DNA of 64,000 nt from assembly GCF_001565895.1 (NCBI RefSeq), contig NZ_LSNE01000003.1:788380-852379 (forward strand), written 5' to 3'. Made by a program: the position numbers and the translations under genes. Below are positions 1-64,000 of the stretch, piece by piece (position 1 is the stretch's first letter; the number at the start of each line of letters is the position of its first letter). The DNA comes from Paraglaciecola hydrolytica. GTDB taxonomy: Bacteria; Pseudomonadota; Gammaproteobacteria; Enterobacterales; Alteromonadaceae. The notes beneath the pieces are model-generated. The model saw nothing but the letters and a program-made list of their open reading frames with translations, was not told the DNA's origin and searched no databases.

Positions 1-3000
1 ACCTATTTAGGCTCGGGTAATGATTGGAGTACCACGTATTCAGCTACATTAAATTTGGCAGCAGGCCAGAATTATTATTTGCATATTCGTGGACGAGATA
101 CTGGCGGCATTGCTGGTTTTATTGGTGATTTCACGCTAACCGGCATTGATCACCTCTTCCCTAATAATGGACAAACCATTTCAACTAATACGACCCATTG
201 GAAAGTCAGTAAAACGGGTTGGAATAATTATGTCAATGCTTCAATGGTAAATGGTAATAATGGTGTAGCACCTTGGGGACGTCGTCCTAACATATCAGCG
301 GGAGCAACGTGGATCTGGTCTGCCGATGCAGAAAACGACAATCAAGTGTATTTCTCACTAGCCATAACCAGCCAGACAAGTACCCCGCCGGATGACGGCC
401 AGTGTAGTCTTGTTTATCCTTCGGTATTACAAAGCCATTCAACAACAGGGCGTTTGGGCGTGGACAGTGGCGCCAGAGTGATTAACTCCCCCTCGACAAT
501 TTTACCTTTTGTGACAGGTAATATTAACGCCAATCAAGGTAATAGCTGCGGCAGCGCGGATTGTAGTGTATCGGGGCAGTCTGCAGAGGCTCTTGAATTA
601 CCGACCTTCCCAACTTTTTCTAGCAACAATAATTATAACCTTAGTAATGTCACCTTAGGCCAAGGCAGTTATAGCAGCAATACCTTTGGTTATCTGACTG
701 TTGAAAATGGTACAACCCGTTTTTCGGCTAACCATTCTACTTATTATATTAAAGGTTTAACCATTCAAAATAGTGGCAAATTGACCTTACGTCCTGGCAC
801 TTATTGGGTTGAGCAAATTAATCTTAACTCGGGTAATTTTCCGGGAGACGTGCAGATAAACGTTGAGGGCACAGGCACCGTTTATCTCTATGTAAAATCT
901 GGTTTGAATACCGGCAGTAATTCACAAATCAATGGTTTAACTGCCACTGCCGCCCTTAATCTGAGCGTGTACCAAGACTTTAATGTGAATGCCAAATCGA
1001 CGGTTTCAGGCTTGATTTATACCCAAGGAAATATGCACATCAACAGTGACTCAAAAGTGACGGGGGCAGTGTCAGCTGGAAATTTACAACTTAATGCCAA
1101 CTCAACCGTAGAATATGTCAGTGGGTTGTTCACAACGTATGATTTTAGCCAGATTTGTGGTTCACCAGTCCCAGAACCAACGCCAGTTTTGGCCTTTTAT
1201 CAATTTGACGAACAGAGCTGGAGCGGCAGTAACTCGGTAATTGATTCGTCGGATAACGGACATCATGGTAATCCTCGTGGCTCGATTACCCCCCTATTAC
1301 CAAGCGATCAACAAAAATCTTGTAAGGTAATGGATGTGCCTTATAACTCCAGTTTTTTTTATACCAGTGCTTTAGATACCAAACTCGACGTTGATGATGA
1401 TATTGGTGTGGCAGGTACCGTGTCGTTTTGGTATCGCAGTAAATTGTCATGGGCCTCATCATCTTCCCGGCAGTTACTGGATGCTTCAAATGGTTTTTTA
1501 TTTCTATTTGGTAAGTCTTTTTATCTGACGCTGTATTCGGGTAAGCTGGAATTTGGTATGGAAGATTCAGCCGATAAAGATGCAGTCATCAAAGCCAGCG
1601 GCCTTAATTTTGCTGCGAATGAATGGGTGCATGTGGCGGTTACTTGGGATCTCCATGCAGATAAAATGGCTATTTTTGTCAATGGTGTAGCTGTAGCGTC
1701 AAACAATAATGTTGGCCTGAATGGTCAGATGGGAAATTTAAATACCTTGTATGTGGGTGACAGTCGCGACCTGTATTTTACTGGGAATAGCTCAGACAAT
1801 TCTGCTTATGGTCAATTTGATGATCTGAGAATTTACCAAAGCGCGCAGGATGCCAATGCAATAGCCACAGACGCCAATACCCTCAATCCTTGTGTAACTA
1901 ATGCTGTGGATCATTTTCGCCTAGAGCACGACACTCAGGGTTTTACTTGTGAGACAGAGTCTGTGGTGCTAAAAGCCTGTAAAGATGCAAATTGCACCCT
2001 GCTTTATGATCAACCCACTAGTGTCAGCCTAACACCGGGCCGTTGGGGCGGCGGTAATACGGTGAACTTTACCGGTTCAATTAATACTAGTTTGAACATA
2101 ACCACGGCAGGTAATTATACTGTAAGCAAAACGGCTTCCTCTGAAAATGCCAGTTTACGCTGCTTTTTTGGCTCCAATGAGACCTGTGATATTGCCTTTG
2201 TTGATGCTGGTTTTGAATTTATCGGCGCTACAATCAACGATAAAACCTTACCTGATCAGTTAGCCCAAACTCAGTTCAATAATGTGCAATTGCGCTCCGT
2301 ACAGGATGAAAATGGCGTATGTCAGGCCGCGATAACGGGTAATCAAGATATTACCTTTGGTTATAATTGTGATTCGCCAAACACTTGCCTTACCCCGCTA
2401 GCTGGTATCGCCATCAGTAATGCAAATGGTGAAAATACAGGCAACATTAGGCTAAATTTTGCGGCCAATGGTATCGCCTCTTTGGCGGCCTTAAACTATG
2501 CCGATGTAGGCCGATTGGCATTGAGCGCACAGGCCACAATAGATGGTGCTCAATTACTCAAAGGTATGGCTTTAGTTGATATTTACCCAGCAAGTTTACA
2601 ACTAAGTGTTACTCCGGCCTCGCTTGTATATAGCGGTCCTGCAGATTCTGATAAATATACTGCCGGCAAACCCTTCGAATTTAAAATTGGCGCTTACGGT
2701 GCGACTGGAAGTTTGCTGCCTAATTACCAGCCTGGACAAATGCAACTTAGGGTGCAACGTATTTATCCCATCGCAACTGGCGCAGTTGACGGGAACTTTA
2801 GATATGCCAGTGCTGGTGAATTAGGCAGCTCTACTGATTCAGATTTATTCATCAATGTCGCTAATCTGAATTTTTCTGGCGGCCAATATCAATATACCGC
2901 GGCATATTATGACGAAGTTGGGCGTATCACTATTGACGCACAAGACTTAAACTATTTGGGCAATCAAATTAGCTCTCAGGCTGTGTTAACTCTGGGGCAT

Positions 3001-4023
3001 TTTATCCCTGCCTATTATACGGTTGAAGCCGAACCGACAGCGCCGGCCTTGCAAAATGTGCACTCTAGTTTCAGTTATGTGGGACAAACTATCTCGTTTG
3101 GCACTTTTCCTGCGCTGAAAGTCACCGCCAAAAATGCGCTAGATCAAATTACTTATAATCATGATTCCCTTGACTGGAACTTTCGCCCCACGCTCAATGA
3201 CGTCAACAATGCACTGAAACTGAGTTATCTAGATAAAAGCGGCTATCCTGGTGATGCAACGGTATTTAAAGGTAATGCTCCGCTAATAAGCGGCGATAAC
3301 AACTACGATGGTTCTGTAGTAATAACGCTGCCTGACGCTACTATTGTTTATAATAAAACTGATGCGAATTATACCATGTTCGGTCCAGTCAGCCCTTTTG
3401 TTGCCCTACTTGATATTGTCTTGCATGCAGCGTTTTTAAGTGATCAAAGTGGCATTTGTTTCCGCGATAATTATCTCGATGCAAGTTGCAATGATTTTAC
3501 CTTTAGTGACGTAGGTGGAGCGGATTTACGTTTTGGTCGCTTTGCCTTTAAGAGCACCTATGGACCAGAGGACGAAGCACTGCGCCCTGGTTTTGCAGTG
3601 GAATATTATGACCAGAAGCAATGGCTAGTGAATACCTTAGACAACGAGACGCTTATCGATTTTTCACAGGCCGCCAATCACCTGCTACTGGTGAAAAAAG
3701 GTGAGGGTAATGATTTAACTAATTCAATTACTGCAGTAACCAGCGATGGTCATCTATTACTCGGTGTACCCGATGATAATCAGGATTTTAATCTCAGTGC
3801 CCCTGAGGAAGTAGGTGAAGTATATTTACGCTTAAATCCGGCCGCCGACCCTAGTGGTTGGTCACAATACTTAAACTATGATTGGAGTGATGATGGCAAA
3901 ATTTGTAATCAAGCAGGACTATGTGCCACTGGAAATGGCCTTGATTATCCTCAGGCAACCATTAGTTTTGGCTTGTTCAGAGGCAATGATCGGGTTATAC
4001 AATGGCGTGAGGTGTTTAATTAA
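1..4023 (+). CDS. mshQ: MshQ-like MSHA-locus surface protein, 5' truncated
   Basis: The reading frame is open from the first base, so the gene begins upstream of the window; at least 1341 residues are present. The first third is rich in Asn, Ser, Gly and Thr and looks like an extended beta structure. A LamG/concanavalin-type domain lies at about 1200-1850. From about 1915 to the end there is a Cys-containing DUF6701-type region, the usual C-terminal part of MshQ proteins. In Vibrio and Shewanella mshQ closes the MSHA pilus locus and lies just before mreB, which matches here apart from one inserted gene. A role as a large exported or pilus-associated adhesin is inferred; the biochemical function of MshQ is not established. 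No signal peptide can be judged because the 5' end is missing. Confidence 0.8.
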   Translation, partial: TYLGSGNDWSTTYSATLNLAAGQNYYLHIRGRDTGGIAGFIGDFTLTGIDHLFPNNGQTISTNTTHWKVSKTGWNNYVNASMVNGNNGVAPWGRRPNISAGATWIWSADAENDNQVYFSLAITSQTSTPPDDGQCSLVYPSVLQSHSTTGRLGVDSGARVINSPSTILPFVTGNINANQGNSCGSADCSVSGQSAEALELPTFPTFSSNNNYNLSNVTLGQGSYSSNTFGYLTVENGTTRFSANHSTYYIKGLTIQNSGKLTLRPGTYWVEQINLNSGNFPGDVQINVEGTGTVYLYVKSGLNTGSNSQINGLTATAALNLSVYQDFNVNAKSTVSGLIYTQGNMHINSDSKVTGAVSAGNLQLNANSTVEYVSGLFTTYDFSQICGSPVPEPTPVLAFYQFDEQSWSGSNSVIDSSDNGHHGNPRGSITPLLPSDQQKSCKVMDVPYNSSFFYTSALDTKLDVDDDIGVAGTVSFWYRSKLSWASSSSRQLLDASNGFLFLFGKSFYLTLYSGKLEFGMEDSADKDAVIKASGLNFAANEWVHVAVTWDLHADKMAIFVNGVAVASNNNVGLNGQMGNLNTLYVGDSRDLYFTGNSSDNSAYGQFDDLRIYQSAQDANAIATDANTLNPCVTNAVDHFRLEHDTQGFTCETESVVLKACKDANCTLLYDQPTSVSLTPGRWGGGNTVNFTGSINTSLNITTAGNYTVSKTASSENASLRCFFGSNETCDIAFVDAGFEFIGATINDKTLPDQLAQTQFNNVQLRSVQDENGVCQAAITGNQDITFGYNCDSPNTCLTPLAGIAISNANGENTGNIRLNFAANGIASLAALNYADVGRLALSAQATIDGAQLLKGMALVDIYPASLQLSVTPASLVYSGPADSDKYTAGKPFEFKIGAYGATGSLLPNYQPGQMQLRVQRIYPIATGAVDGNFRYASAGELGSSTDSDLFINVANLNFSGGQYQYTAAYYDEVGRITIDAQDLNYLGNQISSQAVLTLGHFIPAYYTVEAEPTAPALQNVHSSFSYVGQTISFGTFPALKVTAKNALDQITYNHDSLDWNFRPTLNDVNNALKLSYLDKSGYPGDATVFKGNAPLISGDNNYDGSVVITLPDATIVYNKTDANYTMFGPVSPFVALLDIVLHAAFLSDQSGICFRDNYLDASCNDFTFSDVGGADLRFGRFAFKSTYGPEDEALRPGFAVEYYDQKQWLVNTLDNETLIDFSQAANHLLLVKKGEGNDLTNSITAVTSDGHLLLGVPDDNQDFNLSAPEEVGEVYLRLNPAADPSGWSQYLNYDWSDDGKICNQAGLCATGNGLDYPQATISFGLFRGNDRVIQWREVFN

Positions 4024-4175
4024 ATCAGTATTGGGTCTGCAACACTCTTGCGCTTTTCGTTGTAACTCAATAGCATAGGCCATTAAGGTTGCTAGAATAT
4101 GGGCTTAAATCCCATTGAACTGTAACTAAGCCGGAAAAATAGCTTACCTTTTGGTAATCAGTTTGGAACCACATA

Positions 4176-6044
4176 ATGAATCGAATAGCACAACTGACCT
4201 GTATTGTTGCCCTGTCTTTTTGTAATTTTGTATTTGCTGCCGACTTAAGTGTTGCTGACATCGAACAGAAAATTACTGCAAAGCAGGCTGAGTACAACAA
4301 TTATAATAAAAATTTAGAGTCAGAGATTGGCGCTGCCAGCAAACTCGAAAAAGACTTGGAAGCCGTTCGTCAGAATGTCACTTTGGCTGATGCTGATAGG
4401 CAATCTGCTTTGATCGAGATGAATCTGCAATATGAAAAAATGGTAGATAATCCTGAATTAGACATTTCATCGACAAAGGCAAATTATGCCAAAGCGGTTA
4501 GAACCCACAAAGCCATTAAAGATTCCATCACCGCTAAATACAATGAGTGGCAGACTAAATTACAAGATGTAGAAAGAATGCAAGTGTCTAAACATAGCTT
4601 GCTAAATACTATTGAAGGTTTGAAAGAACAGCTTAACGGCGCACGTATTGATCGTTTATACAAAGAATTTAACCGCCAAGAGGCGGTAGTGGTTAGCCAT
4701 AATATTGCCTGTGATAAAGATGAAACTATCAGCAAGTGTACTGAGCGCGGAAAATCACTGGCCAAGCAAAAAGCATCAAAACGTTTCTTAGACAGTTTGT
4801 ATGATGGTTTAAGCGAATCGATTCAAGCCAGTGCGCGTCGTGAATCTTCCGATGTATTTGTACAAGTGGTACGCAGTGAAGTGGCCGAAAGCAACTTCAG
4901 TGGTCAAGGTAATTTCAACGTTAAAATGAACCTGCAATTACAAGGCAACTTAAAACGGGCTGAAGGTTGTGCTTTGTTAGGTTTAGATCGTCGTTACTGT
5001 GTGGGTAATGACAGTAAAGTTGCGCCGGTTCTCGCTGAAAAACCCAAAGTCAGTTCACCTGATGGTTCAGTCATGTATGAACTTACCGTCAGATCTAACG
5101 TATTTGATGACGAAGTGTTTATTGATGGTGTTAGTTATGGCTCCACTAAGTTACAAATTATGGTGCCGGCCGGTGAACATGATGTTGAAGTGGTAAAACG
5201 AGGTTATGAACCAAATCGTCAGCGCATTACTATTAAAGAGCCCACGACCTTAAAATTAGATCTGCAACGTACTAAATATGCTTTCAGCAAAGGCGAAAAA
5301 ATTCAGGATATCTTAGCTGGTGACATTCCAGGCCCTGAATTAGTGGTGGTGCCAGCTGGTAGCTTTCGTATGGGCGACATCACTGGTACAGGCTTAGACA
5401 ATGAGCGTCCGGTGAAAACCCGTGATTTAAAACAATCTTTTGGCATGAGTGAAACAGAAATTACGGTTAAAGCTTTTGAGCAATTTGTTAAAGCCACTAG
5501 TTATGTCACTGATGCCGAAAAAGATAAAGGTTGCGCCTCGTATTCTGAAGGTCAGGCGGTATGGGAAAGTAACCGCAACTGGCGTTCCCCTGGTTTTGCC
5601 CAAAGCGACAAAAGCCCAGTAGTTTGTGTGAGTTTGGGTGATGCTCAAGCCTTTGTATCTTGGATGTCTAAAGCCAGTAATCAGGCTTACAAACTGCCTT
5701 CTGAAGCCCAGTGGGAATATGCCGCGCGTGGTGGCAAAGAAACAGATTTTTGGTGGGGTGAAGGTGTTGGCACTGACAACGCAAACTGTGGTTGGTGTGG
5801 TAGCCAATGGTCAAATGTTGGAACTTCTCCAGTAGCATCTTTTGAGCGTAATCATTTTGGTTTATATGACACAGTGGGTAATGTATGGGAATGGACCACC
5901 AGTAGCTCAGACATTAATAGTGGTACCGTTAGAGGTGGTGCGTGGAATTTTGCTCCGCGTCTGGCCAGAGTTTCAACCAGAATGGAACTAGAACCAAGTT
6001 TTCGTGCTAACTACATCGGCTTTCGAGTAGTTCGTGAGCAATAA
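4176..6044 (+). CDS. periplasmic coiled-coil / PEGA / SUMF1-fold protein
   Basis: 622 residues. A signal peptide ends near residue 21 (VFAA). Residues ~25-170 are Glu/Lys/Gln-rich and predicted coiled coil. A PEGA beta-sandwich lies at ~299-356 and a SUMF1/FGE-sulfatase fold fills ~387-622 (PAGSFRMGD, LPSEAQWEYAARGG, VGNVWEW, GFRVV). The paired Cys of true formylglycine-generating enzymes near the C-terminus are absent: the stretch after VRGGAW contains no Cys. It is therefore more likely a non-catalytic binding module than a sulfatase activator. PEGA domains usually act in envelope or surface-layer contexts. It sits between mshQ and mreB and has its own terminator at 6065-6089. The relationship to the MSHA pilus is unproven. 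Confidence 0.8.
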   Translation: MNRIAQLTCIVALSFCNFVFAADLSVADIEQKITAKQAEYNNYNKNLESEIGAASKLEKDLEAVRQNVTLADADRQSALIEMNLQYEKMVDNPELDISSTKANYAKAVRTHKAIKDSITAKYNEWQTKLQDVERMQVSKHSLLNTIEGLKEQLNGARIDRLYKEFNRQEAVVVSHNIACDKDETISKCTERGKSLAKQKASKRFLDSLYDGLSESIQASARRESSDVFVQVVRSEVAESNFSGQGNFNVKMNLQLQGNLKRAEGCALLGLDRRYCVGNDSKVAPVLAEKPKVSSPDGSVMYELTVRSNVFDDEVFIDGVSYGSTKLQIMVPAGEHDVEVVKRGYEPNRQRITIKEPTTLKLDLQRTKYAFSKGEKIQDILAGDIPGPELVVVPAGSFRMGDITGTGLDNERPVKTRDLKQSFGMSETEITVKAFEQFVKATSYVTDAEKDKGCASYSEGQAVWESNRNWRSPGFAQSDKSPVVCVSLGDAQAFVSWMSKASNQAYKLPSEAQWEYAARGGKETDFWWGEGVGTDNANCGWCGSQWSNVGTSPVASFERNHFGLYDTVGNVWEWTTSSSDINSGTVRGGAWNFAPRLARVSTRMELEPSFRANYIGFRVVREQ

Positions 6045-6064
6045 GTTAGTTTGCTCTAAAAACC

Positions 6065-6089
6065 AACCCGACTTTAGGTCGGGTTTTTT
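6065..6089 (+). terminator. Rho-independent terminator after the SUMF1-fold gene
   Basis: An 8-bp perfect stem (AACCCGAC / GTCGGGTT) with a 5-nt loop, followed by T's on the plus strand, 21 nt after the stop codon. It separates the mshQ-side genes from mreB. Confidence 0.9.
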
Positions 6090-6263
6090 GTTTCTGTGTT
6101 ATTGCTGAATAAATGTTCGATATTTGGGCTTAAATAGCGGAATAATTATCACGAAAGTAATTAATCTCTCTAAACAGCGCTTTTTATGTTTTTGTTTTAC
6201 CTGTTTGCTTGCCCATTACAAGGGCTATTGGTAAAGTTGCCGCATATATCTATCATCAACTAG

Positions 6264-7322
<1,059 letters not shown>

Positions 7323-7381
7323 TTTATTGAAAGGGTGGCTTGCAAGCCCATGAGTGTAAGTCACCTAATTGGCATTACTGT

Positions 7382-8236
7382 ATGAATCTAAATTTTTCTG
7401 TTGGTCCCTCCTTACAACACAGACTTGCTTTGGGCTTGTTATTGTCTGTTTCGCTTATTATTTTTGATCACAAATTTAATGGTTTTGGTACTACGAGGGT
7501 TTACCTCAACTCTCTGGTTAGTCCTTTACAATATTTGGCTAATTTACCCGGCGAACTACTCAGTGCCAGTGCGACCCAGTTGGCCTCTCATCAGCAGCTA
7601 TTAGATGAAAACGCTCAACTTACCCTGCAAGCCACCTTGATGAGTGAAGAACTGCAACGTATGACCTTCCTCAAAGAAGAAAATAATCGCTTACGCCGCC
7701 TGCTCAATTCTCCTACTAATGTGAACATCCGCAAACTCGTGGCCGAGTTGATGGCGGTAGATAACAATCCATATAGTCATCAGATTGTGGTCAACAAGGG
7801 AACCATTAACGGCGTATTTGAAGGCCAGCCGGTATTGGATGAAAGTGGTGTAGTGGGGCAAATTATGCAGGTTAGTTCGACCAATAGTCGTGTTTTGCTG
7901 ATTGCTGATATCACCCACGCGATACCGGTGCGAGTGGCACGTAATAATGTGCGTTTAGTGGCAACAGGCTCAGGTAGCCTTGATGAATTACATATTCAGC
8001 ATGTACCCCATAGTGCCGATCTTCAGGTGGGTGATTTACTCTTGTCATCAGGTTTAGGTAAGGTATTTCCCGAAGGTTATCCAGTCGCCGAAATCACTTC
8101 GATAGTGCGTGACGAAAGCAGACCCTTCGCGGTGGTCAGAGCTAAACCTATAGCCCAGCTCGATAGGCTGAAATACCTGTTGCTGTTGTGGACAGATGAG
8201 CAAGAATTACCTGAACCCGAGGAAATAGAACAATAA
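7382..8236 (+). CDS. mreC: rod-shape-determining protein MreC
   Basis: 284 residues from the ATG at 7382, chosen because it gives the typical short cytoplasmic lead (SVGPSLQHR) before the single N-terminal membrane helix. An in-frame TTG at 7340 has a better upstream AAGGGTGG but would add 14 atypical residues. After the helix come a coiled-coil dimerisation segment (~70-105) and the paired beta-barrels of the periplasmic domain, which link MreB filaments to PBP2. The stop overlaps the mreD start by one base (TAATG), implying translational coupling. Confidence 0.95.
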   Translation: MNLNFSVGPSLQHRLALGLLLSVSLIIFDHKFNGFGTTRVYLNSLVSPLQYLANLPGELLSASATQLASHQQLLDENAQLTLQATLMSEELQRMTFLKEENNRLRRLLNSPTNVNIRKLVAELMAVDNNPYSHQIVVNKGTINGVFEGQPVLDESGVVGQIMQVSSTNSRVLLIADITHAIPVRVARNNVRLVATGSGSLDELHIQHVPHSADLQVGDLLLSSGLGKVFPEGYPVAEITSIVRDESRPFAVVRAKPIAQLDRLKYLLLLWTDEQELPEPEEIEQ

Positions 8237-8712
8237 TGTCATTCCGAAGTTATGCTATTGCTCTGAGTTTAATTTGTGCTTTAGTGCTGCAAATCATGCC
8301 CTTACCGGCCTTTGTAGACCTCTACCGCCCAGATTGGGTGTTGTTGGTACTATGTTATTGGACGTTGGCCCTGCCACATCGTGTCAACGTTGGGGTTGCT
8401 TTTATTAATGGCTTAATACTTGATGTATTACTTGGCTCCAGTTTAGGGGTTCATAGTTTTGCCATGTGTGTGAGTATTTATGTGCTGGCCGCCAATTATA
8501 AACGTTTACGCAATTATTCATTGTGGCAACAAGCCTTCGTAATCGGTGTCATTTCAGCTTTTTACAATCTTATCGTATTCTGGTTACAGCACTTATTGAC
8601 CGATGTGTATTTTCTTTTCACTTATATGTGGCCTGTGGTCAGCTCCATGATTTTATGGCCTTGGTTATTTTGGTTGTTACGTAAACTACGCCGCCAACTG
8701 CGTATTAGCTGA
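8236..8712 (+). CDS. mreD: rod-shape-determining protein MreD
   Basis: 158 residues, almost entirely hydrophobic, with about five predicted membrane helices, as expected for MreD, the inner-membrane partner of MreC in the elongasome. The motif YRPDWVLLVLCYW early in the protein and a Lys/Arg-rich C-terminal tail are typical. The start overlaps the mreC stop by one base, and maf follows 7 nt later. Confidence 0.95.
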   Translation: MSFRSYAIALSLICALVLQIMPLPAFVDLYRPDWVLLVLCYWTLALPHRVNVGVAFINGLILDVLLGSSLGVHSFAMCVSIYVLAANYKRLRNYSLWQQAFVIGVISAFYNLIVFWLQHLLTDVYFLFTYMWPVVSSMILWPWLFWLLRKLRRQLRIS

Positions 8713-8719
8713 GGTTATT

Positions 8720-9283
8720 ATGTTATATCTCGCCTCTCAATCTGCCCGTCGTGCTGAGTTATTAACTCAGATAGGGCTGGTATTTCAAACGATTAAGATT
8801 GATCTGGATGAAAGCCAACTCCCCAACGAAATAGCAACTGACTATGTATTACGTCTAGCCTGTGCAAAATCAGCACTTGGTTGGCAGCAATCTAACCAGA
8901 GTTATCCGGTACTGGGGGCTGATACCATAGTGGTTATTGATCAGCTGATCCTCGGTAAACCTTGTGATTTAGCCGATGCACAAAGAATGTTAGGTTTATT
9001 GTCTGGTCATACGCATCAAGTGTATACCGCAGTTGCTTTAACTACGGCTCAAGGGCAAGTGCATACTGTAGTGCAAACGGCTGTCAGTTTTGGCCAACTC
9101 ACTCATCAGCAAATCGACGATTACTGGGCCAGTGGTGAACCACAGGATAAAGCGGGCAGTTATGGTATTCAGGGTTTAGGTGGGCAGTTTGTGCAACATA
9201 TTAATGGCAGCTACAGTGCCGTCGTTGGCTTGCCACTCTTCGAAACTCGGCAACTATTAAATCAAATAGGACATCAGCAATGA
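8720..9283 (+). CDS. maf: Maf-family nucleotide pyrophosphatase (YhdE type)
   Basis: 187 residues. The Maf N-terminal signature (ASQSARRAELL), the GADTIV catalytic region and the DKAGSYGIQG loop are all present. The YhdE branch hydrolyses dTTP, UTP and modified pyrimidine nucleotides to monophosphates, acting in nucleotide-pool cleaning and septation control. A good ribosome-binding site (GAGG) precedes the ATG. The gene overlaps rng by 4 nt (ATGA). The mreBCD-maf-rng order is widely conserved in gammaproteobacteria, which supports the YhdE subfamily over YceF. Confidence 0.95.
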   Translation: MLYLASQSARRAELLTQIGLVFQTIKIDLDESQLPNEIATDYVLRLACAKSALGWQQSNQSYPVLGADTIVVIDQLILGKPCDLADAQRMLGLLSGHTHQVYTAVALTTAQGQVHTVVQTAVSFGQLTHQQIDDYWASGEPQDKAGSYGIQGLGGQFVQHINGSYSAVVGLPLFETRQLLNQIGHQQ

Positions 9284-10743
9284 GCGCGGAATTATTGATT
9301 AACGTTACTCCCTCAGAGTCACGAGTGGCGTTGATAGAAAATGGAATTTTGCAAGAAATCCACATTGAGCGACATACCAAACGTGGCCTAGTTGGCAATA
9401 TTTACCGCGGTAAAGTCAGCCGAGTATTGCCGGGAATGCAAGCCGCCTTTGTGGATATTGGTTTGGATAAAGCGGCATTTTTACATGCTTCAGACATTGC
9501 CATTCATAGTGAAGTTGAAGAAGAGGTGTCCACTAGTCATCTCACCAAACGTGATATCCGTGAATTAGTTAAAGATGGTCAGAACATAGTTGTGCAGGTC
9601 GTTAAAGATCAGATTGGTACCAAGGGCGCTAGGCTTACTACCGACATCACAATTCCTTCTCGTTATTTGGTTTTTATGCCCAGCGTAACCCACGTGGGTG
9701 TATCTCAACGTATCGAAGATGAAAAAGAACGAGAACGTTTGAAATCCCTGGTGCAGTGTTTTTGCAGTGAACACGGTGGTTTTATTTTGCGCACCGCTGC
9801 CGAAGGGGTAAAAGAGCAAGAACTAGTACAAGATGCCGATTTTTTAAGGCGCTTGTGGGACAAAATACGTTCTAGAATGAAAAACAAGTCCCATATCCTA
9901 TACGAAGATTTACCTTTGGCGCGCCGGGTATTGCGTGACTTTGTAGGCACCACCTTAGATAGGATCAGGATTGATTCAAAATTATCATTACAAGAATTGC
10001 AATTGTTCACAAAAGAATATGTGCCGGAGTTACATCGTTTACTGGAATATTATCCCGGTGACCGGCCTATTTTTGACCTTTACGATGTTGAAAATGAATG
10101 TCAACGTTCACTAGACAGACGAGTCGATTTAAAATCTGGTGGGTATTTGATCATTGATCAAACTGAAGCCATGACGACGATTGATATTAATACTGGTGCC
10201 TTTGTGGGCCATCGTAATCTCGAAGAAACCATTTTTAATACTAATATCGAAGCGACTCAGGCCATAGCGCGCCAGTTACGATTACGTAATTTAGGCGGTA
10301 TGATTTTAATCGACTTTATTGATATGACCGACCAAGATCACCAGCGCCGAGTCATGCACAGTCTAGAAGTTGCCACCAGTAAAGATCGGGCCAAAATCAA
10401 CATTCATGGTTTTACAGCCTTGGGTTTAATTGAAATGACTCGCAAAAGAACCCGCGAAAGTTTGGAACATATCCTGTGTGGTGAGTGTCCAGTATGTAAG
10501 GGGCGTGGTTCAATTAAAACCGTTGAAACCGTGTGTTTTGAGATTATGCGGGAAATTGTGCGGGTTAATCGCGCTTATGACGCCGACAAATTTGTGGTCT
10601 ACGCCTCTCCTGCGGTGGCAGAAGCTTTGTTAGGTGAAGAATCACATATGCTGGCGGAACTCGAAGTCTTTGTGACTAAACAAATTAAGGTGCACACTGA
10701 ATTGTTATATAACCAAGATCAATATGACGTTGTCATGATGTAA
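9280..10743 (+). CDS. rng: ribonuclease G
   Basis: 487 residues, typical of RNase G and lacking the long C-terminal scaffold of RNase E. An S1 RNA-binding domain lies at ~38-120 (NIYRGKVSRVLPGMQAAFVD). The catalytic DNase I-like part carries the two metal-binding acidic sites TTIDINTG and LIDFIDM. The zinc-link motif CGECPVCKG follows near residue 405. RNase G trims the 5' end of 16S rRNA and decays some mRNAs. The start overlaps maf by 4 nt; yhdP begins 15 nt downstream. Confidence 0.97.
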   Translation: MSAELLINVTPSESRVALIENGILQEIHIERHTKRGLVGNIYRGKVSRVLPGMQAAFVDIGLDKAAFLHASDIAIHSEVEEEVSTSHLTKRDIRELVKDGQNIVVQVVKDQIGTKGARLTTDITIPSRYLVFMPSVTHVGVSQRIEDEKERERLKSLVQCFCSEHGGFILRTAAEGVKEQELVQDADFLRRLWDKIRSRMKNKSHILYEDLPLARRVLRDFVGTTLDRIRIDSKLSLQELQLFTKEYVPELHRLLEYYPGDRPIFDLYDVENECQRSLDRRVDLKSGGYLIIDQTEAMTTIDINTGAFVGHRNLEETIFNTNIEATQAIARQLRLRNLGGMILIDFIDMTDQDHQRRVMHSLEVATSKDRAKINIHGFTALGLIEMTRKRTRESLEHILCGECPVCKGRGSIKTVETVCFEIMREIVRVNRAYDADKFVVYASPAVAEALLGEESHMLAELEVFVTKQIKVHTELLYNQDQYDVVMM

Positions 10744-10758
10744 ACCTCGATAGAAATA

Positions 10759-13700
10759 ATGCGAACAGCGTCTTTTTATGTGGCTTACATCGTCAGAAAA
10801 TTATGGGCACTACTTGCGGTAAGCTTAGTAGTAATCGCTGTTGCCCTCAGTTTATTGCGTTTTTCTCTACCTTATCTCAATGAACAAAAACAAGTATTAG
10901 AAGATTATTTAGGCCAGCAATTTGGCGCTGAATTACGTATTGGCAGTATTACCGCTCAGTGGAAAGGCTTGGGCCCAGCCATTGTGCTGCAAGACATTCA
11001 ACTGGTGCAAAATAAGCAATCTCCTATACATTTAGAAATCGCAGAAACTATCATCGAGCTGGACTTTTGGGATTCGGTATTACAAGGCCAAATTCAATCT
11101 AATAAGTTTGCATTGCAAGATATGCGAGTCACTATTGATCTGGCGTCATTGCAACAAGAAGATAGTGATTATCCTATAGTATCGGCCCTCGAAAAGTTGT
11201 TTCTTCAACAACTACAATCTTTTTCGATCAGCGATAGTCGCATACTCTTACTTACCCCTGATGATCAACAAACCGTGTTAATTGATCAGGTTTCTTGGGT
11301 TAATAAAGGTGATAGGCATCAAGGCCGAGGGCAGTTACAAATTGCTGAAATCGCGAAAAACTCCGCCTCTTTTATTCTCGATCTCTATGGTCATGACACT
11401 GATATTTCAGGTACTTTTTTTGCTAAAGGTGAAGAACTCGACTTATCGCCTTGGGTAAGCCAGTGGCTGCAAACATCGCATAAATTAGTAGAAAGTCGTG
11501 GCAGTTTTGTGATGTGGGCGAGCATCACTCAACAATCACTTAGCTCAGTGCAATTAGATATTTCCAATAGCCGTTTTAGTTGGGACACAGGGGCAAGCAA
11601 AATCCGTGCGGCAGTATCTGGCGGGCAAATAAATGCTGCTCCAGTTAACACCAGCGACAATTCCAGTTGGGTGATTAATCTGGATAATTTTTCGCTGATG
11701 TTAAATGATCAACTATCGATTTCTACCTGGTTAGCCAAGTTAGATAGTAAGGGACATTTTACCCTCAACAATGCAGAGCCGTTAGAGCTACAGCCTTTTG
11801 TAGCATTATTGCCTTTGTTAATTGATGAGTCAGCCGTGGCCTTGCTTGATGAATTACAGCCGCAGGCCGTTTTAGATAAGCTACAACTGGCAGTGAATTT
11901 AAGTGGGGAGCTGAATCTGGCCACTAAAATTAGTCAGCTAGCTTGGCAACAAACCCCCGCAATACCAGGTTTGTCCCACGCAGACGCAGAGTTATTATGG
12001 TCAAACTCTAGAGGTAAACTCAGTCTGCAAAGCACGAATAAAAGCTTACTGGTTTCACAAATATTGCCACAAGATATTGATTTTACCGATCTGAGCGCGA
12101 CCTTATTTATTACCCTAGGGCCAGATGGTTTAGAGCTTAGAGGTGAAGACATCGCCCTGCATAGCCCTCAATTAAGTGTTTATCCTGAATTTTATTATAA
12201 TTCTGCGCAGCGGTTTTTAGCGGCCAGCGCCAATATCTCCACCCTGGACGTGGCCGATGTAGCCCATTTTTATCCGGCTAAGTTGATGGGAGAAGAAACT
12301 AAGGACTATTTAAGCGGATCTTTACAAACAGGCACGGTAAACGCGGCACAAGTATTATGGCACGGTAGTTTTAGTGAGTTTCCCTTCAAACAACAACAAG
12401 GCATATTTCAAGCCGCGGTAGAGATTGAAGAGGGCGTATTAGAATTTGACCCGCAGTGGCCAGCATTAACAGATTTGCATATCAATTTGTTGTTTGAAAA
12501 TGAAGGGCTGTGGATGCGCAGCCAGCAAGGTAAGTTGCTTGATGTAAAACTAGCAGATTTAAGTGCAGCGATCCCATCTTTAGCTAAGGGAGCCATACTC
12601 AGCATAGACGCCAAAGGCTTGGCTAGTGGCACACAAGTACGTGAACTTATGTTGCAAAGTAGCTTGGCTGACTCTTTGGGTAAAGTATTACAACAGGTGC
12701 AGATTGACGACCAACTAAGCACGGAGCTGCATCTGCATATTCCGCTCAGTGGCAAAGATGTAGTCGCCAGCGGCAAGGTCACCTTAACCGACAGTAGTGT
12801 ATTGATATCCAGTTTAGATCTACAACTTGAACATGCCAAAGGTCTGGTTAGTTTTGTGAACGACAAGGTAAGTTTTAAAAACTTGTCGGCTAATTTACTC
12901 AACCAAGCGGTTAAAGTCAGTTTTAATGGTTTACAGAAAAATCAACACTATGAAGCTGATATTAATATTAAGGGCGACTGGCAGACCACAAAGCTACTGA
13001 ATAAATATCACCCCGCCTTAGCATCTTACCTATCTGGTAGCAGCCTTTGGCAGGCTGATGTCAATCTTCAGTTGCCACAAGATGGTTACGAATACACAGC
13101 AACTGTGCAGTCAGATTTAGTGAGACTACAATCCGAATTACCTTTCCCCTTTGATAAGCCTGCATCTCAAGCCCGAGCATTGCTAGTTGAAGTGAAAGGT
13201 AATAAACAGGCCTCAGTGGTTAAAGTACAGTTAGGCAATGATGTGGAATTTAATGGTAATTTGCTTCATGACAGCATGAGGTTTTCCCGCGCGCATCTGT
13301 CGGTTGGTGAATCAGATTTAGTAGGCATGGGACTGGGTTTTAGTGTTTCGGCTAATCTTAGGACACTGAATATCGATGACTGGTATCAGGCGATAAATCA
13401 TCTCATTAGCAATACCGACAGCAGCAATGACAAGCCTGGGCAACAGGCTATTTTAGAGGCGCCAAAACGGGTTTTTATCAGTGCTGATAATGCCATCTTA
13501 GCGTCGCAAAAACTGAGTAACCTTGAATTAGTGGTAAAAAATACCAACGACAGTTGGCTGCTGGATGTCAACGCCAAAGAAACGCGAATGGAAGTCGCTC
13601 TGTACAAAGACTGGCTGAACCAAGGTGTGAATATTAATGCCGATTTTATCGATTTACTCAATTGGCAATCTCTCAGTAAGGAGACCACAGAGAGTGAGGA

Positions 13701-14649
13701 GCCTAGATTTGATCTTGATCCTAGTAGGTTTCCGCCGATTAAGTTCTCCTGCCAACGTTGCCGTATATTAAATAATGACCTAGGCAAGGTTGATCTCGCG
13801 CTGTCGCGTACATCCGGTGGCATGCGCATTGATAACTTTAGAATGAATAACAGTCATGGTTTACTTTATGCGCAGGGTGATTGGTTTGTTAATCAAGGCA
13901 AAAGTAGCACCCGTGTTACTGGTGAATTTAGCAGTTCTGACTTTGGCGCCTTATTAAAAGGCTTTCAATTTAACTCCGGTATTAAAGACTCATCGGCCAG
14001 TGCAAAGTTTGATTTAAGCTGGCAACAAGCACCCCATGAATTTAATCTGGCGAGTTTAACGGGCGATATGGAATGGCGTTTAAGTGATGGCTATTTGACA
14101 GAAATCACCGATAAAGGCTCAAGGATATTCAGTATTTTGAGTTTGGATTCCTTGGTACGTAAACTTAAACTGGATTTTAGGGATGTATTTGCCAAAGGCT
14201 TTTTCTACGACAAGATGAATGGCTCTTTTCAGATCCAAAACGGCATAGTGGATACTCGTGATACTGTGGTTGATGGTGGTGCGGGTGAAATCACTATGTT
14301 AGGTTATGCGGATTTAAATGCGCAAAAATTAAATTATCAAATCTCCTTTGCACCTAAGGTAACATCTAGCCTGCCGGTAATTGTGGCTTGGATGGTAAAT
14401 CCTGCCACAGCGCTGGCGGCCTTAGCTATCGATCAGGTGCTGACCTCTGCCAAGGTCATTTCAAATATCCAATTTTCACTGACCGGCACTTTTGACGAAC
14501 CAATTATTGAAGAGCTACAGCGGGACAGTAAAGAAATAAGCCTACCGGCCAAACTCCCCACTGAAAACATACCGCAAAAATTAGATGGCAGCATTATTGA
14601 TCAGCCGGTTGATTTAGAACTACAGCCAGAGGGACCAATCAGTGGCTAG
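10759..14649 (+). CDS. yhdP: YhdP-type AsmA-like lipid-transport protein
   Basis: 1296 residues, the usual YhdP size. One N-terminal membrane helix (~18-38) anchors a very long periplasmic domain of repeating amphipathic beta-strands (DUF3971 plus AsmA-like C-terminal region, with the GAGEITMLGYADL segment near ~1175). YhdP, TamB and YdbH are thought to form bridges that carry phospholipid from the inner to the outer membrane. The tail (after ~1255) is Pro/Glu-rich. It overlaps the nitrilase gene by 8 nt, so the two are probably co-translated. Confidence 0.93.
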   Translation: MRTASFYVAYIVRKLWALLAVSLVVIAVALSLLRFSLPYLNEQKQVLEDYLGQQFGAELRIGSITAQWKGLGPAIVLQDIQLVQNKQSPIHLEIAETIIELDFWDSVLQGQIQSNKFALQDMRVTIDLASLQQEDSDYPIVSALEKLFLQQLQSFSISDSRILLLTPDDQQTVLIDQVSWVNKGDRHQGRGQLQIAEIAKNSASFILDLYGHDTDISGTFFAKGEELDLSPWVSQWLQTSHKLVESRGSFVMWASITQQSLSSVQLDISNSRFSWDTGASKIRAAVSGGQINAAPVNTSDNSSWVINLDNFSLMLNDQLSISTWLAKLDSKGHFTLNNAEPLELQPFVALLPLLIDESAVALLDELQPQAVLDKLQLAVNLSGELNLATKISQLAWQQTPAIPGLSHADAELLWSNSRGKLSLQSTNKSLLVSQILPQDIDFTDLSATLFITLGPDGLELRGEDIALHSPQLSVYPEFYYNSAQRFLAASANISTLDVADVAHFYPAKLMGEETKDYLSGSLQTGTVNAAQVLWHGSFSEFPFKQQQGIFQAAVEIEEGVLEFDPQWPALTDLHINLLFENEGLWMRSQQGKLLDVKLADLSAAIPSLAKGAILSIDAKGLASGTQVRELMLQSSLADSLGKVLQQVQIDDQLSTELHLHIPLSGKDVVASGKVTLTDSSVLISSLDLQLEHAKGLVSFVNDKVSFKNLSANLLNQAVKVSFNGLQKNQHYEADINIKGDWQTTKLLNKYHPALASYLSGSSLWQADVNLQLPQDGYEYTATVQSDLVRLQSELPFPFDKPASQARALLVEVKGNKQASVVKVQLGNDVEFNGNLLHDSMRFSRAHLSVGESDLVGMGLGFSVSANLRTLNIDDWYQAINHLISNTDSSNDKPGQQAILEAPKRVFISADNAILASQKLSNLELVVKNTNDSWLLDVNAKETRMEVALYKDWLNQGVNINADFIDLLNWQSLSKETTESEEPRFDLDPSRFPPIKFSCQRCRILNNDLGKVDLALSRTSGGMRIDNFRMNNSHGLLYAQGDWFVNQGKSSTRVTGEFSSSDFGALLKGFQFNSGIKDSSASAKFDLSWQQAPHEFNLASLTGDMEWRLSDGYLTEITDKGSRIFSILSLDSLVRKLKLDFRDVFAKGFFYDKMNGSFQIQNGIVDTRDTVVDGGAGEITMLGYADLNAQKLNYQISFAPKVTSSLPVIVAWMVNPATALAALAIDQVLTSAKVISNIQFSLTGTFDEPIIEELQRDSKEISLPAKLPTENIPQKLDGSIIDQPVDLELQPEGPISG

Positions 14650-15496
14650 GTTAATTGCCTTACAAATGACATCCAGTCCAAATGTAAACGACAATCTGGA
14701 CTTTGTTGAACAGCAACTCAAACAGTTACAGGTAATTGAAAGCACTCTTGTGGTATTGCCTGAGTGTTTTGCCTGTTTTGGCGGCGGTGATAAAACGGTA
14801 CTGCAAATCGCCGAAAAACGCGATGAGGGCCCAGTACAACAGCGTTTAAGTGCACTGGCTAAAACTTACAATATCTGGCTGGCCGCAGGCAGTTTTCCAC
14901 TCCTATGCAGCCCTGAGCCGAGAGGCCATGAAGATGGGCAGGAAAACAAATACACTGCTTCCTGTTTATTGTTTGATGATCAGGGCATTTTACAAGCTGA
15001 GTATCAAAAAATTCATTTGTTTGATGTACAGGTGGCCGACAATACCGGTAGCTATTTAGAATCCCGCAGCACACAAGCTGGCAATAAATTAGTGGTTATC
15101 GATAGCCCTTTTGGCAAGTTAGGTTTGGCGATCTGTTACGATATCCGTTTTGCTGGCCTGTTTCAGGCAATGAGCCAGTTGGCGCAGCTTGATGTACTGG
15201 TATTGCCTGCCGCTTTTACTCAACTTACCGGCAGCGCCCATTGGCAGGCCTTATTAACCGCCAGAGCTATCGAAAACCAATGTTATTTGGTGGCAGCTAA
15301 TCAAACTGGCGTGCACGCGAATAACAGACAAACGTACGGCCACTCCTGTATCATATCGCCATGGGGCGAAACCCTGGCTGAGCTACCGACCGAAACCGGA
15401 ATCATTGCCGCCACTATCGATTTTAATGCACTGAGTAATATTCGAACGAATATGCCAGTTGCCCAACATAATAAATTCAGGAGTTACCTTGTCTGA
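14642..15496 (+). CDS. nitrilase-superfamily amidase (Nit1/YbeM-like)
   Basis: 284 residues starting at a GTG inside the end of yhdP. The nitrilase catalytic triad is clear: Glu41 ([10 protein letters not shown]), Lys123 ([10 protein letters not shown]) and Cys165 (LAICYDIRF). This branch is closest to the Nit1/deaminated-glutathione amidases, which repair the side product of transaminase action on glutathione; the substrate assignment is inferred from overall form. It is sandwiched by overlaps between yhdP and tldD, an order common in gammaproteobacteria. Confidence 0.9.
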
Positions 15497-16931
15497 CTTG
15501 GTAGAAGCAAATTTACTCGACGCCTCACAACTTACCCGAGACTCATTGACGTCGGCACTTGATATTATTTATCAACACGACAATGATTTTGCCGATCTGT
15601 ATTTTCAGTCTAGTCAGCACGAGACGTGGGCCTTAGAAGACGGCATCATCAAAGAAGGTAGCTATAACATTGAACGAGGCGTAGGTGTACGTGCCGTCAG
15701 TGGCGAAAAAACTGGTTTTGCCTATTCCGATGATATCTCGCCCGATGCCTTGATGAAGGCTGCTACCGCCGCGCGCAGTATTTCAGGCCATGGTGGTCAG
15801 CACAAAGTCGCACCCTTGCGTGAAGCCAAATTTGATCCCCGTTATTACCAACAAAATCCTTTATTGGGCATGCAAGAGCAAGAAAAAATTGCCTTATTGC
15901 GTGCGGTAGATGAATACACGCGTAAACAAGAACCTGCCTTAAGTCAGGTGAATGTCAGTATTAGTGGAGTATATGAAGAAGTACTCATCGCAGCCACTGA
16001 CGGGACCTTTTGTACCGATATCCGTCCTTTGATCCGCTTAAATTGCTCGGTATTAATGGAAAAAGACGGGCGTCGTGAAAAAGGTAGCTCTGGTATGGGC
16101 GGCCGTTATGCCTACGAATATTTTTTACAACAAGAAGATGGTCGCCCACGTTACGAAGTCTTAGCCGATGAAGCCATTCACATGGCACGTATCAACATGC
16201 AAGCGATTGCAGCTCCCGCGGGACAAATGCCAGTAGTACTTGGCAGTGGTTGGCCCGGAGTATTGCTACATGAAGCCGTAGGGCATGGCTTAGAAGGCGA
16301 CTTTAACCGTAAAGGTGCCTCGACTTTTAGTGGCCGTATTGGTCAGCAGGTCGCTGCACGTGGTTGTACTATTGTGGATGATGGTACCTTGGCTAATCGC
16401 CGCGGCTCAATCAGTGTTGACGATGAAGGTACGCCTGGTCAGTACAATGTTTTGATCGAAGATGGCATTCTCAAAGGTTACATGCAGGATAAACTTAATG
16501 CCCGTTTGATGGGGGTTAAACCCACGGGTAACGGTCGTCGTGAGTCTTATGCTCATTTACCCATGCCACGTATGACCAATACCTATATGTTAGGTGGCAA
16601 ACATAGCCCAGAAGAAATAATTGCCTCTATCGATAAAGGCATTTATGCACCTAACTTTGGTGGTGGGCAGGTGGATATCACTTCAGGCAAGTTTGTATTT
16701 TCCACCTCTGAAGCCTATCTCATCGAAAAAGGTAAAATTACCAAACCCATTAAAGGGGCAACCTTAATCGGCAATGGCCCTGAAGCCATGCAAAAAGTGT
16801 CGATGATTGGTAATGACTTAGCACTAGATAAAGGTGTAGGTGTTTGTGGTAAAGATGGCCAGTCATTACCTGTGGGGGTTGGCCAGCCAACCTTAAAAGT
16901 GGATGAACTCACCGTAGGTGGCACGGCTTAA
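15489..16931 (+). CDS. tldD: metalloprotease TldD
   Basis: 480 residues from the TTG at 15489. I chose it because an AGGAG ribosome-binding site lies at 15479-15483 and the protein then begins SDLVEANLL, as TldD does; an in-frame TTG at 15459 lacks this. The zinc-site motif HExxxH ([11 protein letters not shown]) is at about residue 261. TldD and PmbA (TldE) form a heterodimer that degrades unfolded peptides such as CcdA and matures microcin B17-type peptides; TldD carries the metal. The gene overlaps the upstream amidase by 8 nt. It is the last gene of the mreB-to-tldD run. Confidence 0.96.
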
Positions 16932-16950
16932 TAAAAGTTTGTACAAGCTC

Positions 16951-16984
16951 TGTAGCTAGACGATATAAAAAATAGTCTAGCGAC
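16951..16984. terminator. possible hairpin between convergent tldD and Ig-lipoprotein genes
   Basis: Inverted repeat GCTAGAC (16955-16961) / GTCTAGC (16975-16981), extendable to TGT/ACA across one mismatch, with an AT-rich 13-nt loop. It lies midway in the 78-nt convergent gap. No T-run follows, so a terminator role is only likely from position. Confidence 0.35.
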
Positions 16985-17009
16985 AGAAGCAAAAATACCT
17001 TTGGCACTG

Positions 17010-19442
17010 CTAAGGTAAAGTCACCACAAAACTCACCGTAGATTCCACTCCACTTGGCGTTGTTACAAGTACACTAACGGTAGCGGTTGTGGCATTTCCT
17101 GTGTCATCACTGCGGCTATTGGTCAGGGTAAACTTGGCTTGTTGAGCCCCTGTTTTATTAGTTGAGCGGGCCAATATATTAATCTCTCCTCCCAATAATC
17201 CAGCGGTACTGCTTATTATAATTGTTGAACCAGATGGTATAGGTTGAGCGGCAGTGTCTGAATAAATAAGGTCGAAACTCAGGCTTTCACTGCGTGCAAT
17301 ACTTAAGGCTGGCTGTGTAATGTTTGGATGATTGCTCGCAATAGCCATACCGTTCGACACGACATCAAGCAGGCTTTCTGAGCTTGACATAACCAGCTCT
17401 AAAGCTTGTCTGATATGCACAGTGGCCGCACTACCTTGGCCGCAGGCACTATCACTGATACATTGGGGGCCATTGAATAATCCATCTGGCCCGTCAAATT
17501 GGCCATTGCTGTTGTAGTCCAAAAATATTTCAGATGCATCTTTTAGATTGTTTGCGTTATCGTCGCGCCAGGCTTCGCTGTAATCAACAAATCCTGTTAA
17601 ACCGTAAGCACTGGATTCTAAGCCACTATCGGTATTATCGATAAGAGCCGGGCCATCTGCATTGTCATAACTGTTGTTACCATTGGCATCAAATAAGGTT
17701 TCATGACCAATCGCTGTGGCTAGAATGGTAATTCTGTGGTCAGGAGTGCGTGGGTTGGCACTTGTCCATATAACCGAGCAACTACCCGCTACAGTAGTAC
17801 AACTGGGTTCGATTATGCCACCTTCGGTAGTAAAGCTTACAGCAGTGCCATCTGGAGCCGGATTATTAAAGGTATCAGCAAGACGTGCGACTATATCAAC
17901 GGTTTGACCACTAATGTTATTTGTCTCAGGATTAAGATTGCTGGCTGACAAGGTAAAACTGTTTTGATCAGGCAGGCCGGTGTTTATCGACAATAAGTCA
18001 GATTGGGTGCGCAGTATTTCACCTGAGCTTGCAGTAACGTGTGCGGTTACCCTGACCGAAGTCGGCACATTACCCGAGGTTACACGAGTGCTAATCTGAC
18101 CTTGGGAATTGGTAAAGCCTTTGTCAGGAGATAAGCTTAAACCTCCCGTACTGGTATTGAGAGAAAATGTCACCTCTTGTTGCGCCAATGCATTACCTAA
18201 CGACCCCTTAACTTCAAACACCAAGGTTGAAATGGTGTTGCCGCCAGTACCTTGTAACACGATCTGGTTTGGGTCGGCCGACACAAAGGTGATTGAGCCA
18301 ACCGAGTCAGGCAAAATGCTTATGGTTCTGGATACTGACATCAGTGAGTTATTAACTAGTACCGAAGCCGTCACCACATCCTGATTACCACCACAATTTA
18401 AATCTTCAAATGTAGATTGGGCAATGCCATTGATAGTATTGACCTGTTGGTCGATAGCTGCCAAACCATTACTAACACAGCTTGAACTAAAACTAACTGG
18501 GGTTTGACTTAAAATACGCTGGTCATTTTGATCCACCAGCGCCAAAGTAAAACCTAGGGTGGCACCTGCACTTAGCTCAACATTGGCATCTGCCGTTTCA
18601 CCAATAATACCTAAAGCATTTTCAATAAATACATCACCCGCAAAATACCCTAAGCGTATAGTGTCTTGGGTATTGGAATTAGCGGATTGAATTTCGTAAT
18701 TAACACTGGCAACTAGGCTGATATCCCCAAGTTGAATTTGCGCACTGGCGGTGCCCGCACCTAAATCAGCTGTACTGCCCGCTAAAGTAACTTGAGCTAC
18801 CCCATTAGCATTGGTTAATGCAGAAGTAATGGCTAGGTCACCACGCTGAGCCATGAAAGTGACGATGGTATTGGCCATCGCTTGAGCTTGGGCATCTAAT
18901 AGGGTGACCTGTAATATGGCGCTTTCATCTGCCCTAAAACGGTTAATATTTTGGCCGTTTTGCAATAGGGCGAGTGTAACGCTGGGCTGTGTGACAACTA
19001 CAGTGCCAGCACTGAGAAATTCATAGTTAGCATTGGCACTTAGCTCAGCATATTGCGCCACTATGGTAGCGGCAGCGACATCAGCGGCACTGCTTGTAAG
19101 GGTAACTTGTGCAATACCAGCAGCATCGGTTAATTTACTGGCAGTAGATAAGCTACCTAATTCTGCAGTAAAACTCACCACCTGCCCTACGACCACACTG
19201 CCATTATTGGTTAATTTGGCTCTGACACATAAGCTGTCACCAGCAGTAAAGCTGTGGTCAGTAACGCTCTGACAACTAACATCCAATATCTGTAACGTTA
19301 AGCTGTAGTTGTTAGTGTTGCCACCGCCACCAAAAGGGTCATCGCCATTGGCTCCCGAAACGCCTTTTTTGCAAGAGTTTAAAAAAACCAACATAAAAGC
19401 TAAAAAGATAATGTGTACGAGTTTTCCCTTTCTATGTGCCAT
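17010..19442 (-). CDS. lipoprotein with bacterial Ig-like (Big_1) repeats
   Basis: 810 residues. A lipobox (LNSC, Cys24) predicts an acylated lipoprotein. The next ~550 residues contain several Big_1/invasin-type Ig repeats, recognisable by repeated 'NANGVAQVTL'-like strands at ~115, ~215 and again near 335 and 470. Around residues 590-665 there are three Asp/Asn-rich loops (DANGNNSYDNADG, DDNANNLKDASE, DYNSNGQFDGPDG) resembling calcium-binding EF-hand or dockerin loops. It is probably a surface or periplasmic adhesion/structural protein; no specific ligand can be assigned. It is convergent with tldD and 6 nt downstream of yjgA, so it may be co-transcribed with it. Confidence 0.8.
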   Translation of the reverse strand: MAHRKGKLVHIIFLAFMLVFLNSCKKGVSGANGDDPFGGGGNTNNYSLTLQILDVSCQSVTDHSFTAGDSLCVRAKLTNNGSVVVGQVVSFTAELGSLSTASKLTDAAGIAQVTLTSSAADVAAATIVAQYAELSANANYEFLSAGTVVVTQPSVTLALLQNGQNINRFRADESAILQVTLLDAQAQAMANTIVTFMAQRGDLAITSALTNANGVAQVTLAGSTADLGAGTASAQIQLGDISLVASVNYEIQSANSNTQDTIRLGYFAGDVFIENALGIIGETADANVELSAGATLGFTLALVDQNDQRILSQTPVSFSSSCVSNGLAAIDQQVNTINGIAQSTFEDLNCGGNQDVVTASVLVNNSLMSVSRTISILPDSVGSITFVSADPNQIVLQGTGGNTISTLVFEVKGSLGNALAQQEVTFSLNTSTGGLSLSPDKGFTNSQGQISTRVTSGNVPTSVRVTAHVTASSGEILRTQSDLLSINTGLPDQNSFTLSASNLNPETNNISGQTVDIVARLADTFNNPAPDGTAVSFTTEGGIIEPSCTTVAGSCSVIWTSANPRTPDHRITILATAIGHETLFDANGNNSYDNADGPALIDNTDSGLESSAYGLTGFVDYSEAWRDDNANNLKDASEIFLDYNSNGQFDGPDGLFNGPQCISDSACGQGSAATVHIRQALELVMSSSESLLDVVSNGMAIASNHPNITQPALSIARSESLSFDLIYSDTAAQPIPSGSTIIISSTAGLLGGEINILARSTNKTGAQQAKFTLTNSRSDDTGNATTATVSVLVTTPSGVESTVSFVVTLP

Positions 19443-19448
19443 ATTTTT

Positions 19449-19988
19449 TTATCCGTTAATGACTTCTTGTAGATACTTAAATAATTCTCTAGCAGCTTTG
19501 GGCGGTTTATTTTCTGCTTGTTGCTTTTGTGCCTGACGCGCAAATTGGCGCAACTTTTGGCGGTCGAGCAAGGGATGCTGAGATATTGCTTTTTCAATTT
19601 TTTCCTCATTGCCATTGATCACGTTGTTTCTAAGCACTTCAATTTTGTGAAACGCGGCAGAAGAGGTTTGATGAGCAGACCTAATTACACCTATGGCTTG
19701 TTCAATGGCAACAGTATCGCGCTGACGCATCATTTTACCAATCAATTGTAACTGACGACGAAAACCTTCTTTTTTGCGGGTAATACGTCTTGCAAGCATT
19801 ACTGCATCAAGCAAGGCTTCATCCATAGGGATTTTAGCTAATTCAGAAGGGCTAAGTTCGATTAAGGATTCACCTAACTTTTGCAAGTCCAACATCTGGT
19901 TTTTTAACTGAGTTTTACTGAGGATTTCGCTCTCGTTTTCGATATCAAAATCACTTTCTACATCTTTGTTTTTTTTAGGGGCGGCCAT
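19449..19988 (-). CDS. yjgA: ribosome-associated protein DarP (YjgA)
   Basis: 179 residues, all-alpha, charged, with the DUF615 features SKTQLKNQMLDLQKLGESL and a C-terminal RQFARQAQKQ helix. YjgA/DarP binds late 50S precursors and helps 50S assembly. It is divergent from pmbA over a 79-nt gap, exactly as in Escherichia coli, which supports the assignment. The Ig lipoprotein gene follows closely on the same strand. Confidence 0.95.
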   Translation of the reverse strand: MAAPKKNKDVESDFDIENESEILSKTQLKNQMLDLQKLGESLIELSPSELAKIPMDEALLDAVMLARRITRKKEGFRRQLQLIGKMMRQRDTVAIEQAIGVIRSAHQTSSAAFHKIEVLRNNVINGNEEKIEKAISQHPLLDRQKLRQFARQAQKQQAENKPPKAARELFKYLQEVING

Positions 19989-20067
19989 GGCTTGATCTTT
20001 AGTGTTACACTAGGCCTAGATTGTAACCTTGATAACACTATTAATATAGTTCGATAACGCGGGTCGT

Positions 20068-21393
20068 ATGCAGCAGCAATTAGCAGAAATTCAAAACATA
20101 GTCGAAGATGCCCTCAAACTAGCCAAAACAATGGGGGCTACCCAAGCTGAAGCCAGCATGTCAAAGGTGCAAGGTATTGCGGTTTCCTCCCGTTTGAAAG
20201 AAGTTGAAACCGTTGAGTTTACCAACGATGGCGGTTTGGGTATCACGGTTTATCATGGCAAGAAAAAAGGCAGTGCATCTACAGCTGATTTATCTCCCCA
20301 AGCCCTTAAACTGACAGTCGAAAAAGCCATCGAAATCGCTAAACATACCAGCGAAGATCCTTTTTCTGGTTTGGCCGACAAAGAGTTAATGGCCTTTGAG
20401 TATCCTGATCTAGACCTGTTTCACCCCCAAGAACTCGATACCGAATTTGCCATCAAACAAGTTATTGCTGCTGAAGAGGCTGCATTGAATGTTGATAAAC
20501 GCATTACTAACTCTGATGGCGCCTCTTATAACGCTAATTTAGGCACTAAGGTTTATGGCAACAGTCACGGCTTAAATGCCGGTTATCACAGCAGTCGTTA
20601 CAGTTTGAGTTGTGTGGTAATTGGTGAACAAAATGGTGATATGCAACGTGATTATGCCTACACGGTAAATCGTGAAGCCAATTTATTGTTATCACCAGCC
20701 CAAGTAGGTCTTGAAGCTGCACAGTTGACTTTAGCCCGTCTAGGCGCCAGAAAAGTTAAAACCTGTAAAGTGCCGGTATTATTTCATCGTGAAATAGCCT
20801 CGGGTCTGTTTGGCCATTTTGTGAGCGCCATCAGCGGTGGTAACCTCTATCGTAAATCTTCTTTTTTACTCGATAAACTGGGTCAACAAGTCCTGCCTTC
20901 GTGGTTAAATATTGTTGAAAAACCTCATGTATTACGCGGCTTAGCCAGCTCTCCTTTTGATCATGAAGGTGTGATCACCAAGGATATGGAAATCGTCACC
21001 GACGGCCATCTTAATCATTATCTGATGACCAGCTACTCAGCGCGTAAAATGAACATGACAACCACAGGTCATGCGGGGGGGATTCATAACTGGTTTATCA
21101 AACACAGTGGTCAATCTGATCAAGAGATGTTGGCTAAATTAGGTACTGGCCTTTTGGTTACCGAACTCATGGGTCAAGGTGTGAATATCGTCACCGGTGA
21201 TTATTCTCGTGGAGCCGCTGGTTTTTGGGTTGAAAATGGCGTGATCCAATACCCAGTTCACGAAATCACCATAGCCGGTAACTTGGCTGATATGTTGTTG
21301 AATATCGTTGCCATAGGCGCGCAGGCTGAAACCCGTGGAGCAATTCAAACCGGCTCGATATTGATTGATAATATGCAGGTTGCTGGTGATTAA
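20068..21393 (+). CDS. pmbA: metalloprotease PmbA (TldE)
   Basis: 441 residues, normal PmbA length. It is homologous in overall layout to TldD but has no HExxxH, as expected for the non-metal partner of the TldD/PmbA heterodimer. The Gly-rich C-terminal part ([23 protein letters not shown]) is typical. It is divergent from yjgA and followed by a strong terminator at 21412-21438. Having tldD only 3 kb upstream puts both subunits in one neighbourhood. Confidence 0.96.
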
Positions 21394-21411
21394 GCTGACA
21401 AGCTAGATTGC

Positions 21412-21438
21412 AAAACGGAGGCTTATGCCTCCGTTTTT
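21412..21438 (+). terminator. Rho-independent terminator of pmbA
   Basis: An 11-bp perfect stem (AAAACGGAGGC / GCCTCCGTTTT), 4-nt loop TTAT and a T-run. The A-run on the other side lets it also work for the convergent gene ending at 21466. Confidence 0.93.
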
Positions 21439-21465
21439 GTTACTAGTGCGTTTAATAAATAATGC

Positions 21466-22578
21466 TTACGCAATCAAATCGTGAATTTCATTCAGCGAAG
21501 GTAGTATGTGTGATTCTTGATAAAACAAACGATTAAGCCGTCCCAGCAAATTAACCGAACGTGAAGGATCGTGAGCTTTACGTCGATGTGAACTGCTGGT
21601 TTGCAAAAATTCCCAGGGTTTGAGGTTCCATTCCAGAATTTCTTCCAGCGAAATATCCTGCTGACTGACGGTACTTAAGATACGTTCGGTTTTACTTTCA
21701 TTGGTGGCTAAAGCCGTTTGCTCATAAAGGCTATCCACATTTTGGCCAATTATTTCAATGGTGTGGTAGATCGCCTGCCAAATCTCATCATGACTATGAT
21801 GTTTACCTTTAGGTGCATAATAACCCATCACTTCCCATTCCAGTTCAGCATTACCTACTGCAATCGAACTGCCGGCTCTGGGCGAATAAGATAAGTCGGG
21901 GCGGGCACCAATATTATAGGCATCAACAGACAAACCTATATTGATGGCAATATCCCCCATCTGATTTGTATTTATATAAATGGCTTCAAAAGCGGCTCGT
22001 TTTACGCCCATCCAGCCATATACAACAGGGGGGAGCGCAGCAAAATCACGCACATCATCGGGTAAGTCTTCACCGTATTTATCGATAAACAAGGGCGAGG
22101 GATCTTGGGTGACGTTTTCGTTAGGAACCCAAATTTCATACTCCTGGCGATTGTCAGCCTTACCGCGGCTTTTGATGCCATAAGATAAGTTGATAGGCCG
22201 ACATATTTTTCGGTCTTCGCCTTCCTTATGGAAAAATTCCGAACGAAAACGTTTGATAAAAGGCGCCTCTAATCCGGCAATAGCCGCAGTAGGATAACGA
22301 AAACCGATGTCACTGTGACTGACCACTTTAAAACCGTCAATATGCTTTTCGAGCAGGGATTTAACCCCGCGTAAGGTTTTGAAATTAGGCACCACTATAC
22401 TGCGCTCGGGTTCAATACTAAGGCGTTTGCCCTCGGCCGTCACAAACTTAGGCGTTTTATGATAGCCATGTTTATCGAGCCCCAAACTTTGCGCGAAGTG
22501 ATTTCTCGTCATGGCGAGTTCGCTAAAAAGCGCATCGTGATTACGAATATGTTTGAATAATGGTCGGTGGGTGGCCAT
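21466..22578 (-). CDS. conserved protein of unknown function
   Basis: 370 residues, which I do not recognise. It has no signal peptide or membrane segment, so it is probably cytoplasmic. The sequence is well-formed and globular, with Pro/Gly/aromatic-rich segments (GFRYPTAAIAGLEAPF, PVVYGWMGVKRAAFEA, ELEWEVMGYYAP) and a charged helical C-terminal third. There is a His/Asp-rich spot KGKHHSHDEIW near residue 260 that could bind metal, but nothing proves it. It is convergent with pmbA and a neighbour of nfeD. Codon use looks like its neighbours. The existence of the gene is well supported by its length and by ordinary amino-acid composition. Confidence 0.75.
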   Translation of the reverse strand: MATHRPLFKHIRNHDALFSELAMTRNHFAQSLGLDKHGYHKTPKFVTAEGKRLSIEPERSIVVPNFKTLRGVKSLLEKHIDGFKVVSHSDIGFRYPTAAIAGLEAPFIKRFRSEFFHKEGEDRKICRPINLSYGIKSRGKADNRQEYEIWVPNENVTQDPSPLFIDKYGEDLPDDVRDFAALPPVVYGWMGVKRAAFEAIYINTNQMGDIAINIGLSVDAYNIGARPDLSYSPRAGSSIAVGNAELEWEVMGYYAPKGKHHSHDEIWQAIYHTIEIIGQNVDSLYEQTALATNESKTERILSTVSQQDISLEEILEWNLKPWEFLQTSSSHRRKAHDPSRSVNLLGRLNRLFYQESHILPSLNEIHDLIA

Positions 22579-22687
22579 CGTCTTTTGCTCTCCATTGCGC
22601 TTTAATTGTATTGCCTCTTTTTATATGGGGAACATAGGCAAAGTACAAGCAAATCTTCGATGTGTTTGTGCAGATAGTTGGGATATA

Positions 22688-22711
22688 AAAAGCACTCTAA
22701 AGAGTGCTTTT
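22688..22711 (-). terminator. terminator downstream of nfeD
   Basis: A self-complementary stretch AAAAGCACTCT / AGAGTGCTTTT with a minimal loop. Read on the minus strand it ends in a T5 run, 64 nt after the nfeD stop. Confidence 0.8.
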
Positions 22712-22774
22712 GCATACTATTTTGTTGTTATGCGGCTTTAAGTCAAAAACGTCATAGTCTTTATTTGCCCACGT

Positions 22775-23227
22775 TTATTGAGCTTTAATATAAAACACAC
22801 CCACTGCTGCTTCACTTACTTCTACTTTAGTACCCGCAACTAGAGTTTCAGAACTGATAAGTTTCCACTCGATCCCTGAGTAACGGTATTTAGCTTGATG
22901 CTCGGGTGACACGGTTTCTGTTAGTACAAAACTGTGCCCCACCAAATCGCCTTTAGCCTTGGTTTTGTCCACTTTAGATTGGAGTTTTTTGAGCGGCTTC
23001 CACAATATAATTGCAGCCAAGGCGGTTAATATTGCCACTGACATAGCTGCATTTGTGATGGTTTCTGGAAATAGTCCAACATACAACAATACGCCTGTTA
23101 TGGCCGCTGCTAGGCCCACAAAAAATAGTACAAAGGTTGAAAAACCTAACACGGCTATTTCAATGGCCAGCAGGGCTAAACCGAGTATCAATAAGCTTTC
23201 AGCCAAATTATTGCTTACCCATTCCAT
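22775..23227 (-). CDS. NfeD-family membrane protein (YbbJ type)
   Basis: 150 residues: two to three membrane helices in the first ~80 residues, then a soluble OB-fold (~90-150; GDLVGHSFVLTETV, IEWKLIS). This is the short NfeD1b form that pairs with an SPFH protein. It starts 3 nt after the SPFH gene stops, so the two are one operon, like ybbJ-qmcA in Escherichia coli. The likely role is to help organise the SPFH membrane microdomain. Confidence 0.9.
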   Translation of the reverse strand: MEWVSNNLAESLLILGLALLAIEIAVLGFSTFVLFFVGLAAAITGVLLYVGLFPETITNAAMSVAILTALAAIILWKPLKKLQSKVDKTKAKGDLVGHSFVLTETVSPEHQAKYRYSGIEWKLISSETLVAGTKVEVSEAAVGVFYIKAQ

Positions 23228-23230
23228 ACA

Positions 23231-24169
23231 TTAGGCCTTTTTGTTTAAGGTATTTATGATGGTCATTGCCTGGGCAACCATACTGGCTGCATCGGTTCCG
23301 CCATCGGGTAATAACACTACAGAAGATTCTTTGGCGATGGCACGTTTAGCTTCAATAGCTTTGGTGGCCAGATCAAGTTGAATCGCTTTTTGCCCTTGTT
23401 CGGTGGCAGCGGCTTCACCTACTTGGCGTAGTGCCTCGGCTTGTGCACTGGCTACTGCGACTATGGCCTTAGCCTCACCTTCGGCACGTAATACGGCTTC
23501 AGCCTTGTCAGCTTCAGCTGCCAATACCACAGAGGCTTTTTGTCCTTCAGCGCGGTTGATGGCAGCTTGTCTGTCGCCTTCAGATTCAAGAATTTGTGCA
23601 CGTTTCACCCGCTCAGCCTTCATTTGTGCTTCCATGGCTTCCATTACGGATTGTGGGGGCACTATGTCTTTAATTTCGTAACGTAGTACCTGAATACCCC
23701 ATGGGCCAGATGCTTCGTTGATCGCGGCGACTATGTTGGTATTGAGTACGTCACGCTCTTCAAAGGTTTTATCCAGTTCCATTTTACCTAGCTCAGAACG
23801 CATGGTGGTTTGCGCAAGTTGGGTTACCGCAAATACATAATCGTCAATGCCATAAGTGGCTTTGTAGGGATCTAAAACTCGAAAATACAGCACGCCATCT
23901 ACTGATAGGGAAATATTGTCTTTGGTGATGGCACTTTGTTCAGGCACATCAACCGCTTTTTCTTTTAAAGAACGATCAGCTGAAATTCGATCAATAAAGG
24001 GCACAATAAAATTCAAGCCCGCTTCTTTAGTGGACTGATATTTACCAAAACGTTCAATGACATAAGCGCGGTTTTGCGGCACAAACTTGATTGAGGTTTT
24101 GAGCAGGACAATGACAAAAACCAGCACCAGAGTTTGCACGTTAAGAATATAATCGAGTAGATTTTCCAT
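23231..24169 (-). CDS. qmcA: SPFH/Band-7 membrane protein QmcA
   Basis: 312 residues. One N-terminal membrane helix (~8-26), then the Band-7 domain beginning VPQNRAYVIERFGKY, and a long Ala/Glu/Arg-rich helix (~190-270) that drives oligomerisation. QmcA/stomatin proteins form large cage-like rings around membrane proteases such as FtsH. The ATG is preceded by AAGGA. A 9-bp hairpin lies just upstream of that site. Confidence 0.93.
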   Translation of the reverse strand: MENLLDYILNVQTLVLVFVIVLLKTSIKFVPQNRAYVIERFGKYQSTKEAGLNFIVPFIDRISADRSLKEKAVDVPEQSAITKDNISLSVDGVLYFRVLDPYKATYGIDDYVFAVTQLAQTTMRSELGKMELDKTFEERDVLNTNIVAAINEASGPWGIQVLRYEIKDIVPPQSVMEAMEAQMKAERVKRAQILESEGDRQAAINRAEGQKASVVLAAEADKAEAVLRAEGEAKAIVAVASAQAEALRQVGEAAATEQGQKAIQLDLATKAIEAKRAIAKESSVVLLPDGGTDAASMVAQAMTIINTLNKKA

Positions 24170-24185
24170 GTATTGCTTCCTTACT

Positions 24186-24210
24186 ACAGGTGGCGAGATT
24201 TGCCACCTGT
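24186..24210 (-). terminator. hairpin in the leader of qmcA
   Basis: A perfect 9-bp stem ACAGGTGGC / GCCACCTGT with a 7-nt loop, between the end of the DUF5916 gene and the qmcA ribosome-binding site. There is no T-run. It could be a weak terminator or 3' stabiliser for the upstream gene, or a structure in the qmcA leader. Confidence 0.5.
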
Positions 24211-24232
24211 CTAATATCTGTTCTTTTGGCTA

Positions 24233-26563
24233 CTAATTCAACCAAGCATAGCTAAATTTCATGAAAACAGAATGTTCGGTGTTAGTAAGTGAGTTGATTA
24301 CATCGTTTTGTTGCGCCGCATTTGAATAACCCACAAAAAACTTAGTGAGAGGGTTCACTTTGTAAGAATAAAGTAACTGAGCACTTAGATCACGACTGCG
24401 CTTATCCACGCTAAAAGCATACAAATCAGGATTTCGTTCAATGTCTGAATAAATCGCGATAAAACGCAAAAACTGACGTTGATCAAACTGATAAGTAATA
24501 CGCAAATCACTTAGGTTAGCGCTAAACAGAGGCTGCTCTTGTACCTCTAGTTTTTTGTAAACGTGAGTCAGATTAATTTGTAAATGCTGGCCTATATTCC
24601 AACCTATGCTAGGCACAAGTTGAGTTTGGCGACCTAAACGATTGTTATCAAAATCTATTTCATCGCCAAGGCGCACAAACAGTTCGAGGTAAAGTGGGCT
24701 AATAGGCCGAAATTCGCCATACAAAGTGACAAAACGTTCATTAAATAAGGTGGTATTGTTGCTGATGGCTAGTTTGCTCGGATCATGTCGTAAACCAACC
24801 CGTTTACGTTCGAGATAACCTAGTTCAAAATAAGACTGTAATTGGCCTTGCATGCCCAGGTAAATCTCACTTTCTTGCTCCAATAATTCACCAGCATCAT
24901 TGTGTGAAATGTCCCAGTCACCACTGATTCGAATTTTATTCCACCAGGTTTTTTCGTTATACCAATTATAACCACCACCAATGACTTTTTGTTGGTGGTC
25001 GGCCAAGGGGCCAAAACCCAAATCGGTGCGGAAATCCGCACCGCGGGATTGCAACATGGCTCGTGCGTCCCAGTTTCGTTCATCATGGTTATAGTTAATG
25101 CGATAGCCTGTATCACTAAAATTTTGGTATTTTTGTAGACGCAGTGCCGCCTCTGAAAAGTCATTATCGTTTTCACAGTTGTTAGCACAAAATTCTTTAT
25201 ATAAATCTTCGGGGTAAGCGGTATCGGATTTGAGTAATTGCACTTTTAGGGTGTCTTGCGCGCTGATTTGATACTTGCTATCAAAGCCATACACATAATT
25301 GTGGTAAGGCCCGGCTTCACGTACCGTATTGGTCCAGCCTATGGCGAGGTCATCCGATACATCATAACGATAACGCAAAGCCATATTGGTGGACTTTTCG
25401 TCAATTTGCGCAATGCTCGAACCCAGATTGCCCGGCACTAAAAACGTAGCTTGTTCGTCATTTGCCACAAACAAACCAAAAGTATGCTCATCCATGCGTC
25501 CCGTCACCTTGGTTCCATAATCAGGCGCATTGATGTTACGGGTGTAAACCAAATCAAAATTGCTTGAAAAATAATCGGCGTTTTCGAGAAAAAACGGACG
25601 TTTTTCATTAAAAAATAACGCAAAGGTATTGTTGATACTAAGTTGAGCAGAGTCAGCCTCTACTTGTGAAAAATCGGGGTTCAAGGTGGCTTGTAGTGAT
25701 ACTTCCGGAGTAATACCCCACTTAAGATCCAAACCAACTTCAGTATTGTCTGCATCTTGCCACTTAAGATCGTCAGTTGGGTTGCGACTGCGGCTTTTAC
25801 CAGTAACCAGTGAAGGTACAATCGCTAGGTTTTTGCCTTGTTTTGCCTCTTTAAATCCGTTTATCTCGCCAATCTGACACAGGTAACAGGCGTTATTACG
25901 ATCCTGAGGTAAATTGGAGATACGTAATCTGTCTTGGCGTGGGTAAAAACGCAAAAATTCGGCGGCCCACGTTTTTTGCTCGGTGCTTTCTACAAAGTTC
26001 ATGATGCGCAGTGGAATAGCAATTTCAACCTGATAACCTTGCTCATCGATGGTGCCAGCCGATTGCCAGATAGCATCCCAACTATCGTTTTCTTCCCCGA
26101 TCATTTCATTTTGAATCGCATCAATCTGAATGCCATGAGCATTAACAAAAAACTCATAAGCCAAACGTCTGTCGTTAAATGTGTCCAGCACTATGCCGAC
26201 AATGTCATCATTCCATACACTATCGCGATCACGATAATGAGCACGGATATCCTCAGGCTTAGGATCACTAGCTTTAAATGCGACATACAGGGTCTCGCCA
26301 TCTTCAAAAATCAATACTTCGGTTTTGATAGGAGGAGCGGTGTTTTCTGAAGGCCGAGTGACAAAATTGAGCTCAATACGCTGTGCCTGTTGCCACTGAC
26401 TTTCGCTTAATATTCCGTCAATTTCGATTTGTCCGTTGAGGTTGGGAATAGCATGTTGCTTGTCTACTAATTGCAGGTTTTGCGCAAAAAGTGGGGCACT
26501 CAATAGCAGCAACATAAGGGTAAAAAGGCGTTTGCCCGGCAGGCACAAAAAGAGGTAAGACAT
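24233..26563 (-). CDS. CBM9-like / DUF5916 outer-membrane protein
   Basis: 776 residues from the ATG at 26563, which gives a clean signal peptide ending AQ near residue 28; a GTG ten codons upstream is the alternative. Residues ~35-230 form a CBM9-like beta-sandwich (LNGQIEIDGILSESQWQQA, LYVAFKASDPKPEDI). The remainder is a DUF5916 domain, rich in alternating aromatic strands and ending in a typical outer-membrane barrel C-terminus (FMKFSYAWLN). The combination suggests an outer-membrane protein that may bind carbohydrate; the transport or enzymatic role is not known. It sits alone between the qmcA operon and a diguanylate cyclase. Confidence 0.85.
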   Translation of the reverse strand: MSYLFLCLPGKRLFTLMLLLLSAPLFAQNLQLVDKQHAIPNLNGQIEIDGILSESQWQQAQRIELNFVTRPSENTAPPIKTEVLIFEDGETLYVAFKASDPKPEDIRAHYRDRDSVWNDDIVGIVLDTFNDRRLAYEFFVNAHGIQIDAIQNEMIGEENDSWDAIWQSAGTIDEQGYQVEIAIPLRIMNFVESTEQKTWAAEFLRFYPRQDRLRISNLPQDRNNACYLCQIGEINGFKEAKQGKNLAIVPSLVTGKSRSRNPTDDLKWQDADNTEVGLDLKWGITPEVSLQATLNPDFSQVEADSAQLSINNTFALFFNEKRPFFLENADYFSSNFDLVYTRNINAPDYGTKVTGRMDEHTFGLFVANDEQATFLVPGNLGSSIAQIDEKSTNMALRYRYDVSDDLAIGWTNTVREAGPYHNYVYGFDSKYQISAQDTLKVQLLKSDTAYPEDLYKEFCANNCENDNDFSEAALRLQKYQNFSDTGYRINYNHDERNWDARAMLQSRGADFRTDLGFGPLADHQQKVIGGGYNWYNEKTWWNKIRISGDWDISHNDAGELLEQESEIYLGMQGQLQSYFELGYLERKRVGLRHDPSKLAISNNTTLFNERFVTLYGEFRPISPLYLELFVRLGDEIDFDNNRLGRQTQLVPSIGWNIGQHLQINLTHVYKKLEVQEQPLFSANLSDLRITYQFDQRQFLRFIAIYSDIERNPDLYAFSVDKRSRDLSAQLLYSYKVNPLTKFFVGYSNAAQQNDVINSLTNTEHSVFMKFSYAWLN

Positions 26564-26779
26564 GAGATCGGGTTCCGGTTTTTTATTATTCACTTAACTG
26601 TGAGGCGTAAATTGACGGGCGTTACCTTAATAAAATGCACCACAAAATACAGTGTTATGCGCTTAATCATCTAGTTACTCAGATTAAAGGCTCGTATATA
26701 AGTCGAAGTAAAAGAGAATTAAGTTTAAAGCAGGGGAAATTTTTTAAAAAATAGGTATTTGTCGTGATCAATAAAAGTG

Positions 26780-27841
26780 TCAGGCTGCGGCCACTACCTG
26801 ATTACGCCCAGCGTTTTTGGCTTGATATAGAGCTTTATCCGCTTCAGCAAAGGTTTGACTCAAGGGTTTATCAGGCTTGAATTGAGACACACCTATACTG
26901 ACCGTCACTTTTCCTACGGTAGAAAAAGAATGGCTTTCGACTGCTGTGCGTAGCCGCTCTGCTAAGGTTAAGGCGCTGTCAAATTTAGCACCATTAGCAA
27001 TCACTAAAAACTCTTCACCGCCCCAACGACCAAGCATATCCTGAGGACGTAAATTAGCATTCATGCATTGGGTTATTTCGCGCAGAGTATCATCCCCGAC
27101 TAAATGGCCATGCACATCATTAATTGATTTAAAAAAGTCGATATCAATTAATAACAAGGAAAACGGCGTATGTTTGGCTACACGTGAATCCAACTCTGCT
27201 TCGAGTAAACGACGGTTACCTATGCCTAACAAACCATCATTATTGGCTGCTTGCTCCATTTGCAAAGCCTTTAATTGGGATTCTTTTTGCGTTTGTTTGA
27301 GCTTGATCACACCAAACATACAAAAGATATACACAGCGTGGGATAGGGTAATGTTGATGGATAAAGCCTTAAGCGCCGCCGACTCAACGTGTAACAATCC
27401 CAAGTAAGGTAAAATCAATAAACTCACCAACAAGGCATAAATCGCGATGGTACTAATGACTGCTTGTTTAACTGACAAAAACAAAAAAGCCACCAGATAA
27501 AGAATCGGCAGCCATTGTAAGGTAGAGGAAAACGTATAAATGTCACCAGAATTGGCTGAATTGATAAAACTTAAAATGGTTAAACTTATCAGATATAGCG
27601 ACATATAAAAAAACAGTAAAATCTTGGCTGTATTAGCACGTCGTAAAAAGTGCGCAAGAAGCAAACAAAAAGCCGCCACAATGATGGTGATAAAATATCC
27701 ATAGCGGTCATAAGGTAAGATCACATCAAAGTATTCTTCTAAGCCCCAAATCAACGCCACCACTGCAATGCCAATTAGCATCAAGGTGACAAACAATCTG
27801 TCACTTGGCGTCCTGTTGCCTAGCTTATGGTGAGTGGTCAT
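26780..27841 (-). CDS. membrane diguanylate cyclase (GGDEF)
   Basis: 353 residues. About six membrane helices fill residues 18-180 with no periplasmic sensor domain of note. The GGDEF domain follows (~200-353), with the active-site motif GGEEF at 274-278 and an intact inhibitory site RPQD at 265-268. It is therefore predicted to make c-di-GMP and to be product-inhibited. The stimulus is unknown. It lies alone, with 186- and 227-nt gaps on either side. Confidence 0.93.
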   Translation of the reverse strand: MTTHHKLGNRTPSDRLFVTLMLIGIAVVALIWGLEEYFDVILPYDRYGYFITIIVAAFCLLLAHFLRRANTAKILLFFYMSLYLISLTILSFINSANSGDIYTFSSTLQWLPILYLVAFLFLSVKQAVISTIAIYALLVSLLILPYLGLLHVESAALKALSINITLSHAVYIFCMFGVIKLKQTQKESQLKALQMEQAANNDGLLGIGNRRLLEAELDSRVAKHTPFSLLLIDIDFFKSINDVHGHLVGDDTLREITQCMNANLRPQDMLGRWGGEEFLVIANGAKFDSALTLAERLRTAVESHSFSTVGKVTVSIGVSQFKPDKPLSQTFAEADKALYQAKNAGRNQVVAAA

Positions 27842-28026
27842 GGCTTATTTAAATCTCTACAAATGTTAAATCCGTCATGCTGAGATGGCATGACTAAAGC
27901 TCGCAGTGTGCCTTAGTTGAAGCGAATATGGCAATAAATTTGTGTGTTTTTTAAACAGCAGGATGTTCGATAAAGATATAAAAAGCGAGGGTTTGAATTG
28001 GGTAATAGTGCCGGCAGACGGGAATA

Positions 28027-28056
28027 AAGCTTTAGCACTTGAAAGTGCTAAAGCTT
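28027..28056. repeat. perfect 14-bp inverted repeat downstream of pepQ
   Basis: AAGCTTTAGCACTT and its exact complement are separated by only GA. It is 12 nt beyond the pepQ stop codon. There is no strong T-run on either side, so it may be a weak terminator or mRNA 3'-end stabiliser. Confidence 0.7.
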
Positions 28057-28068
28057 ATAAAGAGGGTT

Positions 28069-29412
<1,344 letters not shown>

Positions 29413-29492
29413 TTACCCTTAGCCTAACATAAGCGCTAAATGGGATACATCTGTGGTGTAAATAAGGGTTTCATCCGCTGAATTGTCAAACC

Positions 29493-29518
29493 AAAAGGTA
29501 GCCGTTTAATGCTACCTT
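29493..29518 (-). terminator. terminator of the GMC oxidoreductase operon
   Basis: An 8-bp stem AAGGTAGC / GCTACCTT with an 8-nt loop. On the minus strand the second arm runs into TTTT, 20 nt after the stop codon of the gene ending at 29538. Confidence 0.8.
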
Positions 29519-29537
29519 CCAGCCACAATGTGACTGT

Positions 29538-30299
29538 TTAGCTTTGCTCAGTATAGACATAATCACTTAAGCCAAGTTTATTCAATATTTCATCCAAGTG
29601 GGCTAAGGCCTCGTCACTGGGGCCGGGATAATCACCGGCGATTGGCACGTTACCTAAATAACCAATCTCTTTAGTGCCTTGCGGCGAACAGAAAAACGCG
29701 GCTAAAACCAGTTGGCGGAAAACGCTAAAAGCACCCGCTATACGGCTAAATTCACTAGGTGTTTGCTCAGTCTGATAGGCAATATCATCCATAATGGCAA
29801 ACTGTTGCTCGGTTTTTAAGGCGACAAATTTTTGCCCAAAACGCAAAGCCGCTTCGTCATCTATCCAGGCTAGGGTATTGAGTATATTGGGCCTGTCGTT
29901 CTGTTGTCTTTCATACGGAGCACTGACCCACTCGTCAATAACATCAGGCACATTAACTTCACTGGCCGAGGGAATATCACCATCCCGAGGTACCAAAATA
30001 TCAGAGAGCATGGCCACTAAAGTCAGTTGTTCTGCGTTTAAGGTGCGTGGCCAGGCAGAGCGGGGTGGAATGATTAAATTGGGATCTTTGCCATAACCAA
30101 CACTACTAATTGGCGTAAGCTTTAAATCTGGCCAATGGCCTACAACAGATGAGGTAATAGAAGTTGAATTGGGAGTGCAAGCCACCACGCCCGGTAATAC
30201 TGCGCTGGCCGCCAAAACACTTAACCACTTAAGTGAGTCGCGGCGACTCATGGTAGGCAAGTAGTGATAAGCTTTACTATTGGGTTGATTATCACTCAT
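29538..30299 (-). CDS. gluconate-2-dehydrogenase subunit-3-like protein (Tat-exported)
   Basis: 253 residues. A twin-arginine motif SRRDSLKWL (Arg19-Arg20) is followed by a hydrophobic stretch and a lipobox-like VVAC (Cys41), so it is probably a Tat-exported lipoprotein. The mature part matches the gluconate_2-dh3 family (LTLVAMLSDILVPRDGDIPSA; QGTKEIGYLGN near the C-terminus). These proteins are the small partner of a flavin GMC dehydrogenase and are needed for its export or maturation. The GMC gene is immediately upstream, with a 1-nt gap. Confidence 0.9.
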   Translation of the reverse strand: MSDNQPNSKAYHYLPTMSRRDSLKWLSVLAASAVLPGVVACTPNSTSITSSVVGHWPDLKLTPISSVGYGKDPNLIIPPRSAWPRTLNAEQLTLVAMLSDILVPRDGDIPSASEVNVPDVIDEWVSAPYERQQNDRPNILNTLAWIDDEAALRFGQKFVALKTEQQFAIMDDIAYQTEQTPSEFSRIAGAFSVFRQLVLAAFFCSPQGTKEIGYLGNVPIAGDYPGPSDEALAHLDEILNKLGLSDYVYTEQS

Positions 30300-30300
30300 C

Positions 30301-31980
30301 TTAGAGCACTCCTTGTTGAATTTGCCCAGCTAACCAGTTGGCATTACGCATGGCTAAGGTCATGATGGTTAAGGTGCAGTTTTTGTGGGGGTTAGAGGCA
30401 AATACGCCGGCGTCCATGACAAACAAATTGGCGCAATCCCAAGTCTGGCCCCATTGATTGGTCACCGAATCTTGTGGTGATTCGCCCATACGAGTGGTAC
30501 CTACTTCATGGATAATTTGCCCACCTTTGAGAATGGCTTTTTCAGGCTCTGGCAGTTCACCTACTTCAGCACCCATAGTGGTTAATATGTCTTTAGCGGT
30601 TTGTAATCCATGAGCAACCTGATTGATTTCATGTTGTGACCAACGCCAATGAAACTTAGCTACTGGAATGCCCCATTTATCGCTGACTTGGTCGTCGATT
30701 TCCATGTAACAATCATCGTTTGGTAACATTTCACCCCGTAAGGCAAAACTGACTGAAGCACCATAATTGGCTTTTGCTTCGTCTTTTAATGCTTTGCCAT
30801 AACCTTGAAAATTGCCTGAAACCCAAGAGCCTGGTGCGCTAAAACCACTGCCAATTTCAAAGTGATAACCTCGGGGAAAATTCAATTCACCACGTGCTTG
30901 TGCCTCATGCCCCCACCACGGCACAAACAAATGGTTGGCGGTATGGCCATCTTCGTTATAGCGCGGTCTATTGCGTAATAATGGAATTTGCGCTCCGATA
31001 CCTGCGCCGGTTGAATCCATCAAATTACGCCCAACTTGTTTGCTTGAATTGGCTAAACCTTGGGGATGTTTAGGGCTTTTTGAATTGAGCAACAAACGCG
31101 CAGACTCACAAGCACTGGCCGCAAGGATCACTACACGGGCACTGAGTTTATGTTCAGTAGCGGTAGTTTTATCGATATAACTTAGGCCTGTCACCTTGCC
31201 TTCTGCATTAGTATCTATCGCTCTCACCATGGCATTGGTGATCACTTCAAGTTTACCGGTGGCTTTAGCCATGGGCAGTAATGATGTAGTAGTTTGAAAA
31301 GCAGCACCTATGGAACAACCACGACCACAAGGGCTGGCATAAAAACATTTAGCACGATTATCTAAAGGCTGCGTTAAAACGGCACGGTGCATGGGTGCCA
31401 GAGGTATGCCGAGCTTTTTCGCCGCCGCCGCCACCAACAATTCGGGGATTCTGGGTTTGGGGGGTGGCTGTAATACTCCTGGAGCAGAGTCCGGCATATC
31501 ATCTAAACCTGTATTGGTGCCACACACACCAACAAGTGCTTCGGTTTTATCATACCAAGGGGCAATATCCTTATACTCAAAGGGCCAATCTGCACCTAAA
31601 CCATCGCGGCTTTTACCTTTAAAGTCATGTTCACTAAAACGCAGTGAATAACGACCCCAGTGATTAGTGCGGCCACCCAACATACGCGAGCGCCACCACA
31701 TAAAATCACTTCCTTCGGCACTGGTATAGGGTTCGTCTGGCACAGTCCAGCCACCGTCAACGGTGGCATCATAAAAACCAAAGTCTTTATCAACATTACC
31801 TGAGCCCAACAGAGGCGCATCGGCATTACGATGAAACATCGGGGTTTCAGTTAAAGGGTCGTAATCACGGCCGGCCTCCAGTAAAAGAACCTGAATACCC
31901 GCTTTGGTTAGCTCATAAGCCGCCATAGCGCCACCTGCTCCGGAGCCAACAATGATGACATCGTGCTTAAGTAAGGCCAT
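30301..31980 (-). CDS. GMC-family FAD oxidoreductase (sugar dehydrogenase)
   Basis: 559 residues. The FAD-binding dinucleotide motif (IIVGSGAGGAMAAYEL) is at residues 9-24. A Cys motif PCGRGCSIGAA lies near 218. The GMC C-terminal signature (EVGTTRMGESP ... NPHKNCTLTIMTLA) carries the catalytic His/Asn region. There is no own signal peptide, so it probably travels to the periplasm with its Tat-bearing subunit-3 partner. The relatives are periplasmic sugar or polyol dehydrogenases; with the DUF1080 gene beside it, oxidation at C3 of a glycoside is the best guess. It overlaps the DUF1080 stop by 1 nt. Confidence 0.92.
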   Translation of the reverse strand: MALLKHDVIIVGSGAGGAMAAYELTKAGIQVLLLEAGRDYDPLTETPMFHRNADAPLLGSGNVDKDFGFYDATVDGGWTVPDEPYTSAEGSDFMWWRSRMLGGRTNHWGRYSLRFSEHDFKGKSRDGLGADWPFEYKDIAPWYDKTEALVGVCGTNTGLDDMPDSAPGVLQPPPKPRIPELLVAAAAKKLGIPLAPMHRAVLTQPLDNRAKCFYASPCGRGCSIGAAFQTTTSLLPMAKATGKLEVITNAMVRAIDTNAEGKVTGLSYIDKTTATEHKLSARVVILAASACESARLLLNSKSPKHPQGLANSSKQVGRNLMDSTGAGIGAQIPLLRNRPRYNEDGHTANHLFVPWWGHEAQARGELNFPRGYHFEIGSGFSAPGSWVSGNFQGYGKALKDEAKANYGASVSFALRGEMLPNDDCYMEIDDQVSDKWGIPVAKFHWRWSQHEINQVAHGLQTAKDILTTMGAEVGELPEPEKAILKGGQIIHEVGTTRMGESPQDSVTNQWGQTWDCANLFVMDAGVFASNPHKNCTLTIMTLAMRNANWLAGQIQQGVL

Positions 31981-32678
31981 TAGTTTAGCTCCTTGATTTT
32001 GATATTTTTAAACCACACAACATCACCATGATCTTGCAAACCGATATGGCCTTGTTTGCCTGTACCAAAACCCTCCCAAGTGGCAAATTTACTGTTGGCA
32101 ATCAGTTTGTCCCAAGTGCTACTGCCAATAACTATGCTGGTGGTAATGACCTCATTTTGCCAAATCTGCAAATGATTATCTTGTAAACGAATACGCACCT
32201 GATTCCACTCTCCAGCGGGTTTAAAGCTCGAAGAAGGGGAGGCGACCATGTCATATAAAGAACCAGAACTATGAGAATCAATTTTATTATCAGAGTGGCG
32301 CTCATTGTCTAAAATTTGAATTTCTGGCGCGTGAGAATAAACGTATTTACCACTTTCGTCTGCCATGATTAGAATGCCACTATTGCCACCTTCAGCGATT
32401 TTCCACTCTAATTTTAAATCAAAATTGCTGTAGCTGGTCTTAGTGAGAATATCCCCCGCACCCGGCGCACTTAACTTGAGTGTGCCACTGTCAGTTGTCC
32501 AGCCAGGGTGTAAACTTTGTTGTTTAAAATTGCGCCATTGCGAAAGATCGCTGCCATCAAATAACAACTGCCAGCCTTCGTTTTGTTCTTGTTTAGTCAG
32601 TTGGTTGTCAGCGGCTAAACCAGTACAACTGTACATTGCCATTAATAAGCCAAACGAAAAACCGGTAAGTACTTTCAT
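31980..32678 (-). CDS. DUF1080 / 3-keto-disaccharide hydrolase domain protein
   Basis: 232 residues with a signal peptide (~1-23, ending GLAAD). The rest is one LamG-like jelly-roll of the DUF1080 type: WQLLFDGSDLSQWR at the start, GGNSGILIM with a conserved acidic partner, and HIGLQDHGDVVWFKNIKI at the end. Characterised DUF1080 proteins cleave 3-keto-glycosides by an elimination-type reaction. It is first in the three-gene operon with the GMC oxidoreductase and its small subunit. Which sugar is used cannot be read from the sequence. Confidence 0.9.
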   Translation of the reverse strand: MKVLTGFSFGLLMAMYSCTGLAADNQLTKQEQNEGWQLLFDGSDLSQWRNFKQQSLHPGWTTDSGTLKLSAPGAGDILTKTSYSNFDLKLEWKIAEGGNSGILIMADESGKYVYSHAPEIQILDNERHSDNKIDSHSSGSLYDMVASPSSSFKPAGEWNQVRIRLQDNHLQIWQNEVITTSIVIGSSTWDKLIANSKFATWEGFGTGKQGHIGLQDHGDVVWFKNIKIKELN

Positions 32679-32895
32679 ATTTTTCCTTTAATTTTTGTGG
32701 CAACCCTATAGAGGAGTGCTGTTTGAGTGTATTTTCTCAGATTAACACAGCAATCAGCACAAGCAATGCTGAGCGAATATTGGTCTATTTAAAATGACTT
32801 ACGTACACTGTGGCCTAGTAAAGCTCTGTGGAATGGTGTATAAAAATTTGACTCAGTTTTGTGAAACTCTTTTGAACAATAACGATACAGCTGCG

Positions 32896-33843
32896 ATGAT
32901 CCGGTCATTTAAAAATGTGAAAGTACTTATATTTTCCAGTTTACTCTGGATGTCTTGGCCTATAAAAGCAGCTGACTTATCTAATGCGGTAACTCTGGTC
33001 AATATTCCATTAATGGAAAGGCCAAGTGACCATCGGCTTTATGCTGATGAGTTATTAAACTTAGCCCTTACGCTATCGGCAGAAAAATTTGGCCCCTTTA
33101 AAATAGTGCAACATAAGTATCAAACCGTTGTTGGACGCCAATTATTAGAATTAGAAAAAGGGGAGTGGTTGTCTGTTGCAGTATCAATGCCTTTGCCAGC
33201 ATGGTTAGAAAAAGCCGATGTTGTGCACTTTCCCATCATGAAAGGTTTAGCAAGCTACCGCATGTTTTTTGCTCATCAAGCCCAACAAAACAAACTAGCT
33301 GACATTAATTCATTGACTGATCTGCGGAGCCAAGTAATAGGCCAGGGGCGAGGTTGGTCAACCGCTAAAATATTAGAAGACAATGGGTTTAGCGTTATGT
33401 ATGGCTCAACCTATGAGACACTTTTTCCGATGTTAGAAGCTGATCGATTCCAGTTATTAATGCGTGGAGTTTACGAAATTGAAGCCGAGCACAAGGTCTA
33501 TCGTCAGACTATGCCTGAACTTAGCATTGCAGATAACATTGCGGTGTATACATATTTGCCGAGCTATTTTTTTGTAAGTAAAAAGCAACCTGCTTTAACT
33601 GAGCGTTTAATGTTTGGGTTAAAAAAAGCCAGTGACAGTGGGCAATTTGACAAACTGTTTCAGCGCTATTTTAATAGGGCTCTAAGCATGATGCAAACCA
33701 AACAACGTAAAATATTTTATCTCAATAATACTAATATTAATGCCGCAGATTTTGCCGAAGATAACCCCTACTTACTTGATTACATTCGTAAACTGGAAGC
33801 GCAAAAACCGAGGCTTGAGCTAGCTAGGCGGATAACAGGATAG
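32896..33843 (+). CDS. orphan periplasmic solute-binding-like protein
   Basis: 315 residues from the ATG at 32896, chosen because it gives a standard signal peptide ending KAAD; in-frame starts at 32794 and 32833 would add a non-signal lead. The mature part resembles family-3-type solute-binding folds with a polar binding cleft (TDLRSQVIGQGRGWSTAKILEDNGF, YTYLPSYFFVSKKQP). There is no permease or ATPase nearby, and such orphans are common in Alteromonadales, where the ligand is usually unknown. It could act in sensing rather than in uptake. It is convergent with the cupin gene. Confidence 0.75.
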   Translation: MIRSFKNVKVLIFSSLLWMSWPIKAADLSNAVTLVNIPLMERPSDHRLYADELLNLALTLSAEKFGPFKIVQHKYQTVVGRQLLELEKGEWLSVAVSMPLPAWLEKADVVHFPIMKGLASYRMFFAHQAQQNKLADINSLTDLRSQVIGQGRGWSTAKILEDNGFSVMYGSTYETLFPMLEADRFQLLMRGVYEIEAEHKVYRQTMPELSIADNIAVYTYLPSYFFVSKKQPALTERLMFGLKKASDSGQFDKLFQRYFNRALSMMQTKQRKIFYLNNTNINAADFAEDNPYLLDYIRKLEAQKPRLELARRITG

Positions 33844-33875
33844 TGTTACATTCAGCTTGCTGGCCTGTGTGGCAT

Positions 33876-35060
33876 TTATTTAGCCTGCAGAAAGCCGCTG
33901 GTAATTAAACGACTTACCAGTGCAATACGCACATCATCACCCAGCTCCCCAGGGATATCCATCACCTTAAATTCAACATTGGCTGCAATAAAACGTAAGG
34001 CTTGTTCTGCCCCAGGGTGGATCAAAATTTTCTCTGCAGGTTGGCACCAGTCTAGGATATCGGCAGTGCCGATCAACTGTGAAATAGAAAGCGGATTGTG
34101 TTTAATCTTGCTATTAACATGAATGGTTGACGTTGTTTTGTCCGATTTTAATTTAGGTAAATCGTAAACCATACGTGAACGCCGTTTGGCCATTGCTTGC
34201 AAAATAAACTCGTCTGTTTGGCATTGCTCACTTAACTTTTTAAGTCCAGCCCTAATTTGCTCAAAAATGGCATTTTGGTCTTGTCCGCCTGATACATTGT
34301 CCGCGCGTAAGCCTATATTGCTTCTTATATTTCGATCCAAATCAGCCATATGATCCAATACAGCATTTAAACCATCGCGTACAGTGACAGGTACAAAACC
34401 AATCGACAGATGAATAGATTCGCTCGTGGATTGCACAGTATGGGCGGTACCTCGTGGTACATAAAGTAAATCACCAGGTTCTACGTCATAAGTTGTATAA
34501 CGTCCTAGTGGCGGTGGCCCCTCACCTATACCTTTCCAGACATTGGGCAGAGTTGCTGGTTCATCGGAAATAAACCATCGTTTAGTGCCGGTTATCTGGA
34601 CGACGATGACATCAATTTCATCATGGTGCACAGGGGCGGCAGCTCCCGCCTCACTCCAGAAAATCACTACACCGACGGGTTTCTCAAAAATAAACTCTAA
34701 GGCACGAGTAAATTCAGATAGCTGTGGAGCAATATCTATGACTTCTGGTAGCCTTACTGTGTAACCACGCTCGTGGTATTCCCTGATCAGCGCTTGAAAA
34801 GCCTCAGCATTGGCTACTTTGCGTGCCACAGGCGGTGGTACTTTGGGAGTATGAATATGGCAAGTCAGTGTATGGGCATATTTTTCAAACTCACCCAAGA
34901 TGGCTTTTTTAGGATCGCTGCCCAGCATTGATGCACGCTCTGGAGACTGTCCACTTAACAAAGCAAAAGGCCGACGACTCACTATATCGCTGAAAAACTG
35001 TTCATAAGTGCAAGGTGTTAATATCTTGCTGAGTATTTGTTGGGCTGTGGAGAGTATCAA
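33876..35060 (-). CDS. JmjC/cupin-4-like Fe(II)/2-oxoglutarate oxygenase
   Basis: 394 residues; a TTG at 35060 is the only start that keeps the conserved N-terminal helix (TYEQFFSDIVSRRPF), and an in-frame stop lies just upstream. The iron site is visible as His145-x-Asp147 (PVHHDEID) and distal His207 (PRGTAH); Lys160 (TGTKRW) is placed to hold 2-oxoglutarate. The relatives hydroxylate ribosomal proteins (YcfD/RoxA) or peptide side chains. It is longer than YcfD's core, with a helical C-terminal region. The substrate is unknown. Confidence 0.82.
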   Translation of the reverse strand: MILSTAQQILSKILTPCTYEQFFSDIVSRRPFALLSGQSPERASMLGSDPKKAILGEFEKYAHTLTCHIHTPKVPPPVARKVANAEAFQALIREYHERGYTVRLPEVIDIAPQLSEFTRALEFIFEKPVGVVIFWSEAGAAAPVHHDEIDVIVVQITGTKRWFISDEPATLPNVWKGIGEGPPPLGRYTTYDVEPGDLLYVPRGTAHTVQSTSESIHLSIGFVPVTVRDGLNAVLDHMADLDRNIRSNIGLRADNVSGGQDQNAIFEQIRAGLKKLSEQCQTDEFILQAMAKRRSRMVYDLPKLKSDKTTSTIHVNSKIKHNPLSISQLIGTADILDWCQPAEKILIHPGAEQALRFIAANVEFKVMDIPGELGDDVRIALVSRLITSGFLQAK

Positions 35061-35177
35061 TGTCTAGGATCAGGCAAAAAGTTTGATTTATCTTAACGTC
35101 TCACCTGCAATCTTTAAATGATTTTTTAGCAGAGTAGGGGCGTGTGAGCCCCGCCTCGTCATTCTGCTAATGTTAGT

Positions 35178-36890
35178 TTAAGAAAGTTTGAATTTTTTCG
35201 CCATCATACCAAGCTCTTCTGCCACACGTTTGATGCCGTCACTGTTTCTGGCGGTTTCTTTAGCGGCAGCAGAAGATTGCTGAACTTCTTGTAGTACGAC
35301 GTGAATGTTACGACTGATCTCTTCCACTACCACACCTTGTTCTTCGGTAGCGGTTGCAATTTGAGTATTCATATCGGAAATAGCAGCAATGCGGCTTGAA
35401 ATATTTTTTAAAGATTCACCCGCTTTACCGGTATTTTCTACACATATACTCGATTGATTACTGCTGCTGCTCATGGCATCCACAGCTTTTTTGGAGTTAA
35501 GTTGCAAACTGCTGATCATGCTTTGGATTTGGGCAGTAGAGTCTTGAGTGCGTTTAGCAAGGTTACGTACTTCATCGGCCACGACTGCAAAACCTCGCCC
35601 TTGTTCACCTGCGCGTGCCGCTTCAATTGCAGCGTTTAACGCCAATAAATTGGTTTGTTCGGCGATGGCTTTGATGACGTCCAAGATAGTCGAAATAGTA
35701 TTACTGTCTTTTTCTACATGCTCAATGGCCTCTGAGGCCGAACTGATTTCACGGGCTAATTGCTCCATGCTCGCAATAGCTTGGGCAACAATAGTCAAAC
35801 CCATACTGGCTTCTTGATCAGATTGACTGGCAGAGGTTGACGCTTCCGCCGCATTGCGTGTCACATCTTGCACGGTAGCGACCATTTGGTGCACAGCAGT
35901 GGCGATTTGATCCAGGCTATCTTGTTGTTTGTCTACCGAGGCATTGGTCGTGCTTGCAATACTATGGAGTGTCGATGAAGAAGAGTTAAGATCCTTGATA
36001 GATTTATTAAATTTTTCCAGCAAGTTTTTGATGCTTTTAGTCATTAAATTAAAATTTTGAGCTAGTGCAGACATCTCAGGTTGGCCATCTTCATCTAAAC
36101 GTAAGGCCAGATTGATATCTCCATTGCCCATATCGACGGCCATAAAGGTATCAACTACGTTGCGTAAGGGGCTGAAAAGATACTGCAACATAAACCACGT
36201 AAGTCCAACAATCACTAAACCACATAAAATTTGTAAGGTAGAGGCGGTATTAAGCCAAAAGCTCGCAGCGCTGCGAGCTTCTTCGAGTTGCTCAGCAGTA
36301 CGTTTATCCAGAGCTTGAAAAAACTGATTAACTGGTGCCAGTATTTTAGTCACTTCGTCATGGTAGTTATCATCAAACAAAATACGCAGAGCAAACTCGT
36401 TAACATTTTCACCTTGTTTAGGCTCAAAAGGCCCATTCACCAACTTGTTTTGCCGAATCGATTCCATCGCTTGCGTTTCAGTATTGACTAGCTCGCTTGA
36501 ATATTTGGCGGCTTGCGCCATCAGTTCCAGCTCTTTGGAGGAAAACTCTAATGCCAGCATGATGTCTGTTTGCGATTTTCTCTGATCCGGATAAAGCTCA
36601 GCATTAACGCTTGAAGGGCGCGGAGTTTTACCACCCTGCCAGTCTACAATTGTAAAATAATCATCAAAATATTTTTTGTTGCCCGTGGCGACATAAGTAC
36701 GAGCTAAACGGGTTAAATCCATCGAAGCATGGCGAAATTCGTCAGCAAGGTTAAAGGATAAATAGCGTATACGTGCGGCTTCAACTTGTTGATTATTTTT
36801 ACTGACTGCAACCATTTCGGACAATATGGCTAATAAAGTAAAGCCGATGGTCACGCACAGTGAGATGAGCATTTTTGTTCTGATGTTCAT
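35178..36890 (-). CDS. methyl-accepting chemotaxis protein
   Basis: 570 residues from the ATG at 36890, preceded by GAGG. Membrane helices lie at ~5-27 and ~210-233, with an all-helical periplasmic sensor between them. A HAMP domain follows and then the long cytoplasmic coiled coil with the universal signalling hairpin ([20 protein letters not shown]). There is no C-terminal NWETF-type tether for CheR/CheB. The ligand is unknown. It is a single-gene unit. Confidence 0.95.
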
Positions 36891-37038
36891 ATTTCGCCTC
36901 AACACTTCAAGTTAAACAAAAATAGATATATTGGTTTTATCATCTAATAAGTAAAAAACATTAGCTTAAAAAGCCAGAAAACCCTTATTAATCAATAAAA
37001 AATTTAATTGAGCCATGAGAGCTTTGAGCATATTTACT

Positions 37039-37073
37039 CAAACAACCTGAATCCTGCATCTTCAGGTTGTTTG
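37039..37073 (-). terminator. terminator after the M42-like peptidase gene
   Basis: A 12-bp stem AAACAACCTGAA / TTCAGGTTGTTT (37040-37051 and 37061-37072) with a 9-nt loop, 17 nt past the stop codon on the minus strand. It marks the end of the ATP-grasp operon. Confidence 0.8.
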
Positions 37074-37089
37074 GGTATATATTATGCCG

Positions 37090-38187
37090 CTAACTATGAG
37101 CTAATTCTTGCATCAGGGCTAAAAATGCCTGCACAGATTCCAGTGGCGCTGACTCAGACATAGTGTGATAACCACTTGATGGTATCTGCAAGGTTGTACC
37201 GTCTACCAAGCCGTTCGAAGCCGCGATAATTCGCCCCATTTCCGTTGAACCAAAAGAAGACAATGGCTCACCTTTTTGCTCTTGAATAAGATGTTGAGCA
37301 GCAACGTATTCGTCTTTAAATTGGTAAGTGATACCCAAACGTTGGCAGATTTCAACCAAGGTCTGATTGAGCTGGGGATTAAAATCAGCGTTGGCATCTT
37401 TATTACGCAATACTAACTGCTGTTGTTTAGCAGTGGGTAAGTCTGGATACGGACTGGTATCTACCACAATCAATTTATTGGTTGAGCCGCCAAAACGTCT
37501 GAACCATTCAAGCAAATAGCGCCAGCTTTTCCCTGCTTCTTCTTGGGCGGTAAAAAACGCTGTACCCTGAAATCCACCCTCAAACAAATGTACTAAGGCT
37601 GCAGTTGTTAATACGTTATCCAACTGGCCAACCAAGGCTTGATCAGTAATGGTGAGTTTATCGGTAAAGGCTACTGGGGTGCCGGCAACTAAGTGCTCTA
37701 AGCCTTCGACTTGAAAGATTAAGTTATTCCGAAACTCACAGATATAGGCTCCTTTAATTTTGCCACAACCGCGATAGGCTCCCGACCAGGGCTCAAAGGC
37801 ATATACTCCTTCAGCATCAAAGCGATTGACGATTTTTTGCATCAGTGACTCACTTACCGAGTTACCTAATAAATCAGAACGTGCCCCTGCTACAAAAGCG
37901 GCATATTGAAACTCGTTTGGACCTGTGCAAACCAAACCATGGCGGTCGATATGGGCTGAAAACATGCGTGAATCGGGTTTGTTGCCTTGCGCCACCAGCA
38001 GACCTTCGTACCATGTGACCTTGGCGCCACGCTCTTCCAATTCCCGTTGCAGTACCCGAAAAAAAGAATGCTCTGCTCCCGTTACACTTGGGCTACGTAT
38101 CAAGGTGCGTAATAACTCAATAAAAGACTCTGGTAAGTCGTGTGATTGATTTGTCAATTTGCCTAAAGTCTCTGTGCTACTACCCAC
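37090..38187 (-). CDS. M42/M20-like metallo-aminopeptidase
   Basis: 365 residues starting at GTG with AAGGA upstream. Dimetal ligands of the M28/M42 fold are all visible: AHIDRHG (His, Asp), GQLDNVLTT (Asp), AQEEAG (catalytic Glu and metal Glu), VVDTSP (Asp) and YHTMSE (His). It is predicted to be a cytoplasmic aminopeptidase or peptide amidase with a dodecameric-type domain insert. It lies 9 nt downstream of the glutathionylspermidine gene, and the whole operon codes for amide-bond makers and breakers, so the substrate may be a product of its neighbours. That link is inference. Confidence 0.85.
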   Translation of the reverse strand: MGSSTETLGKLTNQSHDLPESFIELLRTLIRSPSVTGAEHSFFRVLQRELEERGAKVTWYEGLLVAQGNKPDSRMFSAHIDRHGLVCTGPNEFQYAAFVAGARSDLLGNSVSESLMQKIVNRFDAEGVYAFEPWSGAYRGCGKIKGAYICEFRNNLIFQVEGLEHLVAGTPVAFTDKLTITDQALVGQLDNVLTTAALVHLFEGGFQGTAFFTAQEEAGKSWRYLLEWFRRFGGSTNKLIVVDTSPYPDLPTAKQQQLVLRNKDANADFNPQLNQTLVEICQRLGITYQFKDEYVAAQHLIQEQKGEPLSSFGSTEMGRIIAASNGLVDGTTLQIPSSGYHTMSESAPLESVQAFLALMQELAHS

Positions 38188-38196
38188 TGCAATTCC

Positions 38197-40086
38197 TTAC
38201 GTATCTAAAAATGATAAATCATCGTCAATTCTTAACGCCATACAATCACTGTCTTTGCCAATAATCATCGAGCTATCGACTCTTACACCACTACCGGCAT
38301 AATTACCTGCGGCGGTAAAAGTGCACACTTGCACATAATATTTGCCTACTTTAGGTAGGGCAAAAAGCTGTTGATATATTTGTGTCCGATCAGCAAAAGC
38401 ACCTCCTTTGTCAGCTAACACCTTGTTGTTTTTATCAATAAGTTGAATGTTAGCCCCACAGCGACCCACTATGGGTTTAACCACGTAGCCACTTGCTTCT
38501 AACTCTGGACTAAGTTCAAAGCTGGTGTTCAATAATAAAGGATGGTTTGGAAATAGTGACCAAAGAATTGGCAATATAGCCTTGTTACTTGGTATAAGGG
38601 TCCAGAGTGGTTCAAACACCATGATTTCTTTTCTGAGTAATACATCACTTAAATTTGGCACACTTCCGGGGGGGCGAATTTTATCGCTGATGGTTTGTTG
38701 TGCATCTTGCTCTGTACGCAGTTGATCTAGGGCGGTTTCCCATGCCCAGGTTTTCCATACCCACTTAACCTTGTTGCCATTAACATCGACGATGTCGCCT
38801 TGTTCATTCCAACTGAGTGAGCTTAAACCGACAACTCGCTCACACTTATGACCTGCCGCTTCTATGGCAGACAACATAAATAGGGCATGGTAGTCCTCTT
38901 CCGGATCGGTATCTTGTAATACATGAACCAAACCTTCTACTTCACTTTCGCGCCACGCTTTAACGAGCTCTGCAAATAGCGTAGAGCCCGCATCTTCACC
39001 ATGTTTTAGGCCTAAATGTTTAGCCCACTTACCCTGCACCTTGCCGGTTTCCATATAACAAGAGGCGGAGTCACAGTTGTACTCGTAAACTTTCAGCCCC
39101 TTATCTGACATCGAAAAATCAAAACGGCTGGTGATCAATTGATTGAGGCGGTTATCCCAAGACTGGCGGATACGCGGTAAAATGGATGCAGGCAAACCAA
39201 AAGACTCGACTAACTCGTCATGCTGCAACACATATTCAGTGGCATGCATAAATAAACCGTGTAACTCATCGGTGGCAGACTCCAGGGCTTCCTGAGCCGT
39301 TTGTGATAACAAGTAATAATTTAAATGGTCTTCTGCAACTGAGGTAAGCCAATGGCCTTGCATCATATCCACATAGGCAGCTTCATCATCATTGGCAATA
39401 TTTAACCACGGTTTTAAGGCTTGTGGCGACGAATGTGCAGTGGCAGGTTTTAAGTTAAATAACTCTTGCTGTTCTGGCTCTAAAATTTCGCCATGACTTG
39501 TATCATCGGTTTGGATCATCCAGCCTAGTATGGTTGCATCACTAAACGAACATTCGATCCAAAAATCGTTTTCACGGCCTATTTTGACTTTAATCTCACG
39601 GGAGTAATCTCGCCCCTCTGGCCAGACGACAAAATCCATATTTTGCTCAACAATACGCACGTAGTCATCGCTAACTTGGGTAATAATCGCCACATGGCCG
39701 GTATTAACAAACTCTCCACCTTCTTCCCAAATGAGTAAACTGCCTACTTCTGGGTGACGCTGGGCGCCATTTTTATAAGCTTGCAAGGGTAAAAGTTCAT
39801 TGGTGGCAACCTCGCGTACCGAGCGCAAATTAAAAATCTCATAGGCCATAGATACATCATTAAAGATATAACCTTGGTTGATGTACAACCAACGACGGGC
39901 AAATTCCACACATTGCCATTTATACCCCATATAAATGCCATCATAGTAACTGCGATAAGCACTTCGATTGGGATAAATATTGGGATCGGCGGAATCATAA
40001 TCACTGGAATATGAAATGACACCGCCGGGGGCGGTGCCAAGTTCAGTGCCAAAAGGCGTAACAGCTAACTCTATTTTATGTGGCAT
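38197..40086 (-). CDS. gss: bifunctional glutathionylspermidine synthetase/amidase
   Basis: 629 residues (Escherichia coli GspSA 619). The N-terminal CHAP amidase has its catalytic Cys59 (YKWQCVEFARRWL) and His131 (NTGHVAII) at the same positions as in the Escherichia coli enzyme. The C-terminal ATP-grasp ligase (~215-620) carries FDFSMSDKGLKVYEYNCD, where the substrate and Mg are bound, and KPIVGRCGANI. The enzyme joins glutathione to spermidine and also breaks the bond, and can reverse glutathionylspermidine marks on proteins. It is the third gene of the operon, 32 nt after the alpha-E gene. Confidence 0.95.
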   Translation of the reverse strand: MPHKIELAVTPFGTELGTAPGGVISYSSDYDSADPNIYPNRSAYRSYYDGIYMGYKWQCVEFARRWLYINQGYIFNDVSMAYEIFNLRSVREVATNELLPLQAYKNGAQRHPEVGSLLIWEEGGEFVNTGHVAIITQVSDDYVRIVEQNMDFVVWPEGRDYSREIKVKIGRENDFWIECSFSDATILGWMIQTDDTSHGEILEPEQQELFNLKPATAHSSPQALKPWLNIANDDEAAYVDMMQGHWLTSVAEDHLNYYLLSQTAQEALESATDELHGLFMHATEYVLQHDELVESFGLPASILPRIRQSWDNRLNQLITSRFDFSMSDKGLKVYEYNCDSASCYMETGKVQGKWAKHLGLKHGEDAGSTLFAELVKAWRESEVEGLVHVLQDTDPEEDYHALFMLSAIEAAGHKCERVVGLSSLSWNEQGDIVDVNGNKVKWVWKTWAWETALDQLRTEQDAQQTISDKIRPPGSVPNLSDVLLRKEIMVFEPLWTLIPSNKAILPILWSLFPNHPLLLNTSFELSPELEASGYVVKPIVGRCGANIQLIDKNNKVLADKGGAFADRTQIYQQLFALPKVGKYYVQVCTFTAAGNYAGSGVRVDSSMIIGKDSDCMALRIDDDLSFLDT

Positions 40087-40118
40087 CGTTTTCCAGTATG
40101 AAAGTCACCATGACGGTA

Positions 40119-41048
40119 TTAAGTATGGAAAAAATAGGTCTGATTGATTTTGTCAAAAATGGTATTTAAACCAAGTTGCATATCATCAATAAACTCATGC
40201 AGTTTTTCCTGAATTAAGCTCTGTGGATTGGCATCCAATAGTTGAGTTTCAACTACCCGGATTTGCATGATAATTTCTTCATGATTTGGTAAGGTTTTTA
40301 AACAATGTTCGACTTGTCGCAATGCATGTAATAAGGAACGAGGGAATCTATCTTCTAATAATAAAAATTTTAGGACGTCTGGACGACGGATACGTAAACG
40401 CACTTCACGTCGATACATTTGATACGCAGTCAGTGACTTGAGCACACTCATCCACTGAATGTTTTCAAAGGCCGACTGTGAGGTTTCAGTATCTTGCAAT
40501 AATGAGGCTGAACGCACATCAATGATGCGAGTGGTCATGTCGGCTCTTTCTAAATTACGCCCAATACGCAAGAATTCATAACCCTCATCATGGGTCATAG
40601 TTCCCGCTAATATGCCGGTAATAGTTTGATTTGACTGAATTATTTCACTCAAAAAACCGTAACGTGAGCGTCTAGCCTGGGCTTTTTGACAGTTTTCTTT
40701 AGCATAGGAATAGAGCTCATTGATTCGTTCCCACGACTCTCTTGGAATAATCTCGCGAACTGTGCGAGCGTTCTCGCGCGCTGCGCTTAAAGAGCTAATG
40801 ATTGAGCCATGGTTTTTTTGATCGGCAACCATAAAGTTAATCACATTACGTTCAACGGCCTCTTTATGAGTGGAATAAAACAGTTCTCGGTACGACAAAA
40901 TATCGACTATGGGCTCCCATCCCAAGGAGATACTTCTCGGTAAATCTAACAATAAATTAGAATTAACATTAATCAAACGTGCGGTATTTTCAGCACGCTC
41001 CAAATATCTTCCCATCCAACATAGGTTATTGGCGACTCTTGATAACAT
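40119..41048 (-). CDS. alpha-E domain protein (DUF403)
   Basis: 309 residues, all alpha-helical, with the family opening MLSRVANNLCWMGRYLERAENTARLI-like (start LSRVANNLCWMGRYLERA) and conserved acidic helices (FLRIGRNLERADMTTRIIDVR). Alpha-E proteins occur beside circularly permuted ATP-grasp proteins and are predicted partners in an amide-ligase system; no activity is shown. It starts 2 nt after the ATP-grasp stop, so the two are tightly coupled. Confidence 0.93.
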   Translation of the reverse strand: MLSRVANNLCWMGRYLERAENTARLINVNSNLLLDLPRSISLGWEPIVDILSYRELFYSTHKEAVERNVINFMVADQKNHGSIISSLSAARENARTVREIIPRESWERINELYSYAKENCQKAQARRSRYGFLSEIIQSNQTITGILAGTMTHDEGYEFLRIGRNLERADMTTRIIDVRSASLLQDTETSQSAFENIQWMSVLKSLTAYQMYRREVRLRIRRPDVLKFLLLEDRFPRSLLHALRQVEHCLKTLPNHEEIIMQIRVVETQLLDANPQSLIQEKLHEFIDDMQLGLNTIFDKINQTYFFHT

Positions 41049-41050
41049 AA

Positions 41051-42505
41051 TTAAGATCCCTCCATATCAACGATCCAGGTATCTTTACTGCCACCACCTT
41101 GTGAAGAATTCACAACCGTGGAGCCTCTTATCATCGCGACTCTGGTTAAGCCTCCTGTGGTCACTTTGACGTCTTTACCACTGAGGATAAAAGGACGTAA
41201 ATCCAAATGACGAGGTTCTACTTTGGTATCTACCATAGTCGGTGCTGTAGACAGTATTAACATCGGTTGCGCCACATAATTGCGTGGGTCTTCTTGGATT
41301 AATTTACGGAATTTTTCATGTTCTTTGGCATTAGAGTGTGGGCCAATTAACATGCCGTAACCGCCAGACTCATTGGCCGGTTTGACCACCATAGAAGCAA
41401 TGTTTTCTAATACATACTCACGTTCTTTTTCATTTACACATTTATAAGTCGGCACGTTGGGTAAAATGGGCTCTTCATTTAGATAATATTTAATAATGTC
41501 AGGCACAAAGGCATACACCACTTTATCATCAGCAACTCCTGAACCTGGTGCATTGGCAAGAGCAACATTGCCCGCCTTCCAAGCCCGCATGATGCCTGGT
41601 ACGCCTAGAGTTGATTCTGGATTAAATACTTCTGGATCAAGAAACCAATCATCTATGCGCCGATAAACCACATCAACCCGCGAGAGGCCATTGATGGTAC
41701 GCATATAAACACAATCATCATCGCCGACCACTAAATCGTTACCTTCAACTAACTCTGCGCCCATTTGCTGGGCTAAATAAGCATGTTCAAAGTAGGCTGA
41801 GTTATAAATGCCGGGAGTGAGTACCACGATTTCTGGTTCGGCAATGTCTCTAGGTGACATGGCTGCCAACATGTCGTAAAGGTCAGAAGGATAATCATCT
41901 ACTGGCAGTATGTTGAGTTTTTCAAACATTTCTGGGAAAACTCGTTTCATCACCTGACGGTTTTCCAGCATATAAGATACCCCAGAAGGTACTCTGAGGT
42001 TGTCTTCCAGTACATAAACCACGCCTTGATTATCACGCACTAAGTCAGAGCCACAGATGTGCGCCCACACCCCTAATGGCGGGCTAAAACCTTTGCATTC
42101 AAGGAGGAAGTTTTTGGATTTATCCAATAGGTCGGCGGGAAAAATGCCATCTTTGATGATGTTTTGGGCATTGTATAAATCATCAATAAACATGTTTAAG
42201 GCTTTAACACGTTGTTTTAAACCAATTTCAATATCTACCCATTCTTTTTTATCAATGAGCCTAGGAATAATATCAAAGGGCCAAGCACGATCTATCGAAC
42301 CTTCTTCGTCATTGTAGACCCGAAACGTGATACCCATGACATGAATGGCGGAATCTGCAGCGGCTTTATATTCAATAATCTCTGCGTCAGATAAGTCTCG
42401 CAAATAGCTACACAAATCATCTGCATAGGCTCTTGGTTTACCACTAGCTCGCAGTAGCTCGTCATGCAGATTTGCTACTTTATAATTTCCCCATCGAATA
42501 GCCAT
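41051..42505 (-). CDS. circularly permuted type-2 ATP-grasp protein
   Basis: 484 residues from the ATG at 42505, which has AAGGGG just upstream; a longer frame to 42574 adds a Cys-rich lead that is not part of the family. Family landmarks are GFSPPLGVWAHICGSDLVRD, VYVLEDNLRVPSGVSYMLENR, VVKPANESGGYGMLIGP and the C-terminal GGLTRVA. It is predicted to be an ATP-dependent carboxylate-amine ligase; the substrate is unknown. Comparative genomics has tied this family to alpha-E proteins, transglutaminase-like proteins and Anbu, which is the next gene, divergent. Confidence 0.93.
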   Translation of the reverse strand: MAIRWGNYKVANLHDELLRASGKPRAYADDLCSYLRDLSDAEIIEYKAAADSAIHVMGITFRVYNDEEGSIDRAWPFDIIPRLIDKKEWVDIEIGLKQRVKALNMFIDDLYNAQNIIKDGIFPADLLDKSKNFLLECKGFSPPLGVWAHICGSDLVRDNQGVVYVLEDNLRVPSGVSYMLENRQVMKRVFPEMFEKLNILPVDDYPSDLYDMLAAMSPRDIAEPEIVVLTPGIYNSAYFEHAYLAQQMGAELVEGNDLVVGDDDCVYMRTINGLSRVDVVYRRIDDWFLDPEVFNPESTLGVPGIMRAWKAGNVALANAPGSGVADDKVVYAFVPDIIKYYLNEEPILPNVPTYKCVNEKEREYVLENIASMVVKPANESGGYGMLIGPHSNAKEHEKFRKLIQEDPRNYVAQPMLILSTAPTMVDTKVEPRHLDLRPFILSGKDVKVTTGGLTRVAMIRGSTVVNSSQGGGSKDTWIVDMEGS

Positions 42506-42606
42506 TGGAACCCCTTGCTGGTTATTTGAACATCTAGTATACGGACAACAGAATTGTTTTAAAGCTGCTTTCATGCCAAAAATATTATTTGTAATTCTAG
42601 TGGAGC

Positions 42607-42626
42607 AGAGACAAAATGCTGTCTCT
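42607..42626. promoter_or_regulatory. dyad in the divergent Anbu / ATP-grasp promoter region
   Basis: A perfect inverted repeat AGAGACA-N6-TGTCTCT in the 197-nt region between the two divergent starts. Size and position fit a dimeric repressor or activator site serving both directions. No regulator gene is next to it. Confidence 0.4.
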
Positions 42627-42702
42627 AGATGATCAATTTTGGGTCATTCTTTCGTTCCCCTTAAATGAATAAGCCCAACTATAGTGCAGTGAGAGAGTAG
42701 CG

Positions 42703-43449
42703 TTGACATACTGTTTAGCAATTAGCGTAAATAAAGGTTTAGTGTTTGCTTCTGATTCGCGCACTAATGCTGGGGTCGATTATGTGGCGACCTACAGTAA
42801 AATGACCACTTTTGTCTTTCCACAAAATCGCAGTTTAGTATTATTAACCTCTGGCAGCTTAGCTACATCTCAAGCAGTGATTAATGCGATTAAGACCGAT
42901 CTTAATGATCCTGATGCAGAGTTTAATTTATGTAAGGGTAAATATTTACATGAAGTAGCCAAGTACATCGGCCAACTGAGTCAAAAAGAACAAAAGCAAC
43001 ATGCTGAAGCCATGGAGAAATCCAAGGCTAGTTCTGAATCGAGTTTTATCCTAGGTGGACAAATTGCCGGTCAACCCTGTGAGATCTTTTTGATTTACCC
43101 TCAGGGTAACTACATTACCGCGTCTACAGAAACGCCTTATTTGCAAATTGGCGAAAATAAATACGGTAAACCCATACTAGACCGCATTGTCAGTGCTAAT
43201 ACCTCATTAGAGGACGCCGCACGTTGTGCCATCGTCTCTTTAGATTCAACCATCAGAAGTAATATATCGGTGGGTCCTCCGATAGAATTGGCCATTCATA
43301 GCAACAACGTGATCGAAGCTCCTTACCGTACTTCACTGAGTAACAACAGTGTGATGTATAAATCGGTACAGAAGCATTGGAATGAAGGTTTAAAGCGCGC
43401 GTTTAATAAATTGCCGCGCTTTGATTGGGAAAAACCATCGGCAAAATAG
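42703..43449 (+). CDS. Anbu proteasome-like peptidase
   Basis: 248 residues starting at TTG. After Met removal the N-terminal residue is Thr1 (TYCLAISV), with Asp17 (SDSRTNAG) and Lys32 (YSKMTTF) in the positions of the proteasome active site. The length and C-terminal extension fit Anbu, the ancestral beta-subunit family, not HslV (~175 residues); no HslU or other ATPase is nearby. Known Anbu assembles as an open helical or ring structure; its natural substrate is unknown. It is divergent from the ATP-grasp/alpha-E operon, the usual Anbu context. Confidence 0.93.
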   Translation: MTYCLAISVNKGLVFASDSRTNAGVDYVATYSKMTTFVFPQNRSLVLLTSGSLATSQAVINAIKTDLNDPDAEFNLCKGKYLHEVAKYIGQLSQKEQKQHAEAMEKSKASSESSFILGGQIAGQPCEIFLIYPQGNYITASTETPYLQIGENKYGKPILDRIVSANTSLEDAARCAIVSLDSTIRSNISVGPPIELAIHSNNVIEAPYRTSLSNNSVMYKSVQKHWNEGLKRAFNKLPRFDWEKPSAK

Positions 43450-43486
43450 CTAAATTAACCTGGACTATGGGCAGGTTAATTAGCTA
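43447..43486. terminator. convergent hairpin between Anbu and zinc-peptidase genes
   Basis: TAGCTAAATTAACCTG (43447-43462) pairs with CAGGTTAATTAGCTA (43472-43486) with a single bulged A and a 9-nt loop. It spans the stop of one gene and the 3' end of the other. AU-rich lower stems could act as U-tracts in both directions. Confidence 0.5.
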
Positions 43487-44583
43487 TGACGTTGCTGATA
43501 AACATCGTCATTCTGTAATACCACTTGATGTACAAAACGTAATTTATCTAGCGCGCTGATAGGGATGACAAAAGGATAGGCATCATCTAAGCCCATACTT
43601 CTATTTAAGCCATTTAATACCGCGGTTAGTCTACACCAGTCATTAAACAAATGAGTAAAGCTGGTGGCAGTGTACACTTGGTCGTGCTGACCACTGGCAA
43701 CCAAGGGGTTGGCTACCTTGTTACCCGATACACTAAAATCAAAATCACTGGCCGTTTCAAGAGTATCCACCATGTGCAGATAATGGGCCCAGGTTTCAGC
43801 CCAATCTTCCCACGGATGCATACTGGCGTAGGCTGTTACCCATACATTCTGCCAGTTTTGTTTTGGTCCATTAGCATAATAATCTTGCATGGCCTGTGAA
43901 TAGTCTATACGTTCATCACCAAATAAAGCACGAAAAGGCTCAAGTTGAGAACTGTTTTTAATGAACCTATCCCAATAATAATGACCAGACTCGTGACGAA
44001 AATGCCCAATTAAAGTGCGGTAATTTTCATTTAGGCTTTCACGTATTTGTAGGCGAGAACTGTGCTGGGCTTCATTCACATTGATGGTAATGATGCCTGC
44101 GTGGTGACCAGTATTAACGTAATTTTTAACCGTTAACTCATTGCCAAATTCATCTTTGACTTGATCCTCTAAAAACTCAAAACCCAGCCCAGTAAGAGGT
44201 TCGTCGCGACGATTCACTACAGGCAGTTTGAGTTTATACAAGGTATATAGTAAACGACGTTTGGCTTGTTCTAAGCGATACCAAAGCCGTTTGTTGTGTT
44301 CAATATCTAGATTGGGAATGACTTCATTAAGCTGACAGGCCTGACAATAGTCATGAGTTTCATCAAAGGGGATCATCCAGTTACAGACATTGTAATCAGT
44401 GTAGTTTTTACATTGACGATATATCCGGCCGTTACTGGAAGCTTGCAAATTGTCAAAACGATTACGAGTGAAAGCACTTAGTTGCACATCATCGGGTAAA
44501 AAGCCCAATAATAAACCACAAACTACACATTGGCTGTTGGCAAAATGTAGTTTATTGCCACATTGACAAACAAAAGTTTTCAA
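43480..44583 (-). CDS. zinc-ribbon HExxH putative metallopeptidase (COG4307-like)
   Basis: 367 residues from a TTG preceded by GAGGA. Two Cys4 zinc sites are visible (Cys6, 8, 19, 22 and Cys58, 67, 80, 83). The catalytic-type motif HESGH (His197, Glu198, His201) sits in RHESGHYYWDRF, with a later Glu/Asp-rich WEDWAETWAHYLH that could give the third ligand. No signal peptide, so cytoplasmic. Relatives are listed as putative zinc-binding metallopeptidases with no known substrate. It faces Anbu tail to tail across 30 nt. Confidence 0.85.
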   Translation of the reverse strand: MKTFVCQCGNKLHFANSQCVVCGLLLGFLPDDVQLSAFTRNRFDNLQASSNGRIYRQCKNYTDYNVCNWMIPFDETHDYCQACQLNEVIPNLDIEHNKRLWYRLEQAKRRLLYTLYKLKLPVVNRRDEPLTGLGFEFLEDQVKDEFGNELTVKNYVNTGHHAGIITINVNEAQHSSRLQIRESLNENYRTLIGHFRHESGHYYWDRFIKNSSQLEPFRALFGDERIDYSQAMQDYYANGPKQNWQNVWVTAYASMHPWEDWAETWAHYLHMVDTLETASDFDFSVSGNKVANPLVASGQHDQVYTATSFTHLFNDWCRLTAVLNGLNRSMGLDDAYPFVIPISALDKLRFVHQVVLQNDDVYQQRHS

Positions 44584-44811
44584 ACAGAATTCCTCGACAA
44601 AACACGGGATACAGCGAGCTGCGCATCATGAGTCATTTAAGCCAGCATAGCAATGTTGCCAGCATATATCTGCACAAAACGGCCTTCATTATAATACGAC
44701 CAAAACAAGACGCTGTTTAATAATTGAGCGAAAAAGTAAAAAACAGGTCGATTAAACGCAGTTTACTAATATAAGATGTCGGTATGGTTAAGGTTTTAAA
44801 TCAGGGATGTT

Positions 44812-45732
44812 ATGACAACAGGCTATACATTGCCCCGTTCTACTTTATTGTTGGTCGATGCTGATAAACAACAAATAGCAACTTTGCGTCGCATGTTTAG
44901 TCACGAATATAACATTGAAGTAGCGCAGGATGGCAAACACGCAGCAAATAGCGCTTTTGATATGGATATTGACTTAATACTTTGTGCCGTTAACAGCCCA
45001 TTGATATCTGGCTCCGAACTTTGTGCCTTAGTAAAAAACAATCCAATAACCCGACATATCCCCATTATTTTGCTGGCTGACAATGCCACTGCCGATGAAG
45101 AGCAAATGTGCCTTGAGGCGGGAGCGATTGATTACATCAGCCGCGCAACGCTGCCACCAATACTGCTTTCACGTGTACGTAATCACATGGGCTTAGTTGA
45201 ACACCAAAAAATGCTGGAACATGTTTCCAGTACTGACGGTTTAACGGGCTTGGCCAATCGTATGCAACTAGATACCACCTTAAACCGTGTCTGGCATGCA
45301 GCGATTAGAGCAGGGCATTCTATCGGTTTGTTAATGATAGATATCGATCATTTTAAGTTTTACAACGATGAATTTGGCCATATCCAAGGTGATGAATGTT
45401 TGAAATTGGTGGCGTCGACTATTGCTAAAAGCAAATACCGTGAAGAGGATTTTGCTGCCCGTTATGGTGGTGAAGAGTTTGTTTTGTTATTGCCTTATAC
45501 CACACTAGACGGTGCTAAAAAGGTTGCCAAGGCACTGCTCAAAAATATCCGCCAGCTAAAAATTCCTGCACCTTCTCGAGCAGGCTCTGACAGAGTCACT
45601 GTCAGTGTTGGGGTGGCAGCCATGTCTCCCAAATTTGATCCTTTGCAAAATATCAGCCCCATGGAATTGATCAATCAGGCGGATATGCAATTGTTTAAAG
45701 CCAAACGCGCAGGTCGTGATCGTCTTTGCTGA
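44812..45732 (+). CDS. diguanylate cyclase with degenerate receiver domain
   Basis: 306 residues. A CheY-like receiver fold (~10-125) precedes a GGDEF domain (~135-306) with GGEEF at 219-223 and inhibitory site REED at 210-213, so the cyclase should be active. In the receiver the phospho-acceptor Asp is replaced by Ala59 (LILCAVNSP) and the conserved Lys by Arg111 (ISRATLPP); only an early acidic residue (Asp16) remains. Control by phosphorylation is therefore unlikely; protein binding is the alternative. No histidine kinase is next to it. Confidence 0.93.
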   Translation: MTTGYTLPRSTLLLVDADKQQIATLRRMFSHEYNIEVAQDGKHAANSAFDMDIDLILCAVNSPLISGSELCALVKNNPITRHIPIILLADNATADEEQMCLEAGAIDYISRATLPPILLSRVRNHMGLVEHQKMLEHVSSTDGLTGLANRMQLDTTLNRVWHAAIRAGHSIGLLMIDIDHFKFYNDEFGHIQGDECLKLVASTIAKSKYREEDFAARYGGEEFVLLLPYTTLDGAKKVAKALLKNIRQLKIPAPSRAGSDRVTVSVGVAAMSPKFDPLQNISPMELINQADMQLFKAKRAGRDRLC

Positions 45733-45738
45733 TCGTGT

Positions 45739-46491
45739 TTAAAGCCTCGGCGGATTTTGCAGTATGTCAGTTAGCAGCAATCCATAGTCAGAGACCGCTG
45801 CATAATCTTTAGTATCGATGTGTGGCCGTTGGCTATCTGGATTACTCACAGCAAGTAAGTGTTTAATACCAAAGTCTTGGGCGGCCTGCAGTATGCTGAG
45901 GCTGTCGTCTACAAATAGCGTGTGCTGGCAGTTAAAATGAATGTCTGCTTGTAATTTTTGCCACAATAATTGTGATTCTTTAGTGACACCAAACTGGTGA
46001 GTCGAAATTAATTTATCGATATGGCTATCTAAGTGGGTATGTCCGACTTTTAGCGACAAGCTATCTGGGTGGGCGTTGGTCAATAAAATCACTTCTCTAC
46101 CAGAATATTTGAGGGCATCAATAAAAGCGATAGCGTCAGGACGAATACTGATCAAATGTTCGATTTCTCTTTTTGCCAAGACAATATCGATCTTAAGTTT
46201 TTCGCTCCAATAGTCTAAACAATACCAGTGTATAGTGCCTGCAACCTTATGATATTCAGCCAACATAAAGTCTTTTGCTGCCGCAACTGAGATACCTTGA
46301 AGCGTAGCTAATTTGTGTGGTAAGTGCTCCAACCAGAAATGGTTGTCAAAGTGTAGGTCTAGCAGTGTACCATCCATATCAAGCAGGACAGTTTCAATTT
46401 GTTTCCAATCAATATTTGACAAAGGGTATGACTCTTGTTTAAACAGTGGGTGCAAAAGCGATAACTCATTATGTTGACCAAACGACAACAC
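45739..46491 (-). CDS. yrfG: HAD-family GMP/IMP nucleotidase YrfG
   Basis: 250 residues. HAD motif I is DMDGTLLD (residue ~38), motif II is ILLTNA and motif IV is LFVDDSLSIL. YrfG dephosphorylates purine monophosphates. It is divergent from nudE over 40 nt; in Escherichia coli yrfG and nudE are also close neighbours. The start is uncertain: GTG at 46491 or TTG one codon later, neither with a clear ribosome-binding site. Confidence 0.9.
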   Translation of the reverse strand: MLSFGQHNELSLLHPLFKQESYPLSNIDWKQIETVLLDMDGTLLDLHFDNHFWLEHLPHKLATLQGISVAAAKDFMLAEYHKVAGTIHWYCLDYWSEKLKIDIVLAKREIEHLISIRPDAIAFIDALKYSGREVILLTNAHPDSLSLKVGHTHLDSHIDKLISTHQFGVTKESQLLWQKLQADIHFNCQHTLFVDDSLSILQAAQDFGIKHLLAVSNPDSQRPHIDTKDYAAVSDYGLLLTDILQNPPRL

Positions 46492-46531
46492 TGAATTTGA
46501 TGACTAAAACCAATAGTAACGTGAATTAACT

Positions 46532-47095
46532 ATGAGCAAAATAGACAATAAAAAAGCCCTACCACAAATTCATCAACGTAAAGTGATTGCGCAAAGCGGT
46601 TTGTTTAAAATCGAACAACTGGAACTTGAGTTTTCAAATGGTGAAAAACGCCAATTTGAACGCATGGCGGGCAGTGGTCGCGGTGCAGTAATGATAGTCC
46701 CTTTTATCAACGAGCATGAGTTTTTGTTAGTCAGAGAATACGCGGCTGGCACTCATTCTTATCAACTTGGATTTCCTAAAGGCTTGATAGACCCTGGCGA
46801 GTCTGCCATGGTTGCAGCCAACCGTGAACTAAAAGAAGAAGTAGGTTATGGTGCGCAAGAGTTGATCGCTTTGCATACCGTAAGCATGGCTCCGGCATTT
46901 TTTGACGCAAAAATGGAAATTTTCATCGCTAAAAAACTTTACGCCGAAAGTTTAGTTGGTGATGAGCCCGAGCCGATGGAAGTGATCCCTTGGTCAATTA
47001 ACGATATAGATACACTTCTGGCCAGAGAAGATTTTGTTGAAGCAAGGTGTATTGCCGCTTTGTTTCTTACCCTTAAATGGATAAAGGAAGGCTAA
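46532..47095 (+). CDS. nudE: ADP-compounds Nudix hydrolase NudE
   Basis: 187 residues. The full Nudix box is present (GLIDPGESAMVAANRELKEE, continuing VG), with GFPKG before it. NudE hydrolyses ADP-ribose, NADH and diadenosine polyphosphates. The stop codon overlaps the cysQ ATG, so the two are translationally coupled, as in many gammaproteobacteria. Confidence 0.95.
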   Translation: MSKIDNKKALPQIHQRKVIAQSGLFKIEQLELEFSNGEKRQFERMAGSGRGAVMIVPFINEHEFLLVREYAAGTHSYQLGFPKGLIDPGESAMVAANRELKEEVGYGAQELIALHTVSMAPAFFDAKMEIFIAKKLYAESLVGDEPEPMEVIPWSINDIDTLLAREDFVEARCIAALFLTLKWIKEG

Positions 47096-47931
47096 TGGCC
47101 CATTACGATATTCCGGCTTTACTCGAAATCGCCAAACGCGCGGCAAAAGTGGCGGGCGCGGCTATTATGGAGATTTATGATAGCGGTAATATTACCACCT
47201 ATCATAAAGAAGATGATTCTCCGGTAACCAATGCAGACTATAAAGCCAATGAAATTATTTTGGCTATTTTGCAACAAGAAACACCTGATATTCCTATCAT
47301 GTCGGAAGAAACCGACAACGCCAAGTTAGCCACCCGCAAAAACTGGAAACGCTATTGGTTAATCGATCCCATTGATGGTACTCAAGAATTTGTTGCCCGT
47401 AGCGGCGACTTTGCGGTCAACATCGCCTTGGTCGAAGATAATGTACCGATTATCGGCGTCATTTATTGGCCACCTGGTGATACGTTGTACTCTGCATCAA
47501 CAGGTTATGGTGCCTTTAAAGAAAGTCCGGCTGAAAACAAACAAATCCATGTGCGGGCTTTTGATGACGTAGAGCAAGGTGTGGTCATGATTGCGATCAG
47601 CCGTCGCCAAGCGCGTGAAAAAGTCATGAATAGCATGAGTAAACACCGTATTTATCAGACTTTGCCTTTAGGCAGTTGCTCATTAAAAGCCTGTTTTATT
47701 GCCGAAGGAAAAGCCGACGTATTTTTACGTATTGGCGTGACGGGTGAATGGGATACCGGCGCGTCACAATGTATTGTTGCCGAAGCGGGAGGTTCTATTT
47801 TAGCCCATGACTTCGAACCCTTAAGTTACAACCAACGTAAAGTTGTAACCAATCCCGATTTTATTGTGATGGGCGATCAAAATGTTGATTGGCCATCAAT
47901 TGTTAAATATCAACTTGGAAACCAGCCATGA
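47095..47931 (+). CDS. cysQ: 3'(2'),5'-bisphosphate nucleotidase CysQ
   Basis: 278 residues from the ATG at 47095, which overlaps the nudE stop. An upstream in-frame start at 47077 lies inside nudE and adds a non-family lead. Metal-binding motifs of the Li+-sensitive phosphatase family are present: MSEET, DPIDGTQEF and GEWDTGASQCIV. CysQ removes the 3' phosphate of pAp made in sulfate assimilation. It overlaps the YceI gene by 4 nt (ATGA). Confidence 0.95.
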   Translation: MAHYDIPALLEIAKRAAKVAGAAIMEIYDSGNITTYHKEDDSPVTNADYKANEIILAILQQETPDIPIMSEETDNAKLATRKNWKRYWLIDPIDGTQEFVARSGDFAVNIALVEDNVPIIGVIYWPPGDTLYSASTGYGAFKESPAENKQIHVRAFDDVEQGVVMIAISRRQAREKVMNSMSKHRIYQTLPLGSCSLKACFIAEGKADVFLRIGVTGEWDTGASQCIVAEAGGSILAHDFEPLSYNQRKVVTNPDFIVMGDQNVDWPSIVKYQLGNQP

Positions 47932-48515
47932 AAACCCTGAAAAAAAGTTTAGCGAGCGGATTACTTACCTTAAGTTTTTTAAGCACTAGTGTCTTTGCGC
48001 ATTTTGTTGTTGATAACGATCAATCCAGTGTTTTTTTTATCTCTACAAAAAACCTCAATGTTAGCGAAATACATCATTTCAAAAACATTGAAGGCGCGAT
48101 GGAAAAAGACGGTAAATTTTCCTTAGATATTAATTTGGGCTCAGTAGAAACCGGTATCGAAATTCGCAATACCCGCATGCAAGAACAGCTTTTTAAGGTG
48201 GATTCTTTCCCTAAAGCTCATGTATCAGCCACCTTGCCAGCTAAGGTCTTAGCCATGGATAAAGGCCAAAGTTTACGTATCCAGTTACCCGCGACCTTGA
48301 GTTTAATGGGTATAGACAAAGCCTTGAGTCTGGATTTAGTGATCAACAAAACGATTGAAGAACAGTATGTGGTGACCAGTGCCCAACCTGTGCTTATTGG
48401 CGCCGCTGACGTTGGTTTAAAAGAAGGTGTTGAAGTACTGCAAAAATTAGCAGGTTTAAGCAGTATTGGTTTAACCGTGCCTGTGTCATTCAACTTAGTT
48501 TTGAATAAACACTAG
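47928..48515 (+). CDS. YceI-family periplasmic protein
   Basis: 195 residues with a signal peptide ending VFAH (~25). The remainder is one YceI lipocalin-like barrel: HFVVDNDQSSVFFISTK, then NIEGAMEKDGKFSLDINLGSVETGI and the RMQEQLFKVDSFP motif. YceI proteins bind polyisoprenoid lipids; the ligand here is unproven. It is co-translated with cysQ and convergent with yheU, overlapping it by 4 nt. Confidence 0.93.
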   Translation: MKTLKKSLASGLLTLSFLSTSVFAHFVVDNDQSSVFFISTKNLNVSEIHHFKNIEGAMEKDGKFSLDINLGSVETGIEIRNTRMQEQLFKVDSFPKAHVSATLPAKVLAMDKGQSLRIQLPATLSLMGIDKALSLDLVINKTIEEQYVVTSAQPVLIGAADVGLKEGVEVLQKLAGLSSIGLTVPVSFNLVLNKH

Positions 48516-48745
48516 TCCTCAGCTTCACTGTGCTTAAGCTGATTTTTAGGCACAATATTGACCGTTTCATGCAGTTCTGAGTACACCACAAAAGCCTCGC
48601 CCGACTTAAGTTGGGTGAGGACCTGCAGCACCTTATCCTGCAAATTCACATCCTGTTCACCGTACTCTGTACCTTCTTGTAATACAAAACCTTCGATCAA
48701 ATTGACTAAGGTTTCGTGGGCTATTTCATTGATTGGAACGATCAT
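48512..48745 (-). CDS. yheU: YheU-family protein
   Basis: 77 residues, matching YheU (~72). It opens MIVPINEIAHETLVNLIEGF and ends in an acidic tail. It is a small cytoplasmic protein of unknown function. It overlaps yheT by 4 nt, as in Escherichia coli, where yheS-yheT-yheU are contiguous. Confidence 0.9.
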   Translation of the reverse strand: MIVPINEIAHETLVNLIEGFVLQEGTEYGEQDVNLQDKVLQVLTQLKSGEAFVVYSELHETVNIVPKNQLKHSEAED

Positions 48746-49779
48746 AATTTCTCATTTTTTACGGTATTGTTTGACGCTAAGATGGATTGAAAAAAGCGGG
48801 CACTACGTGGCTGTAGCCATATTTCTGGAGACCAAGGTGTACCTTGCATAAATCCACAATGACCACCTTGTTCGCTAACTTCTACTCGCACAAAGGCAGA
48901 AAGTTGCTCGGCTTTAGGCAGCACATTTTCATTCATAAAGGGATCGTCTTTAGCGTGAATTATCAGAGTTGGCGTTTTGATCTTGTGTAGAAAGGGTAAG
49001 GCACTACAACGTTGATAGTAGTCATTAGCATCCTTAAAACCATGCAAAGGTGCCGTGATATTTTGGTCAAAATCTCGAAAAGTTTTGATGCTAGGAATTT
49101 GCTCTTCGGTGATGTTAATCAGGCCGCGATAATCAATACTTTGCATTTTTAAACTAAGATTTTTTAACATGCTTTTAAGTAAATATTTTTGATATCGCCG
49201 CGCAAAACCATGGTTAATACTGTCTGCACATTCGTTTAACAACAAAGGTGCAGAGACAGCCATAGCTCCCTGAATAATCCTTTGTTCAGGTCTTTCACCC
49301 AGCAACTTAAGCAACATATTAGCCCCCAGTGAAAAACCGATGGCAAGTTTAGGTAAATCTGGGTATTGCTGTTGCAAGTAGTTTAATAAAGTCCACGCAT
49401 CGCCGGTTTCACCCGAATGATATGCTCGAGCTAATAAGTTGGGCTTACCACCACAACCGCGAAAATGCATCACTACCACAGCAAATCCTTGGCGCTGTAA
49501 ATACGCAGCGGTGTTGTGGCAATAATGAGAGTCAATTGAGCCTTCGAGGCCATGAAACATCACCACTAAAGCGTTGGCTGCGAGCGGCTCACCTACCCAT
49601 ACTAAGTTGACCTTATCACCGTCTGGTAGGCTGAAATCTTCGCGTCGATAGCTCAAGGCCGCACGCTTCTGAAAAAAACGTGGAAAGATGGTTTGCACAT
49701 GACGATTGCGCGCCCACCATGGCGCAATAAAGTCACTAACAACGACCTTCCCTTTGTGCTGTAACAACTCTGTTGGCAT
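48742..49779 (-). CDS. yheT: alpha/beta-hydrolase YheT
   Basis: 345 residues from the ATG at 49779; a longer open frame reaching 49956 only overlaps yheS and is not part of the family. The typical opening FIAPWWARNRHVQTIFPRF, oxyanion HGLEGS and nucleophile elbow GFSLGAN are seen, with Asp in HAKDDPF and His in EQGGHCGFM completing the triad. It is a UPF0017/EMB8-type esterase; the substrate is unknown. It lies 16 nt downstream of yheS. Confidence 0.93.
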   Translation of the reverse strand: MPTELLQHKGKVVVSDFIAPWWARNRHVQTIFPRFFQKRAALSYRREDFSLPDGDKVNLVWVGEPLAANALVVMFHGLEGSIDSHYCHNTAAYLQRQGFAVVVMHFRGCGGKPNLLARAYHSGETGDAWTLLNYLQQQYPDLPKLAIGFSLGANMLLKLLGERPEQRIIQGAMAVSAPLLLNECADSINHGFARRYQKYLLKSMLKNLSLKMQSIDYRGLINITEEQIPSIKTFRDFDQNITAPLHGFKDANDYYQRCSALPFLHKIKTPTLIIHAKDDPFMNENVLPKAEQLSAFVRVEVSEQGGHCGFMQGTPWSPEIWLQPRSARFFQSILASNNTVKNEKL

Positions 49780-49795
49780 ATTATTAAACAATACT

Positions 49796-51703
49796 TTAGC
49801 TAATGAGTGCTTGGTCAAACTCGGCCTGCATGGTTTCAAGTTGCTCTTGGCTATCAAGCCATTGCAACTCGACTTCTTCCAGTTCGCCTTTGACTTTTGC
49901 TTGCTCAGTAATAATGTCTTTAAGCTGTTTTTTATTTTCAGCGCTGTAAATTTCACTATGACTTAATTCAGCTTCGAACTTTTCCAATTTGCCATGTAAG
50001 TCAGCCATGCGTTTTTCATACTGAGTCACTGATTTTCGCAAACCTTGGGTCGATTGTCTGAACTCAGCCTCAAGACGTTTAACGTTTTTTCGCTCAGGCT
50101 TAAGCACCGTCTCGCCAGTGTGATTAGCGTTTTGTTCTGGTTTTAAGATCCAGTTTTTATAGTCATCTAAATCACCATCAAAAGGCTGAACTTGACCACT
50201 GTCAACTAAGTAAAAATCGTCACACACCGAGGATAATAAAAATCGATCATGGGACACCAAAACCATAGCGCCTTCAAAACCCTGCAAGGCGATATTAAGG
50301 GCGTGACGCATATCCAAATCTAAGTGGTTGGTCGGCTCATCGAGTAATAACAAATTTGGTTTTTGATAAACGGTTAAGGCTAAAACCAAACGGGCTTTTT
50401 CACCACCCGACATGGGTGCCACTTTCGCCATGGCATCGTCACCACGAAAGCCAAAACCGCCCAGAAAGTCTCGCAAACTCTGTTCGGTCGCTTTGGGATC
50501 TAAACGTTGAATATGCACTAAGGGTGAATCATCGGCCCGTAAAAACTCTAATTGATGCTGAGCAAAATAGCCGATACGTAAACCTGCCGAGGTTTCATAA
50601 TTGCCTTGTAGCGCTTGGTTTTCACCGGCCAACAACTTGATTAAAGTTGACTTACCCGCACCGTTTTTACCCAATAAACCTATGCGACTACCGGGCACTA
50701 GATTAAGTTGTAATTTTTCGAGGATGACTTTTTCACCATAACCGACTTTAACCTGCTCCATCTTAACCAAAGGATTAGGCAATTTAGGTGGAGCTAAAAA
50801 GCGAAAAGTAAAATGAGAGTCGGCCATTACTGGCAGTAGGGTTTCCATTCTGGCCAGTTGTTTTACGCGGCTTTGGGCTTGTTTGGCTTTACTGGCCTTG
50901 GCGCCAAAACGATTAATAAAAGACTCTAAATGCGCTATTTGATCTTGTTGCTTTGCATACTGCAAACTTTGTAAACGCAAGCGTTCAGCGCGCTGGGTTT
51001 CATAAGAATCGTAATTACCGCTATAACTGACTAATTTTTGCTGCTCAACACTGATGATCTCGTTAACCGTGCTATCGAGGAAAGACTTATCATGGGAAAT
51101 CAGCAACAAGGTGCCGGTATAACGCTGTAACCATTTTTCTAACCAAATAACCGCATCTAAATCTAAGTGGTTGGTTGGCTCATCCAGGAGCAGTAAATCC
51201 GAGTAACATAGTAAGGCTTGAGCGAGGTTAAGACGCATGCGCCAGCCGCCCGAAAATGCATTAACTGAATTTTGCATTACATCATTAGCAAAACCTAAAC
51301 CGGCCAATATTGTTGCCGCACGAGATTCAATATCATAAGCGCCAGCTTGTTCGAGCAAACCATGAATAACCGCTATTTGCTCACCATCATGTTTTTCTTC
51401 GGCAGCCGTTAGGCGAGTTTGTAAAGCCCGAAACCGAAGGTCGCCATCCATCACATAATCTAAAGCAGAGCGCTCTACCGCCGGGGTTTCTTGGGCGACC
51501 CACACAATTTGCCAATCTTTAGGAATGACAAAATCACCTTGCTCGGGATGTAATTCACCTCGGATCAGTGCAAATAAACTGGATTTACCACAACCATTGG
51601 CACCTATCAAACCCGCTTTATGACCTGGATACACAGTCGCGTTTACATCTTGCAGCAACATCTTGCTGCCGCGCATCAAAGAAAGGTCGGAAAATTGGAT
51701 CAT
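49796..51703 (-). CDS. yheS: ABC-F ribosome-associated ATPase YheS
   Basis: 635 residues with two ABC domains and no membrane part. Walker A motifs are GANGCGKSS (~34) and GKNGAGKST (~343); signatures are FSGGWRMRLNLAQAL and MSGGEKARLVLAL; Walker B is LLLLDEPTNHLD, twice. The ABC-F linker (~230-300) is Arg/Lys/Gln-rich, and a coiled-coil tail (~540-630) is present. ABC-F proteins act in the ribosomal E site to rescue or gate translation. Confidence 0.96.
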   Translation of the reverse strand: MIQFSDLSLMRGSKMLLQDVNATVYPGHKAGLIGANGCGKSSLFALIRGELHPEQGDFVIPKDWQIVWVAQETPAVERSALDYVMDGDLRFRALQTRLTAAEEKHDGEQIAVIHGLLEQAGAYDIESRAATILAGLGFANDVMQNSVNAFSGGWRMRLNLAQALLCYSDLLLLDEPTNHLDLDAVIWLEKWLQRYTGTLLLISHDKSFLDSTVNEIISVEQQKLVSYSGNYDSYETQRAERLRLQSLQYAKQQDQIAHLESFINRFGAKASKAKQAQSRVKQLARMETLLPVMADSHFTFRFLAPPKLPNPLVKMEQVKVGYGEKVILEKLQLNLVPGSRIGLLGKNGAGKSTLIKLLAGENQALQGNYETSAGLRIGYFAQHQLEFLRADDSPLVHIQRLDPKATEQSLRDFLGGFGFRGDDAMAKVAPMSGGEKARLVLALTVYQKPNLLLLDEPTNHLDLDMRHALNIALQGFEGAMVLVSHDRFLLSSVCDDFYLVDSGQVQPFDGDLDDYKNWILKPEQNANHTGETVLKPERKNVKRLEAEFRQSTQGLRKSVTQYEKRMADLHGKLEKFEAELSHSEIYSAENKKQLKDIITEQAKVKGELEEVELQWLDSQEQLETMQAEFDQALIS

Positions 51704-51782
51704 GTTTACCTATTGCTCATAACACTCAAATTCAATATTAGGTATGATACCAAGATGAAGAGCCAAATTGACCTTATTAATC

Positions 51783-51989
51783 ATGTCTAACAAAATAAAA
51801 AAACGCTTTGTTGCAGGCGCTGTGTGCCCTAAGTGCAAAGCCATGGATTCCATCATGTTGTATTTCGAAAACAACGTTGAAAAAATTGAATGTATCCACT
51901 GTGATTATCACGAGTCACAAGTAGATAAAAAAGTAAGTGCCGCCAGTCATGGTGGTAATGGCGTAATTGGGGTTTTTAAACCCGAATAA
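51783..51989 (+). CDS. yheV: YheV-family zinc-ribbon protein
   Basis: 68 residues from the ATG at 51783 (the frame extends five codons upstream). Two CxxC pairs (CPKC and CIHC) form a zinc ribbon. YheV is a small conserved cytoplasmic protein of unknown role, also found near yheS in Escherichia coli. It is divergent from yheS. Confidence 0.92.
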   Translation: MSNKIKKRFVAGAVCPKCKAMDSIMLYFENNVEKIECIHCDYHESQVDKKVSAASHGGNGVIGVFKPE

Positions 51990-52003
51990 TCACTGTTTAC
52001 GCC

Positions 52004-52942
52004 TTACACCCAACCTAAATAGCGCAACAAAAACAAACCAATCGCTGACGTAAACATCGAAAATAATGTACTGCCGGCAATAATCGCCGCAGTTAGATGA
52101 TAATCACCACCAATGCTGCGTACCATGGGGTAAGCAGCTGCTGCCGTAGGCGCAGCACTCATCACATATAAGACGCCAAGTTCTTGTCCCCGTAAACCGC
52201 AGTAATAACCAATGACAGTGGCCACCAAAGGCAAGATCGCGATTTTACCTGCAATTGCTACATACAACAGGCGTGACGCTCTAAACTCGTGCCAGCGGAT
52301 GGATGCACCAACACAAAGTAACGCTAGGGGTAAGGTCATGCGAGCCAGATATTGCCCCGTATCTAAAATGACGGCAGGCACTTTTATTGACAGTAGTGCA
52401 ATGATTAAAGCTACAAAAATGGCAATAGCTAAAGGGTTAGTCAGCACACTTTTAGCCACAGCTTTGGCAGAAGGCGATTCGGCCTGGTGGTAATACAAAG
52501 TTAAAATCGAAAAAATATTAACTGGCACAACCAGAGCAGCCAGATACATGGCAGCGATAGGTAATACGTCATTACCAAAAGCATTGGCGGCTAGAGCCAA
52601 ACCAACAATGGCCATATTGCCACGACAAGTACCTTGCACAAAAGCGCCACGAGATAATTGTGTGGGTATATAAGCTGCTAGCCAGTGCATCGCCAAAAAA
52701 GACAAAACCATAACACTGCCAGCTACTGCGATTAACAAGCCAGGGAAATGACTGCTCAGATCTGTGGTCGCGATATTGACAAACAGGAGTGCTGGTAAAG
52801 TGAGGTTAAACACCAAACGTGCACCTATATTGGCAAACTCATCGTTGATCCAGCCAATGCGTTTTAGCACTACCCCCAAAATAATGATAATGCTGATAGG
52901 CAGCGTCACTTCAACTGCAAAGATAAAAGACTGAAAAATCAT
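52004..52942 (-). CDS. auxin-efflux-carrier (AEC) family permease
   Basis: 312 residues with about ten membrane helices in two halves. The family's Asn-rich crossover is seen in QGTCRGNMAIVGLALAANAFG. AEC proteins move small organic acids or related anions; the substrate is unknown. It is convergent with yheV (14 nt apart). Confidence 0.9.
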   Translation of the reverse strand: MIFQSFIFAVEVTLPISIIIILGVVLKRIGWINDEFANIGARLVFNLTLPALLFVNIATTDLSSHFPGLLIAVAGSVMVLSFLAMHWLAAYIPTQLSRGAFVQGTCRGNMAIVGLALAANAFGNDVLPIAAMYLAALVVPVNIFSILTLYYHQAESPSAKAVAKSVLTNPLAIAIFVALIIALLSIKVPAVILDTGQYLARMTLPLALLCVGASIRWHEFRASRLLYVAIAGKIAILPLVATVIGYYCGLRGQELGVLYVMSAAPTAAAAYPMVRSIGGDYHLTAAIIAGSTLFSMFTSAIGLFLLRYLGWV

Positions 52943-53006
52943 AAATACAACAAGACCTATGCAGCGTAATAAGGAAGATGGTTAGCGCTAAAAACAGCTC
53001 AGTTTT

Positions 53007-53219
53007 CTAATAATGAGGAGGTGGGGTTTCTTCATGTTCTCCCGCCATATTACTTGGTTCGATAGCCTGCAACTTATTTAGTATGCGTTTAAAAGCAAAC
53101 TGTAAATCTTCTAGTTGTTTTTGCTGCTCAATTAAAGCCTTATTGAGGCTTTCAATAGTGTCTTCTTGAAAAGCCACTTTCATTTGTAATTGTTCAATAT
53201 CGTCGATGATGTGTTGCAT
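53007..53219 (-). CDS. slyX: SlyX
   Basis: 70 residues, nearly all coiled coil (IEQLQMKVAFQEDTIESLN), with a Pro/His C-terminal end (ETPPPHY). SlyX is a small conserved protein of unknown function, next to fkpA in many gammaproteobacteria. It is 1 nt downstream of the WD40 lipoprotein gene. Confidence 0.92.
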   Translation of the reverse strand: MQHIIDDIEQLQMKVAFQEDTIESLNKALIEQQKQLEDLQFAFKRILNKLQAIEPSNMAGEHEETPPPHY

Positions 53220-53220
53220 A

Positions 53221-54210
53221 TTAATTACTCTGAATGGGCCAAATTTCGGCTAAGCCGCTACTGCTTTCTGATATAACTTTGTTGTCTGCTAAAAACCCTA
53301 CGGCAAAAACAACGGCGGTTTGAGGTTGGCTGCCTGCTCTGGGGGTCACTCGCCAGCTTTTAATTTCGTCGCCACTTTGCACATCCCACAAATTCAGTCT
53401 TCTTGCTGGAGAGCCAGTTAGTAAATACTTGCCATCTTTAGAAAAAACTGCCGTGCTGAATATTTTCTGGCGCTCGAAATAACGTAAATTACTGACTTCC
53501 CTGCCTGTAGATAAATCCCAGATCCTTGCGTCACGTTTACTGTCAGCCGTAAAGGCAAAACGCCCTTCATCATCCAAGGCAACTTTAGTCACACGGCTTG
53601 GATGATCAAATTTATAGACAACTTGCCCTGTACGAGTATCCCATAAATACGCAACATAATCGTTACCACCGCTTAAGGCATAAAAACCATTTGGAGACAA
53701 ATCAACACTATTAGTTTTTTCTGTATGACCCAAAAACTCAAGGCGTCTGCCAGTACGGGGTTCGAAAAACATAACTTTGCCGTTACTGCGGCCAACTAGG
53801 ATGCCATTGCCTTGGTTGGCAACGGCTATATCACGAATATTCGATTCATCAATGCGCCAAAATCCTTCGGGCTCGCCATTTGCTAAGTTCCATAAGGCAA
53901 AAGCATCTTGGTCAGACGTCACCGCATAACTATTATCAAAGGCTATATGAATATTCACTACCAAGTTATTGCCTTCACCTTGGTGGTTCCAGATATAGCG
54001 TTTTTCATTTTTGGCCAAATCCCACACGCTAATGCCATTGGATAAATTCGATATCACCGCCAAAGTGCCATCGGGTGAGATGTTTGCAGCATCAATCCCT
54101 TCATCTGCGTGATGAAAAGTCTGTTCGGCCGTATTGGTTAATTCTCCACATGCTGTTAACAACATACAAATTAATACAAAATAACAAGGGATTTTCCAAA
54201 GATTAGACAT
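53221..54210 (-). CDS. WD40-repeat lipoprotein
   Basis: 329 residues from the ATG at 54210. A lipobox LTAC (Cys21) predicts a lipoprotein. The mature protein has about six to seven WD40-type blades: HADEGIDAANISPDGTLAVIS, SVDLSPNGFYALSGGNDYVA, VALDDEGRFAFTADSKRDA, FSKDGKYLLTGSPARR. It is probably a propeller scaffold at a membrane face. It is placed in an operon with slyX and divergent from fkpA. Confidence 0.88.
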   Translation of the reverse strand: MSNLWKIPCYFVLICMLLTACGELTNTAEQTFHHADEGIDAANISPDGTLAVISNLSNGISVWDLAKNEKRYIWNHQGEGNNLVVNIHIAFDNSYAVTSDQDAFALWNLANGEPEGFWRIDESNIRDIAVANQGNGILVGRSNGKVMFFEPRTGRRLEFLGHTEKTNSVDLSPNGFYALSGGNDYVAYLWDTRTGQVVYKFDHPSRVTKVALDDEGRFAFTADSKRDARIWDLSTGREVSNLRYFERQKIFSTAVFSKDGKYLLTGSPARRLNLWDVQSGDEIKSWRVTPRAGSQPQTAVVFAVGFLADNKVISESSSGLAEIWPIQSN

Positions 54211-54314
54211 CAATAGGTTTCTCTTTGTTGTGGCTACGTTTAGACTAGGCGTTTTAATCGCATGGCATAGTTTGCTTGATTCATCTCAAGCTTGCACATT
54301 TTTGGAGAATTATA

Positions 54315-55058
54315 ATGAAAAAGGCGTTAATCGCTATCTTAATAGGTTCAGCTTTGGGTTTAAGTGCTTGTCAGCCGGTTGCAGAGCCTGTTGATATATT
54401 AAAAGTTGAAGTGTTAAATCTTGAAACTGACGAACAAAAACAAGCTTATGCGATGGGTGCCAGTGTAGGTCAGTTTATCGAAAGTAAAATACTGGTTCAG
54501 GAAAAACTAGGTGTTGAATATGATAAAACCATTGTTGCTAAAGGTTTTATCGCTGCCATTCAAGGCCAGTTACAAATGGATATGCAAGAAATGCAAACCA
54601 TTACCCAAGCTATCGAAGCAAAAGTAAGAGAACAGCAAGCAGCTATGGCGGCAGAAGCTGCCGCGGCAAACATTGCTGCAGGCCAAGCTTTCTTGGCAGA
54701 AAATGCCAAACGTGAAGGCGTAATGGTAACTGAGTCTGGTTTACAGTATGAAGTACTGACTCAAGGCGAAGGCGAAAAACCAGTAGCTGAAAATACCGTT
54801 AAAGTTCACTACCGTGGAACCTTGTTGGATGGTACCGAGTTTGATTCTTCGTATAAACGTAATGAACCAGCGGTATTCCCACTAAGTCGTGTTATTTCTG
54901 GCTGGACAGAAGGTGTACAACTGATGAATGTAGGCTCTAAATTTAAGTTCTTTATCCCATCAGAATTGGCATACGGTGAACGTGCTACCGGTTTAATTAC
55001 CAGTAATTCAACACTTATATTTGAAGTGGAATTGTTGGAAATTGTTGCAGCTAATTAG
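54315..55058 (+). CDS. fkpA: FKBP-type peptidyl-prolyl isomerase FkpA
   Basis: 247 residues from the ATG at 54315, preceded by GGAG. A lipobox LSAC (Cys19) suggests a lipoprotein, unlike the soluble Escherichia coli FkpA. An N-terminal dimerisation domain (~40-125; EQKQAYAMGASVGQFIE) precedes the FKBP domain (~145-245; VKVHYRGTLLDGTEFDSSY, IPSELAYGERATG). It is a periplasmic folding factor with isomerase and chaperone roles. Confidence 0.94.
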   Translation: MKKALIAILIGSALGLSACQPVAEPVDILKVEVLNLETDEQKQAYAMGASVGQFIESKILVQEKLGVEYDKTIVAKGFIAAIQGQLQMDMQEMQTITQAIEAKVREQQAAMAAEAAAANIAAGQAFLAENAKREGVMVTESGLQYEVLTQGEGEKPVAENTVKVHYRGTLLDGTEFDSSYKRNEPAVFPLSRVISGWTEGVQLMNVGSKFKFFIPSELAYGERATGLITSNSTLIFEVELLEIVAAN

Positions 55059-55093
55059 TCGCAGTCACCTGTAAAGGTGAACAAAAAAGAATA

Positions 55094-55122
55094 AAAAAGC
55101 CGAACACTGTGTTCGGCTTTTT
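55094..55122 (+). terminator. Rho-independent terminator of fkpA
   Basis: AAAAAGCCGAACAC pairs with GTGTTCGGCTTTTT around a tiny loop, then T's. It is 35 nt past the fkpA stop. The A-run lets it also act on transcripts from the other side. Confidence 0.92.
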
Positions 55123-55494
55123 CATGAACATTTTCAAAATCTTTCATAACTTTTCATAACAAACAGAACCAGCTACTTTCCATGCTGAACCTTATTCCTT
55201 CATCGCTGTTACCCTTCAAAAGGGCCGATTAGCCCAGATTTAACTGGGTGGTCAATGCAAACTGTTTTATAGATTTACTAAACGATATAAAAATTTACCT
55301 CTAGTAAAGAGTTGAACAAAATTGCCAGTTATATGCGATTTAATCTCTTGAGAAATTTTAGCCACATGTAGCACGTTTTGACGGCAATATTTCAAAACGT
55401 TGACCTAGTCAAAGTACTTTCAACTACTAACGAAGAGAACCTTGATTAGTTTTAAGCTTAGTCTAATTTGAATTTTATGCGCGCAGGTAAAGCG
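55123..55494. other. 372-nt convergent gap with several hairpins
   Basis: No credible ORF is seen. There are stacked inverted repeats: CCCTT/AAGGG at 55212-55224, CCCAG/CTGGG at 55233-55248, ACGTTTTGA/TCAAAACGT at 55373-55400 and TTGAC/GTCAA at 55400-55412. It lies between the fkpA terminator and the 3' end of greB. It could be a long greB 3' UTR, a small RNA or a decayed element; I cannot assign it to a known RNA family. Confidence 0.35.
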
Positions 55495-55983
55495 TTATTT
55501 CTTGTAATAAATAGCACTAATAAAATAGCTTTTAATTCCACTTGGTGTAGAAACCGAAATTTCGTCGTCTACCTGTTTGCCAATTAATGCTCGAGCCATA
55601 GGAGAATCAATGCTGATCTTATTTTCACGTAACTCAAATTCGTCTGGCCCAACTAATTGATAAGTTAGTAGATTGCCTAGATCATCATCCAATTCCACCC
55701 AAGCGCCAAAAAATACTTTGCCCTCTTGTTGTACAGAAGGATAAACAACTTTGAGTTCGTCCATTCTTTTAGTTAAAAAGCGCACTCGCCTGTCTATCTC
55801 TCGCAAGCGCCTTTTACCGTAAATGTACTCAGCGTTCTCTGATCTATCACCCATAGCCGCTGCCTCTGAAACTGCTTGAGTGACTTTAGGGCGCTCATCC
55901 TTCCATAAAAATCTAAGCTCTCGTTCAAGCTTTTCCCAACCATCCCGGGTGATATAATTGGTTTTTTTAGTTGCTGGCTGCAT
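55495..55983 (-). CDS. greB: transcription elongation factor GreB
   Basis: 162 residues from the ATG at 55983; four further in-frame codons reach a TTG that is less likely. The N-terminal coiled coil carries the GreB motif MGDRSENAEYIYGKRRLREIDRRVRFL with the catalytic acidic tip (first part MGDRSENAEYIYGK), then the FKBP-like C-terminal domain (VFFGAWVELDDDLG, ISIDSPMARALIGK). GreB rescues backtracked RNA polymerase by stimulating transcript cleavage. It is divergent from tex, as in Escherichia coli. Confidence 0.96.
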   Translation of the reverse strand: MQPATKKTNYITRDGWEKLERELRFLWKDERPKVTQAVSEAAAMGDRSENAEYIYGKRRLREIDRRVRFLTKRMDELKVVYPSVQQEGKVFFGAWVELDDDLGNLLTYQLVGPDEFELRENKISIDSPMARALIGKQVDDEISVSTPSGIKSYFISAIYYKK

Positions 55984-56099
55984 GTCAAAACACAATAGTT
56001 AAAAAGTCAGTGTAAATTCTGCCATTTTTCTTGGCGTATTGCTGGTAATTTGTTGTTCTCATCCCTATATAGGAGGTTGGACAAAATTAAGGTAGTCAC

Positions 56100-58430
56100 A
56101 TGATAATTGAGAAAATCGCGCAGGAACTGCAAGTCAAAGTCAATCAGGTTAAATCTGCGGTAAATCTATTGGATGAAGGTGCAACGGTTCCTTTTATCGC
56201 CCGTTATCGTAAAGAGGCCACAGATGGCTTAGATGATAGCCAATTACGTACTTTAGAGCAGCGTTTAACGTATTTACGGGATCTTGAAGACCGCCGCGCG
56301 GTGATTATCAAATCGATACGTGAACAAGATAAAATGACGGATATTTTGCTAAAAAGTTTGCAGCAGGCCGACAACAAAACCGAACTCGAAGACATATATC
56401 TGCCCTATAAACCCAAACGTCGTACCAAAGGCCAAATTGCTATCGAAGCAGGCTTAGAGCCATTGGCAGATGCTTTGTTTAATGAACGGTCCCTCGATCC
56501 AGAAATTTGTGCTCAGGCTTATGTCAGCGTTGATAAAGGCGTGGCAGATACTAAAGCAGCGTTAGAAGGCGCCAAATATATTCTTATGGAGCGTTTTGCT
56601 GAAGACGCTAGTTTGCTGCAAAAAATCCGTCAGTATTTGTCTAAAAATGCTTTTATTAAAAGCCAGATAGTGACAGGAAAAGAAAGTGAAGGTGTTAAGT
56701 TCAGTGATTATTTTTCCCATACTGAACTACTGCTTAATACCCCTTCTCATCGCGCTCTAGCGATGTTTCGTGGACGTAACGAAGGTATATTACAAGTTAG
56801 TCTTGATGCGGATCCGCAAAAAGATGAATTACAAAAAAGCTCTTACTGTGAGCAAATTATCGCTGACCACCTGAACTTAAAGTTTAATGGCCAGGCCAGT
56901 GACAAGTGGTTTTCTGGCGTAGTGCAGTGGACTTGGCGCGTGAAAATCATGTTACACATGGAAAACGAATTGTTTAGCACCTTGCGTGAAAAAGCCGAAC
57001 AAGATGCTATTAGTGTGTTTGCTAAAAACTTAAATGACTTATTAATGGCTGCGCCTGCGGGTGCTAAAGTGACTATGGGACTCGATCCTGGTTTAAGAAC
57101 CGGTGTAAAAGTGGCGATAGTCGATGCCACAGGTAAAGCCGTTACCACCACCACGATTTTCCCTCATGTGCCACAAAACCAGTGGGATAAATCCATGCGG
57201 ACCTTGGCTGTATTATGCCAGCAGCACAAAGTGAAGTTGATCAGTATCGGCAATGGTACAGGCTCAAGAGAAACCGATAAACTCGTGACCGAAATGATTA
57301 AAGCTAATCCCGAGTTGGGTGTAAGTAAGATCATGGTCAGTGAAGCCGGCGCTTCGGTTTATTCCGCCTCAGAATTAGCTTCGAACGAATTGCCGGGCAT
57401 GGATGTATCTTTGCGTGGTGCAGTTTCTATCGCGCGTCGATTGCAAGACCCTCTGGCAGAGTTGGTTAAAATTGAACCTAAAGCCATTGGTGTAGGCCAA
57501 TACCAACATGACGTTAGCCAAAGTAATCTGGGTAAATCACTCAGCGCAGTTATTGAAGATTGTGTAAACGCAGTTGGGGTTGATGTAAATACAGCATCTA
57601 TTGCTTTACTGAGTCATGTATCTGGTTTGAACCGTACTTTGGCGAATAACATCGTGCAATTCCGTGATAAAAACGGAGCTTTTAAAAGCCGTAAAAACCT
57701 ACTCGAAGTGGAACGTTTGGGGCCTAAGGCTTATGAACAAGCCGCCGGGTTTTTACGTATTATGAATGGCCTTGATCCGCTTGATGCCTCTGCTGTGCAT
57801 CCCGAGGCCTATCCTGTAGTACAAACTATAGTTAAACAAACGGCCGTTGCCGTGAATGACATAGTCGGTAATACCGAATTACTGAAAGCCCTTAAACCAC
57901 AAGACTTTGTGACTACTCAGTTTGGTTTACCCACAGTGACCGACATTATCAATGAGCTGACTAAACCCGGGCGCGATCCTCGCCCTGAGTTTAAAACCGC
58001 TAACTTCAATGAAAATGTGCACTCCCTAAGTGATCTAAAGCCCGGCATGATCCTAGAAGGTGTAGTGAGCAATGTGGCTAATTTTGGCGCTTTTGTTGAT
58101 GTAGGTGTGCATCAAGATGGTTTGGTACATATTAGTGCTATGACTGACAAATTTATCGCTGACCCCCGTGAAGTGGTAAAAGCCGGAGATATCGTTAAAG
58201 TCAAAGTGATGGAAATTGATGTGGCGCGCAAACGTGTGTCGTTTACTATGCGTATGAACGATACTCCAAGTCAGCCTTCCACAACTAAAGATCAAAGCAA
58301 AGCACCGGCTAAAAAAGATTTTCAAGCCCAAAAATCACCTAAAAAAGAGTTTTCACAGCAGAATAATCAATCTAACCCTTTGATGGGTAACGCTTTTGCG
58401 GATGCTTTTGCGAAAGCCAAAAAACGTTGA
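56100..58430 (+). CDS. tex: Tex-family RNA-binding transcription accessory protein
   Basis: 776 residues, the typical Tex/YhgF length. In order: N-terminal helical region (~1-190; [17 protein letters not shown]), YqgF/RNase-H-like domain (~325-450; [19 protein letters not shown]), helix-hairpin-helix repeats (~480-600; [20 protein letters not shown]) and an S1 RNA-binding domain (~645-720; [18 protein letters not shown]). The tail is Lys/Gln/Asn-rich. It is thought to act in transcription-coupled processes and RNA binding. Confidence 0.95.
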
Positions 58431-58437
58431 TGTCTAA

Positions 58438-58700
58438 TACCAATTCCATTAAATAAATAGGCACTTAGAACGCGTCCAGCGGTTAAGGAACAAGGCGTCG
58501 CTATGCAGGAATGGCCTTACCCTTTCAAATAGCGAGAACGCAGTGCCATATCCGCTGGGGTGTTCCCTTTGGGCGAGTTTTAAAAGCACATACTCAGCGT
58601 TGCTCGAACTCGAAAGAGCGCCACTATTACTTCATTCAAGCGCCTTGATTATGTGCTTTTAAATTCTCGCTGAGTGTACATTTATTTAATGGAGTTGGTA
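58438..58700. mobile_element. MITE-like non-coding element with terminal inverted repeats
   Basis: 263 bp with no ORF. The left end begins TACCAATTCCATTAAATAAA and the right end is its near-exact complement (TTTATTTAATGGAGTTGGTA), one mismatch in 20. Both ends carry a CAC(T)C/TAG-like continuation. The flanking TAA on each side (58435-58437 and 58701-58703) may be a target duplication. Inside, GCGAGTTTTAAAAGCACATA (58573-58592) pairs with 58650-58670. It starts 7 nt after the tex stop. The ends look like those of repeats common in Alteromonadales intergenic regions; that memory is not checked. Confidence 0.75.
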
Positions 58701-58720
58701 TAAAGCACTCAAGTAAAATC

Positions 58721-58750
58721 AAAAACGCCCACATCAGTGGGCGTTGTTTT
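58721..58750 (-). terminator. terminator of the SprA-type gene
   Basis: A 9-bp perfect stem AACGCCCAC / GTGGGCGTT with a 4-nt loop. The minus strand continues in T5; the plus side has GTTTTG, so it may also stop transcripts from tex. Confidence 0.88.
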
Positions 58751-58773
58751 GTTTATGCAGTGAGAAATTGAAT

Positions 58774-59754
58774 TTAGGCAGTTTGCTTAAAACCCTCAGT
58801 ATGTGGGGCAGTCACTTGTTGATAGTAGTTTTCAATGACTGCCAAACGCCTAACAATATTTTGGTCACGATTGGCATTAAACAATTCTATTTGCTCTTTT
58901 AATAATACTTCGTCTGTTTGACTATCAGCAATTTCCAGTGTGCTTTTTTCTAAAGTACGAGTAGGAATACTGACCTCAATATTATCGGTTATTTCTGACA
59001 ATGAGGGGATTTCAGCACGTGTTGATGACGGGTCTTGACTAGGCTCGGCTAAACTTGGGGGTAAGGCTCGCTCAAAAGCCTCTCCGGCTTTGTCAGCTGC
59101 GGTCTGAGCAATCTCATTTCGCGCTTCTACTGACTTTTGACTGGCTTCAGCGGCTACCCGTAAATCTTGCGGTGAAGGTTCGGCTGGCGCCAAGGCTGCG
59201 GCCTTGACCTGCTGCATTTTTCGGATTGTCTCTTCAGGTGTTGAGCCCTCTGAAATATCAATAGATACTTCACCATCCGTTGCATATTGACGCCCGTCTG
59301 GACCCGCAGTTAACTCAAATTGTGGCGCTGATGCGTATTGACCACCTAGTGATGCATGTGCTTTTTCGTGGGTCCGTACTTCCAGATCCCGTTGTTTTAG
59401 CTCGTTTAATTGTTTTTCATTAGCTTGTTGCTGTTGATCTTGCTGGCGACCTTCAGCATCTTCACGGCCAGCACTTTGTTCACTTCCGTTATCTTTTTGT
59501 GCCGTTTGCCCATCAGCTAACTGACTTTGATTAGGCTGAGCTTGAGGGCGTTCATAGGTAAGTGGTGGTGGTGCTTGTCCCGGTGTTTTAGCCCGATCAA
59601 ATTCAGAGCCAAGACCTTTTTCTGCCGCGCTTTTTTCACCCTGAGTAGGCGCTGGTACCGTTTCTTTAACGGTATTTTCACGACGCGCGGCCTCATTATT
59701 AACAACGCCGTTGTTAAAGGTGATAGCACTTGGAATGGGTGGGATAATATTCAT
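58774..59754 (-). CDS. SprA-related putative metalloprotease (CJM1_0395 family)
   Basis: 326 residues. The first ~115 are low-complexity, Pro/Gln/Glu-rich and probably disordered. The conserved core has HEKAH (His129, Glu130, His133) in the family motif [18 protein letters not shown], followed by [18 protein letters not shown] and a helix [19 protein letters not shown]. No signal peptide. The family is named from the HExxH motif; protease activity is not demonstrated to my knowledge. The small gene upstream (59773-60105) is 18 nt away and probably co-transcribed. Confidence 0.88.
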
Positions 59755-59772
59755 CGTTTAATGACTTTGCAC

Positions 59773-60105
59773 TTAGGCCAAAATATCGAGAATAGTGCCA
59801 ATGGTACCATTAGCAGTGTCAATCACTTTGGTTGAAGCTTGGGCGTTAATGCTGTTGACCGACAATCCCACTAGTTCAGTAGTTATGCTCCCACTAGCGG
59901 CTTGGGGTAAGGTTTGCTTAATCGCATTGAGTTGAGTAGTCACTGCGTTAGCGAGAAATTCTTGGGGGCTTTGTGATGATCTAGAAGCGACTGACAAACT
60001 GGCGATATTGTTAGTATGTTGGCTAATATTATCCGAGGCACGCGACAAACCGAGCTGACCGCTCACAATCGCAGAATTGAGATTATTATTCACATTTATC
60101 GACAT
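59773..60105 (-). CDS. small protein with flagellar-type N-terminal helix
   Basis: 110 residues. The N-terminal stretch GQLGLSRASDNISQHTNNIA resembles the first amphipathic helix of flagellar rod, hook and hook-associated proteins (A..NIAN..T pattern). The rest is Ala/Ser/Thr/Gln-rich, with no Cys. It lacks the C-terminal partner helix of FlgB/FlgC-like proteins, so it is not a normal axial protein. No flagellar gene is nearby. It may be secreted or a substrate of the adjacent SprA-type protein; both ideas are inference. Confidence 0.7.
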   Translation of the reverse strand: MSINVNNNLNSAIVSGQLGLSRASDNISQHTNNIASLSVASRSSQSPQEFLANAVTTQLNAIKQTLPQAASGSITTELVGLSVNSINAQASTKVIDTANGTIGTILDILA

Positions 60106-60224
60106 ATCAGCCCCCCAGCCTCAAGTGTCTAATTATTAACCATTTTTGTGTTTTTTTAAAGTCCTTATGATTTTTGTTAGCTATAAACCCAAATCATTCT
60201 TCAACTCAATGACACAAGGTGTAG

Positions 60225-60992
60225 TTAATTCCACACTATATTGGTTAAGACCTCGATAAAACGTTGAGGTTCCGAAATAAAAGGCGCATGGGATGAATTG
60301 TCAAAAACAGTAATGTTAGCCTTGTGATGTAAAGCGCTTAAATTTTCTTGTAGTTTAAGCGGTACCAAACTGTCTAACCTGCCCAAGATAAAATCCACTG
60401 GGCATTGAATATTCGCAAACTCAGAACGTAAGTCGCTATCTTCAAGTAACTGCAATCCCGCACTTAAGGCCAGTGGGTTAGCCGCTGGATAATGATCCAT
60501 CTGCTCTTTTATCACTTTAATATCTTGTTTTGCTGTTGGGCTACCCATTGCCTGTATCGCCATAAAACGATTTACAGTCGCTGCTAAATTGAGTTCAAGC
60601 TGGGCATTAAAATTACTCAGTACATTTGACTGCACACCTGGCCAATTGCCATCAGCAATGAATCTTGGGCTACTCGACACTAACACTAAGTGCTTAATTT
60701 TTTGCGCGGCTATTAGTGCAATTTTTTGAGCGAGCAAGCCACCTAAAGACCAACCCAATAGAATACACGGATTGGGCAAAATTTCACTGATAAGCTCAGC
60801 AACGGCCTCTAAAGTATAGGGAGCGGGCAGTTTTTGATGATTTAGCCCAAAGCCTGGTAAATCAATGGTTGTGACGGTGAAAGAGGTGTTTAGTTGTGTA
60901 ATACAACTTTGCCATACACCACTGTTTAAACCCCAGCCATGTAATAATACGAGCTGAGGTCCTTGACCCGAGGTGGTGGAAATTAAGTTCAA
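60225..60992 (-). CDS. bioH: pimeloyl-[ACP] methyl ester carboxylesterase BioH
   Basis: 255 residues. The catalytic triad is Ser82 (GWSLGG), Asp207 (GRLDSLVP) and His235 (NSSHAPF), at the same numbers as the Escherichia coli enzyme; HGWGLNSGVW is the oxyanion region. BioH removes the methyl ester from pimeloyl-ACP, freeing it for biotin synthesis. The start appears to be TTG at 60992 with AGAAGAA upstream. It is divergent from comF/gntX, as in Escherichia coli. Confidence 0.95.
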   Translation of the reverse strand: MNLISTTSGQGPQLVLLHGWGLNSGVWQSCITQLNTSFTVTTIDLPGFGLNHQKLPAPYTLEAVAELISEILPNPCILLGWSLGGLLAQKIALIAAQKIKHLVLVSSSPRFIADGNWPGVQSNVLSNFNAQLELNLAATVNRFMAIQAMGSPTAKQDIKVIKEQMDHYPAANPLALSAGLQLLEDSDLRSEFANIQCPVDFILGRLDSLVPLKLQENLSALHHKANITVFDNSSHAPFISEPQRFIEVLTNIVWN

Positions 60993-61055
60993 ATTAAAAT
61001 TTCTTCTATGCTTAAAATAACAGTACTACCAGCTTAAACTCTCTCACATAGGGAT

Positions 61056-61742
61056 ATGAAAGGCATGATGAGCCATATAATACAGGATTGTTTGATCTGT
61101 CGGCAGACAAGTCGCGAATTAATTTGTCGCTACTGCAAACAAGACTTAAGGTTTTTGGTTTGCCCTACTGGGGACAAAAACTTGATGTTATGGCCGCGAG
61201 TTGGCAAGGGTTTAGAAAAAGTAGATTTCACTCAGCTGTATGCACTTGCGGATTATCAGTGGCCGCTTGCTCGATTACTCACTGGCCTTAAGTTTTCAGC
61301 TAAATTGCCCCACGCCAAAGCCCTCGCCCAGTTGTTTGTTGAGCACAACTTAGCACCAGACGTTGAACGCCCTCAGGCACTTATTCCTATTCCGTTGCAT
61401 AACAATCGTTATTTATGGCGTAAATACAATCAAAGTTATGAAATTTGTCGGCACCTGAGCCTACTAACTAAGATACCTAGTGAACATAAAATTTTACGCA
61501 GAATACAAGCAACAAAAGCCCAGACCGCGCTAAGTGCCAACCAACGAAAAGTTAATATGCGCGGTGCTTTTAGCATTGCGCCAAGTGCATTAACGCAACT
61601 AGGGCAATATCAGCATATTGCCCTGTTTGATGATGTTATTACTACTGGCGCTACCACCAATGCTGCGTTTTTATGTTTGAAAAAAGCCCATCCACAATTG
61701 CGTGTTGATATTTGGAGTATCTGTATTACGTTAAAGTATTAA
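61056..61742 (+). CDS. gntX: ComF/GntX-family phosphoribosyltransferase-like protein
   Basis: 228 residues. An N-terminal zinc-finger-like Cys set (CLICRQ, CRYCKQD) precedes a phosphoribosyltransferase fold with the PRPP loop HIALFDDVITTGATTNA near residue ~195. ComF/GntX proteins take part in DNA uptake and use of DNA as a nutrient. The start may instead be the ATG at 61068, better spaced from AAAGG. It is convergent with the M14 gene, overlapping by 4 nt. Confidence 0.92.
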   Translation: MKGMMSHIIQDCLICRQTSRELICRYCKQDLRFLVCPTGDKNLMLWPRVGKGLEKVDFTQLYALADYQWPLARLLTGLKFSAKLPHAKALAQLFVEHNLAPDVERPQALIPIPLHNNRYLWRKYNQSYEICRHLSLLTKIPSEHKILRRIQATKAQTALSANQRKVNMRGAFSIAPSALTQLGQYQHIALFDDVITTGATTNAAFLCLKKAHPQLRVDIWSICITLKY

Positions 61743-64000
61743 CCACCAGCATTAATAAAAGCAGCCATAAAAATAGCGTTATCCATCAAGCGACTTGTTC
61801 CTTGCCATACCCCGCGAAAATTCACATCGGTATTGAAGGCAATAATTTTGCCTTTGCCTTTCGTATGGGCAATAACGGTCGCACTGTTGCCAATCAATTC
61901 TTGTAATTCAGCAGCGGTGTAACCTGCTATCAGTGGCTTTGCGGTATAACTCGCGACGGTGATAAATGGTTTTTCAGGTTTAAGCATAATCTGATTGTTG
62001 TTACGAAATACCGCTAAATCTGACTTATGAAAACCAAAGGCTAAGGGATGACTCAAATCAAGTTGGGTGGCAAATACGGCACCGGCTATGCGCTGTTTGG
62101 CTTTAAAGGCTTCCATATCACTGTATTGCAGCCCCTTGATTTCAAAGGCCAGCGCAATGTCTTTATCGGACTTAAACTGAGTTTTGAGCCACTTATTATC
62201 GGCAAACCATTTAATGGCCGACTGCTGGCCAATTAACACACCACCTTGTTTGAGCCATTTTTCAATACTCTCTACCGTTTTGGTGGCGACACTTTTATAG
62301 TTACCTTCTACCCATATTATATGACTGTAATTCTCCAGCTTTACACTCGATAAACTATCCAAATCTACAATAGTAAGTGGCATTTCTAATTCTTTATCAA
62401 AATGATGCCACACTTCTCCTGCTTCATACTGCGAAGTGCCTTCACCACCCACCAACAATACTTTAGGTAGCTCAATATTCACCATTTGGTTGCTTCCCAA
62501 ATCTATACCCTGACGGGTCAAGCCTGAGGTAAGTGAATGTATGGCTATAGGTAGATCGCGACTTTGCTGATGTAATATTTCGAGCAGTTTGGTCGGCTGC
62601 TTAAGGGCTGTAGGTATCATCACGCTACCTGCGCCAAAGCTAGTACTACCTTGAGTTGTTTGGGCTACCAAGGCATCGCCGGCAAGCTGCACTTTTACAC
62701 CAGCTCGTAACAAGCGGCTGAGTAAAGTGGGTGCTTTTGAGTCATCCCATGTAAATGCATAAGCGTAGGCATTTTCAATTAGTTGAGGTTTTACATCTGC
62801 ACGACTTGTTGAGGATTGTTTTTCTGGGGCGACTTTACGCCATAACTTTTTTTCTACTGGCGCATAATCAAGATTAAAAGCCAGCGGCAGGTTCCAGTTA
62901 GATACGTCGTAAAAGGTATTGTCATCAAAACTTTGACGAGTCGAAAACAAGGACTTAATTAAACGATAACGTTCTTGCTCCAAGGGTACAAAAATACTGT
63001 TGCTTGCTACAAAGTTTTTATCATCAACCTTAATATCTTTTGCTGGTGCAAAAAACTCAATTTTATGAGCCTGCAAAATTGCCTGAAAACGAGCAAACCG
63101 AGAGTCGTCCAATGCCTCTTGCACTAGGTAGCCACTTAAGTCATCTTTTTTAACTAACTGTTCGGTTTGTTGGGCAAACTCTTGTTGATAGTTAAGTAAG
63201 GCGGATTTATTGGCTAAAGCACCGGCAAAGGTTGAAAGCGAAGTAGTAACTTGATTTTGAATCGTTTGTTGAAAGCTTAACAAACCATTGGCGGTATCGC
63301 GCAAATGACCACGACTACTGGCTTGTTCAAAGAGAATACCTATGCTGCCAAAGGCGTCTGGATAGGTAGAACCTTTACCATAATAAAAGTCATCGTATCC
63401 TTCTTGAGTGAAATATAGCTGCTTAGTGTCATCTAAGGCTTTGGCATGAAAATCCCCAAGTGCCGCGGTTAATTCAACATTTTTAAGTGGCGTCCAAGGA
63501 TTTTTACGTTCAGGCACACCTGGTTGAAAAAAGAATGTTGAGTCAGAACCCATTTCATGAAAATCAGTTAATACATGGGGTCGCCATTTTTGGTATTGGG
63601 CAATACGTGCACGGGATTCTGGATGCGTTAACAATAACCAATCGCGGTTTAGATCAAACCAATAATGATTCGTACGTCCTGATGGCCACGCTTCTTGATG
63701 TTCTCTGTTCATCGGATCGGCCACTAAAGTCTGGCCTTTGTGCATGTTGGCCCATTGAGCAAAACGCGACAAACCATCGGGATTAATGCTGGGATCAAGC
63801 AATACGATATTGTCTTTTAATAAGGCGTCGATTTGTGCGTTTTGGCCTGCCGCCAAATAATAAGCAACTAATAGAGCCGCGTTGCTACCTGATGATTCGT
63901 TACCATGCACACTGTAACCCATCCACAGCACCAAGGGATCGTTGTCATTAGCAGGTTTACCAAGGTTTGCTACATGCTGTGCCTGCAACTCTGACAACTT
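61739..64000 (-). CDS. M14-family zinc carboxypeptidase, 5' truncated
   Basis: At least 753 residues; the frame is open to the window edge, so the N-terminus lies beyond it. The M14 zinc site is visible as HGNE (SVHGNESSG), then NPDGLSRF, the Arg of DLNRDW and the His of LTDFHEMGSDS. The long C-terminal half has a class-I glutamine-amidotransferase-like region (VLLVGGEGTSQYEAGEVWHHF, HTKGKGKIIAFNTDVNFRG), as seen in large bacterial M14 proteins. It is probably exported; no signal sequence is in view. Confidence 0.9.
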   Translation of the reverse strand, partial: KLSELQAQHVANLGKPANDNDPLVLWMGYSVHGNESSGSNAALLVAYYLAAGQNAQIDALLKDNIVLLDPSINPDGLSRFAQWANMHKGQTLVADPMNREHQEAWPSGRTNHYWFDLNRDWLLLTHPESRARIAQYQKWRPHVLTDFHEMGSDSTFFFQPGVPERKNPWTPLKNVELTAALGDFHAKALDDTKQLYFTQEGYDDFYYGKGSTYPDAFGSIGILFEQASSRGHLRDTANGLLSFQQTIQNQVTTSLSTFAGALANKSALLNYQQEFAQQTEQLVKKDDLSGYLVQEALDDSRFARFQAILQAHKIEFFAPAKDIKVDDKNFVASNSIFVPLEQERYRLIKSLFSTRQSFDDNTFYDVSNWNLPLAFNLDYAPVEKKLWRKVAPEKQSSTSRADVKPQLIENAYAYAFTWDDSKAPTLLSRLLRAGVKVQLAGDALVAQTTQGSTSFGAGSVMIPTALKQPTKLLEILHQQSRDLPIAIHSLTSGLTRQGIDLGSNQMVNIELPKVLLVGGEGTSQYEAGEVWHHFDKELEMPLTIVDLDSLSSVKLENYSHIIWVEGNYKSVATKTVESIEKWLKQGGVLIGQQSAIKWFADNKWLKTQFKSDKDIALAFEIKGLQYSDMEAFKAKQRIAGAVFATQLDLSHPLAFGFHKSDLAVFRNNNQIMLKPEKPFITVASYTAKPLIAGYTAAELQELIGNSATVIAHTKGKGKIIAFNTDVNFRGVWQGTSRLMDNAIFMAAFINAGG

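Follow-up and report, generated by a model that had tools for sequence, protein, structure and literature searches.

Anbu, a proteasome-like Ntn hydrolase, has solved structures and, in the accessible portions of the literature examined here, no reported substrate. Its gene set is already known; what differs at the locus described here is an extension of that set by GspSA and M42-like genes, and the question is whether extension and known set serve one pathway. The locus lies in a 64,000-nucleotide stretch of the Paraglaciecola hydrolytica genome, which we call the window. Its minus strand carries, in ascending coordinates, an M42-like metallopeptidase (M42; 37090-38187; PF05343), the bifunctional glutathionylspermidine amidase/synthetase GspSA (38197-40086; NF007801, with CHAP amidase and GSP_synth domains), an alpha-E protein (40119-41048; PF04168, 312.9 bits) that is the single such match in the whole genome, and a circularly permuted ATP-grasp protein of 484 aa (41051-42505; PF14403/PF04174, with PF14403 at 554 bits). 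Anbu follows on the plus strand from a TTG start (42703-43449), and beyond it the minus strand carries a protein with a zinc ribbon and a Peptidase_Mx domain (43480-44583; PF10005 plus PF15887, HExxH at residues 197-201). The Peptidase_Mx gene and the ATP-grasp operon run in the same direction and flank Anbu, which is read from the opposite strand.

The original prediction, that these genes make and remove a peptide or polyamine-type conjugate in one pathway with Anbu as a degrading or trimming arm, was built on gene calls that held. All six reading frames stand and match the family models assigned to them, the gaps of 2, 32, and 9 nt separating ATP-grasp, alpha-E, GspSA, and M42 were confirmed on the sequence, and Thr1, Asp17, and Lys32 of Anbu are all present. 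One start was revised: the ATP-grasp gene, placed at 42574, most likely begins at 42505, as in most relatives, which leaves a divergent intergenic region of 197 nt (42506-42702) up to the Anbu start. That Anbu start codon is at the same position in all of 23 aligned loci, as TTG, GTG, or ATG. A promoter and terminator scan against shuffled sequence gave no clear excess (15 vs 19.4 and 8 vs 6.9). A foreign composition of GspSA and M42 was considered and rejected, as their G+C contents (43.7% and 45.5%) are near the 43.1% of the window. A defence role was likewise rejected; the only PADLOC match among the six proteins was a weak one, between alpha-E and a CARF model (E 2.8e-4). Two genes past M42, with a chemotaxis receptor gene between, lies a JmjC/cupin oxygenase-like gene (PF08007; 33876-35060).

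The individual proteins are for the most part recognizable. Anbu matched five distinct PDB sequences at E≤0.001, three of them named Anbu, with 5loy scoring best at 252 bits, and two, 5lox and 5nyw, named Peptidase; we take 5nyw to be an Anbu structure as well. In PMC8665760, 5lox is termed Anbu. By sequence, the window protein is closest to solved Anbu chains rather than to HslV or 20S. GspSA scored 919.5 bits against the NCBIfam equivalog model NF007801 (cut-off 882) over both domains, and residues 10-618 aligned with E. coli Gss (PDB 2io7; 626.9 bits), again over both domains and with the amidase Cys/His/Glu aligned. Cys59, His131, and Glu147, which we take to be the amidase catalytic residues, are present. 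GspSA is thus an equivalog of the ordinary glutathionylspermidine enzyme, differing from E. coli Gss in gene context alone, in that it stands behind alpha-E. The Peptidase_Mx protein has PF15887, PF10005, and the HExxH motif. The M42-like protein is more distant from its namesake. It matched PF05343 above cut-off but with a weak score (E 3.9e-7, 29.9 vs 23.2 bits) over the 124-residue stretch 168-291, and its candidate metal ligands H79, D81, D190, E216/E217, D243, and H341 are invariant in 20 homologues; the order H-x-D, D, EE, D, H is presumably the metal-ligand pattern of peptidase family M42. It belongs to a subfamily of its own, with members 64-91% identical to the window protein. A single-sequence PDB search gave no match at E 0.001, a 20-sequence profile found MJ0555 as its best PDB match (E 0.038), and an AlphaFold2 model built from only four close sequences had a mean pLDDT of 51 and was discarded as unusable.

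To place the locus, we searched a family sample of 246 genomes, which gave hits for GspSA in 21 (E≤1e-100), alpha-E in 50 (E≤1e-70), M42 in 36 (E≤1e-10), and Anbu in 25 (E≤1e-10), and read the 50 best alpha-E loci, with lower-scoring second alpha-E copies outside the count. Genomes and loci are labelled with G and L numbers, respectively, and G000 is the window genome. Identity to the window alpha-E splits the 50 loci into 26 at ≥59% (type A) and 24 at ≤50% (type B). The predicted linkage of Anbu and the HExxH protein with ATP-grasp and alpha-E was borne out in type A: Peptidase_Mx stands with ATP-grasp/alpha-E in all 26, and Anbu is in the block in 23, being absent from G029 and G171 and located elsewhere in G023. 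In several loci of high G+C content, including L251 to L256, greedy ORF calling overlooked Peptidase_Mx, and tblastn was used in its place. Four type-A loci beyond the sample (G005, G012, G004, G019) also all carry Peptidase_Mx; G004 and G019 are without Anbu, and G005 has GspSA and M42 added. Of all genes in type-A loci, Peptidase_Mx accompanies alpha-E/ATP-grasp most consistently, and it travels with Anbu-bearing loci more than transglutaminase, GspSA, or M42 do. Because type-A loci carry Peptidase_Mx and usually Anbu, the window core is an ordinary local version of the known Anbu operon. In G029 and G171, which have no Anbu, the ATP-grasp/alpha-E operon starts directly with Peptidase_Mx; in the window, Anbu therefore seems to have been inserted, in opposite orientation, between this first gene and the rest of the operon. 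In G156 (L250 9468-10384), the alpha-E gene next to Anbu, Peptidase_Mx, and ATP-grasp is broken into two frames, through a frameshift or an assembly error. In G023 (L082, L083), ATP-grasp, alpha-E, Peptidase_Mx, and GspSA stand together and Anbu is 1.3 Mb away on the same contig, adjoining a major facilitator transporter gene.

The second locus type has a different composition. Among the 24 type-B loci, none has Anbu; a ~290-aa transglutaminase is found in 22, a fused ATP-grasp/alpha-E protein in 22 with a piece of one in another, and a transglutaminase/DUF2126 protein in 21 within the fetched stretches (domain names come from one representative plus tblastn). The type-B locus of G127 consists of ATP-grasp and alpha-E alone. 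In 20 extended type-B loci, of which one stretch spans just 4 kb and one is without any match, Peptidase_Mx lies ~1.6-3 kb from the transglutaminase/DUF2126 gene in four. The original prediction had pointed out that the usual transglutaminase-like gene is missing here. No transglutaminase indeed occurs in the block (the window gives no tblastn match, and the four PF01841 places of the genome are all on other contigs), but this is normal for such loci in the family rather than exceptional. By tblastn, a ~300-aa transglutaminase lies a few genes off in type-A L073, L076, L077, and L081 and directly beside ATP-grasp in L087 and L089; among these, Pfam was run on the proteins of L077 and L087.

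In the wider phylum, the tie between Peptidase_Mx and alpha-E takes the form of broad co-occurrence, with adjacency in the type-A loci of this family. Among 383 genomes, alpha-E is present in 63 of the 64 with Peptidase_Mx vs 202 overall (Fisher 5e-19, uncorrected, from lists compared by eye). Among the matches listed, the two genes lie within ~5 kb of each other in at least seven genomes (G000, G023, G142, G376, G325, G580, G458). Twenty further Peptidase_Mx loci, picked for no evident link, had transglutaminase/DUF2126 nearby in 4 and no core gene in 16, one of which has a 101-residue GspSA-like match. In distant genomes of the phylum (L257, L260, L266), Peptidase_Mx and a transglutaminase/DUF2126-like gene are immediate divergent neighbours, which gives this metallopeptidase a second context. 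A limited literature search found none linking Peptidase_Mx/COG4307 with alpha-E and none joining Anbu with GspSA.

The GspSA/M42 tail behaves differently from the core. Within type A, GspSA is in the block at 3 of 26 loci (G000, G018, G023) and M42 at 2 (G000, G018), so that the claim that these two genes belong to the same pathway largely failed the test set with the original prediction; anywhere in the 26 genomes, GspSA occurs in 10 and M42 in 9. Among 60 near-relative genomes, the window's own included, Anbu was found in 11, full-length GspSA in 15, M42 in 13, and alpha-E in 20. The full composite occurs, in the genomes searched, only in G000, G005, and G018, three related species, and the tight packing was found in these three only. 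Nineteen further GspSA loci (16 from the family sample and 3 from the genus) have M42 adjacent in G127 alone and no core gene nearby. The best 80 of 242 GspSA loci, in named genomes, gave the whole block in 2 and M42 in the flank in 3, with flanks of 10 kb within which many contigs end. Two other GspSA flanks show a single core-like gene each: a partial ATP-grasp 9 kb off in Desulforhopalus (L179 3-638) and a 36% match to Peptidase_Mx 3.6 kb off in a Salinisphaeraceae MAG (L230 15471-16256). In another family, G049 (L084) has an M42-like gene 7.4 kb from Anbu. For the genomes sampled, GspSA and M42 are a lineage-specific, recent addition in one small marine clade and not a fixed part of the locus.

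What we observed is which genes are present and in what order, that the core is conserved, and that the addition is restricted to one clade of the sampled genomes. The explanation we favor, although we regard it as an even call, is that the locus has two layers, a conserved amide-ligase/hydrolase core and a recently added, perhaps co-expressed, thiol/peptidase pair. The core would be a transglutaminase-free form of the known Anbu/ATP-grasp/alpha-E operon, in which ATP-grasp and alpha-E may act jointly as an amide (peptide-type) ligase and Peptidase_Mx and Anbu may hydrolyse the product or substrates of that ligase. GspSA and then M42 would have been placed behind alpha-E in the ancestor of the three Paraglaciecola species, and would be transcribed on one message with the core and respond to the stress that induces it, which is probably nitrogen limitation or stationary phase. 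GspSA would make and cleave glutathionylspermidine as a thiol/polyamine reserve, M42 would trim peptides, and the two layers would have different substrates.

The nitrogen-linked ligase/hydrolase part of this explanation draws on findings in the accessible text of four papers. First, the ATP-grasp protein of the Yersinia Anbu operon released phosphate from ATP, no specific interactions were detected among the proteins of that operon, and Anbu was high under nitrogen starvation (PMC6376114). Second, the published Anbus that were assayed had no detected peptidase activity, and Thr1 binds proteasome inhibitors (PMC6376114, PMC5666114). Third, the B. cenocepacia cluster I35_5080-83, whose domain names are similar to those of type B, is NtrC-dependent; the DUF404/407-DUF403-transglutaminase cluster was 6- to 9-fold down in an ntrC mutant of this species, and in Burkholderia it depends on NtrC and sigma-54 (PMC5491218). 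Finally, DUF403/404/407 are tied to urea metabolism domains by abundance in marine metagenomes (PMC3597751). At the loci studied here, a simple scan of the Anbu/ATP-grasp region in 23 loci gave no convincing sigma-54-like site (best 6 of 10 positions, in L092), and this region thus lends no support to nitrogen control. Four further points count against our explanation. The authors of PMC5666114, in the part available, regard the inhibitor binding as consistent with protein degradation and as lowering the likelihood of a role of Anbu in peptide synthesis; beyond the family, Peptidase_Mx frequently stands apart from alpha-E (16 of the 20 chosen loci above); the partly conserved flanking order of the three species, described below, may by itself account for the persistence of the tail; and the links in G023 and G127, with the presence/absence associations described below, hint at a tie beyond co-expression.

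An unlikely alternative is that a rearrangement brought GspSA and M42 to their place behind alpha-E, where they are simply read through with no common function or condition. In five genomes of the same genus (G002, G007, G009, G012, G015), all six genes are present, but GspSA and M42 lie apart from the block, either on different contigs or at a great distance on the same one; both are thus away from the block in 5 of the 8 genus genomes with Anbu, GspSA, and M42, the window's included. The neighbours of GspSA and M42 change across loci, and in 19 other M42 loci no core gene was found in any. In the three linked species, the packing is similarly tight (ATP-grasp/alpha-E/GspSA/M42 gaps in nt: window 2/32/9, G005 2/27/6, G018 1/31/6). 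Their DNA is ~74-76% identical, the alignment stops ~30 nt inside the 3' end of M42, and the downstream genes differ: a chemotaxis receptor in the window, transglutaminase and DUF2126 followed by D-lactate dehydrogenase in G005, and D-lactate dehydrogenase in G018. On the flank opposite to M42, several genes are conserved among the three, and window positions 30168-32463 recur in G018 at and past the D-lactate dehydrogenase gene; because flanking order is partly kept, persistence of the tail may be plain synteny. Against fortuitous placement stand two part-linkages outside this clade, GspSA with ATP-grasp/alpha-E/Peptidase_Mx in G023 and GspSA with M42 in G127 (L172, Pseudocolwellia). A GspSA tree (61 rows, quick method, including 48 of the 80 named loci and leaving out L200-L230 and L154, a duplicate of L132) places the G000, G005, and G018 sequences in one clade (SH-aLRT 99), G023 with the unlinked G218 and G131 (100), and G127 with Amphritea (89), and an M42 tree of 30 rows, drawn from 26 of the 36 carriers in the family together with G005, G012, G046, and G049, sets G127 apart from the window clade. 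The GspSA groupings therefore imply three separate link events: core with GspSA and M42, core with GspSA, and GspSA with M42. With the window taken as given, the probability that eight lineages show one or more additional GspSA/alpha-E links within 5 kb is ~0.018, and that of a GspSA/M42 link in three lineages ~0.007, with distance and lineage counts chosen post hoc; the eight do not include a ninth, unlinked lineage (G004/G019), which would raise the first value slightly.

These part-linkages also bear on the single pathway of the original prediction, which we consider improbable. That pathway would have ATP-grasp/alpha-E and GspSA assemble a conjugate of peptide or polyamine type, for which glutathionylspermidine may be a substrate; trimming or removal of the conjugate would fall to Anbu, Peptidase_Mx, M42, and the amidase of GspSA. 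The co-directional packing kept in three species, the separate links in G023 and G127, and the association within the genus are consistent with such a role. Among 22 same-genus genomes, all 8 with Anbu have both GspSA (vs 4 of 14 without Anbu; p 0.0015) and M42 (vs 2 of 14; p 0.00014), p values that overstate the association because the eight represent about two lineages. In G005 (L071 4158-7265), the genes after M42 encode a transglutaminase of 289 aa and a DUF2126 amidoligase of 743 aa, so that the operon tail is longer there; this locus shows that amidoligase-type genes can join the GspSA/M42 tail. Family-wide, GspSA occurs with alpha-E in 13 of 21 genomes (expected 4.3) and 7 of 9 genera (expected 3.3, p 0.008), M42 with alpha-E in 23 of 36 genomes (expected 7.3) and 9 of 12 genera (expected 4.4, p 0.003), and GspSA with M42 in 8 of 21 genomes (expected 3.1, p 0.005) but 3 of 9 genera (p 0.34); overlaps were counted by eye and are uncorrected for kinship, sampling depth, and genome size. 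The genus-level values with alpha-E also weigh against fortuitous placement. Part-linkages and co-occurrence together are only suggestive of a shared role of GspSA, M42, and core, as kinship confounds them, and the rare joining of GspSA hints that the chemistry may touch glutathione or polyamines. By contrast, GspSA is absent from 23 and M42 from 24 of the 26 type-A blocks, a full-length GspSA is lacking altogether from 16 of the 26 type-A genomes, GspSA matches the ordinary enzyme, and the flanks of M42 vary. Very doubtful is the further proposal that glutathionylspermidine or a relative is the substrate or scaffold of the ATP-grasp/alpha-E ligase, with Anbu, Peptidase_Mx, and M42 as the hydrolytic arm of one thiol-polyamine-peptide conjugate cycle, although, if true, it would give Anbu its first defined chemistry.

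How, then, does the window compare with known systems? The known Anbu operon, as described in the accessible parts of PMC6376114 and PMC5666114, consists of ATP-grasp, alpha-E, transglutaminase, and Anbu. The window resembles it in that ATP-grasp, alpha-E, and Anbu are adjacent, as in the known operon, and Anbu has its active-site residues. It differs in having Peptidase_Mx instead of a transglutaminase in the block, Anbu on the opposite strand, and GspSA and M42 added; as the block has no transglutaminase, we file the window as a variant and not as the four-gene operon. The classical order of ATP-grasp, alpha-E, transglutaminase-like gene, and Anbu occurs in the order-mate G049, where the transglutaminase is a 28% tblastn match only. 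With the type-B cluster, the window has the ATP-grasp/alpha-E pair in common, whereas type B lacks Anbu in 24 of 24 loci and has transglutaminase genes and mostly a second, fused ATP-grasp/alpha-E. The survey points to ATP-grasp, alpha-E, Peptidase_Mx, and Anbu as the gene set in which to search for the Anbu substrate.
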